Below, in pieces: positions 1 to 64,000 of a stretch of DNA of 64,000 nucleotides; within the stretch, counting starts at the first letter, position 1, and each line of letters opens with the position of its first letter. Both the position numbers and the translations under genes were made by a program. The notes beneath the pieces were generated by a model. That model saw only the letters and a list, made by a program, of their open reading frames with translations. It did not search any database and was not told the DNA's origin. Origin of the DNA: Clostridia bacterium (GTDB lineage: Bacteria > Bacillota > Clostridia > Christensenellales > CAG-917); assembly GCA_017618055.1 (NCBI GenBank), contig JAFZVB010000014.1, positions 327,663 through 391,662 of the forward strand. The letters are read 5' to 3'.

Positions 1-834
1 ATTGGTATTGCAGACACAATTAAAGAAGATAGTCTTGAGGCAATTAAGCAATTAGAGGAATTAGGATTAAATGTTGTAATGCTAACTGGAGATAATGATA
101 TAACAGCTAAAGCTGTAGCAAACCAAGTTGGCATAGATCATGTAGTATCTAATGTTCTTCCAACAGACAAGGATTATGTTATTTCTCAATTATCCTCTAA
201 AGGAAAGACAATAATGGTTGGAGATGGCATCAATGATGCCCCTGCACTAGCAAGAGCAGATGTAGGTATTGCAATAGGCGCTGGTACGGATATAGCAATA
301 GATTCTGCAGACGTAGTTCTTATGAAATCCTCTCTAATGGATGCCGTTAAAGCCATAAGATTATCTAGAAGAACATTGCTTAATATTTATGAGAACTTAT
401 TCTGGGCATTCATATATAACATAATATGCATACCAATTGCTGCTGGTGCATTCTCTATGCTAGGAATAAGCCTAACACCTATGTATGGTGCGACTGCAAT
501 GTCTTTATCTAGTGTATGTGTATGTTTGAATGCATTAAGACTAAATCTTATTAACTTAAATAAAAACTCATTTTCAAAGAGAAAAAATAAAATTATTGAT
601 ATAGATATCAAAAAGGAGCAAACCATGACAAAAACAGTTTATGTAGATGGCATGATGTGTATGCACTGTGTTGCACACGTAAAAAAAACATTAGAAGGAA
701 TTGAAGGTGTAAAATCTGTAGAAGTTTCTTTAGAAAACAAGAATGCTGTAATACAAAGTGAAAAAGAAATAGCCAATTCCGTATTAGAAAAGGCTATTGT
801 AGATGCTGGATATACTTTTGTTAAGGTAGACTAA
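1..834 (+). CDS. copA: Copper-translocating P-type ATPase, C-terminal part, with C-terminal HMA domain (5' truncated)
   Basis: The frame is open from base 1, so the N-terminus lies outside the window. What remains is the end of the P/N domain with the LTGDN motif (about 82-96), the GDGINDAP hinge motif (about 220-240), two or three membrane segments (about 390-560) and a C-terminal heavy-metal-associated domain with the metal site MMCMHC (about 652-669). P1B ATPases of this type export Cu(I) using ATP; a C-terminal rather than N-terminal HMA domain is known in Clostridia. A ribosome-binding site and in-frame ATG lie just before the HMA domain, so a separate 69-residue copper chaperone could also be made. 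Cu specificity is inferred from the HMA motif, because the membrane CPC motif is not in view. Confidence 0.9.
   Translation: MGIADTIKEDSLEAIKQLEELGLNVVMLTGDNDITAKAVANQVGIDHVVSNVLPTDKDYVISQLSSKGKTIMVGDGINDAPALARADVGIAIGAGTDIAIDSADVVLMKSSLMDAVKAIRLSRRTLLNIYENLFWAFIYNIICIPIAAGAFSMLGISLTPMYGATAMSLSSVCVCLNALRLNLINLNKNSFSKRKNKIIDIDIKKEQTMTKTVYVDGMMCMHCVAHVKKTLEGIEGVKSVEVSLENKNAVIQSEKEIANSVLEKAIVDAGYTFVKVD
612..627 (+). promoter_or_regulatory. Possible internal ribosome-binding site and start for a stand-alone HMA chaperone
   Basis: AAAGGAG (612-618) lies 6 nt before an ATG (625-627) that is in frame with copA and precisely precedes the HMA domain. The product would be a 69-residue CopZ-like protein beginning MTKTVYVDGMMC. 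Whether it is used cannot be seen from sequence alone. Confidence 0.45.
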
Positions 835-1529
835 ATTCTAGGATTAAGACTTAACCATCTTTCTTTAGTAAGCAAGGATACATGTAAAACCCTTACTTCC
901 TTTAATGGTTTTACAAAATACTCGTTATTTGTATATTGGTATAAAAAACCCAATTTTTCTTGAACTCTATAGGATTGATTATTTCCATCAAAATAACCAC
1001 ACCAAATTGCATTATACCCCAAAACATTAAATGCATGTTTAATCAGTGCATTTGCTGCTTCTGGCATATAACCCTTGCCCCAGAATATTGACCCCAACCA
1101 GAAACCTAACTCACCTTCATCTTTTTTATTTGTCAAATCCGATTCTATTTTGAGTTCTATATTTCCAATTGGATGTTCTATGTCTTTTTTAAGACATATT
1201 GCATAACAATATGGATGTTGCATAAGCATATTTAATATTTGTTTACTTTCTGCTATATCTTTATGTGTTGGCCAACCACATATAGGACCAACTGCTGGAT
1301 CTGATGCATATTTAAACATAGAAGGAGCATCTTCCATTCTCCATTTTCTTAGAACCAATCTCTTTGTGACAATTCTATCTAATTCTTCTTTTGTAATTCC
1401 CATCTTAGTAATGAGACCGTTTAAAGAATTATCATACTGTTCCTTAGATATTGCGTCCCTTTCTAAGAAATTATCTAAAGTTTCTTTTTGTGTATAAAAT
1501 AAATCAACTATCTTTTCTCTTTCTTCCAT
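831..1529 (-). CDS. GNAT family N-acetyltransferase (RimJ/RimL-like)
   Basis: A 232-residue protein. Residues 1-55 form a charged, probably helical extension; the acetyltransferase fold starts near residue 57 (KRLVLRKW) and includes the typical GELGFWLGSIFWGKGYMPEA acetyl-CoA-binding stretch and a late NxxSxRVxEKLGF motif. RimL-type enzymes transfer acetyl from acetyl-CoA to amines of proteins or small molecules; the substrate here is unknown. The stop codon overlaps the convergent copA stop by 4 bp. Its start lies 2 nt after the stop of the upstream methyltransferase with no clear Shine-Dalgarno sequence, which suggests translational coupling. Confidence 0.85.
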   Translation of the reverse strand: MEEREKIVDLFYTQKETLDNFLERDAISKEQYDNSLNGLITKMGITKEELDRIVTKRLVLRKWRMEDAPSMFKYASDPAVGPICGWPTHKDIAESKQILNMLMQHPYCYAICLKKDIEHPIGNIELKIESDLTNKKDEGELGFWLGSIFWGKGYMPEAANALIKHAFNVLGYNAIWCGYFDGNNQSYRVQEKLGFLYQYTNNEYFVKPLKEVRVLHVSLLTKERWLSLNPRI

Positions 1530-1531
1530 AA

Positions 1532-2083
1532 TTAGTTCTTCAAAATAAATACTGGTATTGGAGGATCATTCTTCCAGTTGAAAAAGCTTGCCATTATAAC
1601 TTGGTACTTTTCATCATCTAGATTCTTTAAGAATGGCAATAGTGCATCTTTTTCCTCATATCCGGAGTCTCCTCCGTAATAAATAGATACACACATTAAC
1701 CCACCTTTCTTTAATATTTTAAGTCCAGATGTAATTGCTTCTATTGTACTATCTGCATGGGTGTAAATAGTATGGTCTCCATTAGGCAAATAGCCTAAAT
1801 TAAACACTATACAATCTACACTTTCATCTGTAGCATACTTAGCCATATTTGCATGAGAGTCTAAAATGAGTTCTACATTTTCATATCCCTTTTCTTTTAA
1901 TAAAGAAGATGTGCTATCTAGTGCACTTTTTTGGATATCAAAAGCAATAACTTTACCACTATCTCCAGCTAGAGAAGCAAGATATGCTGTGTCATAACCT
2001 CTACCCATAGTAGCATCTATACAAATACTACCTGCCTTTACATATTTCTTTATGGTATCATGGACTAAGTCTAATGCTCTCAT
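1532..2083 (-). CDS. mnmM: Class I SAM methyltransferase, YtqB/MnmM family (tRNA wobble uridine modification)
   Basis: The glycine-rich SAM motif is CIDATMGRGYDTAYLA, followed by FNLGYLPNGDHTIYT and a late ASFFNWKNDPPIPVFILKN; this order is that of the YtqB family, reported to methylate the wobble uridine modification nm5s2U in tRNA. I chose the ATG at 2083 (184 codons including stop) because it makes an ATGA overlap with the upstream stop and has AAGGGA about 8 nt before it. An upstream ATG at 2113 would add ten residues and a 34-bp overlap. It is the middle gene of a minus-strand operon (glycosylase, methyltransferase, acetyltransferase). The tRNA role is taken from family knowledge. Confidence 0.82.
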   Translation of the reverse strand: MRALDLVHDTIKKYVKAGSICIDATMGRGYDTAYLASLAGDSGKVIAFDIQKSALDSTSSLLKEKGYENVELILDSHANMAKYATDESVDCIVFNLGYLPNGDHTIYTHADSTIEAITSGLKILKKGGLMCVSIYYGGDSGYEEKDALLPFLKNLDDEKYQVIMASFFNWKNDPPIPVFILKN

Positions 2084-2559
2084 AGTTTTAATCCCTTTAT
2101 AGTGTCTATCCATACATTAACATCTAGTCTTGCATTTGCTGGAGATGTAGAAGGTAGAGATATCATCATTTGTTCTAGGTCTGGGTAGAATTTTAAGAAT
2201 ATATCCTTTGCCTTATTACCGTTAGTAATAATTGTTCTTATGCTAGACTCTTCTAATACTTTTCTAATATTAGCAACACCAATAAGCTTTATACTAGAAT
2301 CCTGGCTACCCTTTATCTCACACTCTGTAACTATATCCCAAAGTGCAACATTATGCTTATCTAATAATGCTTTCTTCTCTTCTAGGGTTGTTGGCTTTTC
2401 TTCATTTAATCCTTTTGCAAGAACTTCCCAGAATCTATTTCTTTCATTTCCGTAATAAAAGGATACTTCCCTAGATTTAACACTAGGAAAACTACCTAAA
2501 ATAAGCACTACGCTATTACTGTTAAAATATGGATCAAATCCCTTCACTCTCTCTACCAT
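2080..2559 (-). CDS. DNA-deoxyinosine glycosylase (uracil-DNA glycosylase superfamily)
   Basis: 159 residues, the normal length. Motifs VLILGSFPSVKS near residue 20 and YYGNERNRFW near residue 35 match the hypoxanthine-DNA glycosylase group (UDG family 6), and SLPSTSPANA lies near the C-terminus where UDG enzymes carry the leucine-loop motif. The enzyme removes hypoxanthine formed by adenine deamination and starts base excision repair. It is the first gene of a three-gene minus-strand operon. No Shine-Dalgarno sequence precedes the ATG; instead a promoter -10 box ends 6 nt upstream, so the mRNA is probably leaderless. Confidence 0.85.
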   Translation of the reverse strand: MVERVKGFDPYFNSNSVVLILGSFPSVKSREVSFYYGNERNRFWEVLAKGLNEEKPTTLEEKKALLDKHNVALWDIVTECEIKGSQDSSIKLIGVANIRKVLEESSIRTIITNGNKAKDIFLKFYPDLEQMMISLPSTSPANARLDVNVWIDTIKGLKL

Positions 2560-2565
2560 GTAATT

Positions 2566-2594
2566 ATATTACAAGTTTTTACGTTTAATTGCAA
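2566..2594 (-). promoter_or_regulatory. Sigma-A-type promoter placing the +1 at the glycosylase start codon
   Basis: On the minus strand, -35 TTGCAA (2594-2589), a 17-nt spacer and -10 TAATAT (2571-2566). The -10 box ends 6 nt before the ATG at 2559, so transcription should begin at or next to the start codon. Confidence 0.55.
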
Positions 2595-2596
2595 AG

Positions 2597-2625
2597 AAAA
2601 AAGGTGCTAGGACAAACCTAACACC
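2597..2625 (-). terminator. Rho-independent terminator of the aquaporin gene
   Basis: Arms 2603-2611 and 2617-2625 pair over 9 positions with one mismatch around a 5-nt loop. On the minus strand the stem is followed by TTTTTTC. It lies directly after the aquaporin stop. Confidence 0.75.
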
Positions 2626-2647
2626 CAATTCATAAGTTTAAGCTTAA

Positions 2648-3421
2648 TTATTCTGCTTTTTCTTCTTCTGCTGGAGATTCTTCTGTCTTTTCTTCTACAG
2701 CTGCTGCTTTCTTTTCTTTTACAAATGATAACCATTCATAGCATACTGCTGCGAGAACTGCACCAAATAATGGTCCAACAATGAATATCCAGATTTGCTT
2801 AATTGGTTCAAAGTTGCCTTTAATCATTGCAAATAATGCTGGCATGAATGAACGTGCTGGGTTTACAGATGTTCCTGTGATACGGATTCCGAGAAGGTGT
2901 ACGAGTATTAATGTGAATCCAATAACAACTCCTGCCTTTCCTGCATTCTCTTGTTTGCTTGTTACACCAATAATTGCAAGAACGAAGACAAATGTTAAGA
3001 TGATTTCTGCTAAGAATCCAACAAATAATGAACCTACGTCCCCTGCTAACTCAACAATAGCTGGTTGAACTTGGTTTGCACCGAATCCACAATCTGTTCC
3101 AAATAAAGCAAGAAGGATTACACAACCAATTGCTGCTCCTAAGAGTTGGAAGATTACATAGAAGATAAAGTCTTTAACACTCATCTTTTTGCTTACTAAC
3201 ATTCCAAGTGATACTGCTGGGTTGATGTGACATCCACTAATGTTTCCAATTGAGTATGCCATTGCAACGATTGTTAAACCGAATGCTAATGCTGTTGCAA
3301 TAATTCCTGCATTTCCTTCACAGCCTGTTACTTGTGCAACACCACAACCACAAACTACAAGAACCATTGTGCCAATCATTTCTGCGATATACTTACGTAA
3401 ATCTTGTCCTGTGATTTTCAT
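2648..3421 (-). CDS. Aquaporin / MIP family channel
   Basis: 257 residues with six hydrophobic segments and both half-helix signatures: NPA at residues 67-69 (GCHINPAVSLG) and NPAR at 187-190 (GTSVNPARSF). MIP proteins form tetrameric membrane channels for water or small neutral solutes such as glycerol; sequence alone does not settle which. The last 30 residues are an acidic/lysine-rich cytoplasmic tail (KEKKAAAVEEKTEESPAEEE), longer than usual. The gene is monocistronic, has AAGGAGAG before the ATG and its own terminator. No glp genes are nearby, so a glycerol role has no context support. Confidence 0.92.
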   Translation of the reverse strand: MKITGQDLRKYIAEMIGTMVLVVCGCGVAQVTGCEGNAGIIATALAFGLTIVAMAYSIGNISGCHINPAVSLGMLVSKKMSVKDFIFYVIFQLLGAAIGCVILLALFGTDCGFGANQVQPAIVELAGDVGSLFVGFLAEIILTFVFVLAIIGVTSKQENAGKAGVVIGFTLILVHLLGIRITGTSVNPARSFMPALFAMIKGNFEPIKQIWIFIVGPLFGAVLAAVCYEWLSFVKEKKAAAVEEKTEESPAEEEKAE

Positions 3422-3552
3422 TTTTTATCTCTCCTTAAATAATTTTTGTTTTTTGTCGCTTTAAGTTTACACTATTTTTGGCAAAAGTAAACAATGTTTT
3501 TAGTATTTTTAGGCATAATTTTTCTTTTTTATTGAAAAAAGAAGCATATCTC

Positions 3553-3581
3553 TTTATTTTTTGCTTTGCTTTATGTATAAT
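3553..3581 (+). promoter_or_regulatory. Probable promoter with leaderless start for the gene at 3590
   Basis: A perfect TATAAT at 3576-3581 with a weak TTTATT at -35 (3553-3558, 17-nt spacing). The -10 box ends 8 nt before the ATG at 3590, and there is no Shine-Dalgarno sequence in between. Confidence 0.45.
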
Positions 3582-3589
3582 ATTCTATT

Positions 3590-4696
3590 ATGTGTAAGTC
3601 TATAAAAATTTCATTAGTTATTATTTTTTGTTTAGCAATTGCAGTTCTTGCATTCTTTGTGGCATTTAAGACCACAGATGTTGCTTTGGCAGATGATGCT
3701 GGCTATTACTATCTCAAACAAACAACACAAAGTAAGACCGCCGTATCCTCCACAATGGAGTTTAAAAATGCAGATGGCACTAGCCTATTTAAGATCCCAG
3801 AAACATATTATGTGAAAGTTGTTGAGGTAAATGCGGACAGTATCTCAGTTTCATATATGGGACTTGCTGGTACTATACAAAAGAACGAAGATTTAAAAGC
3901 TGTTTCTATTACCGCTATTTCCAAAGTTGCTATTACAGAAAATAATGCTTATCCAGTTATAGAACTTAAACCAACTGGAGAACAAATTGCTTACACAAAT
4001 ATGAATGATGTTGAAACTAACGTGGATGCTAGTATTGTAAAAACCTATTTTATGGGCGAGGCAATGGATGGTTCCAATATTTATATTAAGTTTGTAACAG
4101 ATAACTCAACATTCTACGGCTATGCAAATAAGAGCACTTTTGAAAGCTATACTATTTCTTCTAACCAAGAAGTTATAGACGCTATAGATAATGCAAATGC
4201 AAGCCCAATGTCTAAGACTACAAACACAAATAATTCTAAGGCATTACGTGTTATTTTAATCATAGGATTAATTATTCCAGCAATTGTTATTGCCCTTCTT
4301 ATATTCATTCCTAGAAAGTCTGAACAATATGACAAGGCAAGAATGCATGGAAAGAAAACATCTTTTATAGACTATGACAAAACACGTTCTACAGAGCAAG
4401 ATCCAAATGCACAGGCACAACAAGAGTATGCACAACCTCAACAAGGTTACATACAACCACAACAACCTCAATATCCTGCTCAAAATTATAACCAACCTCA
4501 GAATAACGGATATTACCCACCTCAACAGCCACAGCAACCATATTACCCACCACAAAACAATGGGTATTATCCTCCACAACAACAACCTTATTATCCACCA
4601 CAACAACCACAATATCCATACCAACAAGGATATTACCCACCACAGGATAATAACGGGTACCCTCCATATGATGATGGAAATAACGGACCATACTAA
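3590..4696 (+). CDS. Membrane-anchored protein with extracytoplasmic domain and Pro/Gln/Tyr-rich tail
   Basis: Residues 5-34 form a strong hydrophobic signal or anchor. Residues 35-215 are a polar domain I do not recognise. Residues about 219-240 form a second membrane helix ending in positively charged residues. The last 110 residues are a low-complexity Pro/Gln/Tyr/Asn tail built on repeats like NNGYYPPQQPQ. By the positive-inside rule the tail is probably cytoplasmic and the middle domain outside. The DNA of the tail is a degenerate CAACAACC-type repeat that leaves long spurious open frames on the other five frames. It leads a plus-strand run with yfcE 9 nt downstream. Function unknown. 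Confidence 0.8.
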   Translation: MCKSIKISLVIIFCLAIAVLAFFVAFKTTDVALADDAGYYYLKQTTQSKTAVSSTMEFKNADGTSLFKIPETYYVKVVEVNADSISVSYMGLAGTIQKNEDLKAVSITAISKVAITENNAYPVIELKPTGEQIAYTNMNDVETNVDASIVKTYFMGEAMDGSNIYIKFVTDNSTFYGYANKSTFESYTISSNQEVIDAIDNANASPMSKTTNTNNSKALRVILIIGLIIPAIVIALLIFIPRKSEQYDKARMHGKKTSFIDYDKTRSTEQDPNAQAQQEYAQPQQGYIQPQQPQYPAQNYNQPQNNGYYPPQQPQQPYYPPQNNGYYPPQQQPYYPPQQPQYPYQQGYYPPQDNNGYPPYDDGNNGPY

Positions 4697-4705
4697 AGGT
4701 GTTTT

Positions 4706-5263
4706 ATGAAATTATATATTGCTTCAGATATTCATGGCAGTGCTGCTAATCTTGAAAGATTATTAAATACTATTGGTGCTGCATTAGACGAAGATCCTAA
4801 TATAAGAGTTGTCTTTTTAGGAGATACTTATAATCATGGACCAAGAAATCCATTCCCAGAAAGATACTCACCTATGGAAGTTGCAAGAATGCTTAATGAT
4901 GCTATGCAATTTATAACCGTTATTAAGGGAAACTGTGATAGCGAAGTTGACGAAATGATTTCTAACTTCCCTATAATCTCAGACTTCAATATGGAATGGG
5001 AAGGAGTAACCCTTTATTTCACACACGGACATAAGTTTGGACCACAAAAAGCACCAATTGGAGCTAAGGCAGGAGATGTGGTTTTCTATGGGCATACCCA
5101 CGTATTAAAGGCAGAAAATATAGATGGTATTAACTATGTTAACCCAGGTTCTATTTCTCTTCCTTTTAATAATAATCCTAGAACATATGCTGTCCTTGAA
5201 GGCAAGGAAATTCAGATTAGACAAATAGAAGATAACAAAACAATATTGACATACAATTTCTAA
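4706..5263 (+). CDS. yfcE: YfcE-type metallophosphodiesterase
   Basis: 185 residues with the calcineurin-like metal ligands in order: SDIHG (D8, H10), FLGDTYNHGP (D40), KGNCDSE (N, 70s), FTHGH and YGHTHVL. This is the MJ0936/YfcE group, which hydrolyses phosphodiesters with Mn; the physiological substrate is unsettled. The gene follows the membrane protein by 9 nt and precedes the GH2 gene by 15 nt, so these are probably cotranscribed. Confidence 0.88.
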   Translation: MKLYIASDIHGSAANLERLLNTIGAALDEDPNIRVVFLGDTYNHGPRNPFPERYSPMEVARMLNDAMQFITVIKGNCDSEVDEMISNFPIISDFNMEWEGVTLYFTHGHKFGPQKAPIGAKAGDVVFYGHTHVLKAENIDGINYVNPGSISLPFNNNPRTYAVLEGKEIQIRQIEDNKTILTYNF

Positions 5264-5278
5264 AAGAGAGGTATTATT

Positions 5279-7015
5279 ATGATTACTCGTTTACGTACAG
5301 ACTTTGAAGTTGGCGAAACACCATTAGCCGAATATCCACGTCCTCAATTCCAAAGAGATTCTTATTTCACATTAAATGGACAATGGGATTATGCCATTTA
5401 CCGCCAAAGCGAAGACTTTGCTGGATACCAAGGAAAAATCCTAGTTCCATTCTCACCTGAATCTTTACTTTCTGGTGTTAAAGAAGGAACAATGGTTATG
5501 CCAAATGATAAGCTTTATTATCATAGAACATTCACCCTTCCTATTGGTTTCAACAAGGGACATACATTCATAAACTTTGATGCTGTAGACTTTGCTTGTA
5601 CTGTAAAAGTAAACGGAGCATACGTTGGAGAACACGTTGGTGGTTATACCCCATTCAGTCTAGACGTTACCAGCGTTATTAAGGATGGAGATAATAGTAT
5701 AGACGTAGAAGTTACAGACCCATCTGATACATCTTTCCATACAAGAGCAAAACAAGCCATAAAGCATGGTGGTATCTGGTATACACCACAATCTGGTATT
5801 TGGCAAAGTGTATGGATTGAATCTGCACCTCAAACATATCTTAAAGATATGACAATAGTTCCAGATATAGATAACGGAACAGTTAATATAGACACAAAGG
5901 TTTATGGAGACGAAGAAGTTTCTGTTGTTGTATTAGACGGAGAAACTCCAATAGCAAGTGGAAATACAAAAGGTGGAAGAATTTCACTTCAAGTTCCTAA
6001 CTTTGAATGCTGGTCTCCAGAAAATCCTAAATTATACAATTTAGCACTTAAAGTTGGCACAGATTTAATTAGATCTTACTTCGGTATGAGAAAGTTCTCT
6101 ATTATGGAAGATGAAAACGGAATTAAGAGACTTGCACTTAACAACAAACCATATTTCCATAACGGACTATTGGATCAAGGTTATTGGTCTGATGGTATGC
6201 TCACACCTCCAAGTAATGCTGCACTTGAATATGATATTAAGTTAGTAAAAGAGATGGGCTTTAATATGATTAGAAAACATATTAAGATTGAACCACTCCT
6301 CTGGTACTACTACTGTGATAAATATGGCATCTTAGTATGGCAAGACTTTGTATCTGGTGGAAGAAAATATAATATGCTCGCTATAGGCGTTCTTCCATTT
6401 ATTCATATCAACATCAAGGATAACAACTACAAGTTCTATGCTAGACAAGATGAAGAAGGAAGATTGGAATATGTAAACGAAATGCATGAAACAGTACAAA
6501 GATTAAAGAACGTACCATGTCTTGCGCAATGGGTTCCATTCAACGAAGGATGGGGACAATTTGATTCCATAGAAATCACAAAACAATTAAGAGCATTAGA
6601 TAACACAAGAACAATAGACTCTGTTTCTGGTTGGGCAGATCAAGGTAAGAATTCTTCAGATTTAAAGAGCTTACACATTTACTTCAAACCAATCGTTCTT
6701 CCAAAGAGAGAAAAACGTGTTATCGTAATTAGTGAATTCGGTGGATACTCTAACCCAACAGAAGAACATATGTTCAATCCAGATAAATTATTCGGATACA
6801 GAATGTTCAAGACAAAAGATGCATTATGGGAAGCATATAAGAAATTATATGAAAATAGAATCATCCCAGGCATTGCTAAGGGTTTGAGCGCAACTGTATA
6901 TACACAAGTTAGTGACGTTGAAGAAGAAATCAATGGCCTCATTACTTATGACAGAAAGGTTGTTAAGTTCCCTGTAGACAAGATGAAAGAATTAAACGAT
7001 AGAATAAAATATTGA
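5279..7015 (+). CDS. Glycoside hydrolase family 2 (beta-galactosidase/beta-glucuronidase type)
   Basis: 578 residues, the compact GH2 form. An N-terminal sugar-binding jelly roll (FTLNGQWDYA to about residue 180, including GGYTPFSLDVT), an Ig-like domain, then a TIM barrel carrying the acid/base glutamate in WVPFNEGWGQFD and the nucleophile glutamate in ISEFGGYS. No signal peptide is seen, so it acts inside the cell on an imported oligosaccharide. Substrate (beta-galactoside, glucuronide or mannoside) cannot be assigned. AGAGGT precedes the ATG. It sits between yfcE and thyA with short gaps, an odd mix for one transcript. Confidence 0.9.
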   Translation: MITRLRTDFEVGETPLAEYPRPQFQRDSYFTLNGQWDYAIYRQSEDFAGYQGKILVPFSPESLLSGVKEGTMVMPNDKLYYHRTFTLPIGFNKGHTFINFDAVDFACTVKVNGAYVGEHVGGYTPFSLDVTSVIKDGDNSIDVEVTDPSDTSFHTRAKQAIKHGGIWYTPQSGIWQSVWIESAPQTYLKDMTIVPDIDNGTVNIDTKVYGDEEVSVVVLDGETPIASGNTKGGRISLQVPNFECWSPENPKLYNLALKVGTDLIRSYFGMRKFSIMEDENGIKRLALNNKPYFHNGLLDQGYWSDGMLTPPSNAALEYDIKLVKEMGFNMIRKHIKIEPLLWYYYCDKYGILVWQDFVSGGRKYNMLAIGVLPFIHINIKDNNYKFYARQDEEGRLEYVNEMHETVQRLKNVPCLAQWVPFNEGWGQFDSIEITKQLRALDNTRTIDSVSGWADQGKNSSDLKSLHIYFKPIVLPKREKRVIVISEFGGYSNPTEEHMFNPDKLFGYRMFKTKDALWEAYKKLYENRIIPGIAKGLSATVYTQVSDVEEEINGLITYDRKVVKFPVDKMKELNDRIKY

Positions 7016-7023
7016 GGTAATAA

Positions 7024-7854
7024 ATGAGTTACGCAGATGTAAAATTAGTTGAGATGTGTAGAGACATTATAGACAATGGTGTCTGGGATACAGATAAAGA
7101 AGTTAGACCAAGATGGGAAGATGGCACCCCTGCACATACTGTAAAGAAATTTGGTGTTGTAAATAGATATGACCTTTCAAAGGAATTCCCTATTACAACA
7201 ATTAGAAGAACAGCTTTCAAGTCCGCAATAGATGAATTATTATGGATTTGGCAAAAGAAAGACAATAACGTTCATAACCTTAAATCTCACATTTGGGATA
7301 GCTGGGCAGATGAAAACGGTTCCATAGGAAAAGCATATGGATATCAATTAGGTGTAAAGCATATCTACAAAGAAGGCGAATTTGACCAAGTAGATAGAGT
7401 TTTATTTGATTTAAAGAACAACCCTACCTCTAGACGTATCATGACAAACATATACAACTTCCAAGATTTACATGAGATGGGATTATATCCTTGTGCATAT
7501 TCTATGACCTTTAATGTCACAGGAAACAAGCTCAACGCTATACTTAATCAAAGAAGCCAAGATACATTAACAGCAAACAACTGGAATGTAGTTCAATATG
7601 CTGTTTTAGTACATATGATGGCACAAGTAAGTGGTTTTGAAGTTGGAGAACTCGTACACGTTATTGCAGACGCACATATATATGACAGACACATCCCTCT
7701 CGTAGAGGAGATGATAGCCAACCCTCAATTTGAAGCACCAACTTTCAAGATTAATCCAGAAATTAAAAACTTCTATGATTTCACTCTTGATGACTTCACT
7801 TTGGAGAATTACCAATATAACAAATTTGATCACAAAATCGAGGTGGCAATATGA
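7024..7854 (+). CDS. thyA: Thymidylate synthase
   Basis: 276 residues. Catalytic cysteine in LYPCAYSMTFNV, then LNQRSQDTLTANNWNVVQYA and the late DAHIYDRHI. This is the LYPC-type ThyA found in Bacillus (ThyA-A) and Clostridia rather than the E. coli PPCH type. It methylates dUMP to dTMP with methylene-tetrahydrofolate, producing dihydrofolate that the next gene product reduces. Overlaps folA by 4 bp (ATGA), so translation is coupled. Confidence 0.96.
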   Translation: MSYADVKLVEMCRDIIDNGVWDTDKEVRPRWEDGTPAHTVKKFGVVNRYDLSKEFPITTIRRTAFKSAIDELLWIWQKKDNNVHNLKSHIWDSWADENGSIGKAYGYQLGVKHIYKEGEFDQVDRVLFDLKNNPTSRRIMTNIYNFQDLHEMGLYPCAYSMTFNVTGNKLNAILNQRSQDTLTANNWNVVQYAVLVHMMAQVSGFEVGELVHVIADAHIYDRHIPLVEEMIANPQFEAPTFKINPEIKNFYDFTLDDFTLENYQYNKFDHKIEVAI

Positions 7855-8351
7855 ACCTAATAGTAGCTGTAGATAAAAAATGGGGAATTGGAAAAAAGAA
7901 TGACCTTCTTTTCCATCTTAAAAAGGATATGAAACACTTTGTAGAATATACAAGTGGCAAAACTGTTGTTATGGGTTCAAATACTTTACTTTCATTCCCA
8001 GGATCCAAACCTCTAAAGAATAGAGTTAATATCGTTCTCTGGCCAGGTGGAAAAGATGTAGAAGGTGCTATTATCTGCCAAACACTAGACGAAGTATTTG
8101 CAAAGATTAAAGAATATAACCCAGAAGATGTATTTATCGTTGGTGGTGCAATGATGTATAGAACAATGCTCCCATACTGTGATAAAGCATACATCACAAA
8201 GGTAGATGCAGATGGCGAAGCTGAGGTATTCTTTGAGAACCTAGATTCATTAGATAATTGGGTTTTAGAGGCACAAGATGAATATATCGAAGATGAAGGA
8301 TATATGATATCTTTCTGCACATATGTAAACAAAGCACCAAAAGCATATTAA
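7851..8351 (+). CDS. folA: Dihydrofolate reductase
   Basis: 166 residues, normal length. The N-terminal MNLIVAVDKKWGIGKKNDLLFHLKKDMKHF contains the substrate-binding acidic residue region, GKTVVMGSNTLLSFP follows, and DVFIVGGAMMYRTMLPYCDKAYIT is the NADPH-binding GG motif. It regenerates tetrahydrofolate from the dihydrofolate made by ThyA. Translationally coupled to thyA, and last gene of the run; a terminator follows. Confidence 0.96.
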   Translation: MNLIVAVDKKWGIGKKNDLLFHLKKDMKHFVEYTSGKTVVMGSNTLLSFPGSKPLKNRVNIVLWPGGKDVEGAIICQTLDEVFAKIKEYNPEDVFIVGGAMMYRTMLPYCDKAYITKVDADGEAEVFFENLDSLDNWVLEAQDEYIEDEGYMISFCTYVNKAPKAY

Positions 8352-8390
8352 GAAAAAACATCTAATTAGAATAACGAAAAACTAATAATT

Positions 8391-8417
8391 AATGTCATCC
8401 TAGCGATGGCATTTTTT
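8391..8417 (+). terminator. Rho-independent terminator after folA
   Basis: AATGTCATC (8391-8399) pairs with GATGGCATT (8405-8413) with one G-U pair and a 5-nt loop, followed by a run of T. Confidence 0.8.
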
Positions 8418-8427
8418 ATTTGCATTT

Positions 8428-8479
8428 ATATGTCCAAAAAATGACACATATTTTATTGAGTTAACCCTATTGACACATA
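8428..8479 (+). repeat. Repeated TGACACATA half-sites overlapping the promoter of the HipA-like module
   Basis: TGACACATA occurs at 8442-8450 and again at 8471-8479, where it contains the -35 box. An inverted relative (ATATGT 8428-8433 opposite ACATAT 8446-8451) lies just upstream. This is the layout of an autoregulatory operator, and the module encodes a protein with a helix-turn-helix. The binding role is inferred. Confidence 0.45.
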
Positions 8480-8498
8480 AAAATTAAGGCATTATAAT
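8470..8498 (+). promoter_or_regulatory. Perfect consensus sigma-A promoter
   Basis: TTGACA (8470-8475), 17-nt spacer, TATAAT (8493-8498). The start codon at 8508 is only 9 nt past the -10 box and has no Shine-Dalgarno sequence, so the 5' leader would be 0-3 nt. Confidence 0.85.
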
Positions 8499-8507
8499 CT
8501 ACATACT

Positions 8508-9362
8508 ATGGATTATTCTAAATATAAAATAAGTGATTTGTTCTATCCAGGAACACCAAAGACTAATAGTATCTCAATTATGAAAAAGAGATACATTTTG
8601 GAGTTTCAAAGAAGAGATAAAGACGGACTTCCTTGTTTTAATCATATATCCCAGTATATTGCATCCAAAGTTTATGATATTTTAGATATTCCTTGTATTA
8701 AGGGAGATCTTGGAACATTCCATGGACGAGAGGTTTTTGTATATAAAGATATACTCCCATTAGAAAATACTTTTGTACCATATAAAGATATTGCAGAACA
8801 GTTAATGGATAAGGTAGAAAACCTTAGTATTTATAACATAGATAACATTTTAGACAATATTTCATATACAGATGGAATACAAGACAATCAATACGTTTAT
8901 GACACCTTCTTCAAGATGATGGTTGTAGACACAATTCTTGCAAACGAAGGACGAGATATGGTTAGCTGGGGATTCTTTGTAAATGATGATAGAAGCTATA
9001 CGCTCTGCCCTGTTTTTAATAATTCATTCTGTTTATTCTCAAAAGCCTCAGAGTATGATATAAGCAAAGCACTTTGTAGAAAAGATCTGCCAAGAAAGTA
9101 CATATACGGAGTTGAATCCAGTATTGGTTTAACCTGTGAACCTATACCATTTGAGGAATTGCTTAAGCACAAAGAATATGACGAATTAAAAGATGCCATT
9201 AAGTATGTTATAGAAAAGTTCAATATTAAGAAAGTAAATAAGATTATAGACAATATCAAATACATATCATTAGATAGAAAGGAATTTTTAAAGAGAGTCA
9301 TAGAAGAAAGGCTTAATTTAGTCCGTTCTATATACAAGGAGAATTATGGAGAGACACCATGA
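8508..9362 (+). CDS. HipA-like kinase-fold protein lacking catalytic residues (putative pseudokinase)
   Basis: 284 residues. The overall pattern (beta-rich N-lobe with YILEFQRR, a helix reading ISQYIASKVYDILDIP, then FVYKDI and a late catalytic-loop region) resembles the HipA/CtkA kinase core. In active relatives, including the one at 47540, the loop reads NNDRNxxNWG and the metal site PIYDxG. Here the matching segments are NEGRDMVSWG (146-155) and PVFNNS (168-173): catalytic Asp becomes Gly, the loop Asn becomes Ser and the metal-binding Asp becomes Asn. So it is probably not a kinase, or uses other residues. It overlaps the next gene by 17 bp. Its homology is judged by eye and is distant. 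Confidence 0.6.
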   Translation: MDYSKYKISDLFYPGTPKTNSISIMKKRYILEFQRRDKDGLPCFNHISQYIASKVYDILDIPCIKGDLGTFHGREVFVYKDILPLENTFVPYKDIAEQLMDKVENLSIYNIDNILDNISYTDGIQDNQYVYDTFFKMMVVDTILANEGRDMVSWGFFVNDDRSYTLCPVFNNSFCLFSKASEYDISKALCRKDLPRKYIYGVESSIGLTCEPIPFEELLKHKEYDELKDAIKYVIEKFNIKKVNKIIDNIKYISLDRKEFLKRVIEERLNLVRSIYKENYGETP

Positions 9363-10143
9363 TACAGGATATTTAACAACTGGTCTCATTCTCCTTGAAG
9401 ATGAGCACCATTTTATATACAAAATTGCAAGGATAGACTATGTTAAAAAAGGCAATAGTTTTAGATACATATTCTCTCCATATTATAATGTTATAGACAT
9501 TATACCTAAGGAAATATTCCATGGAATTCCTGGAATAGACTTATCCTTAAGAGAAAGCAACTTTGTGAGAAAAGATTTCATCCCTACTTTTATTAGTGAG
9601 AGGACACCAAATAGCACAAGAGACGACTTAGACGAACTTATGGAAGAATGTAGGATGAAGAAACAAAATCGTTTAGAATGGCTTATACGCACTAATACTA
9701 GATACCACGGAGACAATTTATTTGTTGTAGACTTTCTAGAGGGAGCGTACCGTGAAAGAACGTATAATCTAGATACTATTTATGAACTAGGAGATAGTAT
9801 GCCTACAATAAACCGAGAACTACTTAAAATAGTTTGTAAAGGAGATGACGTATTCTCCCCTGAAATAACCATAACGGATGACAATAGAGCATATTACTAT
9901 AACCATCTAATGTCTTTATATGAAAAAGATTTATCTAACAAGAAAGATAAACAAAGACGTGGTATTAAAAAAGCGAAAGAAAAGGGAATATATAAAGGAA
10001 GAACTCCTCTAACACGAACCAACATGGATGATACTCTTCAGCAATTCTCAGATGGTGTTATATCCGAGGCGCAAGCAATAATGGACCTCTCTATTAGTAG
10101 ATCCACTTTCTATAGACGTTTAAAGAACTTCAAAGACAAATAA
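9346..10143 (+). CDS. HipA N-subdomain (HipS)-like protein fused to a resolvase-type helix-turn-helix
   Basis: 265 residues. Residues about 8-155 (GYLTTGLILL, a long beta-rich stretch, FGIPG-like FHGIPGIDLSL, ISERTPNSTRDDLDEL, GDNLFVVDFLEG) resemble the N-terminal subdomain of HipA proteins, which in HipBST systems is a separate antitoxin, HipS. Residues 204-221 (RRGIKKAKEKGIYKGRTP) and the HTH at 225-263 match the C-terminal DNA-binding end of serine resolvases, without the catalytic resolvase domain. AAGGAG lies 5 nt before the ATG, inside the upstream gene. The likely role is partner and autorepressor of the upstream HipA-like protein; this is inference. Confidence 0.6.
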   Translation: MERHHDTGYLTTGLILLEDEHHFIYKIARIDYVKKGNSFRYIFSPYYNVIDIIPKEIFHGIPGIDLSLRESNFVRKDFIPTFISERTPNSTRDDLDELMEECRMKKQNRLEWLIRTNTRYHGDNLFVVDFLEGAYRERTYNLDTIYELGDSMPTINRELLKIVCKGDDVFSPEITITDDNRAYYYNHLMSLYEKDLSNKKDKQRRGIKKAKEKGIYKGRTPLTRTNMDDTLQQFSDGVISEAQAIMDLSISRSTFYRRLKNFKDK

Positions 10144-10171
10144 AAAACCGTGCCTAAATTAATAGACACGG
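10142..10171 (-). terminator. Bidirectional terminator between the HipA-like module and the Vor operon
   Basis: On the minus strand an 8-bp stem (10171-10164 with 10155-10148, one G-U pair) is followed by TTTTTT, ending the oxidoreductase operon. On the plus strand the same hairpin, with one mismatch, is followed by an AT-rich tract. Confidence 0.75.
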
Positions 10172-10192
10172 ATTTATTTAATTTTTTAAATC

Positions 10193-10726
10193 TTAGTAAA
10201 GATTATATCCTGCTATAAAACAAGCTTGGTTAGACTCAATAAATTGTGGTTTTGCTGCAAATGCGTGTGCGATTGTTTCAAGCATTCTTTCTTTTGTATA
10301 AAGACCCGTAACCTTAATGTATGCACCTAGTACAACTAAGTTACTTGCTTTGTCATTTCCTACTTCGTGTGCAATTGCATTTGCGTCTACATAATAAACT
10401 TCACAATCTTTTCTTGTGTCTTCTACTTTGTCTGTAATTAAGGATGAGTTTACAAATATTCTTCCACCCTTCTTAACTCCACCAACATATTTATCAAATG
10501 ATGGTTTGTTCATTACTACTAAAGAATCTGGAACTGCTATAACTGGACTTGCTACTGCTACATCATCAATACATACAGAACAAGAAGCTGTACCTCCTCT
10601 CATTTCTGGTCCGTATGATGGGAGCCATGTTGCTGCTTTGTTTTCATCTAATGCTGCATATGCGAGCAATTGACCAAAACTTAATACACCTTGACCACCG
10701 AATCCGGCAACTATTATCTTCTCCAT
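10193..10726 (-). CDS. 2-oxoacid:ferredoxin oxidoreductase, gamma subunit
   Basis: 177 residues beginning with the nucleotide-fold motif VAGFGGQGVLSFGQLLAYAA, the hallmark of POR/KOR/VOR gamma subunits, followed by SYGPEMRGGTASCSVCI. It is the last gene of a ferredoxin, alpha, beta, gamma operon, all on the minus strand with 1-12 nt gaps, the arrangement of the four-subunit VorB-type enzymes. The complex oxidatively decarboxylates a 2-oxoacid with CoA to an acyl-CoA and passes electrons to ferredoxin. Gap to the beta gene is 2 nt. Confidence 0.93.
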   Translation of the reverse strand: MEKIIVAGFGGQGVLSFGQLLAYAALDENKAATWLPSYGPEMRGGTASCSVCIDDVAVASPVIAVPDSLVVMNKPSFDKYVGGVKKGGRIFVNSSLITDKVEDTRKDCEVYYVDANAIAHEVGNDKASNLVVLGAYIKVTGLYTKERMLETIAHAFAAKPQFIESNQACFIAGYNLY

Positions 10727-10728
10727 AA

Positions 10729-11466
10729 TTAGTCCTCCAAATCTTTATAAACACCAAGTGGATAGTATGATGTCATTTCATTCTTTACATAATCAATTGC
10801 CTTTAATGGTGAAAGATGCCAGTTTGTTGGGCATGTAGATAATAATTCTACGAAACTTAAGCCCTTTCCTTCCTTTTGGTTCTTGAATGCTTTTACTAAG
10901 TATTCCTTAGACTTCTTAATGTTTCTAACATCTGCAAGTGAACCACGTGCAATGAAACTTGGTCCGTCTAAGGTTGCAAGCATTTCACACATACGGATTG
11001 GATATCCATTAACTTTAGGATCTCTACCATTTTGACATGTTGTTGCTTTTTGTCCAAGTAATGTTGTTGGAGCCATTTGGCCACCTGTCATACCATAAAT
11101 ACCATTGTTTATGAATATGATTGTGATGTTTGCTCCTCTTGCACAAGCATGAACTATTTCAGCCATACCGATAGATGCAAGGTCTCCATCTCCTTGATAA
11201 GCAAATACTATGTTGTCTGGGTTAACTAACTTGATACCTTGTGCTACAGATGGTGCTCTTCCGTGAGCTGCTTGTTGCATATCACAATTGAAATAGTTAT
11301 ATGCGAATACAGCACATCCAACAGGTGCAACACCAACTACATTCTCTGCTCCGATTTCTTCAAGTGCCTCTGCAACTAATCTGTGTGCTATACCATGTGT
11401 ACAGCCTGGGCAATAATGAAGTGGAGTATCTGTTAAAAATTTTGGTTTTTCAAATACAACTGCCAT
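10729..11466 (-). CDS. 2-oxoacid:ferredoxin oxidoreductase, beta subunit (thiamine pyrophosphate-binding)
   Basis: 245 residues. CPGCTHGIAHRLVAEALEE at the N-terminus, then the TPP/Mg motif GDGDLASIGMAEIVHA...INNGIYGMTGGQ. This subunit holds the thiamine cofactor where decarboxylation takes place. The specificity (branched-chain 2-oxoacid or 2-oxoglutarate) cannot be read from motifs; the alpha subunit fits the VorB subfamily. Lies 1 nt after the alpha gene. Confidence 0.94.
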   Translation of the reverse strand: MAVVFEKPKFLTDTPLHYCPGCTHGIAHRLVAEALEEIGAENVVGVAPVGCAVFAYNYFNCDMQQAAHGRAPSVAQGIKLVNPDNIVFAYQGDGDLASIGMAEIVHACARGANITIIFINNGIYGMTGGQMAPTTLLGQKATTCQNGRDPKVNGYPIRMCEMLATLDGPSFIARGSLADVRNIKKSKEYLVKAFKNQKEGKGLSFVELLSTCPTNWHLSPLKAIDYVKNEMTSYYPLGVYKDLED

Positions 11467-11467
11467 A

Positions 11468-12529
11468 TTAGTTCTCCCCCTTTATAAATGCTACTATATC
11501 TTCAGGAGACATAACGTTACCACCTGTTCTGCAATAGAAACGGATTGGTTTAATATCATCTGTTGCAAGACGTACATCATCTATATATTGTCCCATACTT
11601 AATTCTGTAACAATAATTTCTTTTACGCTTGCTTGGTTTGCAAGAGCTTTGAGTTCCTTTGTTGGAAGTGGGCAAAGTGTAATAGGTCTAAATAAACCAA
11701 CTTTCTTTCCTTCTGCTCTTAAAATGTCTACAGCAGACTTTGCAATACGTCCAACTGAACCATATGCTGTTATGACTATTTCTGCATCATCACAAAGATA
11801 CTTCTCATAGAGAACTTCCTTTTCTGCCATCTTGTCATAAACCTTTTGTAATCTCTTATTAATTTCTTCAAGTTCATCTGGAACAATGTATAAAGAATTA
11901 ATAATTCTTCTATCTTTTCCTTTACCTGTTCCATCTGTTGCCCATTTGTGTTTTGGGAATGTTGCTGGATCTTTCATTTCTGGGAGTGTAACTGCTTCCA
12001 TGATTTGTCCAAGCATACCATCTCCTAAAATCATAACAGGAAGACGATATTCCTCTGCTTTATCAAAAGCATTGTAGATTAAATCTACACATTCTTGTAC
12101 AGAACATGGTCCGTATACTAACATCTTATAGTCTCCATGACCACCGCCATGAACAGATTGATGATAATCTCCTTGTGAAGGTTGAATACCACCAAGTCCA
12201 GGTCCACTTCTTACCATATTAACGATAACACATGGAACTTCTGCACCACAGATATATGAAATACCTTCTTGCATAAGTGAAATACCAGGGCTTGAAGAAG
12301 ATGTCATAGCTCTTCCGCCTGCACCACCTGCACCAAATATCATATTAATTGCACTAACTTCACTTTCAGCTTGGACAAAATGTCCTCCAACTTGTGGTAA
12401 ACGTGCAGACATATATTCTGGGACTTCATTTTGTGGAGTAATTGGATAACCTGCATAGAAACGACAACCACCACGGATTGCTGCCTCTGCAATTGCTTCA
12501 TTACCTTTCATTAATTTTCTTTCTGCCAT
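11468..12529 (-). CDS. vorB: 2-oxoacid:ferredoxin oxidoreductase, alpha subunit (VorB-type)
   Basis: 353 residues. LMKGNEAIAEAAIRGGCRFYAGYPITPQNE, then a conserved MTSSSSPGISLMQEGISYICGAEVPCVIVN and GLGGIQPSQGDYHQSVHGGGHG stretch typical of the subunit annotated as 3-methyl-2-oxobutanoate dehydrogenase VorB in Clostridia. The enzyme links branched-chain amino-acid degradation, or in reverse synthesis, to ferredoxin. Ferredoxin gene lies 12 nt upstream. AGAGGT sits before the ATG. Confidence 0.92.
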   Translation of the reverse strand: MAERKLMKGNEAIAEAAIRGGCRFYAGYPITPQNEVPEYMSARLPQVGGHFVQAESEVSAINMIFGAGGAGGRAMTSSSSPGISLMQEGISYICGAEVPCVIVNMVRSGPGLGGIQPSQGDYHQSVHGGGHGDYKMLVYGPCSVQECVDLIYNAFDKAEEYRLPVMILGDGMLGQIMEAVTLPEMKDPATFPKHKWATDGTGKGKDRRIINSLYIVPDELEEINKRLQKVYDKMAEKEVLYEKYLCDDAEIVITAYGSVGRIAKSAVDILRAEGKKVGLFRPITLCPLPTKELKALANQASVKEIIVTELSMGQYIDDVRLATDDIKPIRFYCRTGGNVMSPEDIVAFIKGEN

Positions 12530-12541
12530 ATGAAGTACCTC

Positions 12542-12748
12542 TTATTTCTCAACTTTAATAACACAATCTGGACACATTGTTGCACAGAATGCACAAGCAA
12601 TACATTGAGATTGGTCTGTCATTTGAGCTACAAAATAGCCCTTGTCATTACTCTTAGTTTTTGAGATTTCAAGTATCTTCTTTGGGCATACGGAAACACA
12701 AAGTCCGCAACCTTTGCAATACTCTTCATCAAATGTTACTTTTGCCAT
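12542..12748 (-). CDS. 2x[4Fe-4S] ferredoxin (delta subunit of the oxidoreductase)
   Basis: 68 residues with two full cluster motifs, CKGCGLCVSVCPKKIL (residues 11-26) and CIACAFCATMCPDCVI (about 49-64). It takes electrons from the TPP subunit complex and hands them to soluble ferredoxin. It is the first gene of the operon, preceded by GAGG at 8 nt and by a perfect 7-bp inverted repeat in the leader. Confidence 0.94.
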   Translation of the reverse strand: MAKVTFDEEYCKGCGLCVSVCPKKILEISKTKSNDKGYFVAQMTDQSQCIACAFCATMCPDCVIKVEK

Positions 12749-12773
12749 TTTTTTAACCTCTGTATAATTTTAA

Positions 12774-12797
12774 TGCACCAAGATTTCCCCTGGTGCA
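12774..12797 (-). repeat. Inverted repeat in the leader of the ferredoxin-Vor operon
   Basis: TGCACCA (12774-12780) and TGGTGCA (12791-12797) are a perfect 7-bp inverted repeat with a 10-nt spacer, 26 nt upstream of the ferredoxin start. On the minus strand it is followed by only a short T-rich stretch, so it could be a weak terminator for the NYN gene or an operator/attenuator of the Vor operon. Confidence 0.55.
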
Positions 12798-12839
12798 CGT
12801 TTTATTTTTATTTTATAAGTCCAAACAAGACGGCACTTA

Positions 12840-13487
12840 TTATTTGTTAGCCATTTCGTTAAGTTGTTGTAAAATCAAGTTAAGTGCTGCATCGTCTGCA
12901 CCTGTGTCAGCTGCTGGAGCTGGTTGTGGTGCTGGAGCTGGTGCTGGAGCAGGAGCTGGAGCTGCCTCTTGTACTGGAGCTGCTTTTGGAGCTGCTGCCT
13001 TTGGCTTTTGTGCTGGAGCTGCTGTCTTTCTATAACCGGATTCCAAAACTTTTTGAACTGTTGCGTTTGTATCTAATGTGATGATCTTGTTGCAGAGAAC
13101 TGAATTCTTATCTGGTTCAATAACTCCAGCAATAACATCTTTTCCATAAGCCTTAAGATATGCGATTAAAGGTGTGATATCTCCACTACCATAAATGAGG
13201 AAGAAACCATCGATATTTGGGAATTGTGCAAGACGAGCTGCATCAATAACTTGTCTTAAGTCAAGTTTTCCTTTTCTCTTTCTTGGAAGTGCTGATAATG
13301 CATCATAAGCATTCTCTTGAATGAAAGGACCGTAATCCTTTGTACGCTTTGCAGAATATCCATAGAATTTACATCCTGCGATTTCACCTAATCTGCTAAG
13401 TTCGTCTAATGCTGCTGCAAAAGCTGCAAATGGAACTCTAACACTTTCGATATCTGCTAATACAACATATTTCTTTGCTTGTGCCAT
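12840..13487 (-). CDS. NYN/PIN-like domain protein with Ala/Pro-rich linker
   Basis: 215 residues. Residues 8-145 fit an NYN (PIN-like) ribonuclease fold: VLADIESVRVP with the first acidic residue, KLDLRQVIDAARL, and FFLIYGSGDITPLIAYLKAYGKDVIAGV, the typical late SGDxDFxPL block. Here the usual second Asp of that block is Ile (GSGDITPL). Residues 150-195 are a low-complexity Ala/Pro/Lys linker, then a short helical tail ALNLILQQLNEMANK. NYN proteins are usually RNA nucleases; activity here is not certain. AAGGAG before the ATG. Single gene between the Vor operon and the glycosylase. Confidence 0.7.
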   Translation of the reverse strand: MAQAKKYVVLADIESVRVPFAAFAAALDELSRLGEIAGCKFYGYSAKRTKDYGPFIQENAYDALSALPRKRKGKLDLRQVIDAARLAQFPNIDGFFLIYGSGDITPLIAYLKAYGKDVIAGVIEPDKNSVLCNKIITLDTNATVQKVLESGYRKTAAPAQKPKAAAPKAAPVQEAAPAPAPAPAPAPQPAPAADTGADDAALNLILQQLNEMANK

Positions 13488-13587
13488 TGTTTTTTCTCCT
13501 TATCTATCTATATAAGATTTTTTTATTGTTTTCGTGTGCGTGTTATTAGATAACACATAGTATTTTAATATTTATGTGAGGTTTTGT

Positions 13588-14397
13588 CTAGATTTTTTTG
13601 TAATTTCTTTTATAAAAGAATACCCATTGTTGCACGAAACCGCAGTTTTTCTTGTATTTTTGACACAATAATGTAGCCATTTTTTCAGGAGAGGCTCCTT
13701 TGAACTCATTTTCATACACTTTGTATATCCATGTGTCTACAGGGAAAACATCCTTCCTTCCAAGACCAAATAAAAGTATACAATCTGCAACTTTTCTGCC
13801 TATTCCTTTATATGACATTAACTTCTCTCTGGCCTGTTCTGTGCTCATACTATTTAGATCTGGGAAGCCTTCTTTTAGCATTTGCTTTGCAATACCATCT
13901 ATATATTCTGCTCTGTATCCACAACCACAGTCTTTATAAAATGAAACATCCTTGCTTGCTAGTGCTTCTAGTGTTGGGAAAGCATAATATCCGCCCATAT
14001 CTTTTCCTAAGTATTTACAGAACTTTTCTATAGTCCCTTTTATTCTAGGAATATTGTTGTTTTGGGAGACTATAAAAGAAAAGAGCATTTCAAAAGGATC
14101 TTGGTTTAAAACTCTAACCCCTTTACCATACTCTATTGCCTCAGATACAAAACCGTTATCTTGCACTTCTTTTTGGATAGATTCGTAGTCTCTATCTAAA
14201 TCCAGATAGTTTTTGAAATATGAAACATCATCCGTTTCCATCTCGTACTCATTCCCATTATCCTTCACATACAAAATATGGTCTAAGGAATTAACGTGCC
14301 AAATTCCATTTTCGCAGCCATATCTAAATACCTGCCCACACTCTAAAGTCTGAGCAATATCAAATGTTGGGATTTTTTTAACTACAAATTTTGCCAT
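13588..14397 (-). CDS. 8-oxoguanine DNA glycosylase (OGG/HhH-GPD family)
   Basis: 269 residues. An OGG-type N-terminal domain (FDIAQTLECGQVFRYGCENGIWHV) is followed by the helix-hairpin-helix LMSYKGIGRKVADCILLFGLGRKDVFPVDTWIYKVY, with the catalytic Lys in GRKVADC and the Asp in PVDTW, so it should be a bifunctional glycosylase/lyase removing 8-oxoguanine from DNA. It lies directly after the rpmA terminator. No Shine-Dalgarno sequence precedes the ATG at 14397, only an AT-rich tract, so how it starts translation is unclear. Confidence 0.88.
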   Translation of the reverse strand: MAKFVVKKIPTFDIAQTLECGQVFRYGCENGIWHVNSLDHILYVKDNGNEYEMETDDVSYFKNYLDLDRDYESIQKEVQDNGFVSEAIEYGKGVRVLNQDPFEMLFSFIVSQNNNIPRIKGTIEKFCKYLGKDMGGYYAFPTLEALASKDVSFYKDCGCGYRAEYIDGIAKQMLKEGFPDLNSMSTEQAREKLMSYKGIGRKVADCILLFGLGRKDVFPVDTWIYKVYENEFKGASPEKMATLLCQKYKKNCGFVQQWVFFYKRNYKKI

Positions 14398-14400
14398 TTA

Positions 14401-14440
14401 AAAATAAAAATAATAAAGGTCTCCAACTAGGGAAACCTTT
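14401..14440 (-). terminator. Rho-independent terminator of the rplU-prp-rpmA operon
   Basis: Arms 14432-14440 and 14415-14423 pair over 9 bp with one G-U pair, followed on the minus strand by ATTATTTTTATTTTTAA. Confidence 0.75.
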
Positions 14441-14461
14441 AACTAATTGTTTTGCTACAAA

Positions 14462-14743
14462 TTATTCTGCATCTGGATAAACTGATACTTTCTTTTTATC
14501 CTTGCCCAATCTTTCGAAACGGACTGTTCCATCTACTAATGCGAATAATGTATCATCCTTACCAATACCTACGTTGTTGCCTGGATGTACTTTTGTACCA
14601 CGTTGACGAACTAAAATATTTCCTGCGAGTACAAATTGACCATCTTGACGCTTTACACCAAGATATTGTGGATTACTATCTCTACCATTGTGAGATGAAC
14701 CTGAACCTTTCTTATGAGCAAAAAGTTGAATATTAATAAACAT
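14462..14743 (-). CDS. rpmA: 50S ribosomal protein L27 with cleavable N-terminal extension
   Basis: 93 residues. The sequence begins [20 protein letters not shown]. The extension up to LFA is the Bacillota type that the protease Prp removes to expose the HKKG N-terminus needed at the peptidyl transferase centre. The rest is a normal L27 ([31 protein letters not shown]). It is the last gene of the rplU-prp-rpmA operon, 1 nt after prp. Confidence 0.98.
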
Positions 14744-14744
14744 A

Positions 14745-15074
14745 CTATTTTACCTCCAATTTGATGAAGTCCGAGTATTCTTGATACAAGTCGGACACTC
14801 CTAAGTAAGCGGTTTTCAGAATTAGGTCTGCATCATGTTTTTCTTGTTCTGTTATTGTGGTTGGTAGTTTTGCACTTAGTTTTGGTGTTTTTTCATCTAC
14901 TTCGTAGTCCACATTGATTCCAGCTGCTTGCATTAAACCAAGAACTGCTGTTTGGATAATGCTACTTACTGATGCACATACGATATCTTCGCCTTCTTCG
15001 GCATATCCCGTATGCCCTATTGCTTCAACAGCTACAAATAAGCCGTCTTTTCTGAAAAATGTTACACTTGTCAT
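14745..15074 (-). CDS. prp: Ribosomal-processing cysteine protease Prp
   Basis: 109 residues, normal size. Catalytic His in [21 protein letters not shown] and Cys in the VCASVS of the same block. It cleaves the N-terminal extension of L27 encoded by the next gene, and its position between rplU and rpmA is the standard Bacillota order. Its start overlaps the rplU stop by 1 nt, so it is coupled to L21 translation. Confidence 0.95.
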
Positions 15075-15379
15075 TATTTGATTGAAACAATTGTCAATTC
15101 TGTGTATGGCTGACGATGACCTTGACGTTTTCTAATGTTTTTCTTTGCCTTAAAGTGTGCAACTAAAACCTTTGGGAACTTGCCTTGAGATTTTACTTCT
15201 GCTGTTACCTTAACAGCTTCTGCATCCTTTCCTGCCTTAACATTACCTTTGTCATCAGCGACAAGCAATGTTTCTAAATCAATTTTTGCACCGACTTCTG
15301 CATCGATCTTTTCGACCTTAATGTCTGTACCCTTTTCGACTTTGTATTGTTTGCCTCCGCACTTAACAATAGCGTACAT
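15074..15379 (-). CDS. rplU: 50S ribosomal protein L21
   Basis: 101 residues from MYAIVKCGGKQYKVEKGTDI to the basic C-terminus KKNIRKRQGHRQPYTELTIVSI. I chose the ATG at 15379 because AGAGGAGGT lies 6 nt before it and L21 proteins start at this residue; an in-frame ATG at 15439 would add 20 unrelated residues encoded by the leader. L21 binds 23S rRNA. Expression is likely governed by the leader described at 15380-15480. Confidence 0.97.
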   Translation of the reverse strand: MYAIVKCGGKQYKVEKGTDIKVEKIDAEVGAKIDLETLLVADDKGNVKAGKDAEAVKVTAEVKSQGKFPKVLVAHFKAKKNIRKRQGHRQPYTELTIVSIK

Positions 15380-15480
15380 AAGTTTTACCTCCTCTAACCA
15401 GTCTCGCCATATCGGTGTCCTAATGGAACTTTGTATCATTTTTGTATATCAAAAATAAAACCGGGTCTGAGCGGCTCGGT
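15380..15480 (-). promoter_or_regulatory. 5' leader of the L21 operon with hairpin and U-run (possible L21 leader/attenuator)
   Basis: The promoter at 15485-15513 predicts a transcript start near 15478-15480, so the leader is about 100 nt. It begins with a hairpin (15480-15475 pairing with 15465-15460, 6 bp with one G-U, internal C-rich loop) followed by TTTTATTTTT, the form of an intrinsic terminator, and continues to a conserved-looking stretch before the strong Shine-Dalgarno. Autoregulatory L21 leaders are known in Bacillota; whether this belongs to that Rfam family was not tested. Confidence 0.5.
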
Positions 15481-15484
15481 GTTT

Positions 15485-15513
15485 AATTTACCAAATAAAA
15501 GTTTATATGTCAA
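15485..15513 (-). promoter_or_regulatory. Sigma-A promoter of the rplU-prp-rpmA operon
   Basis: On the minus strand TTGACA (15513-15508), 17-nt spacer, TAAATT (15490-15485). Confidence 0.75.
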
Positions 15514-15545
15514 ACGAAAAATTATAATTATATTTATATATATGC

Positions 15546-16169
15546 TTATTTAGTAGCAATTACCGTAATCCAGGGACTAGATATATGGTGTGTAGATTTA
15601 ACATCACTAAATCCAGCGACTTTCAAAAGATTCTCCAGTTCTTCAGCTGTGTAGACTCTGTATCCTTCAATAATTCCATCCATCTTAGAAGATTCTTCAC
15701 CTAGTCCATCTGCCTCATTAACTATAACAAATACGCCATTATCTTTTAGTGCCTCATATACATTTCTAAAGCACTCTTCTATCCTTGGCCAGAAGTATAC
15801 TGTTTCTATTGCTGTAGCAAGATCAAACACATTTTTCTCAACATCTAATTTTGATACATCTTGTTGTAAAACCGTGCATCTATCCGCATTAATTGCCTTT
15901 TTATTATACTTTTTTGTCTTATCTACAGAGATGTTTGAATAGTCTATGGCAACGACTTTAGCTTCTGGATATTTCTTTAATAATTCCTTTGTATTTCTTC
16001 CGCCGCCACATCCTATTTCAAGAATAGTTGAAGGTGAAAAATGGGGTATGTTTTCTCTACCCCATGTTGACAACTCTTTATGATGAATATTCATTCTATT
16101 CACCATTATTTTACCAAGCAACCCTTTTGGTTCTTTGGCATTTACAAAAAACTTTTTATAAAGCTTCAT
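15546..16169 (-). CDS. Class I SAM-dependent methyltransferase
   Basis: 207 residues with a clear SAM-binding motif I, ILEIGCGGGRNTKELLKKYP, then VVAIDYSNISVDKTKKYN and AEDVxxL-like VLQQDVSKLDV, and FDLATAIETVYFWPRIEECF. This is the Methyltransf_11/25 type acting on small molecules or unknown substrates. It starts 3 nt after the LURP-one gene, with no separate ribosome-binding site, so the two are cotranslated. Substrate unknown. Confidence 0.82.
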   Translation of the reverse strand: MKLYKKFFVNAKEPKGLLGKIMVNRMNIHHKELSTWGRENIPHFSPSTILEIGCGGGRNTKELLKKYPEAKVVAIDYSNISVDKTKKYNKKAINADRCTVLQQDVSKLDVEKNVFDLATAIETVYFWPRIEECFRNVYEALKDNGVFVIVNEADGLGEESSKMDGIIEGYRVYTAEELENLLKVAGFSDVKSTHHISSPWITVIATK

Positions 16170-16172
16170 TAA

Positions 16173-16658
16173 TTATGTTGCTTGTCCTAATTCTCTATCT
16201 ACGATGTTGTCTATTGCAATAACCAAAGCCATCATAAGGAATGGATCTTGGTTACCTGTATCTAACATAAATGTATCTGTCCAGTTAAATTGTCTAGAGA
16301 TTGTAGCAATTGGCTTTTCGTCTTCAATAAGTCTGAAGTTCCATGCAAATACAGAACCATCTATTCTCCAGTTTTTATCTGTCTTTAAGAACTTAAAATC
16401 TGTTGTAATGGAAACTTTACGTTTAATTTGACAGATAAGATTCTTGTTTTCATCATAGATAAGAGCACTCTTCATAAAGAAATGCCAGAACTTATTTCTC
16501 ACTATGAACTTTGTATTTCCTTCCAAATCTTGGATTAATTTCTTTTTAGTGAAAGAGAAAATTTTACCTTTTACATTTGCAACTGGATTGCCAGCTGTAT
16601 CTTGGATTTTTGATGAACCACCGATGGTCCAAAACTTATTCTTAATAATAACTTGCAT
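16173..16658 (-). CDS. LURP-one-related (tubby-like beta barrel) protein
   Basis: 161 residues of alternating short strands: FWTIGGSSKIQDTAGNPVANVKGKIFSFTKKKLIQDLEGN, with a second copy-like segment FWHFFMKSALIYDENKNLICQIKRK and a final hydrophobic helix DPFLMMALVIAIDNIV. This is the LURP-one/YxjI family, possible membrane- or lipid-associated folds related to phospholipid scramblases; no biochemical role is established. AAGGAG before the ATG. Confidence 0.8.
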   Translation of the reverse strand: MQVIIKNKFWTIGGSSKIQDTAGNPVANVKGKIFSFTKKKLIQDLEGNTKFIVRNKFWHFFMKSALIYDENKNLICQIKRKVSITTDFKFLKTDKNWRIDGSVFAWNFRLIEDEKPIATISRQFNWTDTFMLDTGNQDPFLMMALVIAIDNIVDRELGQAT

Positions 16659-16723
16659 ATTAATCTCCTTAATTTTGGTAGTATTATTTTATCAAAATAA
16701 TAACATTAGTGTCAATTTTTCTC

Positions 16724-17746
16724 TTAATCACCTAACTCTGGACCTTCTTTTCCTTTATACTGTTCTCTCAAACATTCACTTTCTATTGTTTCCATGGTTT
16801 TTTGCCTGTATTTTTCTGTTTTATATAAAGCCATTGGATGATTAAGTATATTTTCTAGCTGATTGCCATCAAATAATTGTTCTGGTTTATAATATCCATT
16901 TTGAAAATTATCAATAAAACGCTCATCATCATATGTCAAAATATGCATCTCGTTTATAAACTCATCTGCTTTGCTACGTAGTTCATCAAGACAAATAAAA
17001 TGCTTCTCCAATGCTAATGGTAATACTTGAGTTTTCAAATCATATTGTGAAATATCATTTATCCTTGATAGTTGTAGCGATTCCTTAATATTGGTAGTTC
17101 CTATAGCACTATAAAAAACAATACATTTATGAAGCATATCTTTTTCGAATTTATTTAGATTAAGTTTTTCTTTCAATTGAACCACATCATATAAATCCCT
17201 TGCTTTAGCTCTGGTACAAAGTGCAACCATCTTTGTGGCAAATATTTCTATTTCGTCTACACAGTTTACAGACAAATTTCTCTCTGCCCAAGGAGCCTTT
17301 ATTCCTTTTTCTTTTATTGGCAAAATATGACATCTGTCCAAATAGTTTATATCCATTTTTAGATAATCTCTTCGATTATTAATATTTTGATATTCAATTT
17401 TTAAAGAGTCTAAAATATGAGAAATCCTATTATCTGTTCTAAGTATATATCCCCCTTTCTCAAAAATATTTTGCAATTTTGAATTTATAAGCTTTCTATC
17501 TTTCAACATCTCTTCTTTTGAACAATCTTGAGCATAATCCAGATCAATGTCCATAGATAATCTTGGCCCTTCCATAACAAACAAATTAATAGCAGTACCA
17601 CCCTTTAAAGCTAAGGTACAATTTAATACTGGATCATTCCTTATATTTTCTAGAATATCAAGCAATCTTTCTTGTTTTTCATACATTTCTGCCCTTATGG
17701 AATACTGTCTAGCCTTTTCTTCTACATAATTCTTATCATAATTCAT
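16724..17746 (-). CDS. AbiEii/AbiGii family nucleotidyltransferase toxin
   Basis: 340 residues. Nucleotidyltransferase motifs are intact: ALKGGTAINLF (residues about 47-57), RLSMDIDLDY with the two metal Asp residues, and ATKMVALCTRAKARDLYDV with the Lys and Asp of motif III-IV. In AbiE systems this enzyme is the toxin of a type IV toxin-antitoxin pair that protects against phage by abortive infection; related MenT enzymes add nucleotides to tRNA. It overlaps the antitoxin gene by 11 bp. The length and motifs show no sign of decay. Confidence 0.87.
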   Translation of the reverse strand: MNYDKNYVEEKARQYSIRAEMYEKQERLLDILENIRNDPVLNCTLALKGGTAINLFVMEGPRLSMDIDLDYAQDCSKEEMLKDRKLINSKLQNIFEKGGYILRTDNRISHILDSLKIEYQNINNRRDYLKMDINYLDRCHILPIKEKGIKAPWAERNLSVNCVDEIEIFATKMVALCTRAKARDLYDVVQLKEKLNLNKFEKDMLHKCIVFYSAIGTTNIKESLQLSRINDISQYDLKTQVLPLALEKHFICLDELRSKADEFINEMHILTYDDERFIDNFQNGYYKPEQLFDGNQLENILNHPMALYKTEKYRQKTMETIESECLREQYKGKEGPELGD

Positions 17747-18497
17747 ATCCTACTACTCCTTTATCTACTAATTCATAGATATTCATTGGCACATATAAAT
17801 TCCATTTTTTATTAAAGGCTATACACAAACTTGAGTCATCAAGGTATTTAATTGTTTTAGATATGTGCTTTTTGCATTCATTAAAGAAATTTGCTGATAA
17901 ATTAAATTGGCTATTAAGTGACTCAAAAATATAACCACATTTTTGATATAAAAACCCATTATTGTATTGCTGTAATACTTTTAATAATTTTTCTTCATCC
18001 AATTTATCTTCAATCATCATCAAACACTTTATTACTTCTTCTGTGCCAGATATTTTCTTCATATCTTTTATACTTTCTATCATTGTTCTCTCTAATGACG
18101 TAATTTTTGATCCATCCTCTTGATTGATTTCTATGTTTGTGCCTGGTTTTACTCTATGGTAATTGACAGAACCATAACAAAAATCTTCAAACCTGTGGTT
18201 TGTTGATACGTAACAGTCAAAATATCTTTGATTATAATAACCATAATACTCAAAAGCAGTATGATGAGACATATATGCATCGTCAAAGAGTCTTGAACCT
18301 ATTTGGTATTCATTTAATACAGGGGCATTTGTCTGAAGATTTATAACAACGTAAAAATTATTTCTAACTCGTTCAATATAACCCTTTTTTAAATAATCAT
18401 AAATCAAAGAATTAGCTCCAGAATAAGAACCAACCAATCCTACTAAATCTTCTCTTGTGAAGCATTCCATCTTTAAAAGTTCTTTATAATATTTCAT
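17736..18497 (-). CDS. AbiEi-like antitoxin with N-terminal winged helix
   Basis: 253 residues from the ATG at 18497, chosen because AAAGGAG lies 6 nt upstream; a longer frame to 18548 would start inside the promoter. Residues 1-50 (FTREDLVGLVG..SLIYDYLKKGYIERVRNNFYVV) are a winged helix, followed by the SHHTAFEYYGY and FRVKPG-like blocks of AbiEi proteins. AbiEi neutralises the toxin and represses the operon by binding inverted repeats at the promoter; a matching palindrome lies over the -10 box. Confidence 0.82.
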   Translation of the reverse strand: MKYYKELLKMECFTREDLVGLVGSYSGANSLIYDYLKKGYIERVRNNFYVVINLQTNAPVLNEYQIGSRLFDDAYMSHHTAFEYYGYYNQRYFDCYVSTNHRFEDFCYGSVNYHRVKPGTNIEINQEDGSKITSLERTMIESIKDMKKISGTEEVIKCLMMIEDKLDEEKLLKVLQQYNNGFLYQKCGYIFESLNSQFNLSANFFNECKKHISKTIKYLDDSSLCIAFNKKWNLYVPMNIYELVDKGVVGYEL

Positions 18498-18525
18498 CTT
18501 CTCTCCTTTAATTATTCTAGTTATA

Positions 18526-18559
18526 TTGTATATAATACAATGTCCCATTTTTGGTGCAA
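18526..18559 (-). promoter_or_regulatory. AbiE promoter with overlapping palindromic operator
   Basis: On the minus strand TTGCAC (18559-18554), 16-nt spacer, TATTAT (18537-18532). A perfect palindrome with arms TTGTAT and ATACAA and a 3-nt centre (18526-18540) covers the -10 box, as expected for autorepression by AbiEi. Confidence 0.55.
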
Positions 18560-18683
18560 TCTAATATAATTTTTCTTTTATCTATTTTAACATAATATAT
18601 TTCTTTTTTCAAATATTTTGTGCATTTTTTAATATAAGAATATAAACATAAAAATACTCAATCTAAATAAAACTGTTTCAATT

Positions 18684-19574
18684 TTACTTGCAGTATTTGT
18701 CTACAAATTCAAAAACAGGTGTGTAATAATTATCACCTGCAAGCTGAGAACCAGCATGTCCAAAATCATCAAACAATATTATTTCTTTTTCAGTAGGACA
18801 AGCATCATATAATATTTGTGCAGATTCACAAGGAATAAAAGCATCATCCTTTCCATGTAAAAACATCATTGGATATTTTGCATTAGCAACACTCTTTAAT
18901 GGAGATAAAGATGTATAGTCTATTCCCAATATCTTTCTCGCATATTTTTCAGAAGACTTAATTAATAATTTTGGTCTAAATCCAACAACCAACTTTGTAA
19001 CACAATAGAATTCTTCTAATATGGAAGTAAAACTACAATCTTCAACTATGACTTTAACATTAGGCATTTCTTTTTCAGAGGCAAAGCATACTGTAGCACC
19101 ACCCAAAGATGTTCCATGAAGTGCTATGTTCCCATTTGGATATCTATCTGCAATATACTTTACCCAAAGAACAGTATCCTCGCTTTCCTTAATGCCAAAT
19201 GAGAGATATGTGCCTTCGCTTTCACCACTTGCCCTATTATCAGTAATTAACACATTGTAGCCATGTTTAAAGAAGTAATAACCGTGTCCTGCATTATCTC
19301 TAAATCCAACAGAATTATATCCATGAACAAATATAATGGTATTATTACTATTATTATCAAAGAACCAACCTTTTAGTGTAAGTCCATCTGTAGTTTTAAT
19401 TTCGACTTCTTTATGTGGTATAGCAAGCAATAATTCTCTGCACTTTATCGTATTTTCACAAAGCAATGGAAACTTCTTTCCCATAAGTTTCTCTGCCATC
19501 TTGCTATCATCTTTAAATTCCGCTTGGCTTCTTTTAAAAGTAAAATCAAAAAGTGCTTTACCTAATAAACCCAT
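18684..19574 (-). CDS. Alpha/beta hydrolase (serine hydrolase, possibly membrane-anchored)
   Basis: 296 residues from the ATG at 19574, preceded by AGGGGG; the open frame continues upstream to 19619 but that would run into the tRNA gene. TIIFVHGYNS is the oxyanion strand, GTSLGG holds the nucleophilic Ser, HGKDDAFIP the Asp and DDFGHAGS the His, so the triad is complete. The first 60 residues contain a hydrophobic LLGKALFDF segment and a helical cap typical of the YqkD/FrsA-like group. Substrate unknown. Confidence 0.85.
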   Translation of the reverse strand: MGLLGKALFDFTFKRSQAEFKDDSKMAEKLMGKKFPLLCENTIKCRELLLAIPHKEVEIKTTDGLTLKGWFFDNNSNNTIIFVHGYNSVGFRDNAGHGYYFFKHGYNVLITDNRASGESEGTYLSFGIKESEDTVLWVKYIADRYPNGNIALHGTSLGGATVCFASEKEMPNVKVIVEDCSFTSILEEFYCVTKLVVGFRPKLLIKSSEKYARKILGIDYTSLSPLKSVANAKYPMMFLHGKDDAFIPCESAQILYDACPTEKEIILFDDFGHAGSQLAGDNYYTPVFEFVDKYCK

Positions 19575-19591
19575 TAATATCCCCCTAATAG

Positions 19592-19678
19592 TGGTGCATG
19601 GGATGGGAGTTGAACCCATAAGTTGTTGCCAACACTAAGACCTGAACCTAGCGCGTCTGCCAATTCCGCCACCCACGC
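19592..19678 (-). tRNA. tRNA-Leu (anticodon CAG)
   Basis: Reads GCGTGGG at the 5' end, pairing with CCCATGC at the 3' end (one G-U), a D arm GCG...CGC, anticodon loop TTCAGGT giving CAG (19642-19644), a long variable arm (class II, as in Leu/Ser tRNAs), T stem ATGGG/CCCAT with loop TTCAACT, and an encoded CCA tail. It lies between coaE and the hydrolase gene. Confidence 0.95.
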
Positions 19679-19687
19679 ATCTAATAT

Positions 19688-20248
19688 TTATTTATTAAAT
19701 ATTTCTCCTATAATTTTGTCAACTTTTTCGTTTAATTCGTCTAAACCGAATGAGTTATCAATCTCTCTCGTTGCTATCTTTCTCAGTTTTCTATCTGAAA
19801 CTTGGTTCCACATTATAAGCTTTGCTCTCTTTTTCTCTACACCACGTTTTTCAAGTCTTTCAATTCTAATCTTCTTGTTTGCTGTAACTAAGATTATCTC
19901 GTCAAACATATCTTGTGTGTTGCTTTCAAAGATAAGTGGAACTTCTATAACAACAGGATCTGCTGTTTCTTCTCTCATTCGTTTGCAAATTTCTGGATGT
20001 GCAAGATGATTGAGTTTTGCAAGTTCATATGGATTATTAAATACTCTGTGAGATAACTCTTTCTTGTCTACAACACCATTAACAACTACGCCTGGGAATA
20101 ATTCTTCAAGCTTTGCTTGGTATTCTGGATCTTTAAGCATTTGGGCATTTATCTCATCTGCAGACAAAGTGGTATATCCAAGGTCTTTAAACCTAGATAA
20201 TACTGCACTCTTTCCACTTCCAATTCCACCAATAATTGCAATCTTCAT
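19688..20248 (-). CDS. coaE: Dephospho-CoA kinase
   Basis: 186 residues, slightly shorter than usual (about 200). P-loop IGGIGSGKSAVL at residues 5-16, SADEINAQMLKDPEY, and the conserved HPEICKRM and VIEVPLIFES blocks. It catalyses the last step of coenzyme A synthesis. ATG overlaps the polA stop by one base (TAATG), and coaE following polA is a common Bacillota order. Confidence 0.95.
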   Translation of the reverse strand: MKIAIIGGIGSGKSAVLSRFKDLGYTTLSADEINAQMLKDPEYQAKLEELFPGVVVNGVVDKKELSHRVFNNPYELAKLNHLAHPEICKRMREETADPVVIEVPLIFESNTQDMFDEIILVTANKKIRIERLEKRGVEKKRAKLIMWNQVSDRKLRKIATREIDNSFGLDELNEKVDKIIGEIFNK

Positions 20249-22761
20249 TAGTCTATATCACTCCATAAATATCCAGTTTCAATAGAAACTTCTAATGGTA
20301 CTCTTAATTTAACGGCATTGCTCATTTCTTCTTTGAGTAATTGCTTTACTTGCTCAATCTCATCTTCTGCTGTATCGATGATAAGTTCGTCATGGATTTG
20401 AAGAATCATCTTAGACTTCATACTTTCTAGTCTCTTTTCAACCTTTATCATAGCAACTTTAATAATATCTGCTGCTGTTCCTTGTAAAGGTGTATTAAGT
20501 GCCATTCTTTCTGCGCTACTTCTAACTAGATATGCAGATGCATTTATATCATGCAAGGATCTTCTTCTTCCAAGCAATGTCGCGCTGTACTCTTTCTCTT
20601 TTGTAATCTCTTTGAGATTATCTAAGTATTCTTTTACTTTCGGATGACGTAAGAAGTATTGGTCTATGAATAATTGTGCTTCTTGTCTAGATACATTTAT
20701 GTTTTGAGAAAGTCCAAATCCAGAGATACCATATACAATACCAAAGTTAACAGCCTTTGCAACTCTTCTCATATCTGAAGTTACATCATTAACATCTACG
20801 CCATAAATAGTTGCTGCTGTTGTAGCGTGTACGTCCCTAGATGTTTGGTATGCATCTATTAAGTCTTCATCTTCACTAAAGTGTGCAAGTAATCTAAGCT
20901 CAATTTGAGAATAGTCTGCAGATACTAAAACATTACCACTGCTAGCAGAGAAAGCGCTCTTTAGATCCTTTGCATCTTCTCCTTTAACTGGAATGTTTTG
21001 GAGATTTGGATTTGTGGAACTAAGTCTTCCTGTTGCTGTTATGCATTGGTTGAATTCTGTATGTATCTTTCCTGCACGAATTAATGGTTTTAAGCCAACT
21101 ACATACGTTGAGTTGAGTTTTGTGTAATGTCTCCACTCCAATATCTTGTCTATAATAGGATGCTCTCCTGCGAGTTCTGAGAGGACTTCTTCTGAAACAG
21201 AGAAACCTGTTTTTGTCTTCTTTCCACGTGCAAGTCCCATTTTATCAAATAAGATCTCACCCATTTGCTTTGGAGATGCAACATTAAACTCACAATCTGC
21301 TAATCTAAATATCTCTTTTTCAAGTTCAGAAATCTTTTGTGTGTATTTCTTTTCTAGTGTGTCTAATACATTTGCATGGACACATATTCCTCTTTGTTCC
21401 ATCTTCATTAGAACAACAGCAAGAGGTTCTTCCACATCCTCTAAAAGAGATAGCATATTCTTTGCTTTTAAGTCTGCAATGTATTTATTCTTTAGAATAA
21501 GAAGCGAGGAAGCACTAGCACTTAGTTTTTCTATTTCACAAAGTTGAGATGCTCCTTTCATTGGTACACTACCTTTAGAAAGATGGGCTGCTATCATGAC
21601 ATCTGTAAAAGACTTAGGAGTAATGTCATATTGTTTTGCCAATGATTTGTAATCATAGCATACAAGGACTTTCTCCTTTAACTCTGCTTTTAGAATTTCT
21701 AAAGCGTCATCAAAACTAACTCCAACTGAGAATAAATCTGTAGAACAAGAAATAACATATTCCTTTTTATCATCCACTGCAAAATGAATAGTGTCTGAGT
21801 CTATATAAAGAGCTATCTCATCTACATTCTTTAAAATGCCTTTAATTTCGTCTTCTTGAGATACTTCAACAAGTTCTGCATTGTTCTCTAAAACGAGCTC
21901 ATCTGCACCTTCTTCGAAGTCCATTCTCTTAACTATGGATTGCATCTCCATTTCAAGAAGGTCTTTCTTTGCTTCCACACTATATACCGGCGTGAATGCT
22001 ATATCTTCAAGGGTGATATCTAAAGGAGCATCTGTTCTAATTTCACAAAGTTTTCTCCAAAGTGGCAATTGGTCTATACCAGCTCTTAATGCATTTCCTT
22101 CTCTACCTTGGATTTCATCTAAATGATCTTTAATGCCTTGGATGTTTCCATATGTATCTAAAAGTTTCTTTGCGCCCTTTTCTCCAATTCCTGCTACACC
22201 TGGAATATTGTCTGAAGAATCTCCGTGTAACGCTTTGAAGTCTATATAAGTGTCTGGTGTGTATCCCATATCTTTTAGATAATCTAAATCCACCACTTCT
22301 ATCTCGCTAACACCTTTCTTGGTCCAGAAAATCCTTGTGTTTGGTGTGGCGAGTTGGAACATATCTCTATCTCCAGTGACAATAATGTTTTCTGAATCAA
22401 ACTTTCTAGATAATGTTCCTAAGATATCATCCCCTTCAAAACCTTGTAATGTAACGACATTAATTCCCATATCCTTAAGTAATTTCTTAAGTGGTTCAAC
22501 CTGTACATGCAAGTCTTCGTCCATAGGAGATCTGTTGGCTTTATAATCTGGGTATAAATCATTTCTAAAAGTGCCACCATGTACATCAAAAGCGGCTGCA
22601 ATGTGGGTAGGCTTTTGCTCTTTTATAAGTTTAAGAAGAATAGACAAAAAACCATAAATTGCACCTGTGCACATTCCGTTGGTTGTTCTCATTGGAGGTA
22701 GTGCATGATAAGCTCTATGCAACAAACTATTCGAGTCCAAAAGTAAAATCTTATTCTTCAT
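20248..22761 (-). CDS. polA: DNA polymerase I
   Basis: 837 residues. N-terminal 5'-3' nuclease (residues 1-290: LLLDSNSLLHRAYHALP, GDRDMFQL, HGDSSDNIPGVAGIGEKGAKKLL), a central exonuclease-like domain in which the DxE active site is missing (IALYIDSDTIHFAVDD), as in Bacillus and Thermus enzymes, and a complete polymerase domain (VSADYSQIELR, RRVAKAVNFGIVYGISG, QIHDELI). It replaces RNA primers and fills repair gaps. Proofreading is not expected. The ATG has GGGG upstream. Confidence 0.97.
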   Translation of the reverse strand: MKNKILLLDSNSLLHRAYHALPPMRTTNGMCTGAIYGFLSILLKLIKEQKPTHIAAAFDVHGGTFRNDLYPDYKANRSPMDEDLHVQVEPLKKLLKDMGINVVTLQGFEGDDILGTLSRKFDSENIIVTGDRDMFQLATPNTRIFWTKKGVSEIEVVDLDYLKDMGYTPDTYIDFKALHGDSSDNIPGVAGIGEKGAKKLLDTYGNIQGIKDHLDEIQGREGNALRAGIDQLPLWRKLCEIRTDAPLDITLEDIAFTPVYSVEAKKDLLEMEMQSIVKRMDFEEGADELVLENNAELVEVSQEDEIKGILKNVDEIALYIDSDTIHFAVDDKKEYVISCSTDLFSVGVSFDDALEILKAELKEKVLVCYDYKSLAKQYDITPKSFTDVMIAAHLSKGSVPMKGASQLCEIEKLSASASSLLILKNKYIADLKAKNMLSLLEDVEEPLAVVLMKMEQRGICVHANVLDTLEKKYTQKISELEKEIFRLADCEFNVASPKQMGEILFDKMGLARGKKTKTGFSVSEEVLSELAGEHPIIDKILEWRHYTKLNSTYVVGLKPLIRAGKIHTEFNQCITATGRLSSTNPNLQNIPVKGEDAKDLKSAFSASSGNVLVSADYSQIELRLLAHFSEDEDLIDAYQTSRDVHATTAATIYGVDVNDVTSDMRRVAKAVNFGIVYGISGFGLSQNINVSRQEAQLFIDQYFLRHPKVKEYLDNLKEITKEKEYSATLLGRRRSLHDINASAYLVRSSAERMALNTPLQGTAADIIKVAMIKVEKRLESMKSKMILQIHDELIIDTAEDEIEQVKQLLKEEMSNAVKLRVPLEVSIETGYLWSDID

Positions 22762-22775
22762 TTTATACCCCTTAT

Positions 22776-23579
22776 CTATCTTTCAAAATATATGCCTTCT
22801 TTGTCTATGATTCTCTTTGCATCCTCATAGCCATATTTCATATCTCTTTCTATTATACCAGCATCAAACTCCATTGTCTTTCCTAAATCTACTTTAGGAA
22901 CAACACAAAGTAAATTCAAGTCCTTTCTTTCAATTCCTCTCTTAAAGTCCTTGGTGCCGGTTCTTATAACAACCATCTTTGTATATCCGTTTCTAGCGAA
23001 TAGGTTTATTGGACAATTATCCCAAGCACCACCATCTATATACTTCTTCCCGTTAATCTCTTTTGCAGGGAAAGCAGGAAACGCTGCTGAAGCCTCTACA
23101 AAGTCCACTAGACTTCCTACGGGTGTTTCTTCTTTCATCATCTCTACACCCTTCCAGTCCGTAATACAGTACGTCACAAAGCCTAAATCTTTTGGACTGT
23201 TCCTAAGTTCTTCCTCCACAAGATGCCCGTGTATGAAATCATACATATTCACCTGTGTGCCCCTATAGTATTCCTTGAAATTCTTTCTCTTTTTAAGGGC
23301 TGCTTTTATGAAGTCTAAACTGAAGCCAGATTCTTTATATTTGTCTATGAGTTCTTGGTCTACATCATAGATGGTTGTAGTAACAACATTTTCCCAAATC
23401 TCAGTTAGAGTTTTAAGATCTGTTTGGCATAGTTGGGCAGCATTAAGTGCACCTATCGATGTTCCTGCATAACCACTAAATTCAAAACCTGCTTCTTCAA
23501 AAGCTTTAAGGGCACCTACGTGGTAAGCACCCTTTACGCCTCCGCCTTCAAGTATAACGCCTATGCCTTTCTTCTCCAT
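22776..23579 (-). CDS. Patatin-like phospholipase
   Basis: 267 residues. Oxyanion motif EGGGVKGAYHVGAL, nucleophile GTSIGALNA (Ser about residue 42) and the dyad Asp in IDGGAWDN. The Ser/Asp dyad of patatin lipid acyl hydrolases is complete. No signal peptide or membrane segment is seen. It lies 1 nt after the surface-protein gene, so it is part of that transcript; its substrate is probably phospholipid, by family. Confidence 0.88.
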   Translation of the reverse strand: MEKKGIGVILEGGGVKGAYHVGALKAFEEAGFEFSGYAGTSIGALNAAQLCQTDLKTLTEIWENVVTTTIYDVDQELIDKYKESGFSLDFIKAALKKRKNFKEYYRGTQVNMYDFIHGHLVEEELRNSPKDLGFVTYCITDWKGVEMMKEETPVGSLVDFVEASAAFPAFPAKEINGKKYIDGGAWDNCPINLFARNGYTKMVVIRTGTKDFKRGIERKDLNLLCVVPKVDLGKTMEFDAGIIERDMKYGYEDAKRIIDKEGIYFER

Positions 23580-23580
23580 C

Positions 23581-26220
23581 CTATTCCTCTGGATGTAGTC
23601 TAAATAATGTGTATCTGTCTAAGACATATTTGGATTTTGGTGTTAAGTTTGCATTCTTGTCATAAACCCAAAGTTTGAAATGCTTCTCTTTAAGTAATAC
23701 ACCAAATAAGTCTTCAAGGTCTCCTAAGTCTTCGTGTCTTAAGTCTATATAATGAAATCTGTCGTCTTCAAATGTACATTCAAATACAGATGGATTAATG
23801 AAACCTGTAGAAATAATACCCATATGGACGTAGTTGGTTGTTTGACCTTCACCTGCCGCATCATTCTCTGGATATATATACGGTTTAAATGTCTCAAGTC
23901 CGAAAATTTCTTCAGTTGCTGCAGACAATGCAAGTTTTGCGATATCTGGAATATCTGCTGCACCACCCATTAGGTCTACTTCTTTAAGATTTTGCCAGTT
24001 GTATATATCTAAGAATCCTTGTTGTGTGAGAGTTGTATTTCTAGTCTTGTCATAAGAAAGTGTATCGTCCAATGCACTACCAATAATCTTTCCGTTTTCG
24101 TCATGATCAAAGTAGTTTTCATTTGAATAGTGACAGCTAATTGCAGTAGCTAACATGTTAGACATGATACAGTTCTTAATTGTCATATGTGTATACTCTA
24201 TGAACCAATCTCCATCTGGGTTTTGTATTTTTTCTACATCCATATAAATACCCATATTAGAAGAGTTTCTAAATACACAACCATCTACTGTAATATCACA
24301 ACCAAATGCTCTTAAAAGAATATTTGCATTTTCTATAATTGAATATTCAAGTCTTCCCGTAAATCTATCTTCATAACCTCTTTGACAATCCCATTGGAAT
24401 CTAAGTCCTGTCCAGGTTAATCCTTTTGCTCTATCTGCTGAGTTTGTGATAGTTTCATCTACTTCATTACACTTGATTTGAATATTGGATACTGTAGCAC
24501 TTCTTCTAATTGTGAATGGTGGCCAACCTACGTCACTTTCTAGTTCTGTAGACATTGTTACATAGTGGTTATTTCCATACATATCATTAAATACGTTTAC
24601 ACTATGAGTTGTCATTTCAACATCATCTACAAATATTAGTCTATATTCACCTTCTGCAACTTTAATTGCTGTTTCACAGCTATTAACTGCAACACCTTTT
24701 ATAACCTTTACAGCGAATGTAGATGTTGTATATGTCTTGTTGTTATAGAACAATGGATACTTTGCAGATACTATAACGTTAAGAATTGTCTTTGTATCTG
24801 GCACCTTGTCCCAATGGAATACGAGTTTATTTCCATCAAAGTGAGCATACTCTGTATTATCTACAGAATAATTGAATTTATCTGCTGGCAATTCAGGAGA
24901 TGTAACACCTACTTCTATAGAATAGTTTCCAATCTCTGTTAATGTGTCATTATAGATACCACTTGGATAAATAGTCTCACGTGCAATACCAATTCTTTGG
25001 GATGCATTAGAAATACCTAAAACCATATTTCTAACTTTGGTTTCTGCGTGTATGGTAATCTCTGCTGTCTTGCCACCACAGGTTGCAGTAACAAGTGCCA
25101 TTCCATCTTTGGCTGCTGTTAATACACCATTATTAATTGCAAAGTCTCCACCACTTACACTCCATACAACTTCTGGGGTGCCAGTTGCAAACTTGGATTT
25201 AAATGATACTGTGAGATATAAAGATTCTTCTCCAACACCAAGGATGTATCCACTATCTGCTGAAATAATATTTGCATTATCTATTTGTATATCTGTGTCA
25301 TCACAAGTATAGATTGTTAATTGTCCGTTAGATGTATTAATAACTGCTTGCTCACCTGTAATGGTTATTGTGTCTCCTTCAACACTGCAACCACTAACTG
25401 CACTAGCACCACTTATAGAAAGTGCCGAGCAAGATAATGTTGTTCTAGATGAATAGAACTTAGAGCCATATATGGATGAACTTGCTGAACTTGTGATTTG
25501 GAATTCATTACTTACACAGTAAGTAAGATCTTTTCCTTCTTTTCTTTCATGTGCAACTTTAAGAGTAATGTTTGCTGTACCTACACCAACTATGTCTACA
25601 ATACCGTTTTGGTTAACCTTTGCAACACTTTCATTTGTAGATTCCCAAATGAATTCTTCAGACTTTGTAGATACTGGAGCAAGTAATGTATATAGCAATA
25701 ATGCATCTCCAACATGACCACTAAATGACTTGTTGCCGTCATAGGAAATAGTGACAGAGTTAACATCAGTACCGCCAACAACTATTCTACAAGTTGCTTG
25801 CTTGTTCTCTGCTTGTGCAATGATTTCAAATGAGCAATAACAACTTACTGTGAATGCACCGGTTTGGTTTTCCTCTACTGGGTTGTCATGAGAGTCTATT
25901 AAGGTTACTGCTGGAAGCATTGTGTCCTTATTTGCCTCATAGAGTTCTTCATAGTCACTATCGAGATATGTTACTTCGTCTATAATCCAAGTAACTGTTC
26001 TATATGTTGCACGAGATGGAGATACAACAGGATTTAAGAAATCCTTAGCATAGAATGTCTTTCTTGCTGGGAATGTATCTATCTCATAATAATTTGTTGA
26101 TAATGTGATTGATTCAACACCAATATATGTTGCAGCTGAAACAAATCCAGATGTTAAAACTACAACAACCATTATGATAATTGGTATTAATAAGAGGGAT
26201 CCTATCATTAATTTCTTCAT
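23581..26220 (-). CDS. Large exported or membrane-anchored protein with Ig-like (Big_2) and beta-helix domains
   Basis: 879 residues. Residues 5-28 are a hydrophobic signal/anchor. Residues about 150-230 (SVTISYDGNKSFSGHVGD..SVAKVNQNGIVDIVGVGTANITLKV) match a bacterial Ig-like group 2 domain, and another is likely near 330-400 (GVLTAAKDGMALVTATCGG). Residues about 620-720 (GCDITVDGCVFRNSSNMGIYMDV..MTIKNCIMSNMLATAISC) look like a right-handed beta-helix. No LPXTG signal. It is downstream of an ABC exporter pair and upstream of a patatin, all in one transcript. Function unknown; surface adhesin or polysaccharide-binding is a guess. Confidence 0.72.
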   Translation of the reverse strand: MKKLMIGSLLLIPIIIMVVVVLTSGFVSAATYIGVESITLSTNYYEIDTFPARKTFYAKDFLNPVVSPSRATYRTVTWIIDEVTYLDSDYEELYEANKDTMLPAVTLIDSHDNPVEENQTGAFTVSCYCSFEIIAQAENKQATCRIVVGGTDVNSVTISYDGNKSFSGHVGDALLLYTLLAPVSTKSEEFIWESTNESVAKVNQNGIVDIVGVGTANITLKVAHERKEGKDLTYCVSNEFQITSSASSSIYGSKFYSSRTTLSCSALSISGASAVSGCSVEGDTITITGEQAVINTSNGQLTIYTCDDTDIQIDNANIISADSGYILGVGEESLYLTVSFKSKFATGTPEVVWSVSGGDFAINNGVLTAAKDGMALVTATCGGKTAEITIHAETKVRNMVLGISNASQRIGIARETIYPSGIYNDTLTEIGNYSIEVGVTSPELPADKFNYSVDNTEYAHFDGNKLVFHWDKVPDTKTILNVIVSAKYPLFYNNKTYTTSTFAVKVIKGVAVNSCETAIKVAEGEYRLIFVDDVEMTTHSVNVFNDMYGNNHYVTMSTELESDVGWPPFTIRRSATVSNIQIKCNEVDETITNSADRAKGLTWTGLRFQWDCQRGYEDRFTGRLEYSIIENANILLRAFGCDITVDGCVFRNSSNMGIYMDVEKIQNPDGDWFIEYTHMTIKNCIMSNMLATAISCHYSNENYFDHDENGKIIGSALDDTLSYDKTRNTTLTQQGFLDIYNWQNLKEVDLMGGAADIPDIAKLALSAATEEIFGLETFKPYIYPENDAAGEGQTTNYVHMGIISTGFINPSVFECTFEDDRFHYIDLRHEDLGDLEDLFGVLLKEKHFKLWVYDKNANLTPKSKYVLDRYTLFRLHPEE

Positions 26221-26233
26221 AACAATGCCCTCC

Positions 26234-27967
26234 TTATGGAACTATTTGTGTATATCTCTTATCCAACTTAATGAATAAAAGACAAGCACTTGCAGCAAGG
26301 ATAAGTATAGATGCTATTGCGAGTCCAATATAAACATCGTTTATACCATCTATTAAATAAATATCTCCTACTGGCAATTTAATATAATTGAATACGATTG
26401 CAAATACACCATATCCAACTGCTACAATTATTCCTACGAATAATGCTATTGCTAAATTTTTATTAGCCTTAACCATTTCTCCATCTCCAGATACATTGAA
26501 TGTAGGAGATTTTATGTCTGCCCAAACGGATAGACAGGTTAGAGCCATTGTCATCATTATTGAAATACCCCAAATAGCAAATACATCTGAATAACCTATT
26601 AAAGGTTTCTTTGCTGCTGGTCCGAAAGCAAGTCCAATTGCAAGAGTACTTAAGCAAACAGATATTACTGCAACTATTGAGTAAAGAACGAACTTACTAA
26701 TAACCTGTGTTGAATACTTCATTGGTATAATCTTGGTTAAATAGAATTCACTACCTTCTCTTGAAATTGTAGTTGCTGCGAATGAAACTATCATGGTACT
26801 GAATATGATAATTACAAGTAATGAAAGTCCTGGAACTATCTTTGGTCCAACTGATGCACTACCGAATTCTACGGCTAGGTTGTTACAATAATAAACCATT
26901 ACAGGTGCTGCAACTGCCATAGCCAAATATTGGAATGAATAGTTAAAGGAACGATAAATAAGTAAGAATTCACGTCTTAATGATGCTTCAAATTGAGAAT
27001 GAACGCTCATACGTGTCTTAAGTTTAAATGCTTCCTTAGTTCCTTCTATACCCCAAAGGATTGTCTTGTAATACAACTTAACTGTTACAAAGAAACCAGC
27101 AACGAATAATCCAATAGTTACTAATGCAACATATAAGAAACTAAGCCCTATATCTTTCGTAGATAATCCAGCTAAAATTGTACCAGATAACATATTTGCA
27201 TACCACTTAAATGGATATGCCAAACTACCAAACTTTTTGTAGTTAGCTATCATCTGTGGTGAGAAAATTGATACAGATTCACTTTGGAAGTATCTTAAAA
27301 TCATTCTAATAACTTCCATATATGCAACGAATACACCAACTAATAATACTATAAGTATTATGAGCATTAATAAGTGCTTGTTCTTAAGTTTATTTACTAC
27401 CATCATTACAGGTACTGCAAGAATGTTTGCAAGTGAGAATGGAATTAAACTAATTAAGAATATATCTACTATAACTTCTGCATAATATCCTTTTGTAATA
27501 GTAAATCCGGCAGATCCAGCAACTATACCAAATGATACATAGAAAGGTAATATTAGAATAAAACAAACTGCCACATTGTGTATGAAACAATATATGGATT
27601 TAGATAATAATATTTCTGCAGATGTTACTGGGAACTGCAATAACAATTCGTTATCTCCACTCATGTAAAGATTTTTCATAACAGTAACAATAGAAATAAT
27701 TGTTGCGAGAATCATAGTAATACCAGTAACCATAACTAGCCACTCGTACCCTAATCCACTTCTCTTAACAAATATATTTGTTAATTCATAAATACCGAAG
27801 ACGACAACTCCGTAAATGATTACAGAAAATAGTATATTAAATACCCTGGACACTATATCCTTCGTGGAAATGTCCTTTCTGGAACCAAATCGTCCTCTAA
27901 CATCAAGTCTAATTAATGCTTTTAAACTTGAGGCTGAAATCTTACTTTGTTTCATTTTCTTCGACAT
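26234..27967 (-). CDS. ABC exporter permease (ABC-2-like)
   Basis: 577 residues with about 12-14 hydrophobic segments and two halves of similar pattern. It resembles the putative ABC exporter family of Clostridia (PF16949-like), which pairs with a single ATPase. A hydrophilic loop around residues 320-350 (EGTKEAFKLKTRMSVHSQFEASLRREFLLIYRSF) is a probable coupling region. It overlaps the ATPase gene by 26 bp. The transported substrate is unknown; no peptide precursor gene was seen beside it. Confidence 0.82.
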   Translation of the reverse strand: MSKKMKQSKISASSLKALIRLDVRGRFGSRKDISTKDIVSRVFNILFSVIIYGVVVFGIYELTNIFVKRSGLGYEWLVMVTGITMILATIISIVTVMKNLYMSGDNELLLQFPVTSAEILLSKSIYCFIHNVAVCFILILPFYVSFGIVAGSAGFTITKGYYAEVIVDIFLISLIPFSLANILAVPVMMVVNKLKNKHLLMLIILIVLLVGVFVAYMEVIRMILRYFQSESVSIFSPQMIANYKKFGSLAYPFKWYANMLSGTILAGLSTKDIGLSFLYVALVTIGLFVAGFFVTVKLYYKTILWGIEGTKEAFKLKTRMSVHSQFEASLRREFLLIYRSFNYSFQYLAMAVAAPVMVYYCNNLAVEFGSASVGPKIVPGLSLLVIIIFSTMIVSFAATTISREGSEFYLTKIIPMKYSTQVISKFVLYSIVAVISVCLSTLAIGLAFGPAAKKPLIGYSDVFAIWGISIMMTMALTCLSVWADIKSPTFNVSGDGEMVKANKNLAIALFVGIIVAVGYGVFAIVFNYIKLPVGDIYLIDGINDVYIGLAIASILILAASACLLFIKLDKRYTQIVP

Positions 27968-28766
27968 CTCCTTCGCTCTCGACTACTTCTTCCTTTGGAC
28001 TCTCATCTGCTAACTCTTGAGATGTGTAATCTTTAAATAGTCTTTCTTCATATGTTCCTGTAATCTTGAAGAATCTTTCTTCAAGGTTTTTCTTATTTTC
28101 TTCATTGTCCTTTAAATCAAAGAAGTCTACCATTTCACCTTTATTAACAACTGCACATCTGTCACAAAGTCTCTTAACTAAGTCTAAGTTGTGGCTTGAG
28201 AAGAATACTGCATTGCCTTTTGCAACATGTTGTTTCATTAAAGCAATAATTTCTGCAATAGCTTGTGGATCAAGACCAATCATAGGTTCGTCTAATACCC
28301 ATAACTTTGGTTCATGTACTAATGTAGAAATAATACAAATCTTTTGCTTCATACCATGTGAGTATGATTTGATTTGCTTGTCTTGTGCTTCTTGTAATTT
28401 GAATAATTCGATGTATTGATTGTAAATCTCAACTCTCTTTTCTTTAGAAACTCTGTAGATATCTGCAACATAGTTTACATATTCTCTACCTGTGAGCTTT
28501 TCATAAACAGAGTGATTATCTGGGACATAACCCATTTCTAACTTTGCACCAATTGGATCCTTTACGATATCATGACCACAAACTTCAATTGTGCCACTAT
28601 CAAAAGGAAGAATACCAGTTAAACATTTAATTGTTGTAGATTTACCAGCACCATTTTGTCCTAAGAAACCAAAAATCTCGCCAGCCTTAACTTCGAATGA
28701 TATGTCCTTAACAGAATATCTGTCACTCTTTGGATACTTTTTTGTCAATCCTTCAACTTTTAACAT
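27942..28766 (-). CDS. ABC transporter ATP-binding protein
   Basis: 274 residues. Walker A GQNGAGKSTTIKC, Q-loop YVPDNHSVYEKLTGREYV, signature YSHGMKQKI (an atypical LSGGQ in which the first Leu-Ser-Gly are replaced by Tyr-Ser-His, as in many ABC-2 exporters), Walker B LWVLDEPMIGLDP and the H-loop SSHNLDLV. A 45-residue acidic C-terminal tail (ADESPKEEVVESEGDVEENET) is unusual. It is the first gene of the exporter/surface protein/patatin operon. Confidence 0.93.
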   Translation of the reverse strand: MLKVEGLTKKYPKSDRYSVKDISFEVKAGEIFGFLGQNGAGKSTTIKCLTGILPFDSGTIEVCGHDIVKDPIGAKLEMGYVPDNHSVYEKLTGREYVNYVADIYRVSKEKRVEIYNQYIELFKLQEAQDKQIKSYSHGMKQKICIISTLVHEPKLWVLDEPMIGLDPQAIAEIIALMKQHVAKGNAVFFSSHNLDLVKRLCDRCAVVNKGEMVDFFDLKDNEENKKNLEERFFKITGTYEERLFKDYTSQELADESPKEEVVESEGDVEENETK

Positions 28767-29082
28767 AACCCTTTTCTCCTACTTTCTACAAAAATAAAAG
28801 ACACCAACATAAGCTTTAATAAACTTTGCTGCTATCTTAAATATTGTATTGTTTATTTATATAACCTATTTTTTTCATATTCATTACATATTAACTTTAA
28901 TTTTATAAAATTAATACTCGTGATATTATACCCAATATGTTGTGGTATGTCAACTTTTCTAAACACAATTGAAATTATGTAAATATTTTTTCTTTTCCCT
29001 TGTAATTTATTGCCATAATTATGTAAGTTTTTCGTTATTCTAAACGGCTTAATTATACGATTTTTATGCATTTTTCATACAC

Positions 29083-29104
29083 TTTTGGGCAAAATTGCCC
29101 AAAA
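29083..29104 (+). repeat. Perfect palindrome upstream of the antiporter promoter
   Basis: TTTTGGGCAA and TTGCCCAAAA separated by 2 nt, 29 bp upstream of the -35 box. It could be an activator or repressor site, or a terminator in either orientation because both arms end in a run of A or T. Confidence 0.55.
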
Positions 29105-29132
29105 AATTGTATATTTTTTATGCTACTTATAA

Positions 29133-29161
29133 TTGACTTTTTATTTTTATAAGACTAAAAT
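29133..29161 (+). promoter_or_regulatory. Sigma-A promoter of the antiporter-MATE operon
   Basis: TTGACT (29133-29138), 17-nt spacer, TAAAAT (29156-29161). Leader of about 18 nt with AGAGGT as ribosome-binding site. Confidence 0.7.
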
Positions 29162-29185
29162 ACCATACGCAAAAGAGGTAAAATT

Positions 29186-30487
29186 ATGGAAATTTTCGAG
29201 TTATTATTACCATTAGCATTAGTCATAGCATTTTCAAAGGTGCTTGCTATATTCTGTAGAAAAATAGGTCTCCCAGAAGTAGTTGGAATGTTAGTTGCCG
29301 GCATACTTTTAGGACTAATTATTCTTATTCCAGGACAAAAGATTTTCGTTGGTGGTGAAAATGGCTCTCTTGCTGGTCTCTCGTTCATTGCAGAGATTGG
29401 TGTTATTCTCATTATGTTCACCGCTGGACTTGAAACAGATCTTAAGTTATTCAAGAAAGTTGGTATCCCATCTGTAGTTATTACAACTCTTGGTGTTATC
29501 ACCCCTCTTGGACTTGGTTTTGTAGTAGCTTGTGCATTTAACCCAGTTGGAGGTTTTGCAGACTTAGGAAACCATGAAGTTCTTTTAAGCAATATCTTCT
29601 ACGGATGTATTCTTTGTGCTACATCAGTTTCACTAACCGTTGCAGTATTAAAAGAAATGGGCAAACTTCAAACAAAAGTTGGTGCTTCTGTTCTAGCCGC
29701 TGCAATCCTAGACGATATTATTGCAATCGTTATTATCTCCATAGTTCTCTCCATTAAAGAAAATGGAGCCGTATCTGCTGGAGAAATAGCAAAGTCTATT
29801 GGAATGATCTTTGCATTCTTTATTTCTGCATTTGTTATTGGTTGTATTGCTCTTTACATATTACTAAGAATTAGTAAAAAGCCTATGCACAGAATACCAA
29901 TCTTTGCAGTTGCAATATGCTTCTTCTATTCATACGCTGCACAAAAGTGGTTTGGTGTTGCAGACATCACAGGTGCTTATGTTGCTGGATTAGTTTTATC
30001 TATGGCAAAATATGCTCCTTATATAGATGAAAAATTGGAGATTTCCTCATACCTAATATTTGAACCAGTATTCTTTGCCAACATTGGTATATCTATGATA
30101 TCTAGACTTTCTTCCACCTCTACAACATTTGATAACACTTGGGTTGTATTTGGTATAGTATTTGTACTTGTTGCTTTAGCAAGTAAGGTTGTTGGATGTG
30201 GTGCTGGTGCTCTTATGTTTAGATATGGAATCAGAGACAGTTATAGAGTTGGTATTGGTATGATGGCTAGAGCTGAAGTTGTTCTAGTTTGTGCGAATAT
30301 GGGAATACAAGATGGTCTTGTAAGCGTTAATATAATGCCTTTCGTTATCATCTTAATTATCGTTTCCTCTATGCTCGTTCCTGCTTTGCTTAAATTCTCA
30401 TACAGACATGAAGTATCTGCGAAACTATTACCAAGAATACCAGATGACTTCTCACTTAATACTAATAATACGGACTACATGCAATGA
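29186..30487 (+). CDS. Cation:proton antiporter (CPA2 / Na+/H+ exchanger family)
   Basis: 433 residues with 12-13 hydrophobic segments and the motif pattern of the KefB/NapA group: FTAGLETDLKLFKKVG, then DDIIAIVIISIVLS with the paired acidic transport residues (LDDIIA) and GMMARAEVVLVCANMG. No C-terminal TrkA/RCK domain, so it is the short form. It would exchange Na+ or K+ for H+ across the membrane. Overlaps the next gene by 4 bp. Confidence 0.88.
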   Translation: MEIFELLLPLALVIAFSKVLAIFCRKIGLPEVVGMLVAGILLGLIILIPGQKIFVGGENGSLAGLSFIAEIGVILIMFTAGLETDLKLFKKVGIPSVVITTLGVITPLGLGFVVACAFNPVGGFADLGNHEVLLSNIFYGCILCATSVSLTVAVLKEMGKLQTKVGASVLAAAILDDIIAIVIISIVLSIKENGAVSAGEIAKSIGMIFAFFISAFVIGCIALYILLRISKKPMHRIPIFAVAICFFYSYAAQKWFGVADITGAYVAGLVLSMAKYAPYIDEKLEISSYLIFEPVFFANIGISMISRLSSTSTTFDNTWVVFGIVFVLVALASKVVGCGAGALMFRYGIRDSYRVGIGMMARAEVVLVCANMGIQDGLVSVNIMPFVIILIIVSSMLVPALLKFSYRHEVSAKLLPRIPDDFSLNTNNTDYMQ

Positions 30488-32001
30488 AGAACACAAACTC
30501 ACTATATTCAGACAGATTAGGAACAGTTCCAGTTGGAAGACTTATCTTAAAGATGAGCGGTCCTGCTATCTTCTCTATGTTAGTACAAGCAATGTACAAT
30601 ATTGTAGATAGTATTTTCATTGGTGCTTTTGATGCCACTAATGGTGTTTTGGCTCTTTCATATGCTCTTCCTATGCAACTTCTAGTTACCGCATTTGCAA
30701 TTGGTTTTGCTGTTGGTACTGGATCTGTTATTTCTAGAAAACTTGGTGAAAGAAGACGTGAAGAAGCATCTCTTGCTGCACAGACTGGATTACTCCTTTC
30801 TATATTCATGGGCTTAGTGTTCTTAGTTGTTGGATATTTCGTATCTCACGCATTCATACAAACATATACCTCCTCTGCTGCTGCACAAACAGATATAGCA
30901 GACTGGGATTTAGTTGCAGAATATGGCGGTTCATATTTAACAATATGTACTTGCTGTTCTATGGGTATCATTGTTGAGATTATGCTTAATAGAATCTTAC
31001 AATCTATAGGCAATATGATTATCCCAATGATTACACAACTTGTTGGTGCTATAACAAACATAATCCTAGACCCAATACTCATTCTCCCATTTGGAGCAAA
31101 TCTAGGGGCTACTGGAGCTGCTATAGCAACTGTTGCAGGACAATGGCTAGCATTATTCATTCCTGTGCTTGTAATCGCTTTCAGAAAGTGGGATATAAGA
31201 ATATTCTTTGATAAGCACTTTAGACTTAAATGGCATATACTCAAACAAATACTTGTTGTTGGACTTCCATCTGTAATACTTAACGCAATTGGATCTTTAA
31301 TGTATATGCTTGCAAACTTTATTTTAAATGCATTCCAAAATGCAGTATGGGCATTTGGTATTTACTTCAAATTACAATCCTTTGTATTTATGCCTGTATT
31401 CGGTTTAAACCAAGGCGTTATGCCTATTATGGGATACAACTGGGGTGCGAACAACAGAACAAGGTTCTACGAGGCATTTGGAAAATCCATGCTTATGGCA
31501 ATGGGATATATGACATTTGGACTTATAATCTTCCACACTTTACCAGAATACATTGTTATGCTCTTCTCACCAGATACTGCAGAAAAAGCAATGGCAGGCG
31601 TAGAGGCACTAAGACTATGTTCTATTCCATTTATAAGTGCTGCTGTTTCCGTTATTCTTATTGCTATGTTTAACTCAATTGGACACGGCACAAAAGCGAT
31701 GTCTATTTCCATACTTAGACAAATAGTTATTTTAATTCCTGTTGGATACTTATTATCTAACTACACCTCTCTTGGAGTTACAGGATTCTGGCTCGCATTC
31801 ACCATAGGTGAAGTTGTAACAATGTTGACATTCTTCCCTATTGGTATAGTAACTATGAGAAAGGGATTTATTAAGAAGAATCTCGAGTACGAGAAAAACA
31901 TATCCAACATCTCAGATGCAGAGTTACTTAAATACTTTGATAGCCAAGACAGACACGCAAGAAAACATCATAAAACAGTTAACTGGGAAGAAATGGCATA
32001 A
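30484..32001 (+). CDS. MATE family efflux transporter
   Basis: 505 residues, 12 predicted helices in two homologous halves. LGTVPVGRLILKMSGPAIFSMLVQAMYNIVDSIFIG at the start and the second-half repeat LKQILVVGLPSVILNAIGSLMYML, FGLNQGVMPIMGYNWGA. MATE transporters export cationic compounds using Na+ or H+ gradients. The substrate is unknown. Translation is coupled to the antiporter upstream (ATGCAATGA). A terminator follows. Confidence 0.93.
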   Translation: MKNTNSLYSDRLGTVPVGRLILKMSGPAIFSMLVQAMYNIVDSIFIGAFDATNGVLALSYALPMQLLVTAFAIGFAVGTGSVISRKLGERRREEASLAAQTGLLLSIFMGLVFLVVGYFVSHAFIQTYTSSAAAQTDIADWDLVAEYGGSYLTICTCCSMGIIVEIMLNRILQSIGNMIIPMITQLVGAITNIILDPILILPFGANLGATGAAIATVAGQWLALFIPVLVIAFRKWDIRIFFDKHFRLKWHILKQILVVGLPSVILNAIGSLMYMLANFILNAFQNAVWAFGIYFKLQSFVFMPVFGLNQGVMPIMGYNWGANNRTRFYEAFGKSMLMAMGYMTFGLIIFHTLPEYIVMLFSPDTAEKAMAGVEALRLCSIPFISAAVSVILIAMFNSIGHGTKAMSISILRQIVILIPVGYLLSNYTSLGVTGFWLAFTIGEVVTMLTFFPIGIVTMRKGFIKKNLEYEKNISNISDAELLKYFDSQDRHARKHHKTVNWEEMA

Positions 32002-32005
32002 AAAA

Positions 32006-32043
32006 TAAGAGGCTACATCTCTGCAACCTCTTAGATCACTTCT
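32006..32043 (+). terminator. Terminator after the MATE gene
   Basis: TAAGAGG (32006-32012) pairs perfectly with CCTCTTA (32027-32033) around a 14-nt loop, followed by a T-rich stretch (CTTCTTTTTCTTT). It probably also serves the convergent gpmI gene. Confidence 0.6.
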
Positions 32044-32053
32044 TTTTCTTTAA

Positions 32054-33589
32054 TTATTTAATTAAAGATCTTCCTGTCATTTCTGGTGGTTGTGGAATAT
32101 CCATCATTTCAAGAAGTGTTGGTGAAAGGTCACAAAGTTTGCCACCTTCATCTAATTTCTTTCCTTCTTTATAACCAACCATAATTAATGGTACAGGATT
32201 TGTTGTGTGAGCTGTAAATGGTTTTCCATCTTTATCTCTCATCTTGTCTGCATTTCCGTGGTCTGCCGTGATTAAGCAATTTCCACCTTGTGCAAGAATA
32301 GCATCCACTACCTTTCCTACACATTCATCAACCGTCTTAACGGCCTTAACTGCTGCTTCGAAAACACCAGTATGTCCAACCATGTCACAGTTTGCAAAGT
32401 TGAGGATCATGAGGTCATATTTGCCAGAATTGATTTCTTCTACTGCTTTAGCAGTAACTTCGTATGCACTCATCTCTGGTTGTAAATCATATGTTGCTAC
32501 CTTTGGAGATGGAATTAAGTATCTATCTTCATTTGGATTTGGAGTCTCTACACCACCATTAAAGAAGAATGTTACGTGTGCATATTTCTCTGTTTCTGCA
32601 ATACGGAATTGATTTAATCCGAGTTTGGAAATGTATTCACCTAATGTATTAACAAGATTTCTTGGTTTGAATGCTATTTGTACATGTTTGAATGAATCAT
32701 CATAACGTGTGAAGCAAACATAGTCTAAGTTTAGATATCCAGTTCTTCTCTCAAATGAGTTAAAATCTGGTTCTGTTAATGCTCTTGTCATCTCTCTTGC
32801 TCTGTCTGGTCTGAAGTTGTAGAAAATTACACTGTCTCCTTCCTCGATCTTGGCAATAGGTTCACCTTTCTTATCTACAATAACAATTGGTTCAACGAAC
32901 TCGTCTGTTACACCATTCTCATAGCTAACTTCAACGGATTCTGCTGCATTAGTAGACTTAATACCAATACCTTCTGTAAGAAGACGATATGCTCTCTCTA
33001 CTCTCTCCCAACGGTTATCTCTATCCATTGCATAGTAACGTCCAACAACAGATGCAATAGTTCCAATACCTTCAACATTTAACCATCTTTGAAGTTCATC
33101 AATAATATCTGCTGCACTCTTTGGAGGCAAATCTCTTCCATCTAAGAAACAATGAATGTAAACGTCATCTAAATCGTTTCTCTTTGCCATTTCAACAAGT
33201 GCGTGTAAATGGTCTATATAACTATGAACACCACCAGGTCCGAGAAGTCCCATTAAATGGACTTTCTTCTTTTGTCCAACTGCATGACGCATTGCTTCAA
33301 GAAGTACATCATTCTCAAAGAACTCACCTGTTTCAATTTGTCTAGAAATTTCAGTTAAGTCTTGATATACAACTCTTCCTGCTCCAATGTTTAAATGACC
33401 AACTTCAGAATTGCCCATTTGTCCATCTGGAAGACCTACATCTAATCCACTTGCACCAATTTGTGTATTTGGATATTTGAATTTAAGTCTATCCAAAACT
33501 GGAGTTCCTGCTGTAGTAACAGCATTATCTGGACCTGGCTTGTCATAGCCAAATCCATCCATAATAATTAATCCTGTAATTTTTTTCAT
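32054..33589 (-). CDS. gpmI: 2,3-bisphosphoglycerate-independent phosphoglycerate mutase
   Basis: 511 residues. LIIMDGFGYDKPGPDNAV with the first metal Asp, GNSEVGHLNIGAGR with the phospho-Ser, GPGGVHSYIDHL and TADHGNADKM for the second metal site, all intact. It interconverts 3- and 2-phosphoglycerate with Mn. I chose the ATG at 33589, 1 nt after the tpiA stop, over a TTG at 33604 that would overlap tpiA. It ends the glycolytic operon pgk-tpiA-gpmI. Confidence 0.97.
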   Translation of the reverse strand: MKKITGLIIMDGFGYDKPGPDNAVTTAGTPVLDRLKFKYPNTQIGASGLDVGLPDGQMGNSEVGHLNIGAGRVVYQDLTEISRQIETGEFFENDVLLEAMRHAVGQKKKVHLMGLLGPGGVHSYIDHLHALVEMAKRNDLDDVYIHCFLDGRDLPPKSAADIIDELQRWLNVEGIGTIASVVGRYYAMDRDNRWERVERAYRLLTEGIGIKSTNAAESVEVSYENGVTDEFVEPIVIVDKKGEPIAKIEEGDSVIFYNFRPDRAREMTRALTEPDFNSFERRTGYLNLDYVCFTRYDDSFKHVQIAFKPRNLVNTLGEYISKLGLNQFRIAETEKYAHVTFFFNGGVETPNPNEDRYLIPSPKVATYDLQPEMSAYEVTAKAVEEINSGKYDLMILNFANCDMVGHTGVFEAAVKAVKTVDECVGKVVDAILAQGGNCLITADHGNADKMRDKDGKPFTAHTTNPVPLIMVGYKEGKKLDEGGKLCDLSPTLLEMMDIPQPPEMTGRSLIK

Positions 33590-33590
33590 A

Positions 33591-34340
33591 TTAATATTTA
33601 ACAACCTTTGAGAAATCCTCTGCCTTTAAGGATGCACCACCAATGAGTCCACCATCAATGTCTGGTTGAGCCATTAATCCTGCAACATTCTTTGGGTTCA
33701 TACTGCCACCATATTGGATACGGAGACGGTTTGCGAATTTTCTGCCATATAAATGAGCAATCATTCCACGGATGTTCTTAATTGTTTCTTGTGCTTGTTC
33801 ATCTGTTGCTGTTCTTCCTGTTCCAATTGCCCATACTGGTTCGTATGCTACAACGATCTTCTTTGCATCTTCTTCTGGAATGTCTGCAAATGCACCATTG
33901 ATTTGTTTACGAACTACAGCCTTTGTACGGTTCTTTTCACGTTGTTCAAGAGTTTCTCCAACACAGACAATAGGAATTAAACCTGCTGCCAATGCTGCCT
34001 TTGTACGCATATTTACGGATGCATCTGTCTCGCCGAAATATTGTCTTCTTTCAGAGTGTCCAATAATTACATATTCAACACCAAGTTCAACTAACATTTT
34101 TGCTGAGATTTCGCCTGTGAATGCACCTTTTTCTGCCCAGTGAACGTTCTCTGCACCAACTTTAATGTTTGTGCCTTTTGTGAGTTCTACTGCTTTTGCG
34201 AGATCTGTATATGGTGTACAGATAACTACATCACATTTTGCATCTGCTACTAATGGAATTAAATCTTTTACAAGAGCTTCTGTTTCTGCTATTGTGTTGT
34301 TCATTTTCCAGTTTCCTGCGATAATTGGTTTTCTTAACAT
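33591..34340 (-). CDS. tpiA: Triosephosphate isomerase
   Basis: 249 residues. Lys in GNWKMN, electrophile His in IGHSERRQYF, catalytic Glu in AYEPVWAIGTG and the phosphate loop YGGSMNPKN are all present. The ATG at 34340 is chosen because AAGGAG lies 8 nt upstream and the protein then starts MLRKPIIAGNWKM like other TPIs; an in-frame start at 34427 would read through the intercistronic hairpin. Confidence 0.97.
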   Translation of the reverse strand: MLRKPIIAGNWKMNNTIAETEALVKDLIPLVADAKCDVVICTPYTDLAKAVELTKGTNIKVGAENVHWAEKGAFTGEISAKMLVELGVEYVIIGHSERRQYFGETDASVNMRTKAALAAGLIPIVCVGETLEQREKNRTKAVVRKQINGAFADIPEEDAKKIVVAYEPVWAIGTGRTATDEQAQETIKNIRGMIAHLYGRKFANRLRIQYGGSMNPKNVAGLMAQPDIDGGLIGGASLKAEDFSKVVKY

Positions 34341-34366
34341 AATTTTATTCTCCTTATAATAAGTTA

Positions 34367-34390
34367 TCCGCCACCCCAAAGGGCAACGGA
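34367..34390 (-). repeat. Intercistronic hairpin between pgk and tpiA
   Basis: Arms 34390-34381 and 34376-34367 pair over 10 positions with three G-U pairs and a 4-nt loop. There is no T-run on the minus strand, so it is an mRNA stem (processing or stability) rather than a terminator. Confidence 0.6.
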
Positions 34391-34408
34391 CACTTTTAGT
34401 TATTTTTC

Positions 34409-35713
34409 TTATTTGTCGTTTAAGCAATCGATACCTGGGAGTACTTTACCCTCTAAGAATTCGAGAGATGCGCCACCACCTGTTGAAATGTGTGACATCT
34501 TATCTGCAAATCCCATTTGGATAACTGCTGCTGCACTGTCTCCACCACCGATAATTGTTGTTGCACCACTATTTTCTGCAAGAGCTGCTGCTATTGCTTT
34601 TGTACCTACTGCAAATCTTTCCATTTCGAATACACCCATTGGTCCGTTCCAAACGATTGTCTTTGCTTTAGCAATTTCTGCCTTGAAGAGTTCAATTGTC
34701 TTTGGTCCGATGTCTAATCCTTCCCAACCATCTGGGATGCTTCCTTCTACAACTTGTGTATTTGCATCATTTGAGAAGTTGTCTGCAATAACTGTATCTA
34801 CTGGCAATAAGAGTTTAACACCCTTCTTCTTTGCTTCTTCCATTAAACCTTTTGCAAGTTCAACTTTATCTTCTTCGAGTAAGCTGTTTCCAACTGTTTG
34901 ACCCATTGCAACTTTGAATGTATATGCCATACCACCACCGATGATAAGAGCATCACATTTATTTAATAAGCTTTCGATAACGCCAATCTTGTCTGATACT
35001 TTAGCACCACCAAGAATTGCTACGAATGGACGTACTGGACGATTTACTGCTTCGTCTAAGAATTTGATTTCTTTTTCAATAAGGAATCCACTTACTGCTA
35101 CTGGAGCATATCCATATAATGCAATACCAGCTGTTGTTGCATGTGCACGGTGTGCTGTTCCGAATGCATCATTTACATATACATCACAGAAAGCTGCAAG
35201 TTTCTTGCAAAGTGCTTCATCATTCTTTTCTTCGCCTTTTTCAAAACGAGTATTTTCAAGAAGAACGATATCTCCATCATTTAATGCTGCAACCTTTGCT
35301 TGTGCATCTTCACCAACTAAATCTTTTGCGAATGTAACTTTCTTGTCTGGAAGTAGTTCTGCAAGTCTCTTTGCAACTGGAGCAAGAGTGAATTTAACTG
35401 GATCATTCTTGAGTGCTTTCTCAATATATGCCTTTGTTGCTGCTTCTCTTTCTTCTTCTGGGAGTGCTTCAACTGCTTTCTTCTCTTTCTTTGAAAGTCC
35501 AAATCCTGGAGTAAAGATATTGTGTGGTTTACCAAGGTGTGAACAAAGAATTAACTTTGCACCAGCATCTGATAAGTACTTAATTGTTGGGAGTGCTCCT
35601 TGGATACGATTCTCATCTGTGATAACACCATCTTGCATTGGAACGTTGAAGTCTACACGACACAACACTTTTTTGCCTTTAACATCAATGTCTCTGATTG
35701 TTTTTTTGCTCAT
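34409..35713 (-). CDS. pgk: Phosphoglycerate kinase
   Basis: 434 residues, about 40 longer than typical PGK because of an insertion around residues 70-100 ([36 protein letters not shown]). Signature [16 protein letters not shown] at residue 15, AHASTVGIA-like [28 protein letters not shown] and the C-terminal [34 protein letters not shown] are all present. It makes ATP from 1,3-bisphosphoglycerate. AAAGGAG before the ATG. First gene of the glycolytic operon; no gap gene is in the window. Confidence 0.97.
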
Positions 35714-35800
35714 AAATTTATGCTCCTTTAAAAATATTAATTTTTATTTGCTAACAAAAATTATACCACAATGCAGTGCTACAAGTAAACACCGAATATT

Positions 35801-36265
35801 TTAATTATGATTTTTTAATAAGAAATCATACAATTTTGTACACCCAAGCATAATATCTTCAAATGCTTTATCAAAATTTCTAGAGTACCATGGATCTTCT
35901 ACATCTCTGCTTAGTCCAGCATAGGCAAGCAATTTGTGCACCTTACCATATACATCTTCTGAGATTATTTTGTTTATACCATATAGATTCCAATCATCCA
36001 TATAGATAAGATAGTCAAAGTTTTCATATTCGCTTTTAGAAAGTCTTTGAGCATATTTATTAGTATCAAAAGGAATGCCACGTCTGTTTAATACTTCTTT
36101 GGCTGCATAATAGATACCATTTCCAAGTTCTTCTGAAGATGTTGCTCTGGATTCTACTACAAACATATCATCTTTTTCGTTCTTTTTAACTATATCCTTA
36201 AAAATGAACTCCGCCATAGGAGATCTACATATATTTCCGTGACAAATAAATAATACTTTAATCAT
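35801..36265 (-). CDS. Low-molecular-weight protein-tyrosine phosphatase
   Basis: 154 residues. The P-loop LFICHGNICRSPMAEFIF (Cys8, Arg14, Ser15) and the late Asp in VEDPWYSRNFDKAFEDI make a complete LMW-PTP active site. It dephosphorylates tyrosine or, in some Bacillota, arginine residues; the target is unknown. It overlaps trmL by 4 bp and is the last gene of the mazG-dus-trmL operon. Confidence 0.92.
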   Translation of the reverse strand: MIKVLFICHGNICRSPMAEFIFKDIVKKNEKDDMFVVESRATSSEELGNGIYYAAKEVLNRRGIPFDTNKYAQRLSKSEYENFDYLIYMDDWNLYGINKIISEDVYGKVHKLLAYAGLSRDVEDPWYSRNFDKAFEDIMLGCTKLYDFLLKNHN

Positions 36266-36741
36266 AAATTAAATGGTCCTTTTGTTGTTAAATCTTTAAA
36301 GCCAGTTTGTCTTAATGCCTCATACAAAACTATGGCCACTGTATTGGATAGATTTAAGGATCTAGACTTCTCTCTCATTGGAACTCTTAATGTATTGTCA
36401 TAATTGGCTCTAAGCAAGTCCTCGTCTAGTCCTACACTTTCTCTTCCAAATATCAAATAGTCTCCATCCTTGTATTCTATGTTTGCATAAGACTTAGCAC
36501 CTTTCTTAGATAAGAAATAGTAATTGCCTTTGTTCTTTTCAAAAAACTCTTCCAAGTTTTCATATACTGTAATGTCTAATTCATCCCAGTAATCCAACCC
36601 TGCTCTTTTTAAGGATGCATTGTCTATATCAAAACCAAGTGGCTTAACAAGATGAAGTCTTGCTCCCGTTACGGAACATGTCCTTGCTATGTTGCCTGTA
36701 TTTTGTGGTATTTCTGGATAAACTAAAACAATATTAAACAT
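36262..36741 (-). CDS. trmL: tRNA (cytidine(34)-2'-O)-methyltransferase
   Basis: 159 residues. SPOUT knot motifs: YPEIPQNTGNIARTCSVTGARLHLVKPLGF, LIFGRESVGLDEDLL and RVPMREKSRSLNLSNTVAIVLYEALRQ. TrmL methylates the 2'-OH of the wobble C/U34 of tRNA-Leu. The window has a tRNA-Leu gene at 19592, though its CAG anticodon is a plausible, not proven, substrate. It starts 2 nt after the dus stop with no clear ribosome-binding site. Confidence 0.95.
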   Translation of the reverse strand: MFNIVLVYPEIPQNTGNIARTCSVTGARLHLVKPLGFDIDNASLKRAGLDYWDELDITVYENLEEFFEKNKGNYYFLSKKGAKSYANIEYKDGDYLIFGRESVGLDEDLLRANYDNTLRVPMREKSRSLNLSNTVAIVLYEALRQTGFKDLTTKGPFNL

Positions 36742-36743
36742 AA

Positions 36744-37715
36744 TTAAAACAAAACATTCACATCTAAATACTCATCCACAACAGCCTTTAAAGACTCTAT
36801 ATCTTTAATTTGAGATGTGGACATTCTAATTGCTTTTGCATGTCTTGTGTTCCTTGCATAATAGCAAAGTTGTCCCTTCATTACATTAGCAATTCTAGGC
36901 TCACTATACAACTCTTTTAAAAGTTCTATATGTTCATAAATGACACTTTTTATATTAATTTCGTTATGTTTATCTGTGAGTTGTTCAAAAATCCAAGGTT
37001 TCCCAAGCATTCCTCTTCCTATCATAAAACCATCTGCATTTGTTATCTTTGCAACCTTTTCTAAGGATGGAATACTGTCTATATCTCCATTGGCAATTAC
37101 TGGTATAGATAGTGCTTCTTTTACCTTTGCTGTTATTGTATGATCTGCTTCTCCTGCATACATTTGATCTCTATATCTAGCATGTATTGCAACCATACTT
37201 GCACCACCATCTTGAGCAGCTATTGCGCATTCTACAGCTGTTGGATATCCCATAACATATCCTGCTCTCATTTTAACAGTAACTGGTTTGCCATTGCTTC
37301 CCCTAACTGCTGCTTTTACTATTTCTTCTATGAGTTCAGGGTTCTTCATAAGTGCAGAACCTTCTCCGTTATTAACTATCTTTTTCATAGGACATCCCAT
37401 ATTAATGTCTATGATATCAAACTTAGAAAGTCTTTCATCTCTGCATGCTTTTTCTATAAACTCTGGCTCACATCCAAATATTTGGATACACTTTGGACTT
37501 TCTTCCTCTGTTGTGTGAATAAGTTCATAGGTTGCCTTGCTGTTATAACAAAGTCCTTTTGCACTAGTTAATTCTGTAACGGTTAATCCTGCTCCAAATC
37601 TAGAGCATAATGTTCTAAAAGCAAAATCTGAAAATCCTGCCACTGGTGCTGCAATTATGTTATTCTTAAGAGTAACATTGCCTATTGTTAGTGGTTTAAT
37701 ATACTCACTTAGCAC
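36744..37715 (-). CDS. dusB: tRNA-dihydrouridine synthase (DusB-like)
   Basis: 323 residues. FMN/TIM-barrel motifs: IIAAPVAGFSDFAFR, IDINMGCPMKKIVNNGEGSALM with the catalytic Cys, ITVKMRAGY-type VTVKMRAGYVMG, and IPVIANGDI..GFMIGRGMLGKPW. It reduces uridines in tRNA D-loops. I chose the GTG at 37715 because GAGG lies 6 nt upstream and the protein then starts MLSEYIKPLTIGNV; an ATG at 37745 overlaps mazG by 41 bp and adds ten residues encoded by mazG sequence. The next gene methylates tRNA as well. Confidence 0.92.
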   Translation of the reverse strand: MLSEYIKPLTIGNVTLKNNIIAAPVAGFSDFAFRTLCSRFGAGLTVTELTSAKGLCYNSKATYELIHTTEEESPKCIQIFGCEPEFIEKACRDERLSKFDIIDINMGCPMKKIVNNGEGSALMKNPELIEEIVKAAVRGSNGKPVTVKMRAGYVMGYPTAVECAIAAQDGGASMVAIHARYRDQMYAGEADHTITAKVKEALSIPVIANGDIDSIPSLEKVAKITNADGFMIGRGMLGKPWIFEQLTDKHNEINIKSVIYEHIELLKELYSEPRIANVMKGQLCYYARNTRHAKAIRMSTSQIKDIESLKAVVDEYLDVNVLF

Positions 37716-38757
37716 TACGAACCTCGTCTGAATTCCAAATTTCATCTAACTCATCTAAAGTACATTCTTCCATTTTCTTTCCTCTAGATGTTACTATTTG
37801 CTCTACTTTATCAAAACGCTTAAAGAATTTCTTATTTGCATCTGCAAGTGCCATCTCTGGTTCTATCTTGTAGAAACGAAGAAGGTTTACTACGCTGAAT
37901 AAGATATCTCCTGCTTCTTCTACTCTATTTGCATCACTAACAGCACCATTGAATTCATCCAATTCTTCTAGGACTTTCGCATAGCATTCCTTGGCATTTG
38001 GGAAATCAAAGTTGACTTTCTTTGCAATCTTTTGAATCTTCTCTGCATATAATAATGCTGGCAAGTTTTTAGGTACTCTATCCATAGCATCTGCTGAAGA
38101 TAAATACTTCTTTTCTTTCTTTTTTGCCTCTGTCCAGAAGTTAAGTGCTTCCTCTGCATTGTTTGCATGATTTGTACCAAAGATATGTGTATGTCTGTCT
38201 ATTAGTTTCTTACATACTGCACTAAGCATATCTGAATAATTGAACTCGTTATTCTCTTTTGCTATTTGTGTATGGAATACTGCTTGCAAAAGGACGTCTC
38301 CAGTTTCTTCAAGCAACATTGCCTTATTTGCAAGATCTATAGCTTCTACAAGTTCATATGCTTCTTCTATTAGGTTAATTCTAATGCTCTCATGTGTTTG
38401 GGCTCTATCCCATTCACAGCCACCTTCTCCTCTAAGCCTAATAAGTATTTCTTCTAAGTCTGAGAAATCAAAACGTTTGTGGTCTGTTAAATTCTTTTCT
38501 GGGCCAAAACCAAGTGTATTGTTCTCTCCTTCTAAATATACCATTCCAAGATTGATTTGATATGCCTTTCCATCTCCTGTCATAACAGATATTAATGTAT
38601 CTGCTCCATAGATGTCAGATAGTATTGCAACTATAGCGTCCTGGTCTTTTCCATCAACTCCAACCAAAAAGAATGGGTATCTTTTATTAATAACATGAAC
38701 CTTCTCTTCTAAAAGGTCTTTTGCCAACATATAAGTATAACTCTGTGGTGCGTCCAT
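37705..38757 (-). CDS. mazG: Nucleoside triphosphate pyrophosphohydrolase MazG with N-terminal remnant of a YabN-type domain
   Basis: 350 residues. Two MazG folds: first with CEWDRAQTHESIRINLIEEAYELVEAI and LLEETGDVLLQAVFHTQIA, second with LEELDEFNGAVSDANRVEEAGDILFSVVNLLRF; both EExxE/ExxD metal sets are present. MazG hydrolyses non-canonical or excess NTPs, and some versions (p)ppGpp. Residues 1-95 resemble the end of the tetrapyrrole-methylase domain fused to MazG in B. subtilis YabN but lack its N-terminal half. Head of the operon, AAGGA before the ATG. Confidence 0.93.
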   Translation of the reverse strand: MDAPQSYTYMLAKDLLEEKVHVINKRYPFFLVGVDGKDQDAIVAILSDIYGADTLISVMTGDGKAYQINLGMVYLEGENNTLGFGPEKNLTDHKRFDFSDLEEILIRLRGEGGCEWDRAQTHESIRINLIEEAYELVEAIDLANKAMLLEETGDVLLQAVFHTQIAKENNEFNYSDMLSAVCKKLIDRHTHIFGTNHANNAEEALNFWTEAKKKEKKYLSSADAMDRVPKNLPALLYAEKIQKIAKKVNFDFPNAKECYAKVLEELDEFNGAVSDANRVEEAGDILFSVVNLLRFYKIEPEMALADANKKFFKRFDKVEQIVTSRGKKMEECTLDELDEIWNSDEVRSAK

Positions 38758-38766
38758 AATTATTCC

Positions 38767-39063
38767 TTAAAATCCAAAGGTAGAAAATGTTGCTTTCTTC
38801 TTATCATATCCAACCTCTACCTCAAAACATGTGTAATCTACTTGCTCTATGAAATCTCTAGGCAAAAACTTAACTCTATTAAACTGAATAAAATGATCAT
38901 AGTGTGGTTTCAAGATAACTGGTGTAGAAATATCTACCTTATAACACAAATTTTGTATAAGTGTTTTAAATTGAGAGAATGTAAAGGACTTTGTATCCTC
39001 ATATTCTTCTACAACATCCTTGCGAATCTTGTCTTTAACCATTACCTTTGCCCAGATTTTCAT
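38767..39063 (-). CDS. Small conserved protein of unknown function
   Basis: 98 residues, no signal peptide, no known motif. KIWAKVMVKDKIRKDVVEEYE is followed by a helix and then LKPHYDHFIQFNRVKFLPRDFIEQVDY. It sits between a flavin reductase and mazG with gaps of 1 and 9 nt, so it belongs to that transcript. The size and the codon use are normal for a real gene, but I do not recognise it. Confidence 0.65.
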   Translation of the reverse strand: MKIWAKVMVKDKIRKDVVEEYEDTKSFTFSQFKTLIQNLCYKVDISTPVILKPHYDHFIQFNRVKFLPRDFIEQVDYTCFEVEVGYDKKKATFSTFGF

Positions 39064-39064
39064 A

Positions 39065-39526
39065 TTAATACTCTGCTACTACTTCTCCAATATAGAAATT
39101 GTGCTTATCTCCTGTTGCATACCATTTCTCTATGCCTTCAAAGCTGTTCATTGGTACAACTTGTCTAATAACACATTCAAAATAGTGCTCACAGCCTTTT
39201 ACAACATTGCCTTCAACTTCTTTTGCGCTTTGCTTTTCAAGTTCAGCTGCTTCCCATTTATCCATATCTCTTCCGCTCTTACTTCCACAAATTCCTAATG
39301 CCTTAGACATTGTTCCATTTGCTGGGATAGATACTGTAAAAGATGTGCTTTCATCTAATAATTTTTTAGTATATCTGGAATCACGAATAGGGACTATAAC
39401 ACACTTCTTTCCCCACATGCATCCAACGAATCCCCAACTAGCTGTCATAACATTATCTTTTGCACAAACAAAAGCACCAGTTGAGAAATAACTATTCAAA
39501 TAATCCATTCCACTAAAATCAGCCAT
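39065..39526 (-). CDS. Flavin reductase family protein
   Basis: 153 residues from the ATG at 39526, which has GGAGG 5 nt upstream; an in-frame ATG at 39568 would lie in the promoter. STGAFVCAKDNVMTASWGFVGCMWGKKCVIVPIRDSRYT is the FMN-binding split-barrel start, and SIPANGTMSKALGICGSKSGRDMDKWEAA follows. These proteins reduce or bind flavin with NAD(P)H, or detoxify reactive compounds in anaerobes. Promoter at 39557-39585. First gene of the operon that runs to the phosphatase. Confidence 0.85.
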   Translation of the reverse strand: MADFSGMDYLNSYFSTGAFVCAKDNVMTASWGFVGCMWGKKCVIVPIRDSRYTKKLLDESTSFTVSIPANGTMSKALGICGSKSGRDMDKWEAAELEKQSAKEVEGNVVKGCEHYFECVIRQVVPMNSFEGIEKWYATGDKHNFYIGEVVAEY

Positions 39527-39950
39527 ATTTGCCTCCATTTTTATAATTTTTAAATTATAATACCACACTTACACTCCATTTACAACTTAACAGAAGGACT
39601 TAGAAACTTAAAAAACATAATTCTAACAACATCAATATTCATAATATCTCATAATTATTCTAAATTATCTTCATTTTATCCAAAAATTTCGTGCGAATAT
39701 TCATTTTATTGGTTTTATGCGAATTATTACACGCACACATAATATTAGTATAATTATATAAATTGTTAATAACTTAGTGGAAAACCTGTGGACAAAAAGT
39801 GCATAACTGAGGGTCTAAAATGAGGTCAATTGGGGACGATTTTTTACATACCACAATATATAGTTTTTTAAAAAATATTTTTTTAATTTTTCACAAATCT
39901 GGCTCAAAATGTGGTATTTTATTTTCAATATATTTGGGAGTTAAAACAAC
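39527..39950 (+). other. AT-rich intergenic region, 424 bp, with repeated motifs between flavin reductase and dnaD
   Basis: No gene. It holds the minus-strand promoter of the flavin reductase, a DnaA-box-like TGTGGACAA (39787-39795, one mismatch to the consensus), the motif ATACCACA at 39560-39567 and 39848-39855 and its inverse TGTGGTAT at 39910-39917, two TGCGAAT repeats near 39692 and 39720, and the 14-mer CAAAAAGTGCATAA (39793-39806) that recurs at 52198. The density of repeats and the two following replication genes make a replication-linked control region possible but unproven. Confidence 0.45.
39557..39585 (-). promoter_or_regulatory. Promoter of the flavin reductase-mazG operon
   Basis: On the minus strand TTGTAA (39585-39580), 17-nt spacer, TATTAT (39562-39557). 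A TGTGGTAT motif straddles the spacer and the -10 box. Confidence 0.55.
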
Positions 39951-41390
39951 ATGGCATTTGCAAGATTTTCAAGCGATTTCTTAATGAACAATTACACACT
40001 AGTAGACAACCTCTTCATAACAGAGTTGCTACCTAGTTTAGACGCAGACGAAATTAAGATTTATATTTACGGACAATACCTTTGCATGAACCAATCTAAA
40101 GACAACTCTTTAGAAGAAATGGGCAAAGCATTATCTGTTGCTCCATCTAAGATTGTAGACACATTCCAATTCTTTGAAGACAATGGTTTAGTAAAGATTA
40201 AGTCCAAAATGCCACTTGAGGTTGAGTATCTTTGCTTGAAGAACCAAAACCAACTCCCAAAGAAATATAAGACTGGCAAATATCAAGACTTTGCAAGCCA
40301 TCTTCAAACACTCTTCCCTAATAGAATGCTCACTCCAAACGAATACAATGAGTTTATGGGATTCTTGGAAAGTTCTAGTATGGATCAAGATGCACTCCTA
40401 ATGATTACCCAATTCTGCATAGATACAAAGGGAGAAACTGTACGTTATCCATACATCCTCACTATAGCAAGAGACTGGGCTTCTCAAGGTGTTAAGACTG
40501 TAGAAGATGTAGAAGTTAAACTCAATGACTTTGAAACACAATCCGAGACAATGAGAAAGGTGCTTGTTGCACTCAATAGAAAAGGTGCCGCAGGCTTAGA
40601 AGAAAAACAAATGCTCGTTAACTGGACAACAAATCTCGGATTCAGCACAGAAGCAATTATTGCAGCTGCTAAATCATCTAAATCCAAGACATTCAAAGCA
40701 CTGGACGCAAAACTTAATGAATTCTATAAACTTTCAATCTTCACAGAGCAAGAAATTAAGAATTACAACAAGTACCGTGATGAACTTGAAGATATCGCTC
40801 TAACAGTTAATACAGAAATAGGCACATCATACAGAGAGTTAGAACCTGAGATTGAAACATATATCGTTCCTTGGACCAATAAGGGCTTCAATAAAGAATC
40901 CTTGAAGAAAGTTGCACATTATTGCTTCATTAGCGGTGTACGTGGTCTAGATGGCTTAAATAACATCATTAACAACTTCTATTCCAAAGGAATAATCTCA
41001 AGCGAGGCCATAGATGAATTTGTATCTAACCAAGTACAAGATGGAGAAAAGATTAAGAAGATTATAGAAACAAGTGGAAGCATGAGAAATGTAACTCCTG
41101 CAGACAGAACATTCTACCAGACCTGGACAAAAGACTGGGGCTTCACAGATGATATAATCCTATATGCAGCTGAATTATCTCTTGGCAAGCAATACAACAT
41201 GTCTTATATCAACCAAATGTTATCTAAGTGGAAGAACACTGGTATTACAACACTAGAAGAAGCAAAGAAAAATAATACTGCACCTACACAAAATGCAGTT
41301 CCAGCAACACAAATTAAGACCAGAGAATATACAAAGGAAGATCTTAAAGGTATATTTGGAAGTAACTCTATCTCAGATTCGGACTTATAA
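39951..41390 (+). CDS. dnaD: DnaD-domain replication initiation protein with four DnaD-like repeats
   Basis: 479 residues. Residues 20-85 form a winged helix (LDADEIKIYIYGQYLC, LEEMGKALSVAPSKIVDTFQFFEDNGLVKI). Four DnaD-type helical repeats follow at about 117-191, 207-262, 290-350 and 378-438, each with a W-x-G-F and a final IxxxLxxWxxxGI-like element. Ordinary DnaD or DnaB proteins have one or two. These proteins act in helicase loading at oriC in Bacillota. The DnaC-like loader lies 9 nt downstream, so they form an initiation operon. GGGAG lies 10 nt before the ATG. Confidence 0.85.
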   Translation: MAFARFSSDFLMNNYTLVDNLFITELLPSLDADEIKIYIYGQYLCMNQSKDNSLEEMGKALSVAPSKIVDTFQFFEDNGLVKIKSKMPLEVEYLCLKNQNQLPKKYKTGKYQDFASHLQTLFPNRMLTPNEYNEFMGFLESSSMDQDALLMITQFCIDTKGETVRYPYILTIARDWASQGVKTVEDVEVKLNDFETQSETMRKVLVALNRKGAAGLEEKQMLVNWTTNLGFSTEAIIAAAKSSKSKTFKALDAKLNEFYKLSIFTEQEIKNYNKYRDELEDIALTVNTEIGTSYRELEPEIETYIVPWTNKGFNKESLKKVAHYCFISGVRGLDGLNNIINNFYSKGIISSEAIDEFVSNQVQDGEKIKKIIETSGSMRNVTPADRTFYQTWTKDWGFTDDIILYAAELSLGKQYNMSYINQMLSKWKNTGITTLEEAKKNNTAPTQNAVPATQIKTREYTKEDLKGIFGSNSISDSDL

Positions 41391-41399
41391 GGAGCAACC

Positions 41400-42320
41400 A
41401 TGAACATAAAACAAAGAGCATTACAATACATAATTAATATTAGACACAATGAAAGTTCTAATTTGCAAAGAAGCGCTGAGAAAGTAAAAACCAGAGCTTT
41501 TTCATTCCAAGATGTTTCTAAAGCACAACAAACTTATTCTGCATCCCTTTTTGAATGTAATGGCGATGAAAAGGATAAGAAAGTTATAAAGGCTAAGAAA
41601 GCTTTTGAAGAAGCTCTTGCAAAACATAAGATTACATTTGATGCTCTTTATCCAAAAGAATATGTATGTGAAAAGTGCCATGACGCTTGTGTTGTAAATG
41701 GTACAATTTGCTCTTGCTCCATTAAAAACTACGTGGATGCCCTAAGAAAAGAAAGTGGTTTGGGTGTTAATACATTTACCTTTGAAGATGCTAACTTAGA
41801 CATAATAGAAGATGAAAAAGCTAAGGCAAATCTAACTAAGGCATATCATCAAATGAAGGTGTTTGTAGAAAAGTATCCTAATGTAAAGAAAAATACATTT
41901 GTATTTAGTGGTCTAACTGGAACAGGAAAAACTTGTTTATCTCAAGCAGTTGCAAATGGACTTTTAAATAAAGGTTTTAGTGTTAAGTATGTTTCTGCAT
42001 TCAAGTTTAATAATGATATGATTGCTGTACGTACTGCACCTATTGAACACCAACAAGAAATGCTTGAGGATTATATTACTAGTGATTTATTAATAATAGA
42101 CGACCTCGGCACAGAGCCAATTACAAGAAACGTAACACTTGAATATCTATATCTAATAATTAGTACAAGACAAGAAAGAAACGTTACAACTATTATTTCA
42201 ACCAACTTAGACGGAGATGGAATAATGACTAGATACCAAGAAAGAATATTTAGCCGTTTAACATCTAAGGCATTCTCTCTAAGTTATAATTTTGAAGGAA
42301 TAGACCTCAGAAAGTTATAA
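41400..42320 (+). CDS. dnaC: DnaC/DnaI-like helicase loader ATPase
   Basis: 306 residues. N-terminal CxxC-x3-C...CxC cysteine cluster at residues 90-106 (CEKCHDACVVNGTICSC), probably zinc-binding, then an AAA+ core: Walker A SGLTGTGKT (170-178), Walker B LLIIDDLG (230-237) and a sensor I block TTIISTNLD with an arginine finger RIFSRL. It would load the replicative helicase together with the DnaD-like protein encoded upstream. AGGAG before the ATG. Confidence 0.88.
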   Translation: MNIKQRALQYIINIRHNESSNLQRSAEKVKTRAFSFQDVSKAQQTYSASLFECNGDEKDKKVIKAKKAFEEALAKHKITFDALYPKEYVCEKCHDACVVNGTICSCSIKNYVDALRKESGLGVNTFTFEDANLDIIEDEKAKANLTKAYHQMKVFVEKYPNVKKNTFVFSGLTGTGKTCLSQAVANGLLNKGFSVKYVSAFKFNNDMIAVRTAPIEHQQEMLEDYITSDLLIIDDLGTEPITRNVTLEYLYLIISTRQERNVTTIISTNLDGDGIMTRYQERIFSRLTSKAFSLSYNFEGIDLRKL

Positions 42321-42344
42321 AAAATCGAGCCATTTCTAGCCCGA
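42319..42344 (-). terminator. Terminator between dnaC and the convergent peptidase gene
   Basis: On the minus strand a 6-bp stem (42344-42339 with 42330-42325, one G-U pair) and 8-nt loop is followed by TTTTTTAT, ending the peptidase gene. Confidence 0.6.
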
Positions 42345-42368
42345 CTTCTTATTCATAAGAATATTTTA

Positions 42369-43598
42369 TTATTCTTCGCTATATTTATGATCCCAAATTT
42401 GTAGGAATCCAACTGTTGCAGCATAGCAGTTTTCTATGCCTTGCTCATCTAGATTGTCATAACTATCTAAACGTGTGTGATAATATTTTTCTAATGTATG
42501 TGCAAGTCCTGTTACACCAACACTTCTAAATCCACCTTGAGTAAATGCAGCACAGTCTGTTGCACCAAATGGTACAGTACCCTTACCGCAATATACACCA
42601 ACATCTTCACAAGCTTGTAAGAATAACTCCGAACCTTCTTTGTCTGCTGGGACAAGAGCATTTAAATCTTTCATATTAACTTGTAAGCACTTTGGATCAT
42701 GAATTGTATCATAAGAAACAATAATTGTTGGAACGTCTTTATATTCGTCCTTATGTGCTTCTGCCCAAGCCTTACCACCTCTTAATCCACATTCTTCTGA
42801 ACCAGAGATAATAACACCAACTTCTGTATGCTCTAATTCTATATTGTTTTCTTTTAATGCCTTTAGAAGTGCGATTCCCATATAGCATCCTGTGAGGTTA
42901 TCATTTGCACCATCTACAACAGTTTTGGTATCACTAATGAAATATGTAACGAAGAATAATGGTACAAATAACAATCCTACGCATGGGATAATTAGATTAA
43001 CACCAACTGGCATAGCACCACCAACACCACCAACTAAAACCCATTTTACTATTGCTGCTCCAATGATATATAAAGAACCAATAACATCTACAACAAATTG
43101 TCCAATAAACACTTTGCCTCCGAAGTGGTAGTTTGTAGACCATTCCCAAGTTGCATCTGGATGTCCATTAAAGAAGACTCTACACTTTACATCACCTTTA
43201 CATTTTTTAATAGCTGTAACGTTATGCGAAGTCTTTTGTGGATATAATGGATCTAGTGTCTTTGTATATAATACAAATTGAAGTATCATTGGGATATAAC
43301 CAATAACAACAAGTACTATTGCAATTAATGCTGAGAAAAATACTGCAACGGATGCAAGAATGAAGCAAGTCATTGTAATATAAATCCAACCAAAGAATGA
43401 ACTTGGATGAATTTCAAATGGTTCTACAGTTGCTTCTGCGCCATATCCTCTCATTTGTTCTGCCATGTACTCAACTGCTTGAGTTTCTCCATCACTACCT
43501 GGATCTCTTTTTGGCATTGTTGTACAAATCTTTGTAATTTCATCTACAATAAATCTTGTACTTTGTTTTCTTCCATCTAATAATTTTTTTGTTTCCAT
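42369..43598 (-). CDS. M28-type metallopeptidase with internal membrane segments
   Basis: 409 residues. Zinc-peptidase features: HPDATWEWSTNYH, then DGANDNLTGCYMGIALLKAL with the bridging Asp, VGVIISGSEECGLRGGKAW with the catalytic Glu, and the late FGATDCAAFTQGGF. Unusually, residues about 78-115 and 175-225 are hydrophobic helices placed between the catalytic blocks, so the enzyme is membrane-embedded. M28 enzymes are mostly aminopeptidases. AGGGGA before the ATG; it starts 7 nt after the MarR stop, so MarR and the peptidase may be cotranscribed. Confidence 0.82.
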   Translation of the reverse strand: METKKLLDGRKQSTRFIVDEITKICTTMPKRDPGSDGETQAVEYMAEQMRGYGAEATVEPFEIHPSSFFGWIYITMTCFILASVAVFFSALIAIVLVVIGYIPMILQFVLYTKTLDPLYPQKTSHNVTAIKKCKGDVKCRVFFNGHPDATWEWSTNYHFGGKVFIGQFVVDVIGSLYIIGAAIVKWVLVGGVGGAMPVGVNLIIPCVGLLFVPLFFVTYFISDTKTVVDGANDNLTGCYMGIALLKALKENNIELEHTEVGVIISGSEECGLRGGKAWAEAHKDEYKDVPTIIVSYDTIHDPKCLQVNMKDLNALVPADKEGSELFLQACEDVGVYCGKGTVPFGATDCAAFTQGGFRSVGVTGLAHTLEKYYHTRLDSYDNLDEQGIENCYAATVGFLQIWDHKYSEE

Positions 43599-43605
43599 AA
43601 TTCCC

Positions 43606-44037
43606 CTATATATTATCTATATTTAAATTATTTGCCATTAAGTTTAGAAGTGCCTTTAGTACCTCTGACTCATCTTCTGAGAAATCTTTAAATGCTTTTT
43701 CAAAGAACTTTTCTTTGCATTTTATGATTCTCTTTGCTATTTCTTCACCTTTTTCTGTTAGAGTTAAGGTTTGTTCTCTCATATCTAATGTATCTAAAGA
43801 TATATTAATTAAGTCTTTACTCTTTAATAATTTTACACTTCTAGAAATAAGTGCTTTAGACACATCTGATATCTTTGCTATCTCACTTGCTTTTGTTGTG
43901 ACAGATAAGGAAGAAATAACTACTATTTCATTTGGAGAAAGGTCTTTCTCTCCAAGTTCTTCCATAATAAAATCTCCATACGCTTTAACAAATTTGCGAT
44001 ATAAAGAAAAATAATTACTTGCGTTTTGAGTATCCAT
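43606..44037 (-). CDS. MarR family transcriptional regulator
   Basis: 143 residues, typical MarR length. Winged helix around residues 35-95: LSPNEIVVISSLSVTTKASEIAKISDVSKALISRSVKLLKSKDLINISLDTLDMREQTLTLTEKG, then helical dimer ends. The ATG has no Shine-Dalgarno sequence and lies 6 nt past a TATAAT box. The likely targets are its own promoter and the adjacent peptidase gene; a perfect palindrome lies upstream at 44105. Confidence 0.9.
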   Translation of the reverse strand: MDTQNASNYFSLYRKFVKAYGDFIMEELGEKDLSPNEIVVISSLSVTTKASEIAKISDVSKALISRSVKLLKSKDLINISLDTLDMREQTLTLTEKGEEIAKRIIKCKEKFFEKAFKDFSEDESEVLKALLNLMANNLNIDNI

Positions 44038-44043
44038 AATGAC

Positions 44044-44072
44044 ATTATAAATACTTAAAGAAAAAAAGTAAA
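44044..44072 (-). promoter_or_regulatory. Sigma-A promoter giving a leaderless marR mRNA
   Basis: On the minus strand TTTACT (44072-44067), 17-nt spacer, TATAAT (44049-44044). The -10 box ends 6 nt before the ATG at 44037. Confidence 0.7.
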
Positions 44073-44104
44073 CAATTTAACTAATTTTTTATAGGTTTGG
44101 AAAT

Positions 44105-44125
44105 TACAATTATATTATAATTGTA
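44105..44125 (+). repeat. Perfect 21-bp palindrome near the marR promoter
   Basis: TACAATTATA and TATAATTGTA separated by 1 nt. It lies 33-53 bp upstream of the marR -35 box and overlaps the 3' end of the DUF4190 gene. Its size and symmetry fit a MarR-type operator. Confidence 0.55.
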
Positions 44126-44615
44126 TGAAAGGAATAAAACTGAATGATTCTGAGCCAGATGAGTCTATCAATAGTAAACTTCCAAAATATAAGAAGTATA
44201 GCACGTCCACAATAATTTCTATGATAAACACGATAATACCAAGAATAATACCTGCTATACACATCTTTCTAAACTTACTACAAGATGGATCATCCTTTGA
44301 ATATTTTTTAAGACCAATTATACCTAAAATCAATGCTGGAATAAGAGCACCAAGTATGCCAAATATTAAAGAAAGAATAGCAAAGACTGGATTAGGTCTT
44401 GAAGATGATGTTGCTTGTTGAATTTCTTCGTCTGTTGGAACTGTATAAAAACCAGAACTGCAACTTCTTCTTTCTACTACATCTTCAAAAGGATCATCAC
44501 TAGTCTGTCTATCTTCATAAGTATCATTACTTAGGTAACTTTCATTAATATGCCCACATTCTGGACAATAATGATCCATTGGACTTATATCACTTCCACA
44601 ATACTTACATTTCAT
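44115..44615 (-). CDS. Zinc-ribbon and DUF4190-type membrane protein
   Basis: 166 residues. N-terminal zinc ribbon (CKYCGSDISPMDHYCPECGH, four Cys), a polar linker, then two membrane helices (PVFAILSLIFGILGALIPALILGIIG and MCIAGIILGIIVFIIEIIVDVLYFLYFG). This build is common in Bacillota membrane proteins of unknown function. It starts 2 nt after the BaiN-like gene, so they are cotranscribed. Confidence 0.75.
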   Translation of the reverse strand: MKCKYCGSDISPMDHYCPECGHINESYLSNDTYEDRQTSDDPFEDVVERRSCSSGFYTVPTDEEIQQATSSSRPNPVFAILSLIFGILGALIPALILGIIGLKKYSKDDPSCSKFRKMCIAGIILGIIVFIIEIIVDVLYFLYFGSLLLIDSSGSESFSFIPFIQL

Positions 44616-44617
44616 AA

Positions 44618-45808
44618 TTATTCTCTATTTAATGCTTGTGCAACGGTGTGTGCAGATGCCCATGCCCAGTGTAAGTTAAATCCACCAGAATCTCCGTCTA
44701 CGTCTAATGCTTCACCTATAGCATATAAGCCTTTTTGTTTTAAGGATTGAAGTTGCTCGTCAAACTCTCTTATATTCAAACCACCAGACACACATTGTGC
44801 TAAAGATATATCTCCAAGTCCTTCAATAATTATTGGATAAGTCTTAATAACCTTGGCAATGGCATTAACCTTTTGTGGTGCTGGATCGCTCTCTTCTGCT
44901 TTTGCTGCTGCAATTAGTCTTGCTGCAACTTTAGAATGGAACATTCCAAGAAGCAATTCTCCAACTGTAACATTTCCTCTCTTATTTAAAATACCTTCAA
45001 CTTCAGATAATGAATACTCTGGCATAAAGTCTATATATAAAGATTGGCCTGGCTTAGCAATTCCTCTGGAGATTTCGTTTGCCATATTAAATGCAGCTAT
45101 ACCAGAAACACCAAAGTCTTTGAATAAGATTTCTCCTATTTCATATCTGTATCCAATTCTTATACCACCTTTTACTCTAACACCAGATAATCCTTTTATA
45201 GATTCCTTGTCTGTCTTAATTGGTACTAGAGATGGTTGGATAGGTTTAATTGTATGTCCAAATGCAGTATAAAGGTCCAAACTATTTCTTCCAAAGGTGG
45301 CTGTAGAACCTGTTGCAAGTACTACATAATCTGCATTAAATGAGAAAGATTTGTTATTCTCGTTTTCATCTTTATATACACCGCCAACTGTAAAACCATC
45401 TGCAGCATAGTCTACAGTTTTAACAATATAACCACATTGAATATCTACACCATTTTTTTGTACTGCTGTACGTAATACATCTAGTACATTGGATGAACAT
45501 TCTGAATAAGGATATACTCTTTCATCTATAACTTTAGTTAATAATCCCATTTGTTCAAAAGCACGAACTACATCATGAGCATCAAAGTTGTCTATAAACT
45601 GTTCAACATAAGATGGATGATTGTAATGGATAGTTTTCATATCCAAATTTGTGAGATTACACTTTCCGTTTCCTGTGGATAATAACTTCTTGCCAACTCT
45701 GTCATTGGCTTCTAGCAATAATGTTTTCTTAATAGGAGATAATTGAGAAGCTAAAAATAAGCCTCCTGCACCTCCACCAATAATTATAATGTCATATCTG
45801 TTAGTCAT
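44618..45808 (-). CDS. BaiN/HI0933-type FAD-dependent oxidoreductase
   Basis: 396 residues. FAD-binding IIIGGGAGGLFLASQLS, RVGKKLLSTGNGKCNLTNLD and the C-terminal GLYAIGEALDVDGDSGGFNLHWAWASAHTVA, the signature of the HI0933/BaiN group, which reduces C=C bonds (BaiN acts on bile-acid intermediates in gut Clostridia). The substrate here is unknown. The ATG has no Shine-Dalgarno within reach; the -10 box ends 6 nt before it. Confidence 0.88.
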   Translation of the reverse strand: MTNRYDIIIIGGGAGGLFLASQLSPIKKTLLLEANDRVGKKLLSTGNGKCNLTNLDMKTIHYNHPSYVEQFIDNFDAHDVVRAFEQMGLLTKVIDERVYPYSECSSNVLDVLRTAVQKNGVDIQCGYIVKTVDYAADGFTVGGVYKDENENNKSFSFNADYVVLATGSTATFGRNSLDLYTAFGHTIKPIQPSLVPIKTDKESIKGLSGVRVKGGIRIGYRYEIGEILFKDFGVSGIAAFNMANEISRGIAKPGQSLYIDFMPEYSLSEVEGILNKRGNVTVGELLLGMFHSKVAARLIAAAKAEESDPAPQKVNAIAKVIKTYPIIIEGLGDISLAQCVSGGLNIREFDEQLQSLKQKGLYAIGEALDVDGDSGGFNLHWAWASAHTVAQALNRE

Positions 45809-45814
45809 AGAAAT

Positions 45815-45843
45815 ATTTTAACACCTACCTATAAATTATACAA
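45815..45843 (-). promoter_or_regulatory. Promoter giving a leaderless mRNA for the BaiN-like gene
   Basis: On the minus strand TTGTAT (45843-45838), 17-nt spacer, TAAAAT (45820-45815), with the -10 box 6 nt before the ATG at 45808. Confidence 0.5.
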
Positions 45844-45866
45844 CGAGATACAACAAAATATTTGTG

Positions 45867-45895
45867 TTTACTATTTTTATAATAAATAGTATAGT
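45867..45895 (+). promoter_or_regulatory. fprA promoter with an operator-like inverted repeat in the spacer
   Basis: TTTACT (45867-45872), 17-nt spacer, TATAGT (45890-45895). Between the boxes, TACTATTT (45869-45876) and AAATAGTA (45884-45891) form a perfect 8-bp inverted repeat with a 7-nt centre, so a bound repressor would block both boxes. Confidence 0.65.
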
Positions 45896-45925
45896 AAAAG
45901 CATTAAAACAATTTAGGAGCAAAAC

Positions 45926-47056
45926 ATGGGAAAGATAGTTTATATTGGAGAATATGATACCACATTAGATAAGTTTGAAAGTCAATTTGAAGTACCAAAT
46001 GGAGTTACATACAACAGTTATATCATCTTGGATGATAAGATTGCTATTATGGACACCATAGACAAAAGAAAAGGTGAAGAATGGCTTGCAAATATTAAAG
46101 AAGCATTAGGCGGAAGAAAACCAGATTATTTAGTAGTTTCTCATATGGAACCAGATCACTCTGCAAACATTGAAACTTTGGTTAAAAAATATCCAGACAT
46201 AAAATTGGTTGCTAATGCAAAAACTGTACCTATGCTTAAGAACTTCACTAATTTAGACATAGATTCCATAACTGAAATAGTTGCAGAAGGAAGCACACTA
46301 GACTTGGGCGAACATAAACTCACTTTCATCATGGCTCCATTAGTACACTGGCCAGAAGTTATGGTTGAATATGAAAGCACAACAAAAACTTTGTTTAGTG
46401 CAGATGGATTTGGAAGATTTGGAGACTTCAATGAAGACTCCCCTTGGGATGACGAAGCTAGAAGATATTATTTCAATATTGTTGGAAAATATGGTCTCCA
46501 AACTATGAACCTTCTTAAAAAAGCAGCAACATTAGATATTCAAAGAATATGTCCTCTCCACGGACCAATCTTAACAAAGAATCTTTCTAAGTATATAGAC
46601 CTTTATGCAAAATGGGCATCCTATGAACCAGAAGAACCAGAGAAAGTTTTAATTGCATGTGCTTCTATTCATGGAAATACATATAAGGCTGCTGAATATC
46701 TTGCAAAGAAACTTGGAGATAGAGCTGTTTTAATAGACATAACAAGAACAGAATATTCCTATGCTCTTTCCGAAGCATTTAGAAATGGAACAACTGTATT
46801 CTTCTGCTCAACATATAATCTAGATATGTTCTCACCTATGGCAGATTTTATTGAAAGATTACAAAATAAGACATGGAGAAATAGAAAGGCTGCTGTTGTA
46901 GACAATGGAAGTTGGGCTCCTATGGCTGGAAAAAAGATTATAGAGAAACTTGCAACATTTAAGGATATAACATTAGTAAATGATTTAATTACTATTCCAT
47001 CCACAGCGAAAGCAGATACACTTGCCAAACTAGATGAATTAACAACCAAACTATAA
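45926..47056 (+). CDS. fprA: Flavodiiron protein (A-type flavoprotein, O2/NO reductase)
   Basis: 376 residues. Metallo-beta-lactamase-like domain with the diiron ligands in SHMEPDHSANI (H73, E75, D77, H78), LVHWPEVM, LFSADGFGRFG and CPLHGPIL, then a flavodoxin domain beginning VLIACASIHGNTYKAA for FMN. All ligands are intact. These enzymes reduce O2 or NO in anaerobes. No rubredoxin domain is fused; none is seen in the window. AGGAG before the ATG. Probably a stress gene controlled by the palindromic site in its promoter. Confidence 0.95.
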   Translation: MGKIVYIGEYDTTLDKFESQFEVPNGVTYNSYIILDDKIAIMDTIDKRKGEEWLANIKEALGGRKPDYLVVSHMEPDHSANIETLVKKYPDIKLVANAKTVPMLKNFTNLDIDSITEIVAEGSTLDLGEHKLTFIMAPLVHWPEVMVEYESTTKTLFSADGFGRFGDFNEDSPWDDEARRYYFNIVGKYGLQTMNLLKKAATLDIQRICPLHGPILTKNLSKYIDLYAKWASYEPEEPEKVLIACASIHGNTYKAAEYLAKKLGDRAVLIDITRTEYSYALSEAFRNGTTVFFCSTYNLDMFSPMADFIERLQNKTWRNRKAAVVDNGSWAPMAGKKIIEKLATFKDITLVNDLITIPSTAKADTLAKLDELTTKL

Positions 47057-47077
47057 TTTAAAAATACTAATATTTTT

Positions 47078-47112
47078 ATATGCTAAAGATTATTTTTTAG
47101 CATATTTTATTT
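47078..47112 (+). terminator. Terminator after fprA
   Basis: ATATGCTAAA (47078-47087) pairs perfectly with TTTAGCATAT (47096-47105) and is followed by a T-rich stretch. Confidence 0.8.
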
Positions 47113-47139
47113 TACATTTGCCCCCAAATGTTATATAAT
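47111..47139 (+). promoter_or_regulatory. Promoter and operator of the RHH/HipA-like toxin-antitoxin pair
   Basis: TTTACA (47111-47116), 17-nt spacer, TATAAT (47134-47139). ACATTTG (47114-47120) and CAAATGT (47125-47131) form a perfect 7-bp inverted repeat with a 4-nt centre that overlaps the -35 box, matching autorepression by the ribbon-helix-helix antitoxin encoded next. Confidence 0.7.
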
Positions 47140-47156
47140 TTCATTGAGGTGATTTT

Positions 47157-47543
47157 ATGTTTGATCAAAAAGAATATATAAATGATTATATAAAAAACAA
47201 TTATAAGACAATTAAATTAAGAATTAGAAATGATAATTCTGTTATCATTGATAAACTCAATAATGTTGATAATGTTAATAAATATTTAACAGAACTAATA
47301 ATGAAAGATATATATGAAAATAGGGTTTATAATTTTATAGATGATTCTATTAAAATTGATTTTGATTTAAGTGTTGGAATGCGCGATTTAGTTGAAAAAG
47401 CAGAAAAGGCCGATTTGTTAAACGATTATGGACTATACATGAATTTGGCAGATGCTATTGATTCTCGTGCAAAAAAAGAAACAGGCCAACATATTTTAAG
47501 AGAATCTCAATGGAACAAACTAATTAAGAGGTATTGTTTATGA
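47157..47543 (+). CDS. Ribbon-helix-helix-like antitoxin
   Basis: 128 residues. Residues 12-50 (NNYKTIKLRIRNDNSVIIDKLNNVDNVNKYLTELIMKDI) fit a ribbon-helix-helix DNA-binding domain as in antitoxins of CtkA/HipA-like kinases. The remainder is charged and probably binds the kinase. Overlaps the kinase gene by 4 bp (ATGA), the usual toxin-antitoxin layout, and the operator-like repeat lies 26 bp upstream. The RHH call is by pattern; the sequence is divergent. GAGGTG precedes the ATG. Confidence 0.65.
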   Translation: MFDQKEYINDYIKNNYKTIKLRIRNDNSVIIDKLNNVDNVNKYLTELIMKDIYENRVYNFIDDSIKIDFDLSVGMRDLVEKAEKADLLNDYGLYMNLADAIDSRAKKETGQHILRESQWNKLIKRYCL

Positions 47544-48493
47544 CAGATATAATAGATTTTACAAATTGTGGATTAAGCCCAAGAAATCTAGAATATGGCG
47601 GAAGAGCCGGAGAAAAGAAAGGAATAATATACAATAATAATTTCTGGATTTTAAAATTTCCTAAAAACACATCAGCCATGCAAAATACTAAAGGACTCTC
47701 TTATGTAACATCACCCTTAAGTGAATACATAGGAAGCAACATTTATAAACTATTAGGATATGATGCCCACGAAACTATTCTTGGCATATATAATGATGGA
47801 AGAAAAAATAAAGTGGTTTGTGCATGTAAGGACTTTATTAACAATGATAAAAATGAGTTGCTCATTCCTTATACTGCACTTAGAAACGACACTAATCCAA
47901 TAATTATGGAAGACAAATCAGATTCACCTTTTACCGCATCGAACATTAATGAGATTATTTTCCAGTTAGAACATAATACAGTTTTAAGTCAAATACCATT
48001 TGCTAAACAAAGATTTTGGGATGTAGTAATAATTGATATGTTAATCAACAACAATGATAGAAATGAAGATAATTGGGGTGTAATAAAATTTAAAAATACT
48101 AACACATACAATATGTCCCCTATTTATGATTGTGGTAATTGTTTCTATTCTAAAGCTACAGAAGAAAGGATAAGCAGTATAATGGCTGACAAAGAAAAAT
48201 TGGAAAGCAGTGCAACTAATGGAATAACAGCATATGAAAATGATGATGGCACACAAATAAGAAATGACCAGATATTAAATCTTGACAACTTAGATTTAAA
48301 TGCTTCAATAAAGCGTGTTTTTGAGCGAGTGGTGCATATCCTTCCTGATATAGAAGATTTTATAAATAATATTTCAGAATCATATAAGGATATATCTATT
48401 ATTTCACCTCTAAGAAAAGAATACTATATAACGACTTTCAAGATTAGACTTGAAAAAATACTTAAGCCAAAATATGAATTATTATTAAAATAA
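47540..48493 (+). CDS. HipA/CtkA-like serine/threonine kinase toxin
   Basis: 317 residues from the ATG at 47540, in ATGA overlap with the antitoxin; a TTG at 47534 is a weaker alternative. ATP-binding FWILKFPKN (Lys39), helix SEYIGSNIYKLLGYDAHETILG, hinge-like VVCACKDF, catalytic loop INNNDRNEDNWG (residues 170-180) and metal site PIYDCGN (194-200) are all intact, in contrast with the gene at 8508. HipA-type kinases phosphorylate translation factors such as glutamyl-tRNA synthetase and halt growth; the target here is unknown. Confidence 0.82.
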   Translation: MTDIIDFTNCGLSPRNLEYGGRAGEKKGIIYNNNFWILKFPKNTSAMQNTKGLSYVTSPLSEYIGSNIYKLLGYDAHETILGIYNDGRKNKVVCACKDFINNDKNELLIPYTALRNDTNPIIMEDKSDSPFTASNINEIIFQLEHNTVLSQIPFAKQRFWDVVIIDMLINNNDRNEDNWGVIKFKNTNTYNMSPIYDCGNCFYSKATEERISSIMADKEKLESSATNGITAYENDDGTQIRNDQILNLDNLDLNASIKRVFERVVHILPDIEDFINNISESYKDISIISPLRKEYYITTFKIRLEKILKPKYELLLK

Positions 48494-48505
48494 AAGGAGA
48501 TAATT

Positions 48506-48763
48506 ATGCGTTACAGTTATAAAACAAGGGATGTATGTTCAATGCAAATAGACTTTGATTTAAATGGCAATATTGTTTCAAATATTAAATTCTATGGTGG
48601 TTGTGATGGAAACCTTAAAGCCATATCTAAACTTGTAGATGGTTGGGCTGTTGAAAAAATAGAACAATATTTGCTTGGAAACACATGTGGATGGAAAAAT
48701 ACTTCCTGTGCAGACCAACTTGCAAAAGCAGTTAGAAAAGCCTACAACGAATCAAACAAATAA
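48506..48763 (+). CDS. TSCPD domain protein (TIGR03905-like)
   Basis: 85 residues. The sequence IVSNIKFYGGCDGNLKAISKLVDGWAVEKIEQYLLGNTCGWKNTSCADQLAKAV contains the NTSCADQL motif and conserved cysteines of the TSCPD family, best known from the C-terminus of vitamin B12-dependent ribonucleotide reductases, here stand-alone. A metal-binding role is likely; function unknown. AAAAGGAG before the ATG, 12 nt after the kinase gene, so it may be carried by the toxin operon transcript; a terminator follows. Confidence 0.85.
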   Translation: MRYSYKTRDVCSMQIDFDLNGNIVSNIKFYGGCDGNLKAISKLVDGWAVEKIEQYLLGNTCGWKNTSCADQLAKAVRKAYNESNK

Positions 48764-48772
48764 GATAATTAA

Positions 48773-48797
48773 AAACCCTCACATGAGGGTTTATTTT
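48773..48797 (+). terminator. Bidirectional terminator
   Basis: AAACCCTC (48773-48780) pairs with GAGGGTTT (48785-48792) around a 4-nt loop; T-rich on the plus side and A-rich before it, so it also serves the convergent FAD oxidoreductase gene. Confidence 0.85.
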
Positions 48798-50095
48798 TAG
48801 TTTATTTTTATTACTAATTTATTCAGTTTATCTTCCCACTTTTTAATGGCTTTTATATTATAAACTTTTGGTGCTTTGGTATATGTTTTAGATGCCTTAC
48901 TTCCCTTAATTAATCCTTTAATAATTGCAAAGAAATATTTTGTCTTTTTCATACCTCTTACAAACTTACCAAGCAATGCACCAAGTTTCATATTTCTTCC
49001 TGCACCAGCCAAATCTGAAGATTGTATTACTGCGTTATCATATAAGAAATCTACTCCTTCATATGGGAGTTTAAGTAATGAGTTCTTTAATCCTTCGTTC
49101 TTTGCTGTTGGGCCACCAAACTGTTTATGATATTCTCTATTATAATTCCAAAGATTCTCTATACTTGCATCTTCCTTGTTAATTAAGGTCTCTGCAAGCA
49201 ATAATCCTGCATTCATAGATAGGTCTATACCCATTCCATTCATTGGAGTTGTCATGAAAGCACTATCTCCAACACAAGCATATCCATTCGCAACTATTAA
49301 AGGTAATGGTCTTCTAACAGGTATTACTCCGTATTGTCCTCCGTGCAGGATTTCATCTCCTATATATGGATGGTTTTCTTTGAATATCTTTAATTGCTCC
49401 TCAACCTTTTCTTTAGTTAATGGATCTATTCTTCCAATTAGTATGTCTACATTATCTTCATTTACACAACACCAAGATAATCCTTGTTCTCTTTCATGAT
49501 ATAAATAAACCTCAAATGGGAACTCTGGAGAAACTTTTTCTGTCTTGTTAAAGTATGCCCTATATCCGTAGAATGCATCTCCTCTGTTCAATTCTTTTTC
49601 TATACCAAAACCATCTGGAAGGTTTCTTCTAATACATGAGAATGCTCCCATTGAATCTATTACAATATCCCCTAGTATGTCCCCTTTGTTTGTCTTAATA
49701 CCAATGATAGTATCTTCCTTTATAATTGCTTCTTTTACATCCACACCATATTCAAACTTAACACCGCACTTTAGTGCATAGTCTAAAAGCATATTAATTA
49801 AAGGTTTACGCCACATTATCTTTTGGCGTGTTTCATCTGTATATCTTATTTCAACATTGGTTCTCTTAGAAGGGCTTACAAATACACAATCTCCTCTATA
49901 TCTCCAAACATCTTTAGGAAGTTCGTCTTTTTCTATAATCTTTAAGAGTAAATCAAAGGTAAACCTATCCTCCCAGTCATGACCAAGTTCTTCTCTTTGT
50001 CTCTTTTCATAGACTGTAACATCATACCCAAACTTTGCAAGTTTACTTGCTGCCACCAATCCTCCATGTCCCGCGCCTGCAACTATAACCTTCAT
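48797..50095 (-). CDS. FAD-dependent oxidoreductase (geranylgeranyl-reductase-like)
   Basis: 432 residues. N-terminal Rossmann motif VIVAGAGHGGLVAASKLAKFGYDVTVYEKR, second motif DIVIDSMGAFSCIRR and the FAD-ribityl block ACVGDSAFMTTPMNGMGIDLSMNAGLLLAETL. The group includes geranylgeranyl reductases and halogenase-like flavoproteins. The gene at 55170 has the same layout and nearly the same motifs, so the two are paralogues. With the hydrolase and glycerate kinase genes upstream it forms a minus-strand operon. Substrate unknown. Confidence 0.82.
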   Translation of the reverse strand: MKVIVAGAGHGGLVAASKLAKFGYDVTVYEKRQREELGHDWEDRFTFDLLLKIIEKDELPKDVWRYRGDCVFVSPSKRTNVEIRYTDETRQKIMWRKPLINMLLDYALKCGVKFEYGVDVKEAIIKEDTIIGIKTNKGDILGDIVIDSMGAFSCIRRNLPDGFGIEKELNRGDAFYGYRAYFNKTEKVSPEFPFEVYLYHEREQGLSWCCVNEDNVDILIGRIDPLTKEKVEEQLKIFKENHPYIGDEILHGGQYGVIPVRRPLPLIVANGYACVGDSAFMTTPMNGMGIDLSMNAGLLLAETLINKEDASIENLWNYNREYHKQFGGPTAKNEGLKNSLLKLPYEGVDFLYDNAVIQSSDLAGAGRNMKLGALLGKFVRGMKKTKYFFAIIKGLIKGSKASKTYTKAPKVYNIKAIKKWEDKLNKLVIKIN

Positions 50096-50097
50096 AA

Positions 50098-51000
50098 CTA
50101 ACCTCTAATAAATTCTAAAATATCTTTTGTAGTCCTTTCACCTTCATCAAAGAGGAATATATGCCCTGAATTCTCATAAGTAATTAGTTTTGCATTAGGA
50201 CATACTTCTTTTAGTCTTTCACTTTGGTAATATGGCATAGTCTTATCTATAGTTCCCCATATAACCAATAAGGGAAGACTATCTCTAGCCACAGCCCTAT
50301 ATCCTTCCATAGCAATATCTGTTCTTAGAATTGTGTTTCTTAAAGAAGATAGAGTTGCTTTTAAGAATCCTTTATATACCATTGCTTTTGCAAAGTTTCT
50401 TTGGTAATAATCTTTTTCTTCTTCGCTAACATTGTAAAGTTCAGAATTGCTTTTCTTTAATAGCATTGGTCCAGCTATGTTATAGAATATAAACTCCCCT
50501 AAGCCCTTAACATTTGCAATCTTCATATACCCTGGGGCTTTAAATGTATCCATACCTGCTGGAGCAAGTAAAATAAGTTTTTTAACTGTATCTGGATGGT
50601 TTTTATAATATGTTGTTGTAATGGTTCCACCCATGGACGTACCCACTAAATAAAACTTTTCTCCAAAGAATAATGAACTTGTCAATTCATATAATTGAGT
50701 TGCAAATAATTCTGCATTATAAATAGCATCTACTCTCTCCGAATATCCTCTGCCTAAGAGATCATATCTCAAAACCTTATATCCTGCGTTTACTAAACCT
50801 TCAAAGACTTTATCATAAATATAATATGGGGTTGCATAACCATGGCATAATACAACAAGTTCTCCTTCCCCTTTAACTTCATAATGTGTAATACCACAAT
50901 TGAGTTTTATAAAAGATCCAGGCAAGTTCTTGGTTTCTTCTTCTGTTAATATCTTTTTTTCTGCTTCCTTTAAAGCTTGTTTAACTTCCTTTTTATCCAT
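50098..51000 (-). CDS. Alpha/beta hydrolase
   Basis: 300 residues. LVVLCHGYATPYYIYDKVF, nucleophile GTSMGGTITTTYY, acid LVIWGTIDKTMP and base SGHIFLFDEG. A complete alpha/beta hydrolase fold with lid. No signal peptide. It lies 2 nt from the FAD oxidoreductase gene and 3 nt from the glycerate kinase gene, so all three are cotranscribed. Substrate unknown. Confidence 0.88.
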   Translation of the reverse strand: MDKKEVKQALKEAEKKILTEEETKNLPGSFIKLNCGITHYEVKGEGELVVLCHGYATPYYIYDKVFEGLVNAGYKVLRYDLLGRGYSERVDAIYNAELFATQLYELTSSLFFGEKFYLVGTSMGGTITTTYYKNHPDTVKKLILLAPAGMDTFKAPGYMKIANVKGLGEFIFYNIAGPMLLKKSNSELYNVSEEEKDYYQRNFAKAMVYKGFLKATLSSLRNTILRTDIAMEGYRAVARDSLPLLVIWGTIDKTMPYYQSERLKEVCPNAKLITYENSGHIFLFDEGERTTKDILEFIRG

Positions 51001-51003
51001 GCA

Positions 51004-52128
51004 TTACCCCTTAATATCCTCTACAATCTCTTTTAGCATTTCTTTTGCAGCAATCCTTGCATATATCTTTGCATTAAGTATAGAGTCCTCTGAATCCATT
51101 GCATACTCTCTTAAAGTTTTTATTCTCTTTATTCCTTCCGCACCTTGGATTTTAGTTATACCAGCCATTACATATACTGGGACATTCTTTTTAACACATC
51201 TCTTTGTAATACCACAAACAACTTTACCTTGAAGAGATTGCTCATCTAAACAACCTTCTCCAGTAATTACTGCATTTGCATCATTTAAGAGAGTGTCAAA
51301 GTCTATTAAATCTAATAATGTTTCTATACCACTTTGTACATTTGCATTAAGGAACGCCATAAGTCCAGCTGCTAGTCCTCCTGCAGCACCACCATGTTCC
51401 AAAGTATTCATATCCACGCCTAGAACTCTCTTAACCACAGAATTATAGTTTCCCATTCCTTCTTCGAGTTGTTCTTTGATTTCACCTACAGCCCCTTTCT
51501 GAGGTCCATAGACATAGGTTGCACCTTTTTCTCCAAGTAATTTGTTCTCCACATCTGCAACAACTGTAAACTCAATTCCTTTTGTATCTATTGCCTTGCT
51601 TGCATCTACGTTGCTAATCTTTATTAAATTTTCTCCAATTGGTTTCAAAGAATTATCATCTTTATCTAAGAAATCATATCCTAAAGCATTAAGCGCTCCT
51701 ATACCTCCATCATTAGTGGCACTTCCTCCAACTGTAATGAATATATGTTTTGCTCCATTTTTAATTGCATCTAGTATTAATTCTCCTGTTCCAAAAGTTG
51801 TAGTCTTTAATGCATTACCATCTTTATATGGAATTAATGTTATTCCAGATGCTTGTGCCATTTCTATAATTGCAACTTCTTGATCCAATAAGTACTTTGC
51901 TGTAATTTTTTCAAATAAAGGATTAGAACATTCTATTTCTTTCCATTCATACTTTCCAAACTTAGATATTGCATCTAGCGTTCCTTCACCACCATCTGCT
52001 ATTTCAACGCCAGTAATACTAACATTTTCTACATCCAAAGCTTCTTCTTTATAGATATCTATAATATCCCTAGAGGATAAGGAACCTTTAAATGAATCTG
52101 AACATACTAATATATTATATTTTTTCAT
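51004..52128 (-). CDS. glxK: Glycerate kinase
   Basis: 374 residues, full length. SDSFKGSLSSRDI, EIADGGEGTLDAI, GTGELILDAI, VGGSATNDGGIGALNALGYDF and TGEGCLDEQSLQGKVV are the type 1 glycerate kinase motifs. It phosphorylates glycerate to 2- or 3-phosphoglycerate. The ATG has no Shine-Dalgarno sequence; the -10 box ends 7 nt before it. First gene of the hydrolase/FAD oxidoreductase operon. Confidence 0.93.
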   Translation of the reverse strand: MKKYNILVCSDSFKGSLSSRDIIDIYKEEALDVENVSITGVEIADGGEGTLDAISKFGKYEWKEIECSNPLFEKITAKYLLDQEVAIIEMAQASGITLIPYKDGNALKTTTFGTGELILDAIKNGAKHIFITVGGSATNDGGIGALNALGYDFLDKDDNSLKPIGENLIKISNVDASKAIDTKGIEFTVVADVENKLLGEKGATYVYGPQKGAVGEIKEQLEEGMGNYNSVVKRVLGVDMNTLEHGGAAGGLAAGLMAFLNANVQSGIETLLDLIDFDTLLNDANAVITGEGCLDEQSLQGKVVCGITKRCVKKNVPVYVMAGITKIQGAEGIKRIKTLREYAMDSEDSILNAKIYARIAAKEMLKEIVEDIKG

Positions 52129-52135
52129 ATTTTTA

Positions 52136-52165
52136 ATAATATCATTTTAATAGTATTTATGTCTA
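52136..52165 (-). promoter_or_regulatory. Promoter giving a leaderless glycerate kinase mRNA
   Basis: On the minus strand TAGACA (52165-52160), 18-nt spacer, TATTAT (52141-52136), 7 nt before the ATG at 52128. Its -35 box lies in an inverted repeat with the divergent promoter (TGTCTATA at 52160-52167 and TATAGACA at 52241-52248). Confidence 0.5.
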
Positions 52166-52186
52166 TATCCAAAAAATTTGTCAAAT

Positions 52187-52234
52187 AAAAGTGCATTCAA
52201 AAAGTGCATAAATAAATAATGCAGTTTTTATGCA
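52187..52234 (+). repeat. Direct repeats between the glxK and RT-locus promoters
   Basis: AAAAGTGCAT occurs at 52187-52196 and 52200-52209 (13-bp period), followed by ATGCA at 52219 and TTTTTATGCA at 52225-52234, a cluster of TGCAT-type motifs upstream of the -35 box. A binding site for a dimeric or multimeric regulator is plausible. Confidence 0.5.
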
Positions 52235-52242
52235 AAAAAGTA

Positions 52243-52271
52243 TAGACACAAGGTATCTGTATCCATATAAT
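52243..52271 (+). promoter_or_regulatory. Sigma-A promoter of the RT locus
   Basis: TAGACA (52243-52248), 17-nt spacer, TATAAT (52266-52271). The leader is about 27 nt with AAAAGGA as ribosome-binding site before the ATG at 52305. Confidence 0.75.
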
Positions 52272-52304
52272 TGAGTTAAGATTTATCACAAAAAGGAAAT
52301 AAAA

Positions 52305-53381
52305 ATGAAACTCAGTATTAACGCAAATTACATTCCAGAAGAGCAAACTTCTTTAAGTCCAAACACATGTTATTATCTGTATATGACAGATGGAACCCAA
52401 AAGGAACTCAAAGAAATGCAACCAAGACACGAATATCTCATTGATAAGAGAAAAAATGACTTTTCTTCATTTTTAAAGGTTATCCTTTTGAACACATATT
52501 TATATGTAACAAATACTGAAGTTGAGCTAATTAGTGATATAGCTAAGACATTAGAAAAAGAATACTATAAAGACCTAGATAAAGACTTTATCGAGAAAAT
52601 AGTTAAAAGTGGTAAAGAGCAAGATTTTATAAAAGAAATCATTAGAACTAGATTATTGAAAACAACTGCGCTTTCCGAAGACTCTGATGATGCAAAGAAT
52701 AAACTTAAAAAAGTCCAATTTAGATTGGCACAAGATGATGATTTGTTAAGATACATTTTTGCAGGAAGTGTTTGTATGTCTATTTCAGAGTATTTAACAT
52801 CTCTCTTAAACTATTTTATGTCTGCATCTTCTTCAACTCAGAAGACAATCTTAACTTATCAAAATACACTCATGTTGAAACGTTGTATCGCAGATCACAG
52901 ATGCATATTCATTAACAATAGAAAATGCCTTCCACTAAAAACAGCAAAAATTGGAAGAACTATGACAAGAGATATATTCGTATATATAGATATGACACAA
53001 AAAAGAATTAGATTTAGACATTTTAGTGAAAGAGATAAATATGAGGAATCAAATGAGTACTTCCAATTAAACTCAGACGAACAAAAGTTGCTTGATGCAG
53101 TATGCGATTATGTAGATAATCAAAAATGGGTTACTTTCTCATTTGATGTAATCAATACAGGTGAACTTCCAGAAATACTTAAAATTATTGCAAAAGAATA
53201 CATTAATGAAGATGGCACCATTACAAAAAGAGTTACTTATACAGCAATGTATCTCTCTGACTTAAACTATACATATGAGCAACTTATCAAAATAAATGGA
53301 GTAAATATTAAAAATTTAGAATATTCTGAAAAAATAGATGAATTATTTAAACTTTTAAAAGAAACCAAATATTCATTCTAA
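52305..53381 (+). CDS. Orphan protein encoded upstream of a reverse transcriptase
   Basis: 358 residues, charged, with no signal peptide or membrane helix and no domain I recognise. A predicted mainly helical N-terminal half is followed by a segment with several Cys and basic residues (RCIADHRCIFINNRKCLPL, about residues 200-218), then a beta-rich C-terminal half. No polymerase, nuclease or helicase motif is visible, and it does not show the YxDD motif of a second reverse transcriptase. Its own promoter drives it, and the RT gene lies 149 nt downstream on the same strand, so the two are probably one unit. Possibly an effector or partner of the RT; this is inferred from position only. Confidence 0.7.
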   Translation: MKLSINANYIPEEQTSLSPNTCYYLYMTDGTQKELKEMQPRHEYLIDKRKNDFSSFLKVILLNTYLYVTNTEVELISDIAKTLEKEYYKDLDKDFIEKIVKSGKEQDFIKEIIRTRLLKTTALSEDSDDAKNKLKKVQFRLAQDDDLLRYIFAGSVCMSISEYLTSLLNYFMSASSSTQKTILTYQNTLMLKRCIADHRCIFINNRKCLPLKTAKIGRTMTRDIFVYIDMTQKRIRFRHFSERDKYEESNEYFQLNSDEQKLLDAVCDYVDNQKWVTFSFDVINTGELPEILKIIAKEYINEDGTITKRVTYTAMYLSDLNYTYEQLIKINGVNIKNLEYSEKIDELFKLLKETKYSF

Positions 53382-53388
53382 CTCTCTA

Positions 53389-53507
53389 GAAGGAGGAGAT
53401 TAAATGCAACAAAGGTAGATGCGTTCTATTATCTTTAAGGTTTAGTTGCAGGCCATAGATCGTTTATACCAGTCTAATTATATTATGAATTCTTTTTCTC
53501 CTCCTTC
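53389..53507 (+). ncRNA. Candidate structured RNA between the orphan gene and the reverse transcriptase
   Basis: GAAGGAGGAGA (53389-53399) and TCTCCTCCTTC (53497-53507) are perfectly complementary over 11 bp and enclose 97 nt. Inside, TGCAAC (53405-53410) pairs with GTTGCA (53445-53450). The closed segment begins 8 nt after the orphan stop and ends 23 nt before the RT start. A flanking inverted repeat next to an RT is the plan of retron and other RT-associated RNAs, but retron marks were not seen. The 5' arm also contains a perfect AAGGAGG ribosome-binding site before an ATG (53404) that opens a 4-codon frame ending at 53418, so a translation attenuator is an alternative. Confidence 0.45.
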
Positions 53508-53530
53508 CTTCTTCTTTTTGAGGTATTAAT

Positions 53531-54733
53531 ATGGGTAAAATTATTAATTATTTGACAGATGAAAACAAATGGAATCAATACTATAACTTCCTTCAAGAAA
53601 AGAAACAATTCAAGAAGGATGAGATTGATTCTGTAAAAAAGATTTTAGATGACAAAAAATATGTATTTTTTACGTTTGATTATATCCTCGAATTAATAGA
53701 TCGTTCTTACCTTATGGTTAATAGAGTTCCTAAATTCAACTCTAAAGAGAAAAGAATTGTTTTTACAACAAACGATACTTTAGATATCATTTTGAAGTTC
53801 TTAACCTTCTGTTTGCGAGATTATGACTATCTTTACTCAGACAATGTTTATTCATATAGACATTCAAATAGTATCCAAGATGCAATATCTAAAATTAAGA
53901 ATAATTTACATGAAGACACATATACTCTCAAGTTGGATTTGCACTCATATTTTAATAGCATGGATAAAGCAAAATTGCTTAGATGTATTAAAAAATCTTT
54001 TAATGAAACAGATAGTGATTTCGTAGAATTTAATGAACATCTTTTGTACATAAAAACAAACGAAGAAATATATTCTGGAGGATTACCTGGACTTGCTATT
54101 TCCTGTTTCTATGCAAACATCTATCTCAAAGAATTGGATGATATCATTGCATCAAAAGGATTCACATATTGCAGATATTCAGATGACTTGTTGATTATGG
54201 GTAAAAAGGACGAACTCCTTGCCTTTGAACAATTCTTGTATGATTATATTTATTCCGTTGGCCTCACAGTTAACGAAGACAAAAGACATATGTATACTCC
54301 AAATGAAACTATTGAATTTTTAGGCTTTAATATTAACTCCAGCACGGATGTAGACATCTCAGATTCAGCATTTAGAAAAATCAAGGCAAAGATCCATCGT
54401 TCCTCCAAACATCTCAAAGAACAAATCTCACAAGGTTATATTACAAGAGATGAAGCCATTCAAAGACTCATCAATAAATACAACAAGAAATTCTTTTCTT
54501 TGGCATATGGAGAAATTAATTGGTCTTTGTGGTATTTCCCAGTTATCTCTAATACAACTACATTAAAAAAGATAGATAATTACTTCCAAGATGAAGTAAG
54601 AGCCTTGTATACATTGCATTACAACAAAAAGAATAAAGAAAAAGTCCCATACTCATTGCTCAAGCAATATGGATACAGGACTTTGGTTAACGCATATTAT
54701 AGCCCTAAAAACAAAGAAAAGAAATGTTCATAA
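53531..54733 (+). CDS. Reverse transcriptase of an unassigned bacterial lineage
   Basis: 400 residues. Fingers region VPKFNSKEKRIVFTTND and NVYSYRHSNSIQDAI, motif A LKLDLHSYFNSMD (Asp136), motif B GGLPGLAISCFYANIYLKELD (183-203), catalytic YSDD (216-219) and motif D FLGFNI (263-268). The C-terminal region has a conserved-looking NWSLWYFPVIS (330-340) and YGYRTLVNAYY. Motif B lacks the PQG of group II introns and retrons, and there is no maturase or endonuclease domain, so it is not an intron. It fits the stand-alone unknown-group RTs, several of which are antiphage (DRT) systems. GAGGT before the ATG. Confidence 0.88.
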   Translation: MGKIINYLTDENKWNQYYNFLQEKKQFKKDEIDSVKKILDDKKYVFFTFDYILELIDRSYLMVNRVPKFNSKEKRIVFTTNDTLDIILKFLTFCLRDYDYLYSDNVYSYRHSNSIQDAISKIKNNLHEDTYTLKLDLHSYFNSMDKAKLLRCIKKSFNETDSDFVEFNEHLLYIKTNEEIYSGGLPGLAISCFYANIYLKELDDIIASKGFTYCRYSDDLLIMGKKDELLAFEQFLYDYIYSVGLTVNEDKRHMYTPNETIEFLGFNINSSTDVDISDSAFRKIKAKIHRSSKHLKEQISQGYITRDEAIQRLINKYNKKFFSLAYGEINWSLWYFPVISNTTTLKKIDNYFQDEVRALYTLHYNKKNKEKVPYSLLKQYGYRTLVNAYYSPKNKEKKCS

Positions 54734-55144
54734 CCCTAACAATTCATCAACATCTGTTGGAAAATCAAACTTTTCTGAATCTATATAGAATGTTACATCG
54801 TCTTCAATAATAATTTTGCCTTCTTTATCAAATTTAAAGCCATTATTCTCAATCATATTCTCTATGAAAAAACTATGAAATATAGATGTCGCTTCATAAT
54901 AGCCATCACAAAGGCAATTTCCATCATTGTCCCAACCTTGCTTTCCAAATCTACCAAATGTTGCAAAGAATAAACATAGTTCTTTACTAACTTTTTCTTG
55001 TTCCCACTCCTTTTTAATAATTTTAAAGGTTTCAACCATTAACTGTTTATACTTCTTTAAATCTTTTGAATCCATGTCTTCTTTTTCATCAACATAATCA
55101 ATGAAATTATCCCACTTTTCATTTAAATTCATTATTTCTGTCAT
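54728..55144 (-). CDS. Hypothetical acidic protein convergent with the RT
   Basis: 138 residues from the ATG at 55144, chosen because GGGAG lies 5 nt upstream; a start at 55156 is also possible. Helical, acidic sequence (NLNEKWDNFIDYVDEKEDMDSKDLKKYKQLMVETFKII) with a Trp/Gly-rich middle (FGRFGKQGWDNDGNC). No known motif, no signal peptide. Its 3' end overlaps the RT gene by 6 bp, tail to tail. It may belong to the RT neighbourhood but runs in the opposite direction. Confidence 0.65.
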   Translation of the reverse strand: MTEIMNLNEKWDNFIDYVDEKEDMDSKDLKKYKQLMVETFKIIKKEWEQEKVSKELCLFFATFGRFGKQGWDNDGNCLCDGYYEATSIFHSFFIENMIENNGFKFDKEGKIIIEDDVTFYIDSEKFDFPTDVDELLGL

Positions 55145-55169
55145 ATTTTCTCCCAATATTTATAAATAA

Positions 55170-56537
55170 TTATTTCTTTCTCTTTTCGGCCTTTGCCTCA
55201 CACTTTGCAATTAGGTTGTCATACTTCTTTGCCCACTTTGTAATCTTCTTTTCAGAATACTTAGATGGAATATGTGAAGCAACACTCATAGCATGAATTC
55301 CTTCTCCTGCCATTCTAAGAATAGTACACATGAATGATGGGTAGAATATCAACTTCCAAAGTATAGCTGAGAACATAAATGGCTTATATTTTGGTTTTCT
55401 TGGATCTTCCTTAGTTAACATAATGAACTTTAAGGTATCATCTGTTACAAACTTCCCACTTAATGCCCAGTTAATATACTTTGCTTTAAATCTCAACGCA
55501 TGTCTTCTAACTATATCTAGAAGAGCAAATCCCTTTCCAAACTTTTCAAAGTATTCTACATAGAATGGCCACATGTTTTCGGCTGTGAAATCTTGTATAT
55601 CTTTAGCAATAACATAATCTGCAAATGTTGCAGCACCATGCATTCCAGCTTCAATACCACTACCCATAATAGGAATAGTCATGAAAGCAGAATCTCCTAA
55701 CGCAACATATCCATCTGCAACTGGAGTAGCTATACTTGCTCTTACACTTAATGGTACTTTCCTAGAATAAATGAGTTTTTCAGAAAGAATAGGATTCATT
55801 GCTCTTAAGTCTGCCAATCTTTCTTCTATTTCCTCGTCTGTAAAAGGTCTTGAAATATTACATAGAAGTACATCCACCTTCCCTTCTTCATTAAGATTAC
55901 ACCAACCAATGCCATCATTATCCATATGTCTTAGGATCATTGTATTAGATACATCTGGCAAGAAAGTCTCTGTTCCTTCATTTTTCTCATAAAATGCACG
56001 GTATGCATACATTGTATCTTGGTTTGATGGCGTTTTTTGAACACAATATTTTTCTGGGAGTTGCTCTCTTAATTTAGAGTACATTCCTGTTGCATCTATA
56101 ACTAAATCATACTTTTCTATACCATCTTTTGTTTCTATGCCAACAACTCTATCATTCTCTATAACTAGTTTTTGGATATTTTCGCCATATTTAATAACAG
56201 CACCTGCTTCTGTTGCAAGGTTGGCAAAGTATTGAGATAGTTTTTGTCTATTTGGTGATATCTCTACAAAAGGAAGTAATTGTGGAACTCTTAGTGTACC
56301 TTTTTCATCTGGGGATACAAATACCCAGGTTGCTTTTTGCACATATACATCTTTATCTGGAAAAGGAAGATTACAATCTTTAAAAACACTTGCTGTGATA
56401 TCATCTCTCCATGGATAACCAACTTTCCCTTCAAGATCTCTTTCATAAACTGTTACCTGTGCTCCAGCTTGTGCGAGTTTAATGGCAGCAACCATACCGC
56501 CTTGTCCCATACCAACAACTGCTATCTTTTTGTTCAT
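55170..56537 (-). CDS. FAD-dependent oxidoreductase, paralogue of the gene at 48797
   Basis: 455 residues. KKIAVVGMGQGGMVAAIKLAQAGAQVTVYERD, then YDLVIDATGMYSKLREQL and VADGYVALGDSAFMTIPIMGSGIEAGMHGAATFADYVI, matching the other flavoprotein block for block. The C-terminal 100 residues (LRMAGEGIHAMSVASHIPSKYSEKKITKWAKKYDNLIAK) are basic. It is likely a geranylgeranyl-reductase-like or related flavin enzyme on an unknown substrate. The two copies flank the glxK-RT region. Confidence 0.8.
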   Translation of the reverse strand: MNKKIAVVGMGQGGMVAAIKLAQAGAQVTVYERDLEGKVGYPWRDDITASVFKDCNLPFPDKDVYVQKATWVFVSPDEKGTLRVPQLLPFVEISPNRQKLSQYFANLATEAGAVIKYGENIQKLVIENDRVVGIETKDGIEKYDLVIDATGMYSKLREQLPEKYCVQKTPSNQDTMYAYRAFYEKNEGTETFLPDVSNTMILRHMDNDGIGWCNLNEEGKVDVLLCNISRPFTDEEIEERLADLRAMNPILSEKLIYSRKVPLSVRASIATPVADGYVALGDSAFMTIPIMGSGIEAGMHGAATFADYVIAKDIQDFTAENMWPFYVEYFEKFGKGFALLDIVRRHALRFKAKYINWALSGKFVTDDTLKFIMLTKEDPRKPKYKPFMFSAILWKLIFYPSFMCTILRMAGEGIHAMSVASHIPSKYSEKKITKWAKKYDNLIAKCEAKAEKRKK

Positions 56538-56640
56538 TTTTCACCACCAAAATAAAAAATAATATACTATTATATTATCTTTCATTTAGTAGAATATTTC
56601 AAGATGGTTTTTAATTAGTAATATTACACAAAGGAATAGT

Positions 56641-57129
56641 TTAATCCCACATATAGTGAATATATTCTGCAAAGTAATCGGTAAACTTTTTCATTTTCTC
56701 GTCAGATGTATTGTCATCAAAGTTCCAAAATGACGTTTCTTCATCTTCCAACAAATTGAGCAATGTTGTGGCAATTTCTAATCTTGTGGGAACATGAATC
56801 ATTTCTTCATAGTATTTTCTTGTTTTCTCATCAAGTTCCTCGCCATTTGAATCTTTATCGGATTCCAAAGCTTCTCTTGCTTCATCTTGTCTTTCCATAC
56901 CAAAAATATTGACTCTCAATGTGTAAAAATCAATCCATGACTTAAAAATAATTTTCATGAATTCAAACAAATAGCATTCATCAAAAGGACCATACTTTTT
57001 AGATGCTTTTTTCAACTCTTTTTTGAATCTTTTCAACATCTTTTTGTATTCCCCTTTCTTGGCCTTATTATATGCTTCAACAACTTCAAAATCATCACCA
57101 TGTTCTGGTTTTCTAACTTCTTTTTTCAT
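56641..57129 (-). CDS. Hypothetical protein
   Basis: 162 residues. Highly charged helical N-terminus (EVVEAYNKAKKGEYKKMLKRFKKELKKASKKYG), then SWIDFYTLRVNIFGMERQDEAREAL and an acidic end with several Trp/Tyr. No signal peptide or membrane helix. Probable coiled-coil or helical-bundle protein. It follows the gene at 57161 by 31 nt in the same direction and has GGAGA before the ATG. Function unknown. Confidence 0.62.
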   Translation of the reverse strand: MKKEVRKPEHGDDFEVVEAYNKAKKGEYKKMLKRFKKELKKASKKYGPFDECYLFEFMKIIFKSWIDFYTLRVNIFGMERQDEAREALESDKDSNGEELDEKTRKYYEEMIHVPTRLEIATTLLNLLEDEETSFWNFDDNTSDEKMKKFTDYFAEYIHYMWD

Positions 57130-57160
57130 TTTATTTCTCCATTATCACTATTTTGTTGTT

Positions 57161-57817
57161 TTACTTGTTATCTTGATTATTGTTCTTTATTAAATACTTT
57201 TTTGCTTCCTCTTCAGCTTCCTTTGCCATTTCTACTGTAATATATGGAATATATGTGTGTTTAAGAAAACGAACTGTCATTCCTGCATAATCTTTCATAA
57301 ATACAGTTTTATACGTAAAAGCACAACACAAATCTTTAGCAAAGTTCACGATTTCTTCATGAGGAACATTGATCAACTCAATTGAAATAGAACTTGGTGT
57401 AAAAATACGGTTATCATGCTTATATTCAAAGTTGAAATATCTTCCAATAGACCAACTACACAAATCCTTTTCCTTCTTTTTATATGGGATATTATTAACC
57501 AACATGGAAATTCTTTCTTTGATCCATGGAATGAGTTGTTCATCATATTCTTCACAATTATCATAAGAAATCGTGAGGATGCAACTGTTCTTATTATCAA
57601 TAACTGCCATATCTCTAATAACGCCACCACTCTCAATAACGGTGTCTTTGTCATAGTTCAAATGACCAGACAAATAAAGAAAACCATTGTATGCGCCCCT
57701 TGTGGAATGCTCTTCAACAGATACTTTTTCTGCATTTTCTTCTTGCTCATCCAACTTCTTACTCAAACATTCAATATATGCTCTATCTTCTTTTGAAATA
57801 TTCTTCCAATTAAACAT
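57161..57817 (-). CDS. Hypothetical protein
   Basis: 218 residues. Mixed alpha/beta: a helical start (KEDRAYIECLSKKLDEQEENAEKVS), then AYNGFLYLSGHLNYDKDTVIESGGVIRDMAVIDNKNSCILTISYDNC. No known motif seen, no export signal. GAGGA before the ATG. It follows the gene at 57838 by 20 nt, and the one at 56641 comes after it, so the three are probably one transcript. Function unknown. Confidence 0.62.
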   Translation of the reverse strand: MFNWKNISKEDRAYIECLSKKLDEQEENAEKVSVEEHSTRGAYNGFLYLSGHLNYDKDTVIESGGVIRDMAVIDNKNSCILTISYDNCEEYDEQLIPWIKERISMLVNNIPYKKKEKDLCSWSIGRYFNFEYKHDNRIFTPSSISIELINVPHEEIVNFAKDLCCAFTYKTVFMKDYAGMTVRFLKHTYIPYITVEMAKEAEEEAKKYLIKNNNQDNK

Positions 57818-57837
57818 TCTTTTATCCTCTTATACTA

Positions 57838-58797
57838 TTATTTTTCATATTCTGGCATATTATATAGCCATGGCTCTATTTCAGATACGCTATATACTTT
57901 ATGATTATAATTAATCGCCATTTCAATAATCATATGATGCACTCTATTATCATTAGTTTTTCTCTTTATGTGAGTAGTTATTTTGTTTTGGCCATATATG
58001 CTTTCAATTAAGATAACCTCTTTGCAATCCACAATCTTATTAAAAATCTGTTGGACTCCATTTATATCCTCAAACCCATATAAAGACATATTTGTATAAA
58101 TGACCTCATCTTCTACATATTCTTTAAACAAATTGTAGTTGTTTTCTTTTACTGCATTTTGGAAAACACCTTCTATTTTCTTTAATACTTCCACATTGTT
58201 CTCTTTCTCAAATTTCTCTTCTAAATATACATATTTAATATCTTGTAATAAGGTTGTATTTGTGAATTTAATATCCTCTTCTCCAATAAATTCATTAATA
58301 ATGGTTTCAGCTTTATCTCCAAATACAAACAATGTATATAACCCACCACAAGTATTATCATCTCTTCCGAGCATGATAAAATGGTCTTTATACCATGCAA
58401 AGTCAAAACTGTTTAAAGATGTATGTACCCATTTTTTATAATCCAATTTATTTTTTGGATCTCTTTCAACAAATCTTTTTGTAGTTTTATTGTCTATAAC
58501 ATCCATCTCAATGTCATAATACTTCTCTGTATATTTTTCATCTGCAGTGGTATCTGTGAGATTAAAAATGACGTGCATTTGCTTATCATCATCAATACAG
58601 ATATTTGTATCAATAAAATAACTCAAATTTCCATGCTTGATAATATCGCATTGTTGATGTTTCATAAATTGTTTCAAGTTAAACCAGCCATTATAATTTG
58701 TTCTTTTATATGCATATGGAACATTATCTTCTGCAATGTGTTTAAATTCTTTCATTAATTCATCGTATGCTTCTTTATAAATAATCTTCTTAAACAT
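57838..58797 (-). CDS. Hypothetical protein with C-terminal NTF2-like region
   Basis: 319 residues. The N-terminal 190 residues are unrecognised (YDELMKEFKHIAEDNVPYAYKRTNYNGWFNLKQFMKHQQCD). Residues about 205-312 (FQNAVKENNYNLFKEYVEDEVIYTNMSLYGFEDINGVQQIFNKIVDC..VHHMIIEMAINYNHKVYSVSEIEPW) have the helix and curved-sheet pattern of an NTF2/SnoaL fold, which in bacteria is used for ligand binding or immunity. GGAGAG before the ATG; first gene of a three-gene set. Fold assignment is by eye. Confidence 0.6.
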   Translation of the reverse strand: MFKKIIYKEAYDELMKEFKHIAEDNVPYAYKRTNYNGWFNLKQFMKHQQCDIIKHGNLSYFIDTNICIDDDKQMHVIFNLTDTTADEKYTEKYYDIEMDVIDNKTTKRFVERDPKNKLDYKKWVHTSLNSFDFAWYKDHFIMLGRDDNTCGGLYTLFVFGDKAETIINEFIGEEDIKFTNTTLLQDIKYVYLEEKFEKENNVEVLKKIEGVFQNAVKENNYNLFKEYVEDEVIYTNMSLYGFEDINGVQQIFNKIVDCKEVILIESIYGQNKITTHIKRKTNDNRVHHMIIEMAINYNHKVYSVSEIEPWLYNMPEYEK

Positions 58798-58899
58798 TTT
58801 TTCTCTCCTTGTTTTTCGCTCTTGCTGTTACCTATATTATATACGATTGCGTGTACCAAAAATGGCGCATTGAAACAGCGATTTTTACTTTTGCAGTTT

Positions 58900-58935
58900 T
58901 AAAAATAAAAAAGCGAGGTTTTTATGCCCCGCTTT
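58900..58935 (-). terminator. Terminator of the flavodoxin gene
   Basis: On the minus strand a 9-position stem (58935-58927 with 58918-58910, one mismatch) is followed by TTTTTTATTTTT. Confidence 0.85.
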
Positions 58936-58955
58936 ATATTGGTTAATAATTTTAA

Positions 58956-59450
58956 TTAGCTCCAAAGTATATCGTCCTTAATCTTTTTAATCCATGCATC
59001 TATCTCATTTATGTCTGTGACGAGCTCATTTGTGTTGAGATCAAACTCAATAATGTTTTCATCTGCAAGTACAGCGCCTTTGCAAAGTGCTCTCATATCG
59101 CCAATAGCGTTCCCTGGTCTTCCTGCATGTGTTTGGAATAATACAACAATCTTTTCTTCTACACTAACAGAATTTAAGAATGTTCTAATAGCTGGAGCCA
59201 TTGAATACCACCATGTTGGTGTGCCAAGCATAATAACATCATAATCTTTTACATTCTTTGTTAATTGCTTAATTGGTGGCATATACTTTTCGTCTACTTC
59301 TTTCTTGCCTTGCTCATCTACAGTCTCAGCATTATAGTCTAATACTGTCTCAATTCTTTCTATATCTGCACCTGTTCCTTCTGCCAATCTCTTTGCTATT
59401 TTCTCAGTGTTTCCACCTTCTTTAGAATAATATAATACTAATGCTTTCAT
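58956..59450 (-). CDS. Flavodoxin
   Basis: 164 residues. The FMN phosphate loop is LVLYYSKEGGNTEKIAKRLAE, then MLGTPTWWYSMAPAIRTFLN with the flavin-stacking aromatic residues. It carries single electrons in place of ferredoxin, or serves a small flavin reductase role. Its promoter lies at 59479-59508, and it lies beside the riboflavin/FMN-controlled transporter gene. GGGGTGATGAT upstream of the ATG gives the ribosome-binding site. Confidence 0.88.
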   Translation of the reverse strand: MKALVLYYSKEGGNTEKIAKRLAEGTGADIERIETVLDYNAETVDEQGKKEVDEKYMPPIKQLTKNVKDYDVIMLGTPTWWYSMAPAIRTFLNSVSVEEKIVVLFQTHAGRPGNAIGDMRALCKGAVLADENIIEFDLNTNELVTDINEIDAWIKKIKDDILWS

Positions 59451-59478
59451 ATCATCACCCCTTTTTAAATGTGCATAT

Positions 59479-59508
59479 ATTATACTAATAATACTATATT
59501 TTTTTCAA
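59479..59508 (-). promoter_or_regulatory. Promoter of the flavodoxin gene
   Basis: On the minus strand TTGAAA (59508-59503), 18-nt spacer, TATAAT (59484-59479). Confidence 0.6.
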
Positions 59509-59511
59509 ATA

Positions 59512-60141
59512 TTATTGGTTTTCCTCTGTTTGAGGTGGTATTTCTTCCTTCCTTTTTCTTTTAAAAGAAAAGATCTCGTCTTGTATCCCTCTAACATACT
59601 TAATCCTTAATAGTGCTATGGTTAATAAATATCCCACAACTACAGATACAGATGCTTGTATGGAATCATTTGGAATATTTAAAAGTGCTGTTGCAAATCC
59701 AGATATAAACTCTCCTTCGTTTATTACGCCAAGCATTAATCCTGTTCCCACATAATATCCAAGCATCATCCAGAGACCAGAAACTATGAAGGCAATAACA
59801 AAAGAGACAAAATCTTTAACTTTTTCTTGCTTTGCATATTTTTTAAATATCCAAACAATAGTACCGCAAAGTATTCCCTCTATTCCTTTTACTACAAAAG
59901 TTAAAAGAGCAAAAGTTGGAGCATATACAATGTCTGCAAGAGCACTTCCAACACCACCACAGATAAATCCTCCAAGTGGTCCTAAAATACTAGATGCAAC
60001 AAATATTACTACATCTCCAAAATTTAAATATGCTCCCACACCAGTTGGCATAGGAATAACTACAATAATTGTGGCTACAAATACGAGTGCTATAAAAACG
60101 GCAAGGTATGCAATATACCTTAATGCAAAATTTCTTTTCAT
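59512..60141 (-). CDS. ribU: ECF transporter S component for riboflavin (RibU-like)
   Basis: 209 residues with six hydrophobic segments. IAYLAVFIALVFVATIIVVIPMPTGVGAYLNFGDVVIFVASSILGPLGGFICGGVGSALADIV has the pattern of ECF S components that bind a vitamin and use a shared energising module; the module genes are not in the window. Substrate is inferred from the FMN riboswitch that controls the gene, since riboswitch-linked S components take up riboflavin. The C-terminus (KRKRKEEIPPQTEEN) is a charged cytoplasmic tail. Confidence 0.85.
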   Translation of the reverse strand: MKRNFALRYIAYLAVFIALVFVATIIVVIPMPTGVGAYLNFGDVVIFVASSILGPLGGFICGGVGSALADIVYAPTFALLTFVVKGIEGILCGTIVWIFKKYAKQEKVKDFVSFVIAFIVSGLWMMLGYYVGTGLMLGVINEGEFISGFATALLNIPNDSIQASVSVVVGYLLTIALLRIKYVRGIQDEIFSFKRKRKEEIPPQTEENQ

Positions 60142-60264
60142 ATCTCTCCCATTCAGACTTTACTGTCGGTTTTGGAATCGCACCAAATCAGCTGCTGAGA
60201 CTGTTGGACTCGTCCGTATAATACGGCATTACCACCGGTCTGGAATTTCACCATGCCCAGAGTT
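60142..60264 (-). promoter_or_regulatory. FMN riboswitch controlling ribU
   Basis: On the minus strand the leader contains the hallmark blocks of the RFN element: GGGCATGGTGAAATTCC, then ACCGGTGGT, an inserted variable arm, and GCGATTCCAAAACCGACAGT followed by AAAGTCTGAATGGGAGAGAT. The closing helix P1 pairs CTCT (60262-60259) with AGAG (60143-60146), which lies directly before the ATG (60141). The Shine-Dalgarno GGGAGA is therefore part of the riboswitch, and FMN binding should block translation. Confidence 0.93.
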
Positions 60265-60274
60265 TTTTTTCTTG

Positions 60275-60303
60275 AGTTTAATTATGTTTATATGTTTTGT
60301 CAA
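60275..60303 (-). promoter_or_regulatory. Promoter of the ribU riboswitch transcript
   Basis: On the minus strand TTGACA (60303-60298), 17-nt spacer, TAAACT (60280-60275), just upstream of the riboswitch. Confidence 0.75.
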
Positions 60304-60307
60304 TAAA

Positions 60308-62167
60308 TTATTTTTTCTTTAGAAGATTTGTCATTGCAATTAGTACAGCAATTATAGTTACACCCGTATCTCCAAATATAGAAAGCCAAATGTTTCCTAG
60401 ACCAATTGCACTTAAAATAAGAATAGAAATCTTAACAGTTAAAGCAAAGATAATATTTATAAGAACCGTTATCATTGTACGTCTTGCAATCTTCTTTGCA
60501 GATACTAATGTAGATAGGTCATCTTTAACTAAAACCATGTCTGCACTCTCTATTGCAGCCTGGGATCCAATACCTCCCATAGCTATGCCAATATCTGCTC
60601 TTCTAAGGGATGGAGCATCATTAATCCCGTCTCCGATATATGCAACTGTTTTTCCTTTATCCGTACTTAATATAGCGTTATCTACCACTTTAACCTTGTC
60701 TTCTGGTAATAAGTTGGCATTGTAAGACTTTATTCCAACCGTATCTGAGACAGCCTTTGCTATGGCCTCATTATCTCCAGTAAGCATCCTAAGTTCACAT
60801 CCCATATCGTTTAAAGCCTTGCAAGCTTCTATAGAATTTTCTTTAATTTCATCTGCTATAATTACTCTTGCAACAAGCTTATTTCCTTTAGAAAGATATA
60901 CACACGTTCCTACGCTTATTTCTTCATCTACTTCAGATACAACCTCTTTTATATAATTGAGATTGCCTAGTCTATATTCTTCATGGCTTAATCCTTTACC
61001 GCCAATCTCGCTAACACTTAAATCTCTTAACTCTATGTTATTCTCTTTAGCATATTGTAGGATTGCCTTTGCTATTGGGTGGGATGAATATTGTTCCATA
61101 GAACAAATAATCTCTAGCACTTCTTTTCTATCTTCCTCTCCATACACCTTAAATTCTTGTACTACGAAATCTCCTTTTGTAATGGTTCCTGTTTTGTCTG
61201 TATAGAAGATTTTACACTTATTTAATAACTCCAAATAGTTACTACCTTTAACAAGAATTCCTTGTTTTGCTGCCGACCCTATACCACCAAAGAAACATAG
61301 TGGAACAGCAAGTACAAATGCACATGGACAAGATACTACTAAGAACATTACAGCTCTTCTTAGCCACTCTATCCAGTTTCCTGTTACTGCACCGCCTATA
61401 ATGAATAATGCTATTGCAGATCCTACCACAACAGGCGTATATACTCTTGCAAATTTTGTAATGAATGTTTCTTGTTTACTCTTTTTATCTGAAGCCTCTT
61501 CTACCATATTTAAGATTCTAGAAACAGCACTATCTTCATATATGGCTTTAACCCTTGCCTCTATTGCATCTCCTTGGTTTATTCCTCCAGATAATATTTC
61601 TTCCCCAATATCTCTTGATACAGGAACAGATTCTCCTGTTAGTGCGGAGAAATCTAAATATGTTTTTCCTTTTGTAATTATGCTATCTACAGGAACTTTA
61701 TCTCCGTTCTTAATAAGAATTGTATCTCCAATTACGAGTTCACTTGGATCTACTTCTATCCATTCTCCATCTCTTAATACAACCGCAATCTTAGGAGCCA
61801 TCTCAACTAAAGAAGATATACTCCTTCTAGACTTTCCAACTGCTATGTGTTCAAAGAGTTCTCCTATTGCAAAAAATAACATAACAGCAACAGCTTCCAT
61901 ATGCTCTCCAATTGCAAGAGCGGCTATAGAGGCTATTGTCATGAGGAATGTCTCGTTTAAAAAATCTAAATGTATTATTCCTTTAATAGATTCCCAAATT
62001 ACCTCATACGAAATTATGATATATGGAACTAAGAATAAAATTAATTGGTAATACCATGCAAGTTCTTCCCCATTCACCTTAACAAATTTAGTAATTAGAA
62101 TAACAGCAACATATATAATTGCCGTTATAATAATTTTTATTAAGTCTATTCTCTGGGATTTCGTCAT
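60308..62167 (-). CDS. Zinc/cadmium-exporting P1B-type ATPase
   Basis: 619 residues. No N-terminal HMA domain. Membrane metal motif SCPCAFVLAVPLC, phosphorylation motif DKTGTITKG, HP motif YSSHPIAKAI, LTGDNEAIAK and GDGINDAPSLRRADIGIAMG. The CPC motif and the SmtB-type regulator upstream indicate Zn/Cd/Pb rather than Cu. The ATG lies 2 nt after the ancestral stop codon of a small HMA gene, with no Shine-Dalgarno sequence of its own, so its translation would depend on the upstream frame (see the HMA entry). It ends beside the riboswitch leader. Confidence 0.93.
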   Translation of the reverse strand: MTKSQRIDLIKIIITAIIYVAVILITKFVKVNGEELAWYYQLILFLVPYIIISYEVIWESIKGIIHLDFLNETFLMTIASIAALAIGEHMEAVAVMLFFAIGELFEHIAVGKSRRSISSLVEMAPKIAVVLRDGEWIEVDPSELVIGDTILIKNGDKVPVDSIITKGKTYLDFSALTGESVPVSRDIGEEILSGGINQGDAIEARVKAIYEDSAVSRILNMVEEASDKKSKQETFITKFARVYTPVVVGSAIALFIIGGAVTGNWIEWLRRAVMFLVVSCPCAFVLAVPLCFFGGIGSAAKQGILVKGSNYLELLNKCKIFYTDKTGTITKGDFVVQEFKVYGEEDRKEVLEIICSMEQYSSHPIAKAILQYAKENNIELRDLSVSEIGGKGLSHEEYRLGNLNYIKEVVSEVDEEISVGTCVYLSKGNKLVARVIIADEIKENSIEACKALNDMGCELRMLTGDNEAIAKAVSDTVGIKSYNANLLPEDKVKVVDNAILSTDKGKTVAYIGDGINDAPSLRRADIGIAMGGIGSQAAIESADMVLVKDDLSTLVSAKKIARRTMITVLINIIFALTVKISILILSAIGLGNIWLSIFGDTGVTIIAVLIAMTNLLKKK

Positions 62168-62169
62168 GG

Positions 62170-62382
62170 TTATACTAATTCTGTGTCATCTATTTTTCTT
62201 GCTTGCTTTCTAACTTATTCTAGAACTGAATCAAACTTGTCGTCATCTATGTCTAAAGTTAAACGCATAGCCATAAAGTTTACTTGTGCAGAGTTTACAC
62301 CCTTAACACCATTAAGTTTCTTTTCAAGTTTCATTGCACAGTTTGGACAATCCAATCCTGTTAGTTTAAATACTTTTTTCAT
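62170..62382 (-). pseudogene. Small HMA-domain metal-binding protein interrupted by an in-frame stop
   Basis: Reading from the ATG at 62382, 55 codons give an HMA protein (MKKVFKLTGLDCPNCAMKLE with the CxxC metal site, through LTLDIDDDKFDSVLE), then a TAA at 62215-62217. The frame continues for 14 codons (VRKQARKIDDTELV) to a second stop at 62170-62172, exactly 2 nt before the ATPase ATG, and those residues fit the normal C-terminus of such proteins. So one base change, probably AAA to TAA, cut the protein short. It may still fold as the CxxC half is present. The ATG overlaps the arsR stop (ATGA). Confidence 0.75.
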
Positions 62383-62708
62383 CTTTCTTCCTCTATATGA
62401 TCCATACCAATGGATATAATTTTTTCTACATGTTCATCTGCAAGTGAATAATATATCTCCTTCCCTTTTCTCTGGAAACGTACTAAATTCATTTGTCTTA
62501 AAACCCTTAATTGGTGAGATACAGCTGAGATAGACATATTAACTATTTTAGAAATATCTGAAACACCCAACTCTTCATACTTAAGAGCAACTAATATCTT
62601 TAATCTAGTTGAATCTCCAAATACCTTATACAACTCTGCCAAATCTAAAACCAAATCATCATCTGGCATCTCTTCTGTTACCTTTTTTACAATATCTTCC
62701 ATACCCAC
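62379..62708 (-). CDS. ArsR/SmtB family zinc-responsive repressor
   Basis: 109 residues. Winged helix around residues 30-85 (STRLKILVALKYEELGVSDISKIVNMSISAVSHQLRVLRQMNLVRFQRKGKEIYYSL). The alpha-5 metal site D91-x-H93-x10-H104-x2-E107 has the same spacing as SmtB (D104, H106, H117, E120), so zinc is the likely inducer. It represses the operon through the operator just downstream of the -10 box. Overlaps the HMA gene by 4 bp. Confidence 0.93.
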   Translation of the reverse strand: MGMEDIVKKVTEEMPDDDLVLDLAELYKVFGDSTRLKILVALKYEELGVSDISKIVNMSISAVSHQLRVLRQMNLVRFQRKGKEIYYSLADEHVEKIISIGMDHIEEER

Positions 62709-62725
62709 CTCTTATTATTGAACAT

Positions 62726-62741
62726 TTGAATAATTGTTCAA
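62726..62741 (-). promoter_or_regulatory. SmtB/ArsR-type operator of the zinc export operon
   Basis: A near-perfect palindrome of 16 bp reading TTGAACAATTATTCAA on the minus strand, matching the TGAACA-N4-TTCA layout of SmtB/CadC operators, placed between the -10 box and the arsR ATG. Confidence 0.75.
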
Positions 62742-62752
62742 GTATTGTCTAC

Positions 62753-62781
62753 ATTATAAACTTGTATTTATAGGATGTCAA
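62753..62781 (-). promoter_or_regulatory. Perfect consensus promoter of the zinc export operon
   Basis: On the minus strand TTGACA (62781-62776), 17-nt spacer, TATAAT (62758-62753). Confidence 0.88.
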
Positions 62782-62883
62782 CAGAAAATATTTAACTAAT
62801 TGAACACTTTTAAACATCTGTACATTGCTTTATCTTATGTATAGTTATAAAATATATGTAAAGAAATTTAAGGGGGTTTTACT

Positions 62884-64000
62884 ATGGGTGAATATAGTAA
62901 ATATATTTCAGAAAAACGTAGATCAGTTCCAACACCAAAAGATTTGGTAGATGAGAACGGAAAAGTAGTATTTGGAACTTTTGACAAAGAGTTCGAAACA
63001 ATGGAGCTTTTAAGAGCGAAGAAGCCAACAAGAGCGCCACAATTCTTAAACAAATTTAAGCTCACACTTTGGGAAGCAACAGAAGTACATCTTAAGAATG
63101 GTGTTCTCCTCGCTGTTGTTTGTGATATGGGTATCTTCGGAAAGCAATTAAATATGTTCTATGATAAGAGAACAAAGACAGTATATTGCTGGGATACACA
63201 ACAAAAATCCAAACTCACAACTATTGCTCCAAACCTTATTAACGGTGCTGTAGCAGAAGTACAAACAGATGTTGGTTTTGTTAAGTATGTTAACAGTTTT
63301 GAAAAAGGCGAAGCACAATTATCTGGTAAACATATTGGCAAATGCTTAATTAGCACACCAGAAGAATATGTAAAGTCCACAGGTTGGAAAGATAAGTTTG
63401 GCGAAGCAACAATTGAATATGACTTCCAATTAAAGAGAGTAAGCTTACCAAGCAACGTATCTATTCCTTTCCCATATTCAGATAATAGAACCTTATATAG
63501 CCAAAAAGATTTATTCAAGGCAGAAGGTAAATTAATTATCAATGGCGAAGAAATGCTTACAGATGAAGATTCGGCTGCAATTATTGATGACCACAGAGGT
63601 TATTATCCAAGAAAGGCACACTATGACTGGGTATCTACAATGGGAACAATCAATATTAATGGTGAAAAGAAGATGTTTGGTTTCAACTTAACACATAACC
63701 AATCCACAAACGAAGAAGACTACAATGAAAACTTAATCTTCTTAGAAGGAAGAACATCATTATTACCACCAGTTAAATTCACAAGATCCATTGAATCTAA
63801 AGACTATGTAAACTTCTCCGAATGGGAAGTAAAAGATGAATATGATATGGTAAATCTTAAGTTCAAGGTATATGGAGTAAACCCAATGATTATGCACGCA
63901 GGTGTTGTAAACATTGACTACTATGTAGCATGGGGCGAACTTGAAGGATATTTAAGAGATGAAGATGGAACCAAGTATGTTCTAGATGGAATGATGGGTA
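62884..64000 (+). CDS. DUF2804-like protein (3' truncated by the window end)
   Basis: The frame is open from the ATG at 62884 (AAGGGGG upstream) to the end of the window, at least 372 codons. FNLTHNQSTNEEDYNENLIFLEGRTSLLPPVKF and YYPRKAHYDWVSTMGTI are stretches I associate with the DUF2804 family, a widespread group of unknown function. No export signal. It is divergent from the zinc export operon and starts about 100 bp from that promoter. The family call is from memory of the pattern and needs a profile search. Confidence 0.7.
   Translation, partial: MGEYSKYISEKRRSVPTPKDLVDENGKVVFGTFDKEFETMELLRAKKPTRAPQFLNKFKLTLWEATEVHLKNGVLLAVVCDMGIFGKQLNMFYDKRTKTVYCWDTQQKSKLTTIAPNLINGAVAEVQTDVGFVKYVNSFEKGEAQLSGKHIGKCLISTPEEYVKSTGWKDKFGEATIEYDFQLKRVSLPSNVSIPFPYSDNRTLYSQKDLFKAEGKLIINGEEMLTDEDSAAIIDDHRGYYPRKAHYDWVSTMGTININGEKKMFGFNLTHNQSTNEEDYNENLIFLEGRTSLLPPVKFTRSIESKDYVNFSEWEVKDEYDMVNLKFKVYGVNPMIMHAGVVNIDYYVAWGELEGYLRDEDGTKYVLDGMMG

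Follow-up and report, generated by a model that had tools for sequence, protein, structure and literature searches.

A covarying pseudoknotted RNA upstream of UG26 reverse transcriptases, with a shortened member in a Clostridia bacterium

Introduction

Why does the short gap in front of a reverse transcriptase (RT) gene carry two perfectly complementary arms, one of which reads like a ribosome-binding site? The whole stretch of DNA analysed here, 64 kb from a Clostridia bacterium, is called the window. In it an 11-bp inverted repeat, GAAGGAGGAGA at 53389-53399 and TCTCCTCCTTC at 53497-53507, sits in the 149-nt gap that leads from a 358-aa gene (52305-53381) to the RT gene (53531-54733). The arms are perfect complements and the repeat is not extendable. 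A preliminary description of this segment had offered two readings, either an ncRNA template with ends like the a1/a2 of retrons or a short attenuator that masks a ribosome site. The letters on which it was built are all present, namely the repeat itself, AAGGAGG at 53390-53396, an ATG at 53404 that opens a 4-codon frame (ATG CAA CAA AGG TAG, 53404-53418), and TGCAAC at 53405-53410 with its complement GTTGCA at 53445-53450.

Results and discussion

Statistics of the inverted repeat

Shuffles of the 64 kb gave a mean of 3.4 perfect 11-bp repeats with a spacer of 40-150 nt and the window contains one, so that the bare repeat is unremarkable at this scale. Dinucleotide shuffles of the 149-nt gap alone produced such an 11-bp repeat in only 4 cases out of 2000. 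The segment has a predicted folding energy of -30.8 kcal/mol (z = -2.4), and 3 of 200 shuffles were equally stable. Searching Rfam assigned the segment to no family, the only gathering-level matches in the window being FMN and tRNA. The former is an FMN riboswitch (RF00050, 89 bits) on the - strand at 60137-60269, upstream of a same-strand 209-aa ORF resembling a membrane protein. We consider that the decisive evidence for an RNA at this place is comparative, from aligned relatives, and not the statistics of the repeat.

A divergent reverse transcriptase of the UG26 group

The genes and the ribosome-binding site around the repeat are as follows.

52305-53381, + strand: 358-aa neighbour gene of no known family, same strand as the RT and possibly in the same transcript
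53520-53523, + strand: GAGG, likely ribosome-binding site of the RT, 7 nt before ATG 53531 and outside the inverted repeat
53531-54733, + strand: reverse transcriptase, UG26 group, with YSDD active site (PADLOC RT_UG26; Pfam RVT_1)

The best PADLOC model for the RT is RT_UG26 (310 bits, E 4.6e-93), RT residues 3-394 aligning to positions 2-397 of the 398 in the profile. The runner-up is RT_UG17, the RT of DRT10, at 102 bits, and the DRT9 and DRT2 models give 66 and 56 bits. The active site RYSDD is intact, and it is invariant in the RT alignment (A1). UG26 is likewise the best-scoring model for five diverse relatives, at 459-562 bits compared with 310 for the window RT. The latter is divergent: it shares 34% identity with the closest of 84 relatives and sits on a branch much longer than the rest.

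These scores bear directly on the first reading. Retron ncRNAs are likewise RT-linked RNAs closed by complementary ends, and long complementary ends on an RNA that precedes an RT gene could point to an msr-msd RNA with a1/a2 ends. This is extremely improbable here. The best retron RT model reaches 72 bits against 310 for UG26, and a retron identity was rejected on this ground; the VTG motif of retron RTs is absent from the translated RT, and the consensus RNA described below contains a pseudoknot but lacks a long msd hairpin. Retron ncRNAs thus differ from the window in RT group, overall fold and motifs. The idea of a1/a2-like ends is abandoned, TGCAAC/GTTGCA corresponding in position to a pseudoknot strand and not to an msr/msd stem.

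Single-protein scans of viral contigs returned no RT relatives, and scanning these contigs with the RT alignment gave two weak matches (24-25% over about 160 residues). Plasmid and phage collections contained distant RTs only, where annotated mostly of the group II intron or retron type. A UG26-like RT was also seen at 4995-6299 of a contig labelled Candidatus Methanomethylophilus, an archaeon (L010); the RNA model has no match upstream of it.

A covarying RNA upstream of UG26 genes

Scanning genome contigs with the RT alignment yielded 80 loci, mostly from gut and rumen Bacteroidota and Bacillota, to which four further loci from the window's own order were added. UG26 RTs occur widely among bacteria of the gut and rumen. 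In 56 loci a gene of one small-protein family precedes the RT, and an RNA whose conservation is obvious occupies the gap, which is often about 150 nt long. A mechanical search located closing stems by their complementary arms, purine-rich on the 5' side and pyrimidine-rich on the 3' side (e.g. GAAAAAGGGGA/TCCCCTTTTTC or AAAGAGAA/TTCTCTTT), and the RNAs of 65 relatives were aligned, the window being left out. RNAalifold proposed 30 pairs, with changes on both sides in 26 of them. The consensus fold is made up of the purine/pyrimidine closing stem, one hairpin and a long helix that carries an inner hairpin, together with a pseudoknot. Once the pseudoknot and the 3' hairpin are included, the model has 41 pairs in 7 helices, 90.1% of cells are paired, and both-side changes occur in 38 of the 41 pairs. 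Cells with double changes number 499 versus 147 in column shuffles, and slid controls have 45-49% of cells paired.

The preliminary description had staked the folded RNA on covariation of the two arms in homologues, and the arms do covary. The closing stem (helix 1) has 89.6% of its cells paired and both-side changes in 7 of its 8 pairs, values that are partly built in because the locating step sought complementary purine-rich arms. The inner helices and the pseudoknot, which were not used for locating, covary as strongly as the closing stem. For the pseudoknot of the relatives, GCCUGC/GCAGGC, 99.5% of cells are paired and all 6 pairs have changed on both sides; in the same 65-RNA alignment the inner hairpin (helix 6) is 95% paired and the 3' hairpin (helix 7) 66%. 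Between the 3' hairpin and the 3' arm, 47 of the 65 relatives carry TTCAAA, a highly conserved unpaired stretch. In all 78 loci matched by the covariance model R1 (see below) the RNA lies upstream of the RT and on the same strand, at a distance of 6-485 nt (median 17 nt). The alignments thus establish, at the level of predicted structure, a conserved, covarying and pseudoknotted RNA that immediately precedes UG26 RTs in both Bacteroidota and Bacillota.

Covariance model R1 was built from 65 other UG26 loci with the window held out. On the 64-kb window the best of its three matches is 53386-53510, full length (1-141), with 31.5 bits and E 0.0011, and the second best has 15.9 bits. Run unfiltered on the 4.2-kb locus, R1 gives 31.4 bits (E 7.5e-5), with a runner-up at 10.7 bits. 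Over all 859 kb together, the window has E 0.015 and 78 of the 84 relatives are matched; 12 loci outside the training set are also matched (47-109 bits). The score of the window is well under the 47-135 bits of full-length relatives. In a whole-genome search with R1, for which 150 were scored of 663 candidates kept at first look, the window segment was not listed. That the repeat arose by chance in a gap biased towards purines and pyrimidines, as the number expected per 64-kb shuffle would allow, is hardly credible, since it coincides exactly with a model made from other loci, at the expected place and on the expected strand.

The predicted RNA of the window

The predicted parts of the RNA are listed below.

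53386-53510, + strand: UG26-type ncRNA, predicted extent (full-length match of R1)
53389-53399, + strand: closing stem, 5' arm GAAGGAGGAGA, perfect complement of 53497-53507; helix 1 covaries in relatives
53405-53410, + strand: pseudoknot strand 1, TGCAAC, at the position of the relatives' GCCUGC
53414-53417, + strand: helix 4, 5' strand GGTA, pairing with TACC 53467-53470 (CM alignment and minimum-energy fold)
53421-53429, + strand: helix 5, 5' strand GCG-t-TCTAT, pairing with 53455-53463 (CM alignment and minimum-energy fold)
53439-53454, + strand: inner hairpin (helix 6), GGTT/GGCC, with a pseudoknot strand in its loop (minimum-energy fold; consensus helix 6)
53445-53450, + strand: pseudoknot strand 2, GTTGCA, in the loop of the inner hairpin, complement of 53405-53410 at the consensus position
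53455-53463, + strand: helix 5, 3' strand ATAGA-t-CGT (CM alignment and minimum-energy fold)
53467-53470, + strand: helix 4, 3' strand TACC (CM alignment and minimum-energy fold)
53475-53485, + strand: weak 3' hairpin TAAT-TAT-ATTA (minimum-energy fold), counterpart of the relatives' 3' hairpin (helix 7)
53486-53496, + strand: unpaired junction before the 3' arm, GAATTCTTTTT, candidate template; relatives have TTCAAA; analogy with DRT3/9/10 (PMC13174585, PMC12632851)
53497-53507, + strand: closing stem, 3' arm TCTCCTCCTTC, perfect complement of 53389-53399; helix 1 covaries

In the alignment to the covariance model (CM) the window forms 8 of 8 consensus pairs of the closing stem, 4 of 4 of helix 4 and 8 of 9 of helix 5. 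The unconstrained minimum-energy fold contains the closing stem, helices 4, 5 and 6 and the weak 3' hairpin; the letters of helix 6 are placed otherwise by the CM alignment than by this fold. TGCAAC/GTTGCA makes 6 of 6 pairs at the expected places, although alone it has p of about 0.08 against shuffles, and it is likely to be a real pairing, the window's counterpart of the relatives' pseudoknot. The first small hairpin after the 5' arm is absent from the window in the CM alignment; we treat it as optional because it is reduced in several relatives too. The comparison identifies the predicted RNA of the window as a shortened, divergent member of the UG26-linked RNA fold.

The likeness to a ribosome-binding site

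AAGGAGG precedes ATG 53404 by 7 nt, and the closing stem would pair it completely. This had suggested a translational switch, in which the folded leader hides AAGGAGG and thereby controls how much leader peptide or RT is made. The relatives make such a switch highly improbable: a Shine-Dalgarno-like word occurs in the 5' arm of 7 of the 65 and is properly spaced before a start codon in 4, the reading frames that open at an ATG there differ in length without a shared value, and the distance from RNA to RT varies from 6 to 485 nt. In the window, moreover, the GAGG that probably serves the RT lies outside the structure and the repeat. An AAGGAGG-like word appears because one arm of the closing stem is always purine-rich, and the resemblance of AAGGAGG/CCTCCTT to a ribosome site is probably a coincidence of that arm and its complement.

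A riboswitch- or attenuator-like leader could also act in cis on RT expression while being neither bound nor copied by the RT. A location immediately ahead of the RT and on its strand would suit it, as would the T-rich stretch after the 3' arm. No intrinsic terminator was found and an alternative anti-terminator pairing is not evident; the RNA stands at widely varying distances from the RT, and among studied RT groups the closest ones take their cis-encoded RNAs as templates (PMC12632851, PMC13174585). We regard such a leader as very unlikely. Of the two readings offered at the outset, the folded ncRNA associated with the RT survives, the arms forming its closing stem and TGCAAC/GTTGCA probably pairing within it. 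The switch or attenuator and the retron ends are not supported.

Neighbouring genes and accessory proteins

The window carries, in this order, the RT, a 142-aa gene and an FAD oxidoreductase. The 142-aa ORF (54728-55156, - strand) overlaps the RT stop by 6 nt, has no family match and belongs to the block that is absent from a genome of the same genus, G002. Among the 200 relatives searched, a homologue of the 358-aa protein was found only in G002 (48% identity over 287 residues), where the same FAD oxidoreductase follows it directly, with no intervening RT; a UG26 RT was not found in G002. The RNA-RT unit therefore came or went as one block, and the 358-aa protein can also occur where this unit is absent, for which reason the 358-aa gene was rejected as an obligate partner of the RT. 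The 358-aa gene may be co-transcribed with the RNA and RT, since an 11/12 promoter match precedes it at 52243-52271 and the search for a terminator ahead of the RNA found none. Structure prediction of its product from two sequences was uninformative (pLDDT 35).

The accessory small protein of the relatives matches PADLOC RTasCOG2852. UG26 systems with this protein (PADLOC-DB PDLC03764, PDLC03793) have the same RT group and the same upstream RNA fold as the window. They differ in that an RTasCOG2852-like gene is found in 61 of the 85 loci compared and not at the window; nor was one found in the window's genome, in a search without positive control. A Foldseek search with the predicted structure of RTasCOG2852 gave nothing below E 0.1, and a second-look alignment with restriction-endonuclease-like folds gave Z 8.5 for Vsr and Z 9.2 for NGO0050. 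In L047 (4344-4844) and about 60 other loci, RTasCOG2852 with this restriction-endonuclease-like predicted fold has very few invariant residues. About 5 kb from the RT of the window, at 47157-48493, a 128-aa ORF is followed by a HipA_C-like protein that corresponds to the PADLOC candidate PDC-M03A (E 4e-24), a possible further defence or toxin-antitoxin pair.

Comparison with known systems and proposed role

The RTs of Class 2 DRTs (DRT2, 3, 9 and 10) bind an RNA encoded in cis, a defined part of which they copy over and over (PMC12632851, PMC12483538, PMC13174585). The closest characterised RT by profile score is that of DRT10, which consists of a UG17 RT, a SLATT protein and an ncRNA (PMC12632851). 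This ncRNA has 137 nt, is cis-encoded and forms a large stem with inner stem-loops (Class 2; PMC12632851), and the RNA of the window is of similar size. The two differ in the RT (UG17, 102 bits, versus UG26, 310 bits), in the place of the RNA, before the SLATT gene in DRT10 and directly before the RT in the window, and in the A-B-A' repeats of DRT10, which are not above chance in the candidate template loops. The SLATT family is absent from the window's neighbouring genes tested by Pfam or PADLOC. DRT9 (UG28) and DRT2 (PMC12483538) also join an RT to one neighbouring structured RNA, which is scaffold and template in both; UG26 relatives differ in having no conserved U-rich template, but TTCAAA.

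By analogy with these systems, the RNA is most likely an RT-bound template or scaffold of a Class-2-type DRT. Our explanation, which we hold to be very probable, is that the arms of the inverted repeat close a ncRNA of about 120 nt that belongs to the UG26 RT, and that would be bound by it and copied in part into DNA, in the service of anti-phage defence. The RNA would come from a transcript shared with the RT, fold, and then be bound by it. Part of the unpaired loop, probably from the 3' hairpin to the 3' arm, would be copied repeatedly into DNA, and the DNA product would trigger or execute the defence, as in Class 2 DRT2, DRT3, DRT9 and DRT10.

The TTCAAA stretch between the 3' hairpin and the 3' arm, being highly conserved and unpaired, is our first candidate template. 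With this position assumed, a 3-mer A-B-A' repeat was present in 12 of the 43 unique candidate loops, shuffles giving 10.2 +/- 2.3. An earlier test on a longer segment had given 55 of 65 versus 46.7 (5 of 500 shuffles); this slight enrichment is discounted because the segment reached into the 3' arm and because it is gone in the loop alone. A DRT10-type repeat is thus not supported, being no more frequent than by chance once the test was limited to the loop and to unique sequences. One could further imagine that UG26 is an unstudied DRT type with a pseudoknotted RNA of its own, whose template is neither a homopolymer, as in DRT9, nor based on A-B-A' realignment, as in DRT10, and that in the divergent branch of the window the 358-aa protein has replaced the nuclease-fold accessory as a new effector, but we find this combination unlikely. 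DRT10 has been proposed to be related to telomerase. We found no paper on a UG26 RNA in the literature searched; an earlier mention is possible in Mestre 2022, reportedly a survey of UG/Abi RTs.

From part of a dedicated RNA, the Class 2 DRTs investigated to date produce unusual, repetitive DNA. With the place and predicted fold of the RNA and a working covariance model in hand, the template of UG26 can be tested directly, and the window illustrates how far the RNA fold can be trimmed.

Follow-up and report, generated by a model that had tools for sequence, protein, structure and literature searches.

An operon on the minus strand of the window (the whole stretch of 64,000 nucleotides that was analyzed) runs from an ArsR repressor gene through a gene for a small HMA protein to a P1B-type ATPase gene, and the second of these genes is interrupted by an in-frame stop codon. 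This raises the question whether the stop is genuine and what it means for the small protein and for the pump encoded downstream. The HMA gene starts with an ATG at position 62382, overlapping the TGA of arsR by 4 nt, and is read for 55 codons before a TAA occupies codon 56. Past this early stop, 14 sense codons (VRKQARKIDDTELV) lead to a second TAA, which is followed by the two bases CC and the ATG of the ATPase. Re-reading of the sequence confirmed all coordinates and distances of the initial annotation, i.e., the early TAA, the 14 codons, the 47 nt between early stop and ATPase ATG and the 2 nt behind the second stop (Table 1).

Table 1. Features of the arsR-HMA-ATPase operon (positions within the window).
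Feature	Position	Strand	Remarks
ArsR/SmtB-type metalloregulator, 109 aa	62379..62708	-	First gene of the unit
HMA gene as currently read, 55 codons and premature TAA (62217-62215)	62215..62382	-	PF00403; sister genes 70 aa
HMA tail left behind the early stop: 14 sense codons plus ancestral TAA (62172-62170)	62170..62214	-	Same 14 residues in G001; tail conserved in family
Stretch 5′ of the ATPase ATG without Shine-Dalgarno pairing or predicted structure	62168..62187	-	Duplex +0.2 kcal/mol; MFE 0.0
P1B-type heavy-metal ATPase, 619 aa, intact, without own N-terminal HMA domain	60308..62167	-	TIGR01512, TIGR01525, 4umv

The arsR gene is intact, as is that of the ATPase. Its product was identified as an ArsR/SmtB-type regulator by NCBIfam model NF033788 (88.6 bits, cut-off 55) and additionally by PF01022, and the gene showed no non-synonymous difference to that of the sister genome G001 in the 67 codons compared. 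The ATPase belongs to the Cd/Zn subfamily, scoring 510 bits with TIGR01525 (cut-off 346) and 456 bits with TIGR01512 (cut-off 313.5), and stayed below the cut-off of 397 for the copper model TIGR01511 (365 bits). Its translation contains CPC, DKTGT and GDGINDAP, which we take to be the motifs of P1B-type heavy-metal ATPases. The closest solved relative is the zinc-transporting ATPase 4umv (E-value 2e-87), and zinc is, judged by sequence, the likely cargo. The gene order is that of efflux operons of the CadA/ZntA type (P1B-2-like) that are controlled by ArsR/SmtB and encode their HMA protein separately, and a DNA match across the whole 811-base query span revealed the same order in a second sister genome, G002. 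In contrast to those operons, only here does the HMA gene stop at codon 56, with the ATPase start following 47 nt on. A literature search on stand-alone HMA proteins with P1B ATPases returned nothing at the term thresholds applied.

Downstream and on the same strand, the ATPase gene is adjoined by a flavodoxin-like gene and the S component of an ECF riboflavin-type transporter (58956-60141), while a DUF2804 gene (62884-63999) is divergent from arsR and runs off the window edge. At positions 1-834 of the window and upstream of it (G000:C1:326007-328478), a further P-type ATPase match has an HMA match on either side. These two HMA matches, the only other ones in the genome, are located on the same contig in one or more open frames of 843 aa around that ATPase, which might imply that it carries HMA domains at both ends.

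The early stop could represent the normal, shorter end of the protein. The genus sample comprised three genomes, namely this one, G001 and G002, and DNA identity over the start of the operon amounted to 96% for G001 and 84% for G002. Both relatives contain an intact HMA gene of 70 residues that ends at the same final TAA 2 nt ahead of the ATPase ATG, and the 14 tail residues encoded here are identical in G001, ending at the same stop, which is more than expected by chance. Within the family, HMA matches at an E-value of 1e-8 were found in 28 of 43 genomes, with an internal stop in this genome only. All 27 other family homologues measured have 70-73 residues and a conserved tail, and in 24 of these 27 relatives a long open frame follows the HMA frame. 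At the level of the order, 189 of the 297 sampled genomes had an HMA match, and no other stop occurred among the matches listed. Since none of the measured relatives in the genus, the family or the listed order matches share such an end, a normal shorter end can be ruled out. The comparison with close relatives that the initial annotation had called for thus yielded no shared short end, and its views that the ancestral gene was intact and that the 14 residues are the family C-terminus are both supported by these data. A mobile copy on plasmids was also looked for, and none was found.

Codon 56 reads TAA in this genome, GAG in G001 and GAA in G002. The initial description of the event as a single nonsense mutation is accurate with respect to G002, from which the codon differs by one base, but not with respect to the nearer G001, from which it differs by two. 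Because of this second base, one of the two differences to G001 has to be assigned to a separate synonymous change. The simplest path through the three sequences would be an ancestral GAA, from which a single change gave TAA in this genome, whereas the GAG of G001 arose by a synonymous one. Ahead of the stop, the HMA gene differs from that of G001 by five synonymous changes and one conservative amino-acid change, and behind it by a single synonymous and no non-synonymous change. As the rest of the gene is almost devoid of amino-acid changes, the mutation is probably recent. The HMA sequence seems to bear no sign of long decay, with the 14 tail codons being too few to test for relaxed selection. 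For the ATPase, a dN of 0.0125 compared to a dS of 0.228 indicates constraint, a figure that averages both lineages and mostly predates the stop mutation.

Alternatively, the TAA may stem from an error in the consensus or in base calling, or the assembly may have picked up a minor strain variant, with the gene being intact in the population. To address the quality of the sequence, 407 kb of sequence from this genome, the window among it, were compared with 1.05 Mb of G001 using a hexamer-scored gene set, which yielded 205 G001 genes with an aligned counterpart here and 66,662 compared codons. Internal stops in this genome were present in seven of the 205 pairs, five of which contained them no further than 15 codons from the start predicted for the gene and were set aside as likely over-extended starts. 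The two pairs with a stop beyond codon 15 are the HMA gene and one doubtful gene of 132 aa (L097:2683-3078). At codon 84 of the latter frame, which had no Pfam match and a low coding score, a TGA here faces a TGT in G001. In the reverse comparison, stops were found in five of 204 G001 pairs, four of them near an end and one mid-gene. This last one is an in-frame TGA on contig 29 of G001 (L115:7894-8391), where codon 91 of 166 in the counterpart from this genome (L102:6612-7112) specifies Cys. The gene encodes a well-conserved thioredoxin-like [2Fe-2S] ferredoxin (PF01257), which is intact here and contains no stop in the matched part of its G002 copy. Since selA gave no match in any of the three genus genomes, selenocysteine at this TGA is unlikely, and a literature search on selenocysteine in the 24-kDa protein found nothing at the term thresholds applied.

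A genome that is error-ridden or decaying overall is ruled out by this comparison. Mid-gene stops occur at a frequency of about one per 100-200 genes in both assemblies, so that a single base error in the HMA gene is possible. An error would also agree with the origin of the window from a 28-contig assembly (95.29% complete, 2.39% contaminated), with the kept and almost unchanged frame past the stop and with the finding that G001, too, has a mid-gene stop in a conserved protein. Nevertheless, with just two of 205 pairs affected beyond codon 15, such errors are rare, and codon 56 has a second base that deviates from G001. We consider an erroneous or minor-variant stop unlikely, and the stop allele is probably real and recent.

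If the allele is real, the next question concerns the fate of its product. The 55 residues still match the Pfam HMA domain (PF00403) with 39.2 bits (cut-off 24.8, E-value 9e-10), covering positions 1-46 of the 62 profile positions only, whereas the whole frame, with one TAA inside, matches positions 1-57. The CxxC loop is retained as CPNC at residues 12-15. Residues 56-70 are absent, which makes the protein a truncated member without the complete ferredoxin-like fold. In an AlphaFold2 model of the intact G001 protein (mean pLDDT 90.4), the HMA fold has a helix 2 that spans residues 47-62 and ends in a strand at 68-69, which suggests that residues 56-70 matter to the fold. The best solved Foldseek matches of this model were copper chaperones and ATPase HMA domains (2qif, 4a48, 6ff2, CadA 2aj0). 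The intact sister protein would accordingly have a ferredoxin-like fold in common with the stand-alone CopZ metallochaperones and the N-terminal domains of CadA/ZntA (the ZntA domain 1mwy was matched by sequence), from which the copy in the window differs by lacking residues 56-70.

In the model of the truncated chain (55 residues, mean pLDDT 87.6), strands 1-3 and helix 1 are retained together with the CPNC loop and half of helix 2, although such models tell little about stability. What is predicted to be lost is the C-terminal strand along with the end of helix 2. Given the CPNC loop and the fair model confidence, the shortened chain might still bind metal, and together with the low number of amino-acid changes in the gene this would suit a functional, shortened HMA protein with a dispensable tail. 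Such a protein is quite improbable, as the 27 family homologues measured all have a conserved tail and a length of 70-73 residues, and as helix 2 extends further in the intact model, which also contains a C-terminal strand. From the models we rather infer that the 55-residue protein is unstable or poorly functional.

Production of some full-length HMA by read-through, which the initial annotation had left as a reservation and with which the intact and conserved frame past the stop would agree, found no support and appears hardly credible, since TAA terminates more of the sampled genes than any other stop codon (256 of 350, with TAAG at 39 of the 350 ends), ARAGORN listed no stop-reading tRNA among 23 tRNAs in the 407 kb that were sampled from 1,576 kb, and the divergence is so short that even an unused tail would look conserved.

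With regard to the ATPase, it had been proposed that its ATG lacks a Shine-Dalgarno sequence and that the ancestral HMA gene was probably coupled to its translation. The former is borne out by the anti-Shine-Dalgarno duplex calculated for the 20 nt before the start, which amounts to +0.2 kcal/mol (no pairing) compared to -6.0 kcal/mol for the HMA start. The latter agrees with the architecture of both G001 and G002, where the ATPase ATG is likewise without Shine-Dalgarno sequence and follows the HMA stop at a gap of +2 nt, an arrangement that, on sequence grounds, fits what is expected for termination-reinitiation. In a study on such gene pairs, overlaps or gaps of about -8 to +10 nt are the range used for termination-reinitiation (Huber et al., 2023; PMC10666635). 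Both sister genomes lie within this range, whereas the present gap of 47 nt lies outside. In the same work, early stops were put in the upstream genes of E. coli pairs, and at +38 nt two pairs were down by 80-90% and a third lost reinitiation entirely; gaps of more than 20 nt were taken by the authors as predictive of independent translation. The change is of the same kind as the one described here, namely an early upstream stop that widens the gap, but it was engineered there, while the present case is a natural one in a Clostridia-type genome, with a gap that went from +2 to +47 nt.

Weak starts are not confined to this gene: of the 346 starts sampled from this genome, 22.8% had a duplex weaker than -1 kcal/mol, as had 4 of the 13 pairs with gaps of 31-60 nt, the HMA-ATPase pair included. 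Among the family relatives, the ATPase start was set to the first ATG in the long open frame, so that some of the gaps may be wrong, and 3 of 28 loci gave no gap. No duplex stronger than -1 kcal/mol was found in 11 of the 24 relatives with a measured gap. In three of the 24, the gap spans 36, 48 and 55 nt, respectively, and the duplexes of +0.6, -3.9 and +1.8 kcal/mol point to no strong Shine-Dalgarno sequence. The region from -30 to +30 (60 nt) around the ATPase start has a minimum free energy of 0.0 kcal/mol and is the least structured of 345 sampled starts (median -4.7 kcal/mol). The corresponding values are -0.7 kcal/mol in G001, -0.3 kcal/mol in G002 and -3.7 to -5.6 kcal/mol in the three long-gap relatives. 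An alternative ATPase start within the 47-nt gap was rejected, the only other ATG there being out of frame.

The suggestion that ATPase synthesis may be reduced is weakened by these data. It is supported by the E. coli distance rule (PMC10666635), which predicts lost reinitiation already at +38 nt, but the long-gap relatives without strong Shine-Dalgarno sequence and the unstructured start point the other way. The chances of some reduction are about even, and a loss of the ATPase is unlikely.

Taken together, we consider it fairly probable that a lineage-specific nonsense mutation truncated the stand-alone HMA gene, that the 55-residue product is unstable or poorly functional and that the ATPase is still made. 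The mutation would have cut the gene of a soft-metal-binding protein in an uncultured Clostridia-type bacterium whose arsR-HMA-P1B ATPase efflux operon is otherwise ordinary. Lacking the last strand and the terminal part of helix 2, the product would be unstable or poorly functional, and the accessory metal-binding step would therefore be lost or weakened. Translation of the ATPase would start independently at its unstructured AUG, perhaps yielding less protein than when HMA termination took place 2 nt away. A more far-reaching version, which we put forward as tentative and rather doubtful, is that the early stop uncoupled a coupled HMA-ATPase pair, that the pump was kept via Shine-Dalgarno-independent initiation at an unusually unstructured AUG and that this lineage can do without the stand-alone metal-binding protein.

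Most likely, an accessory component was lost in a recent and ordinary event, and the pump probably still works. If real, the change would be a small natural experiment, with the stop located where laboratory coupling studies place theirs and with a stand-alone HMA protein lost next to a zinc/cadmium pump; otherwise, it would be an ordinary nonsense allele in a well-known kind of operon.
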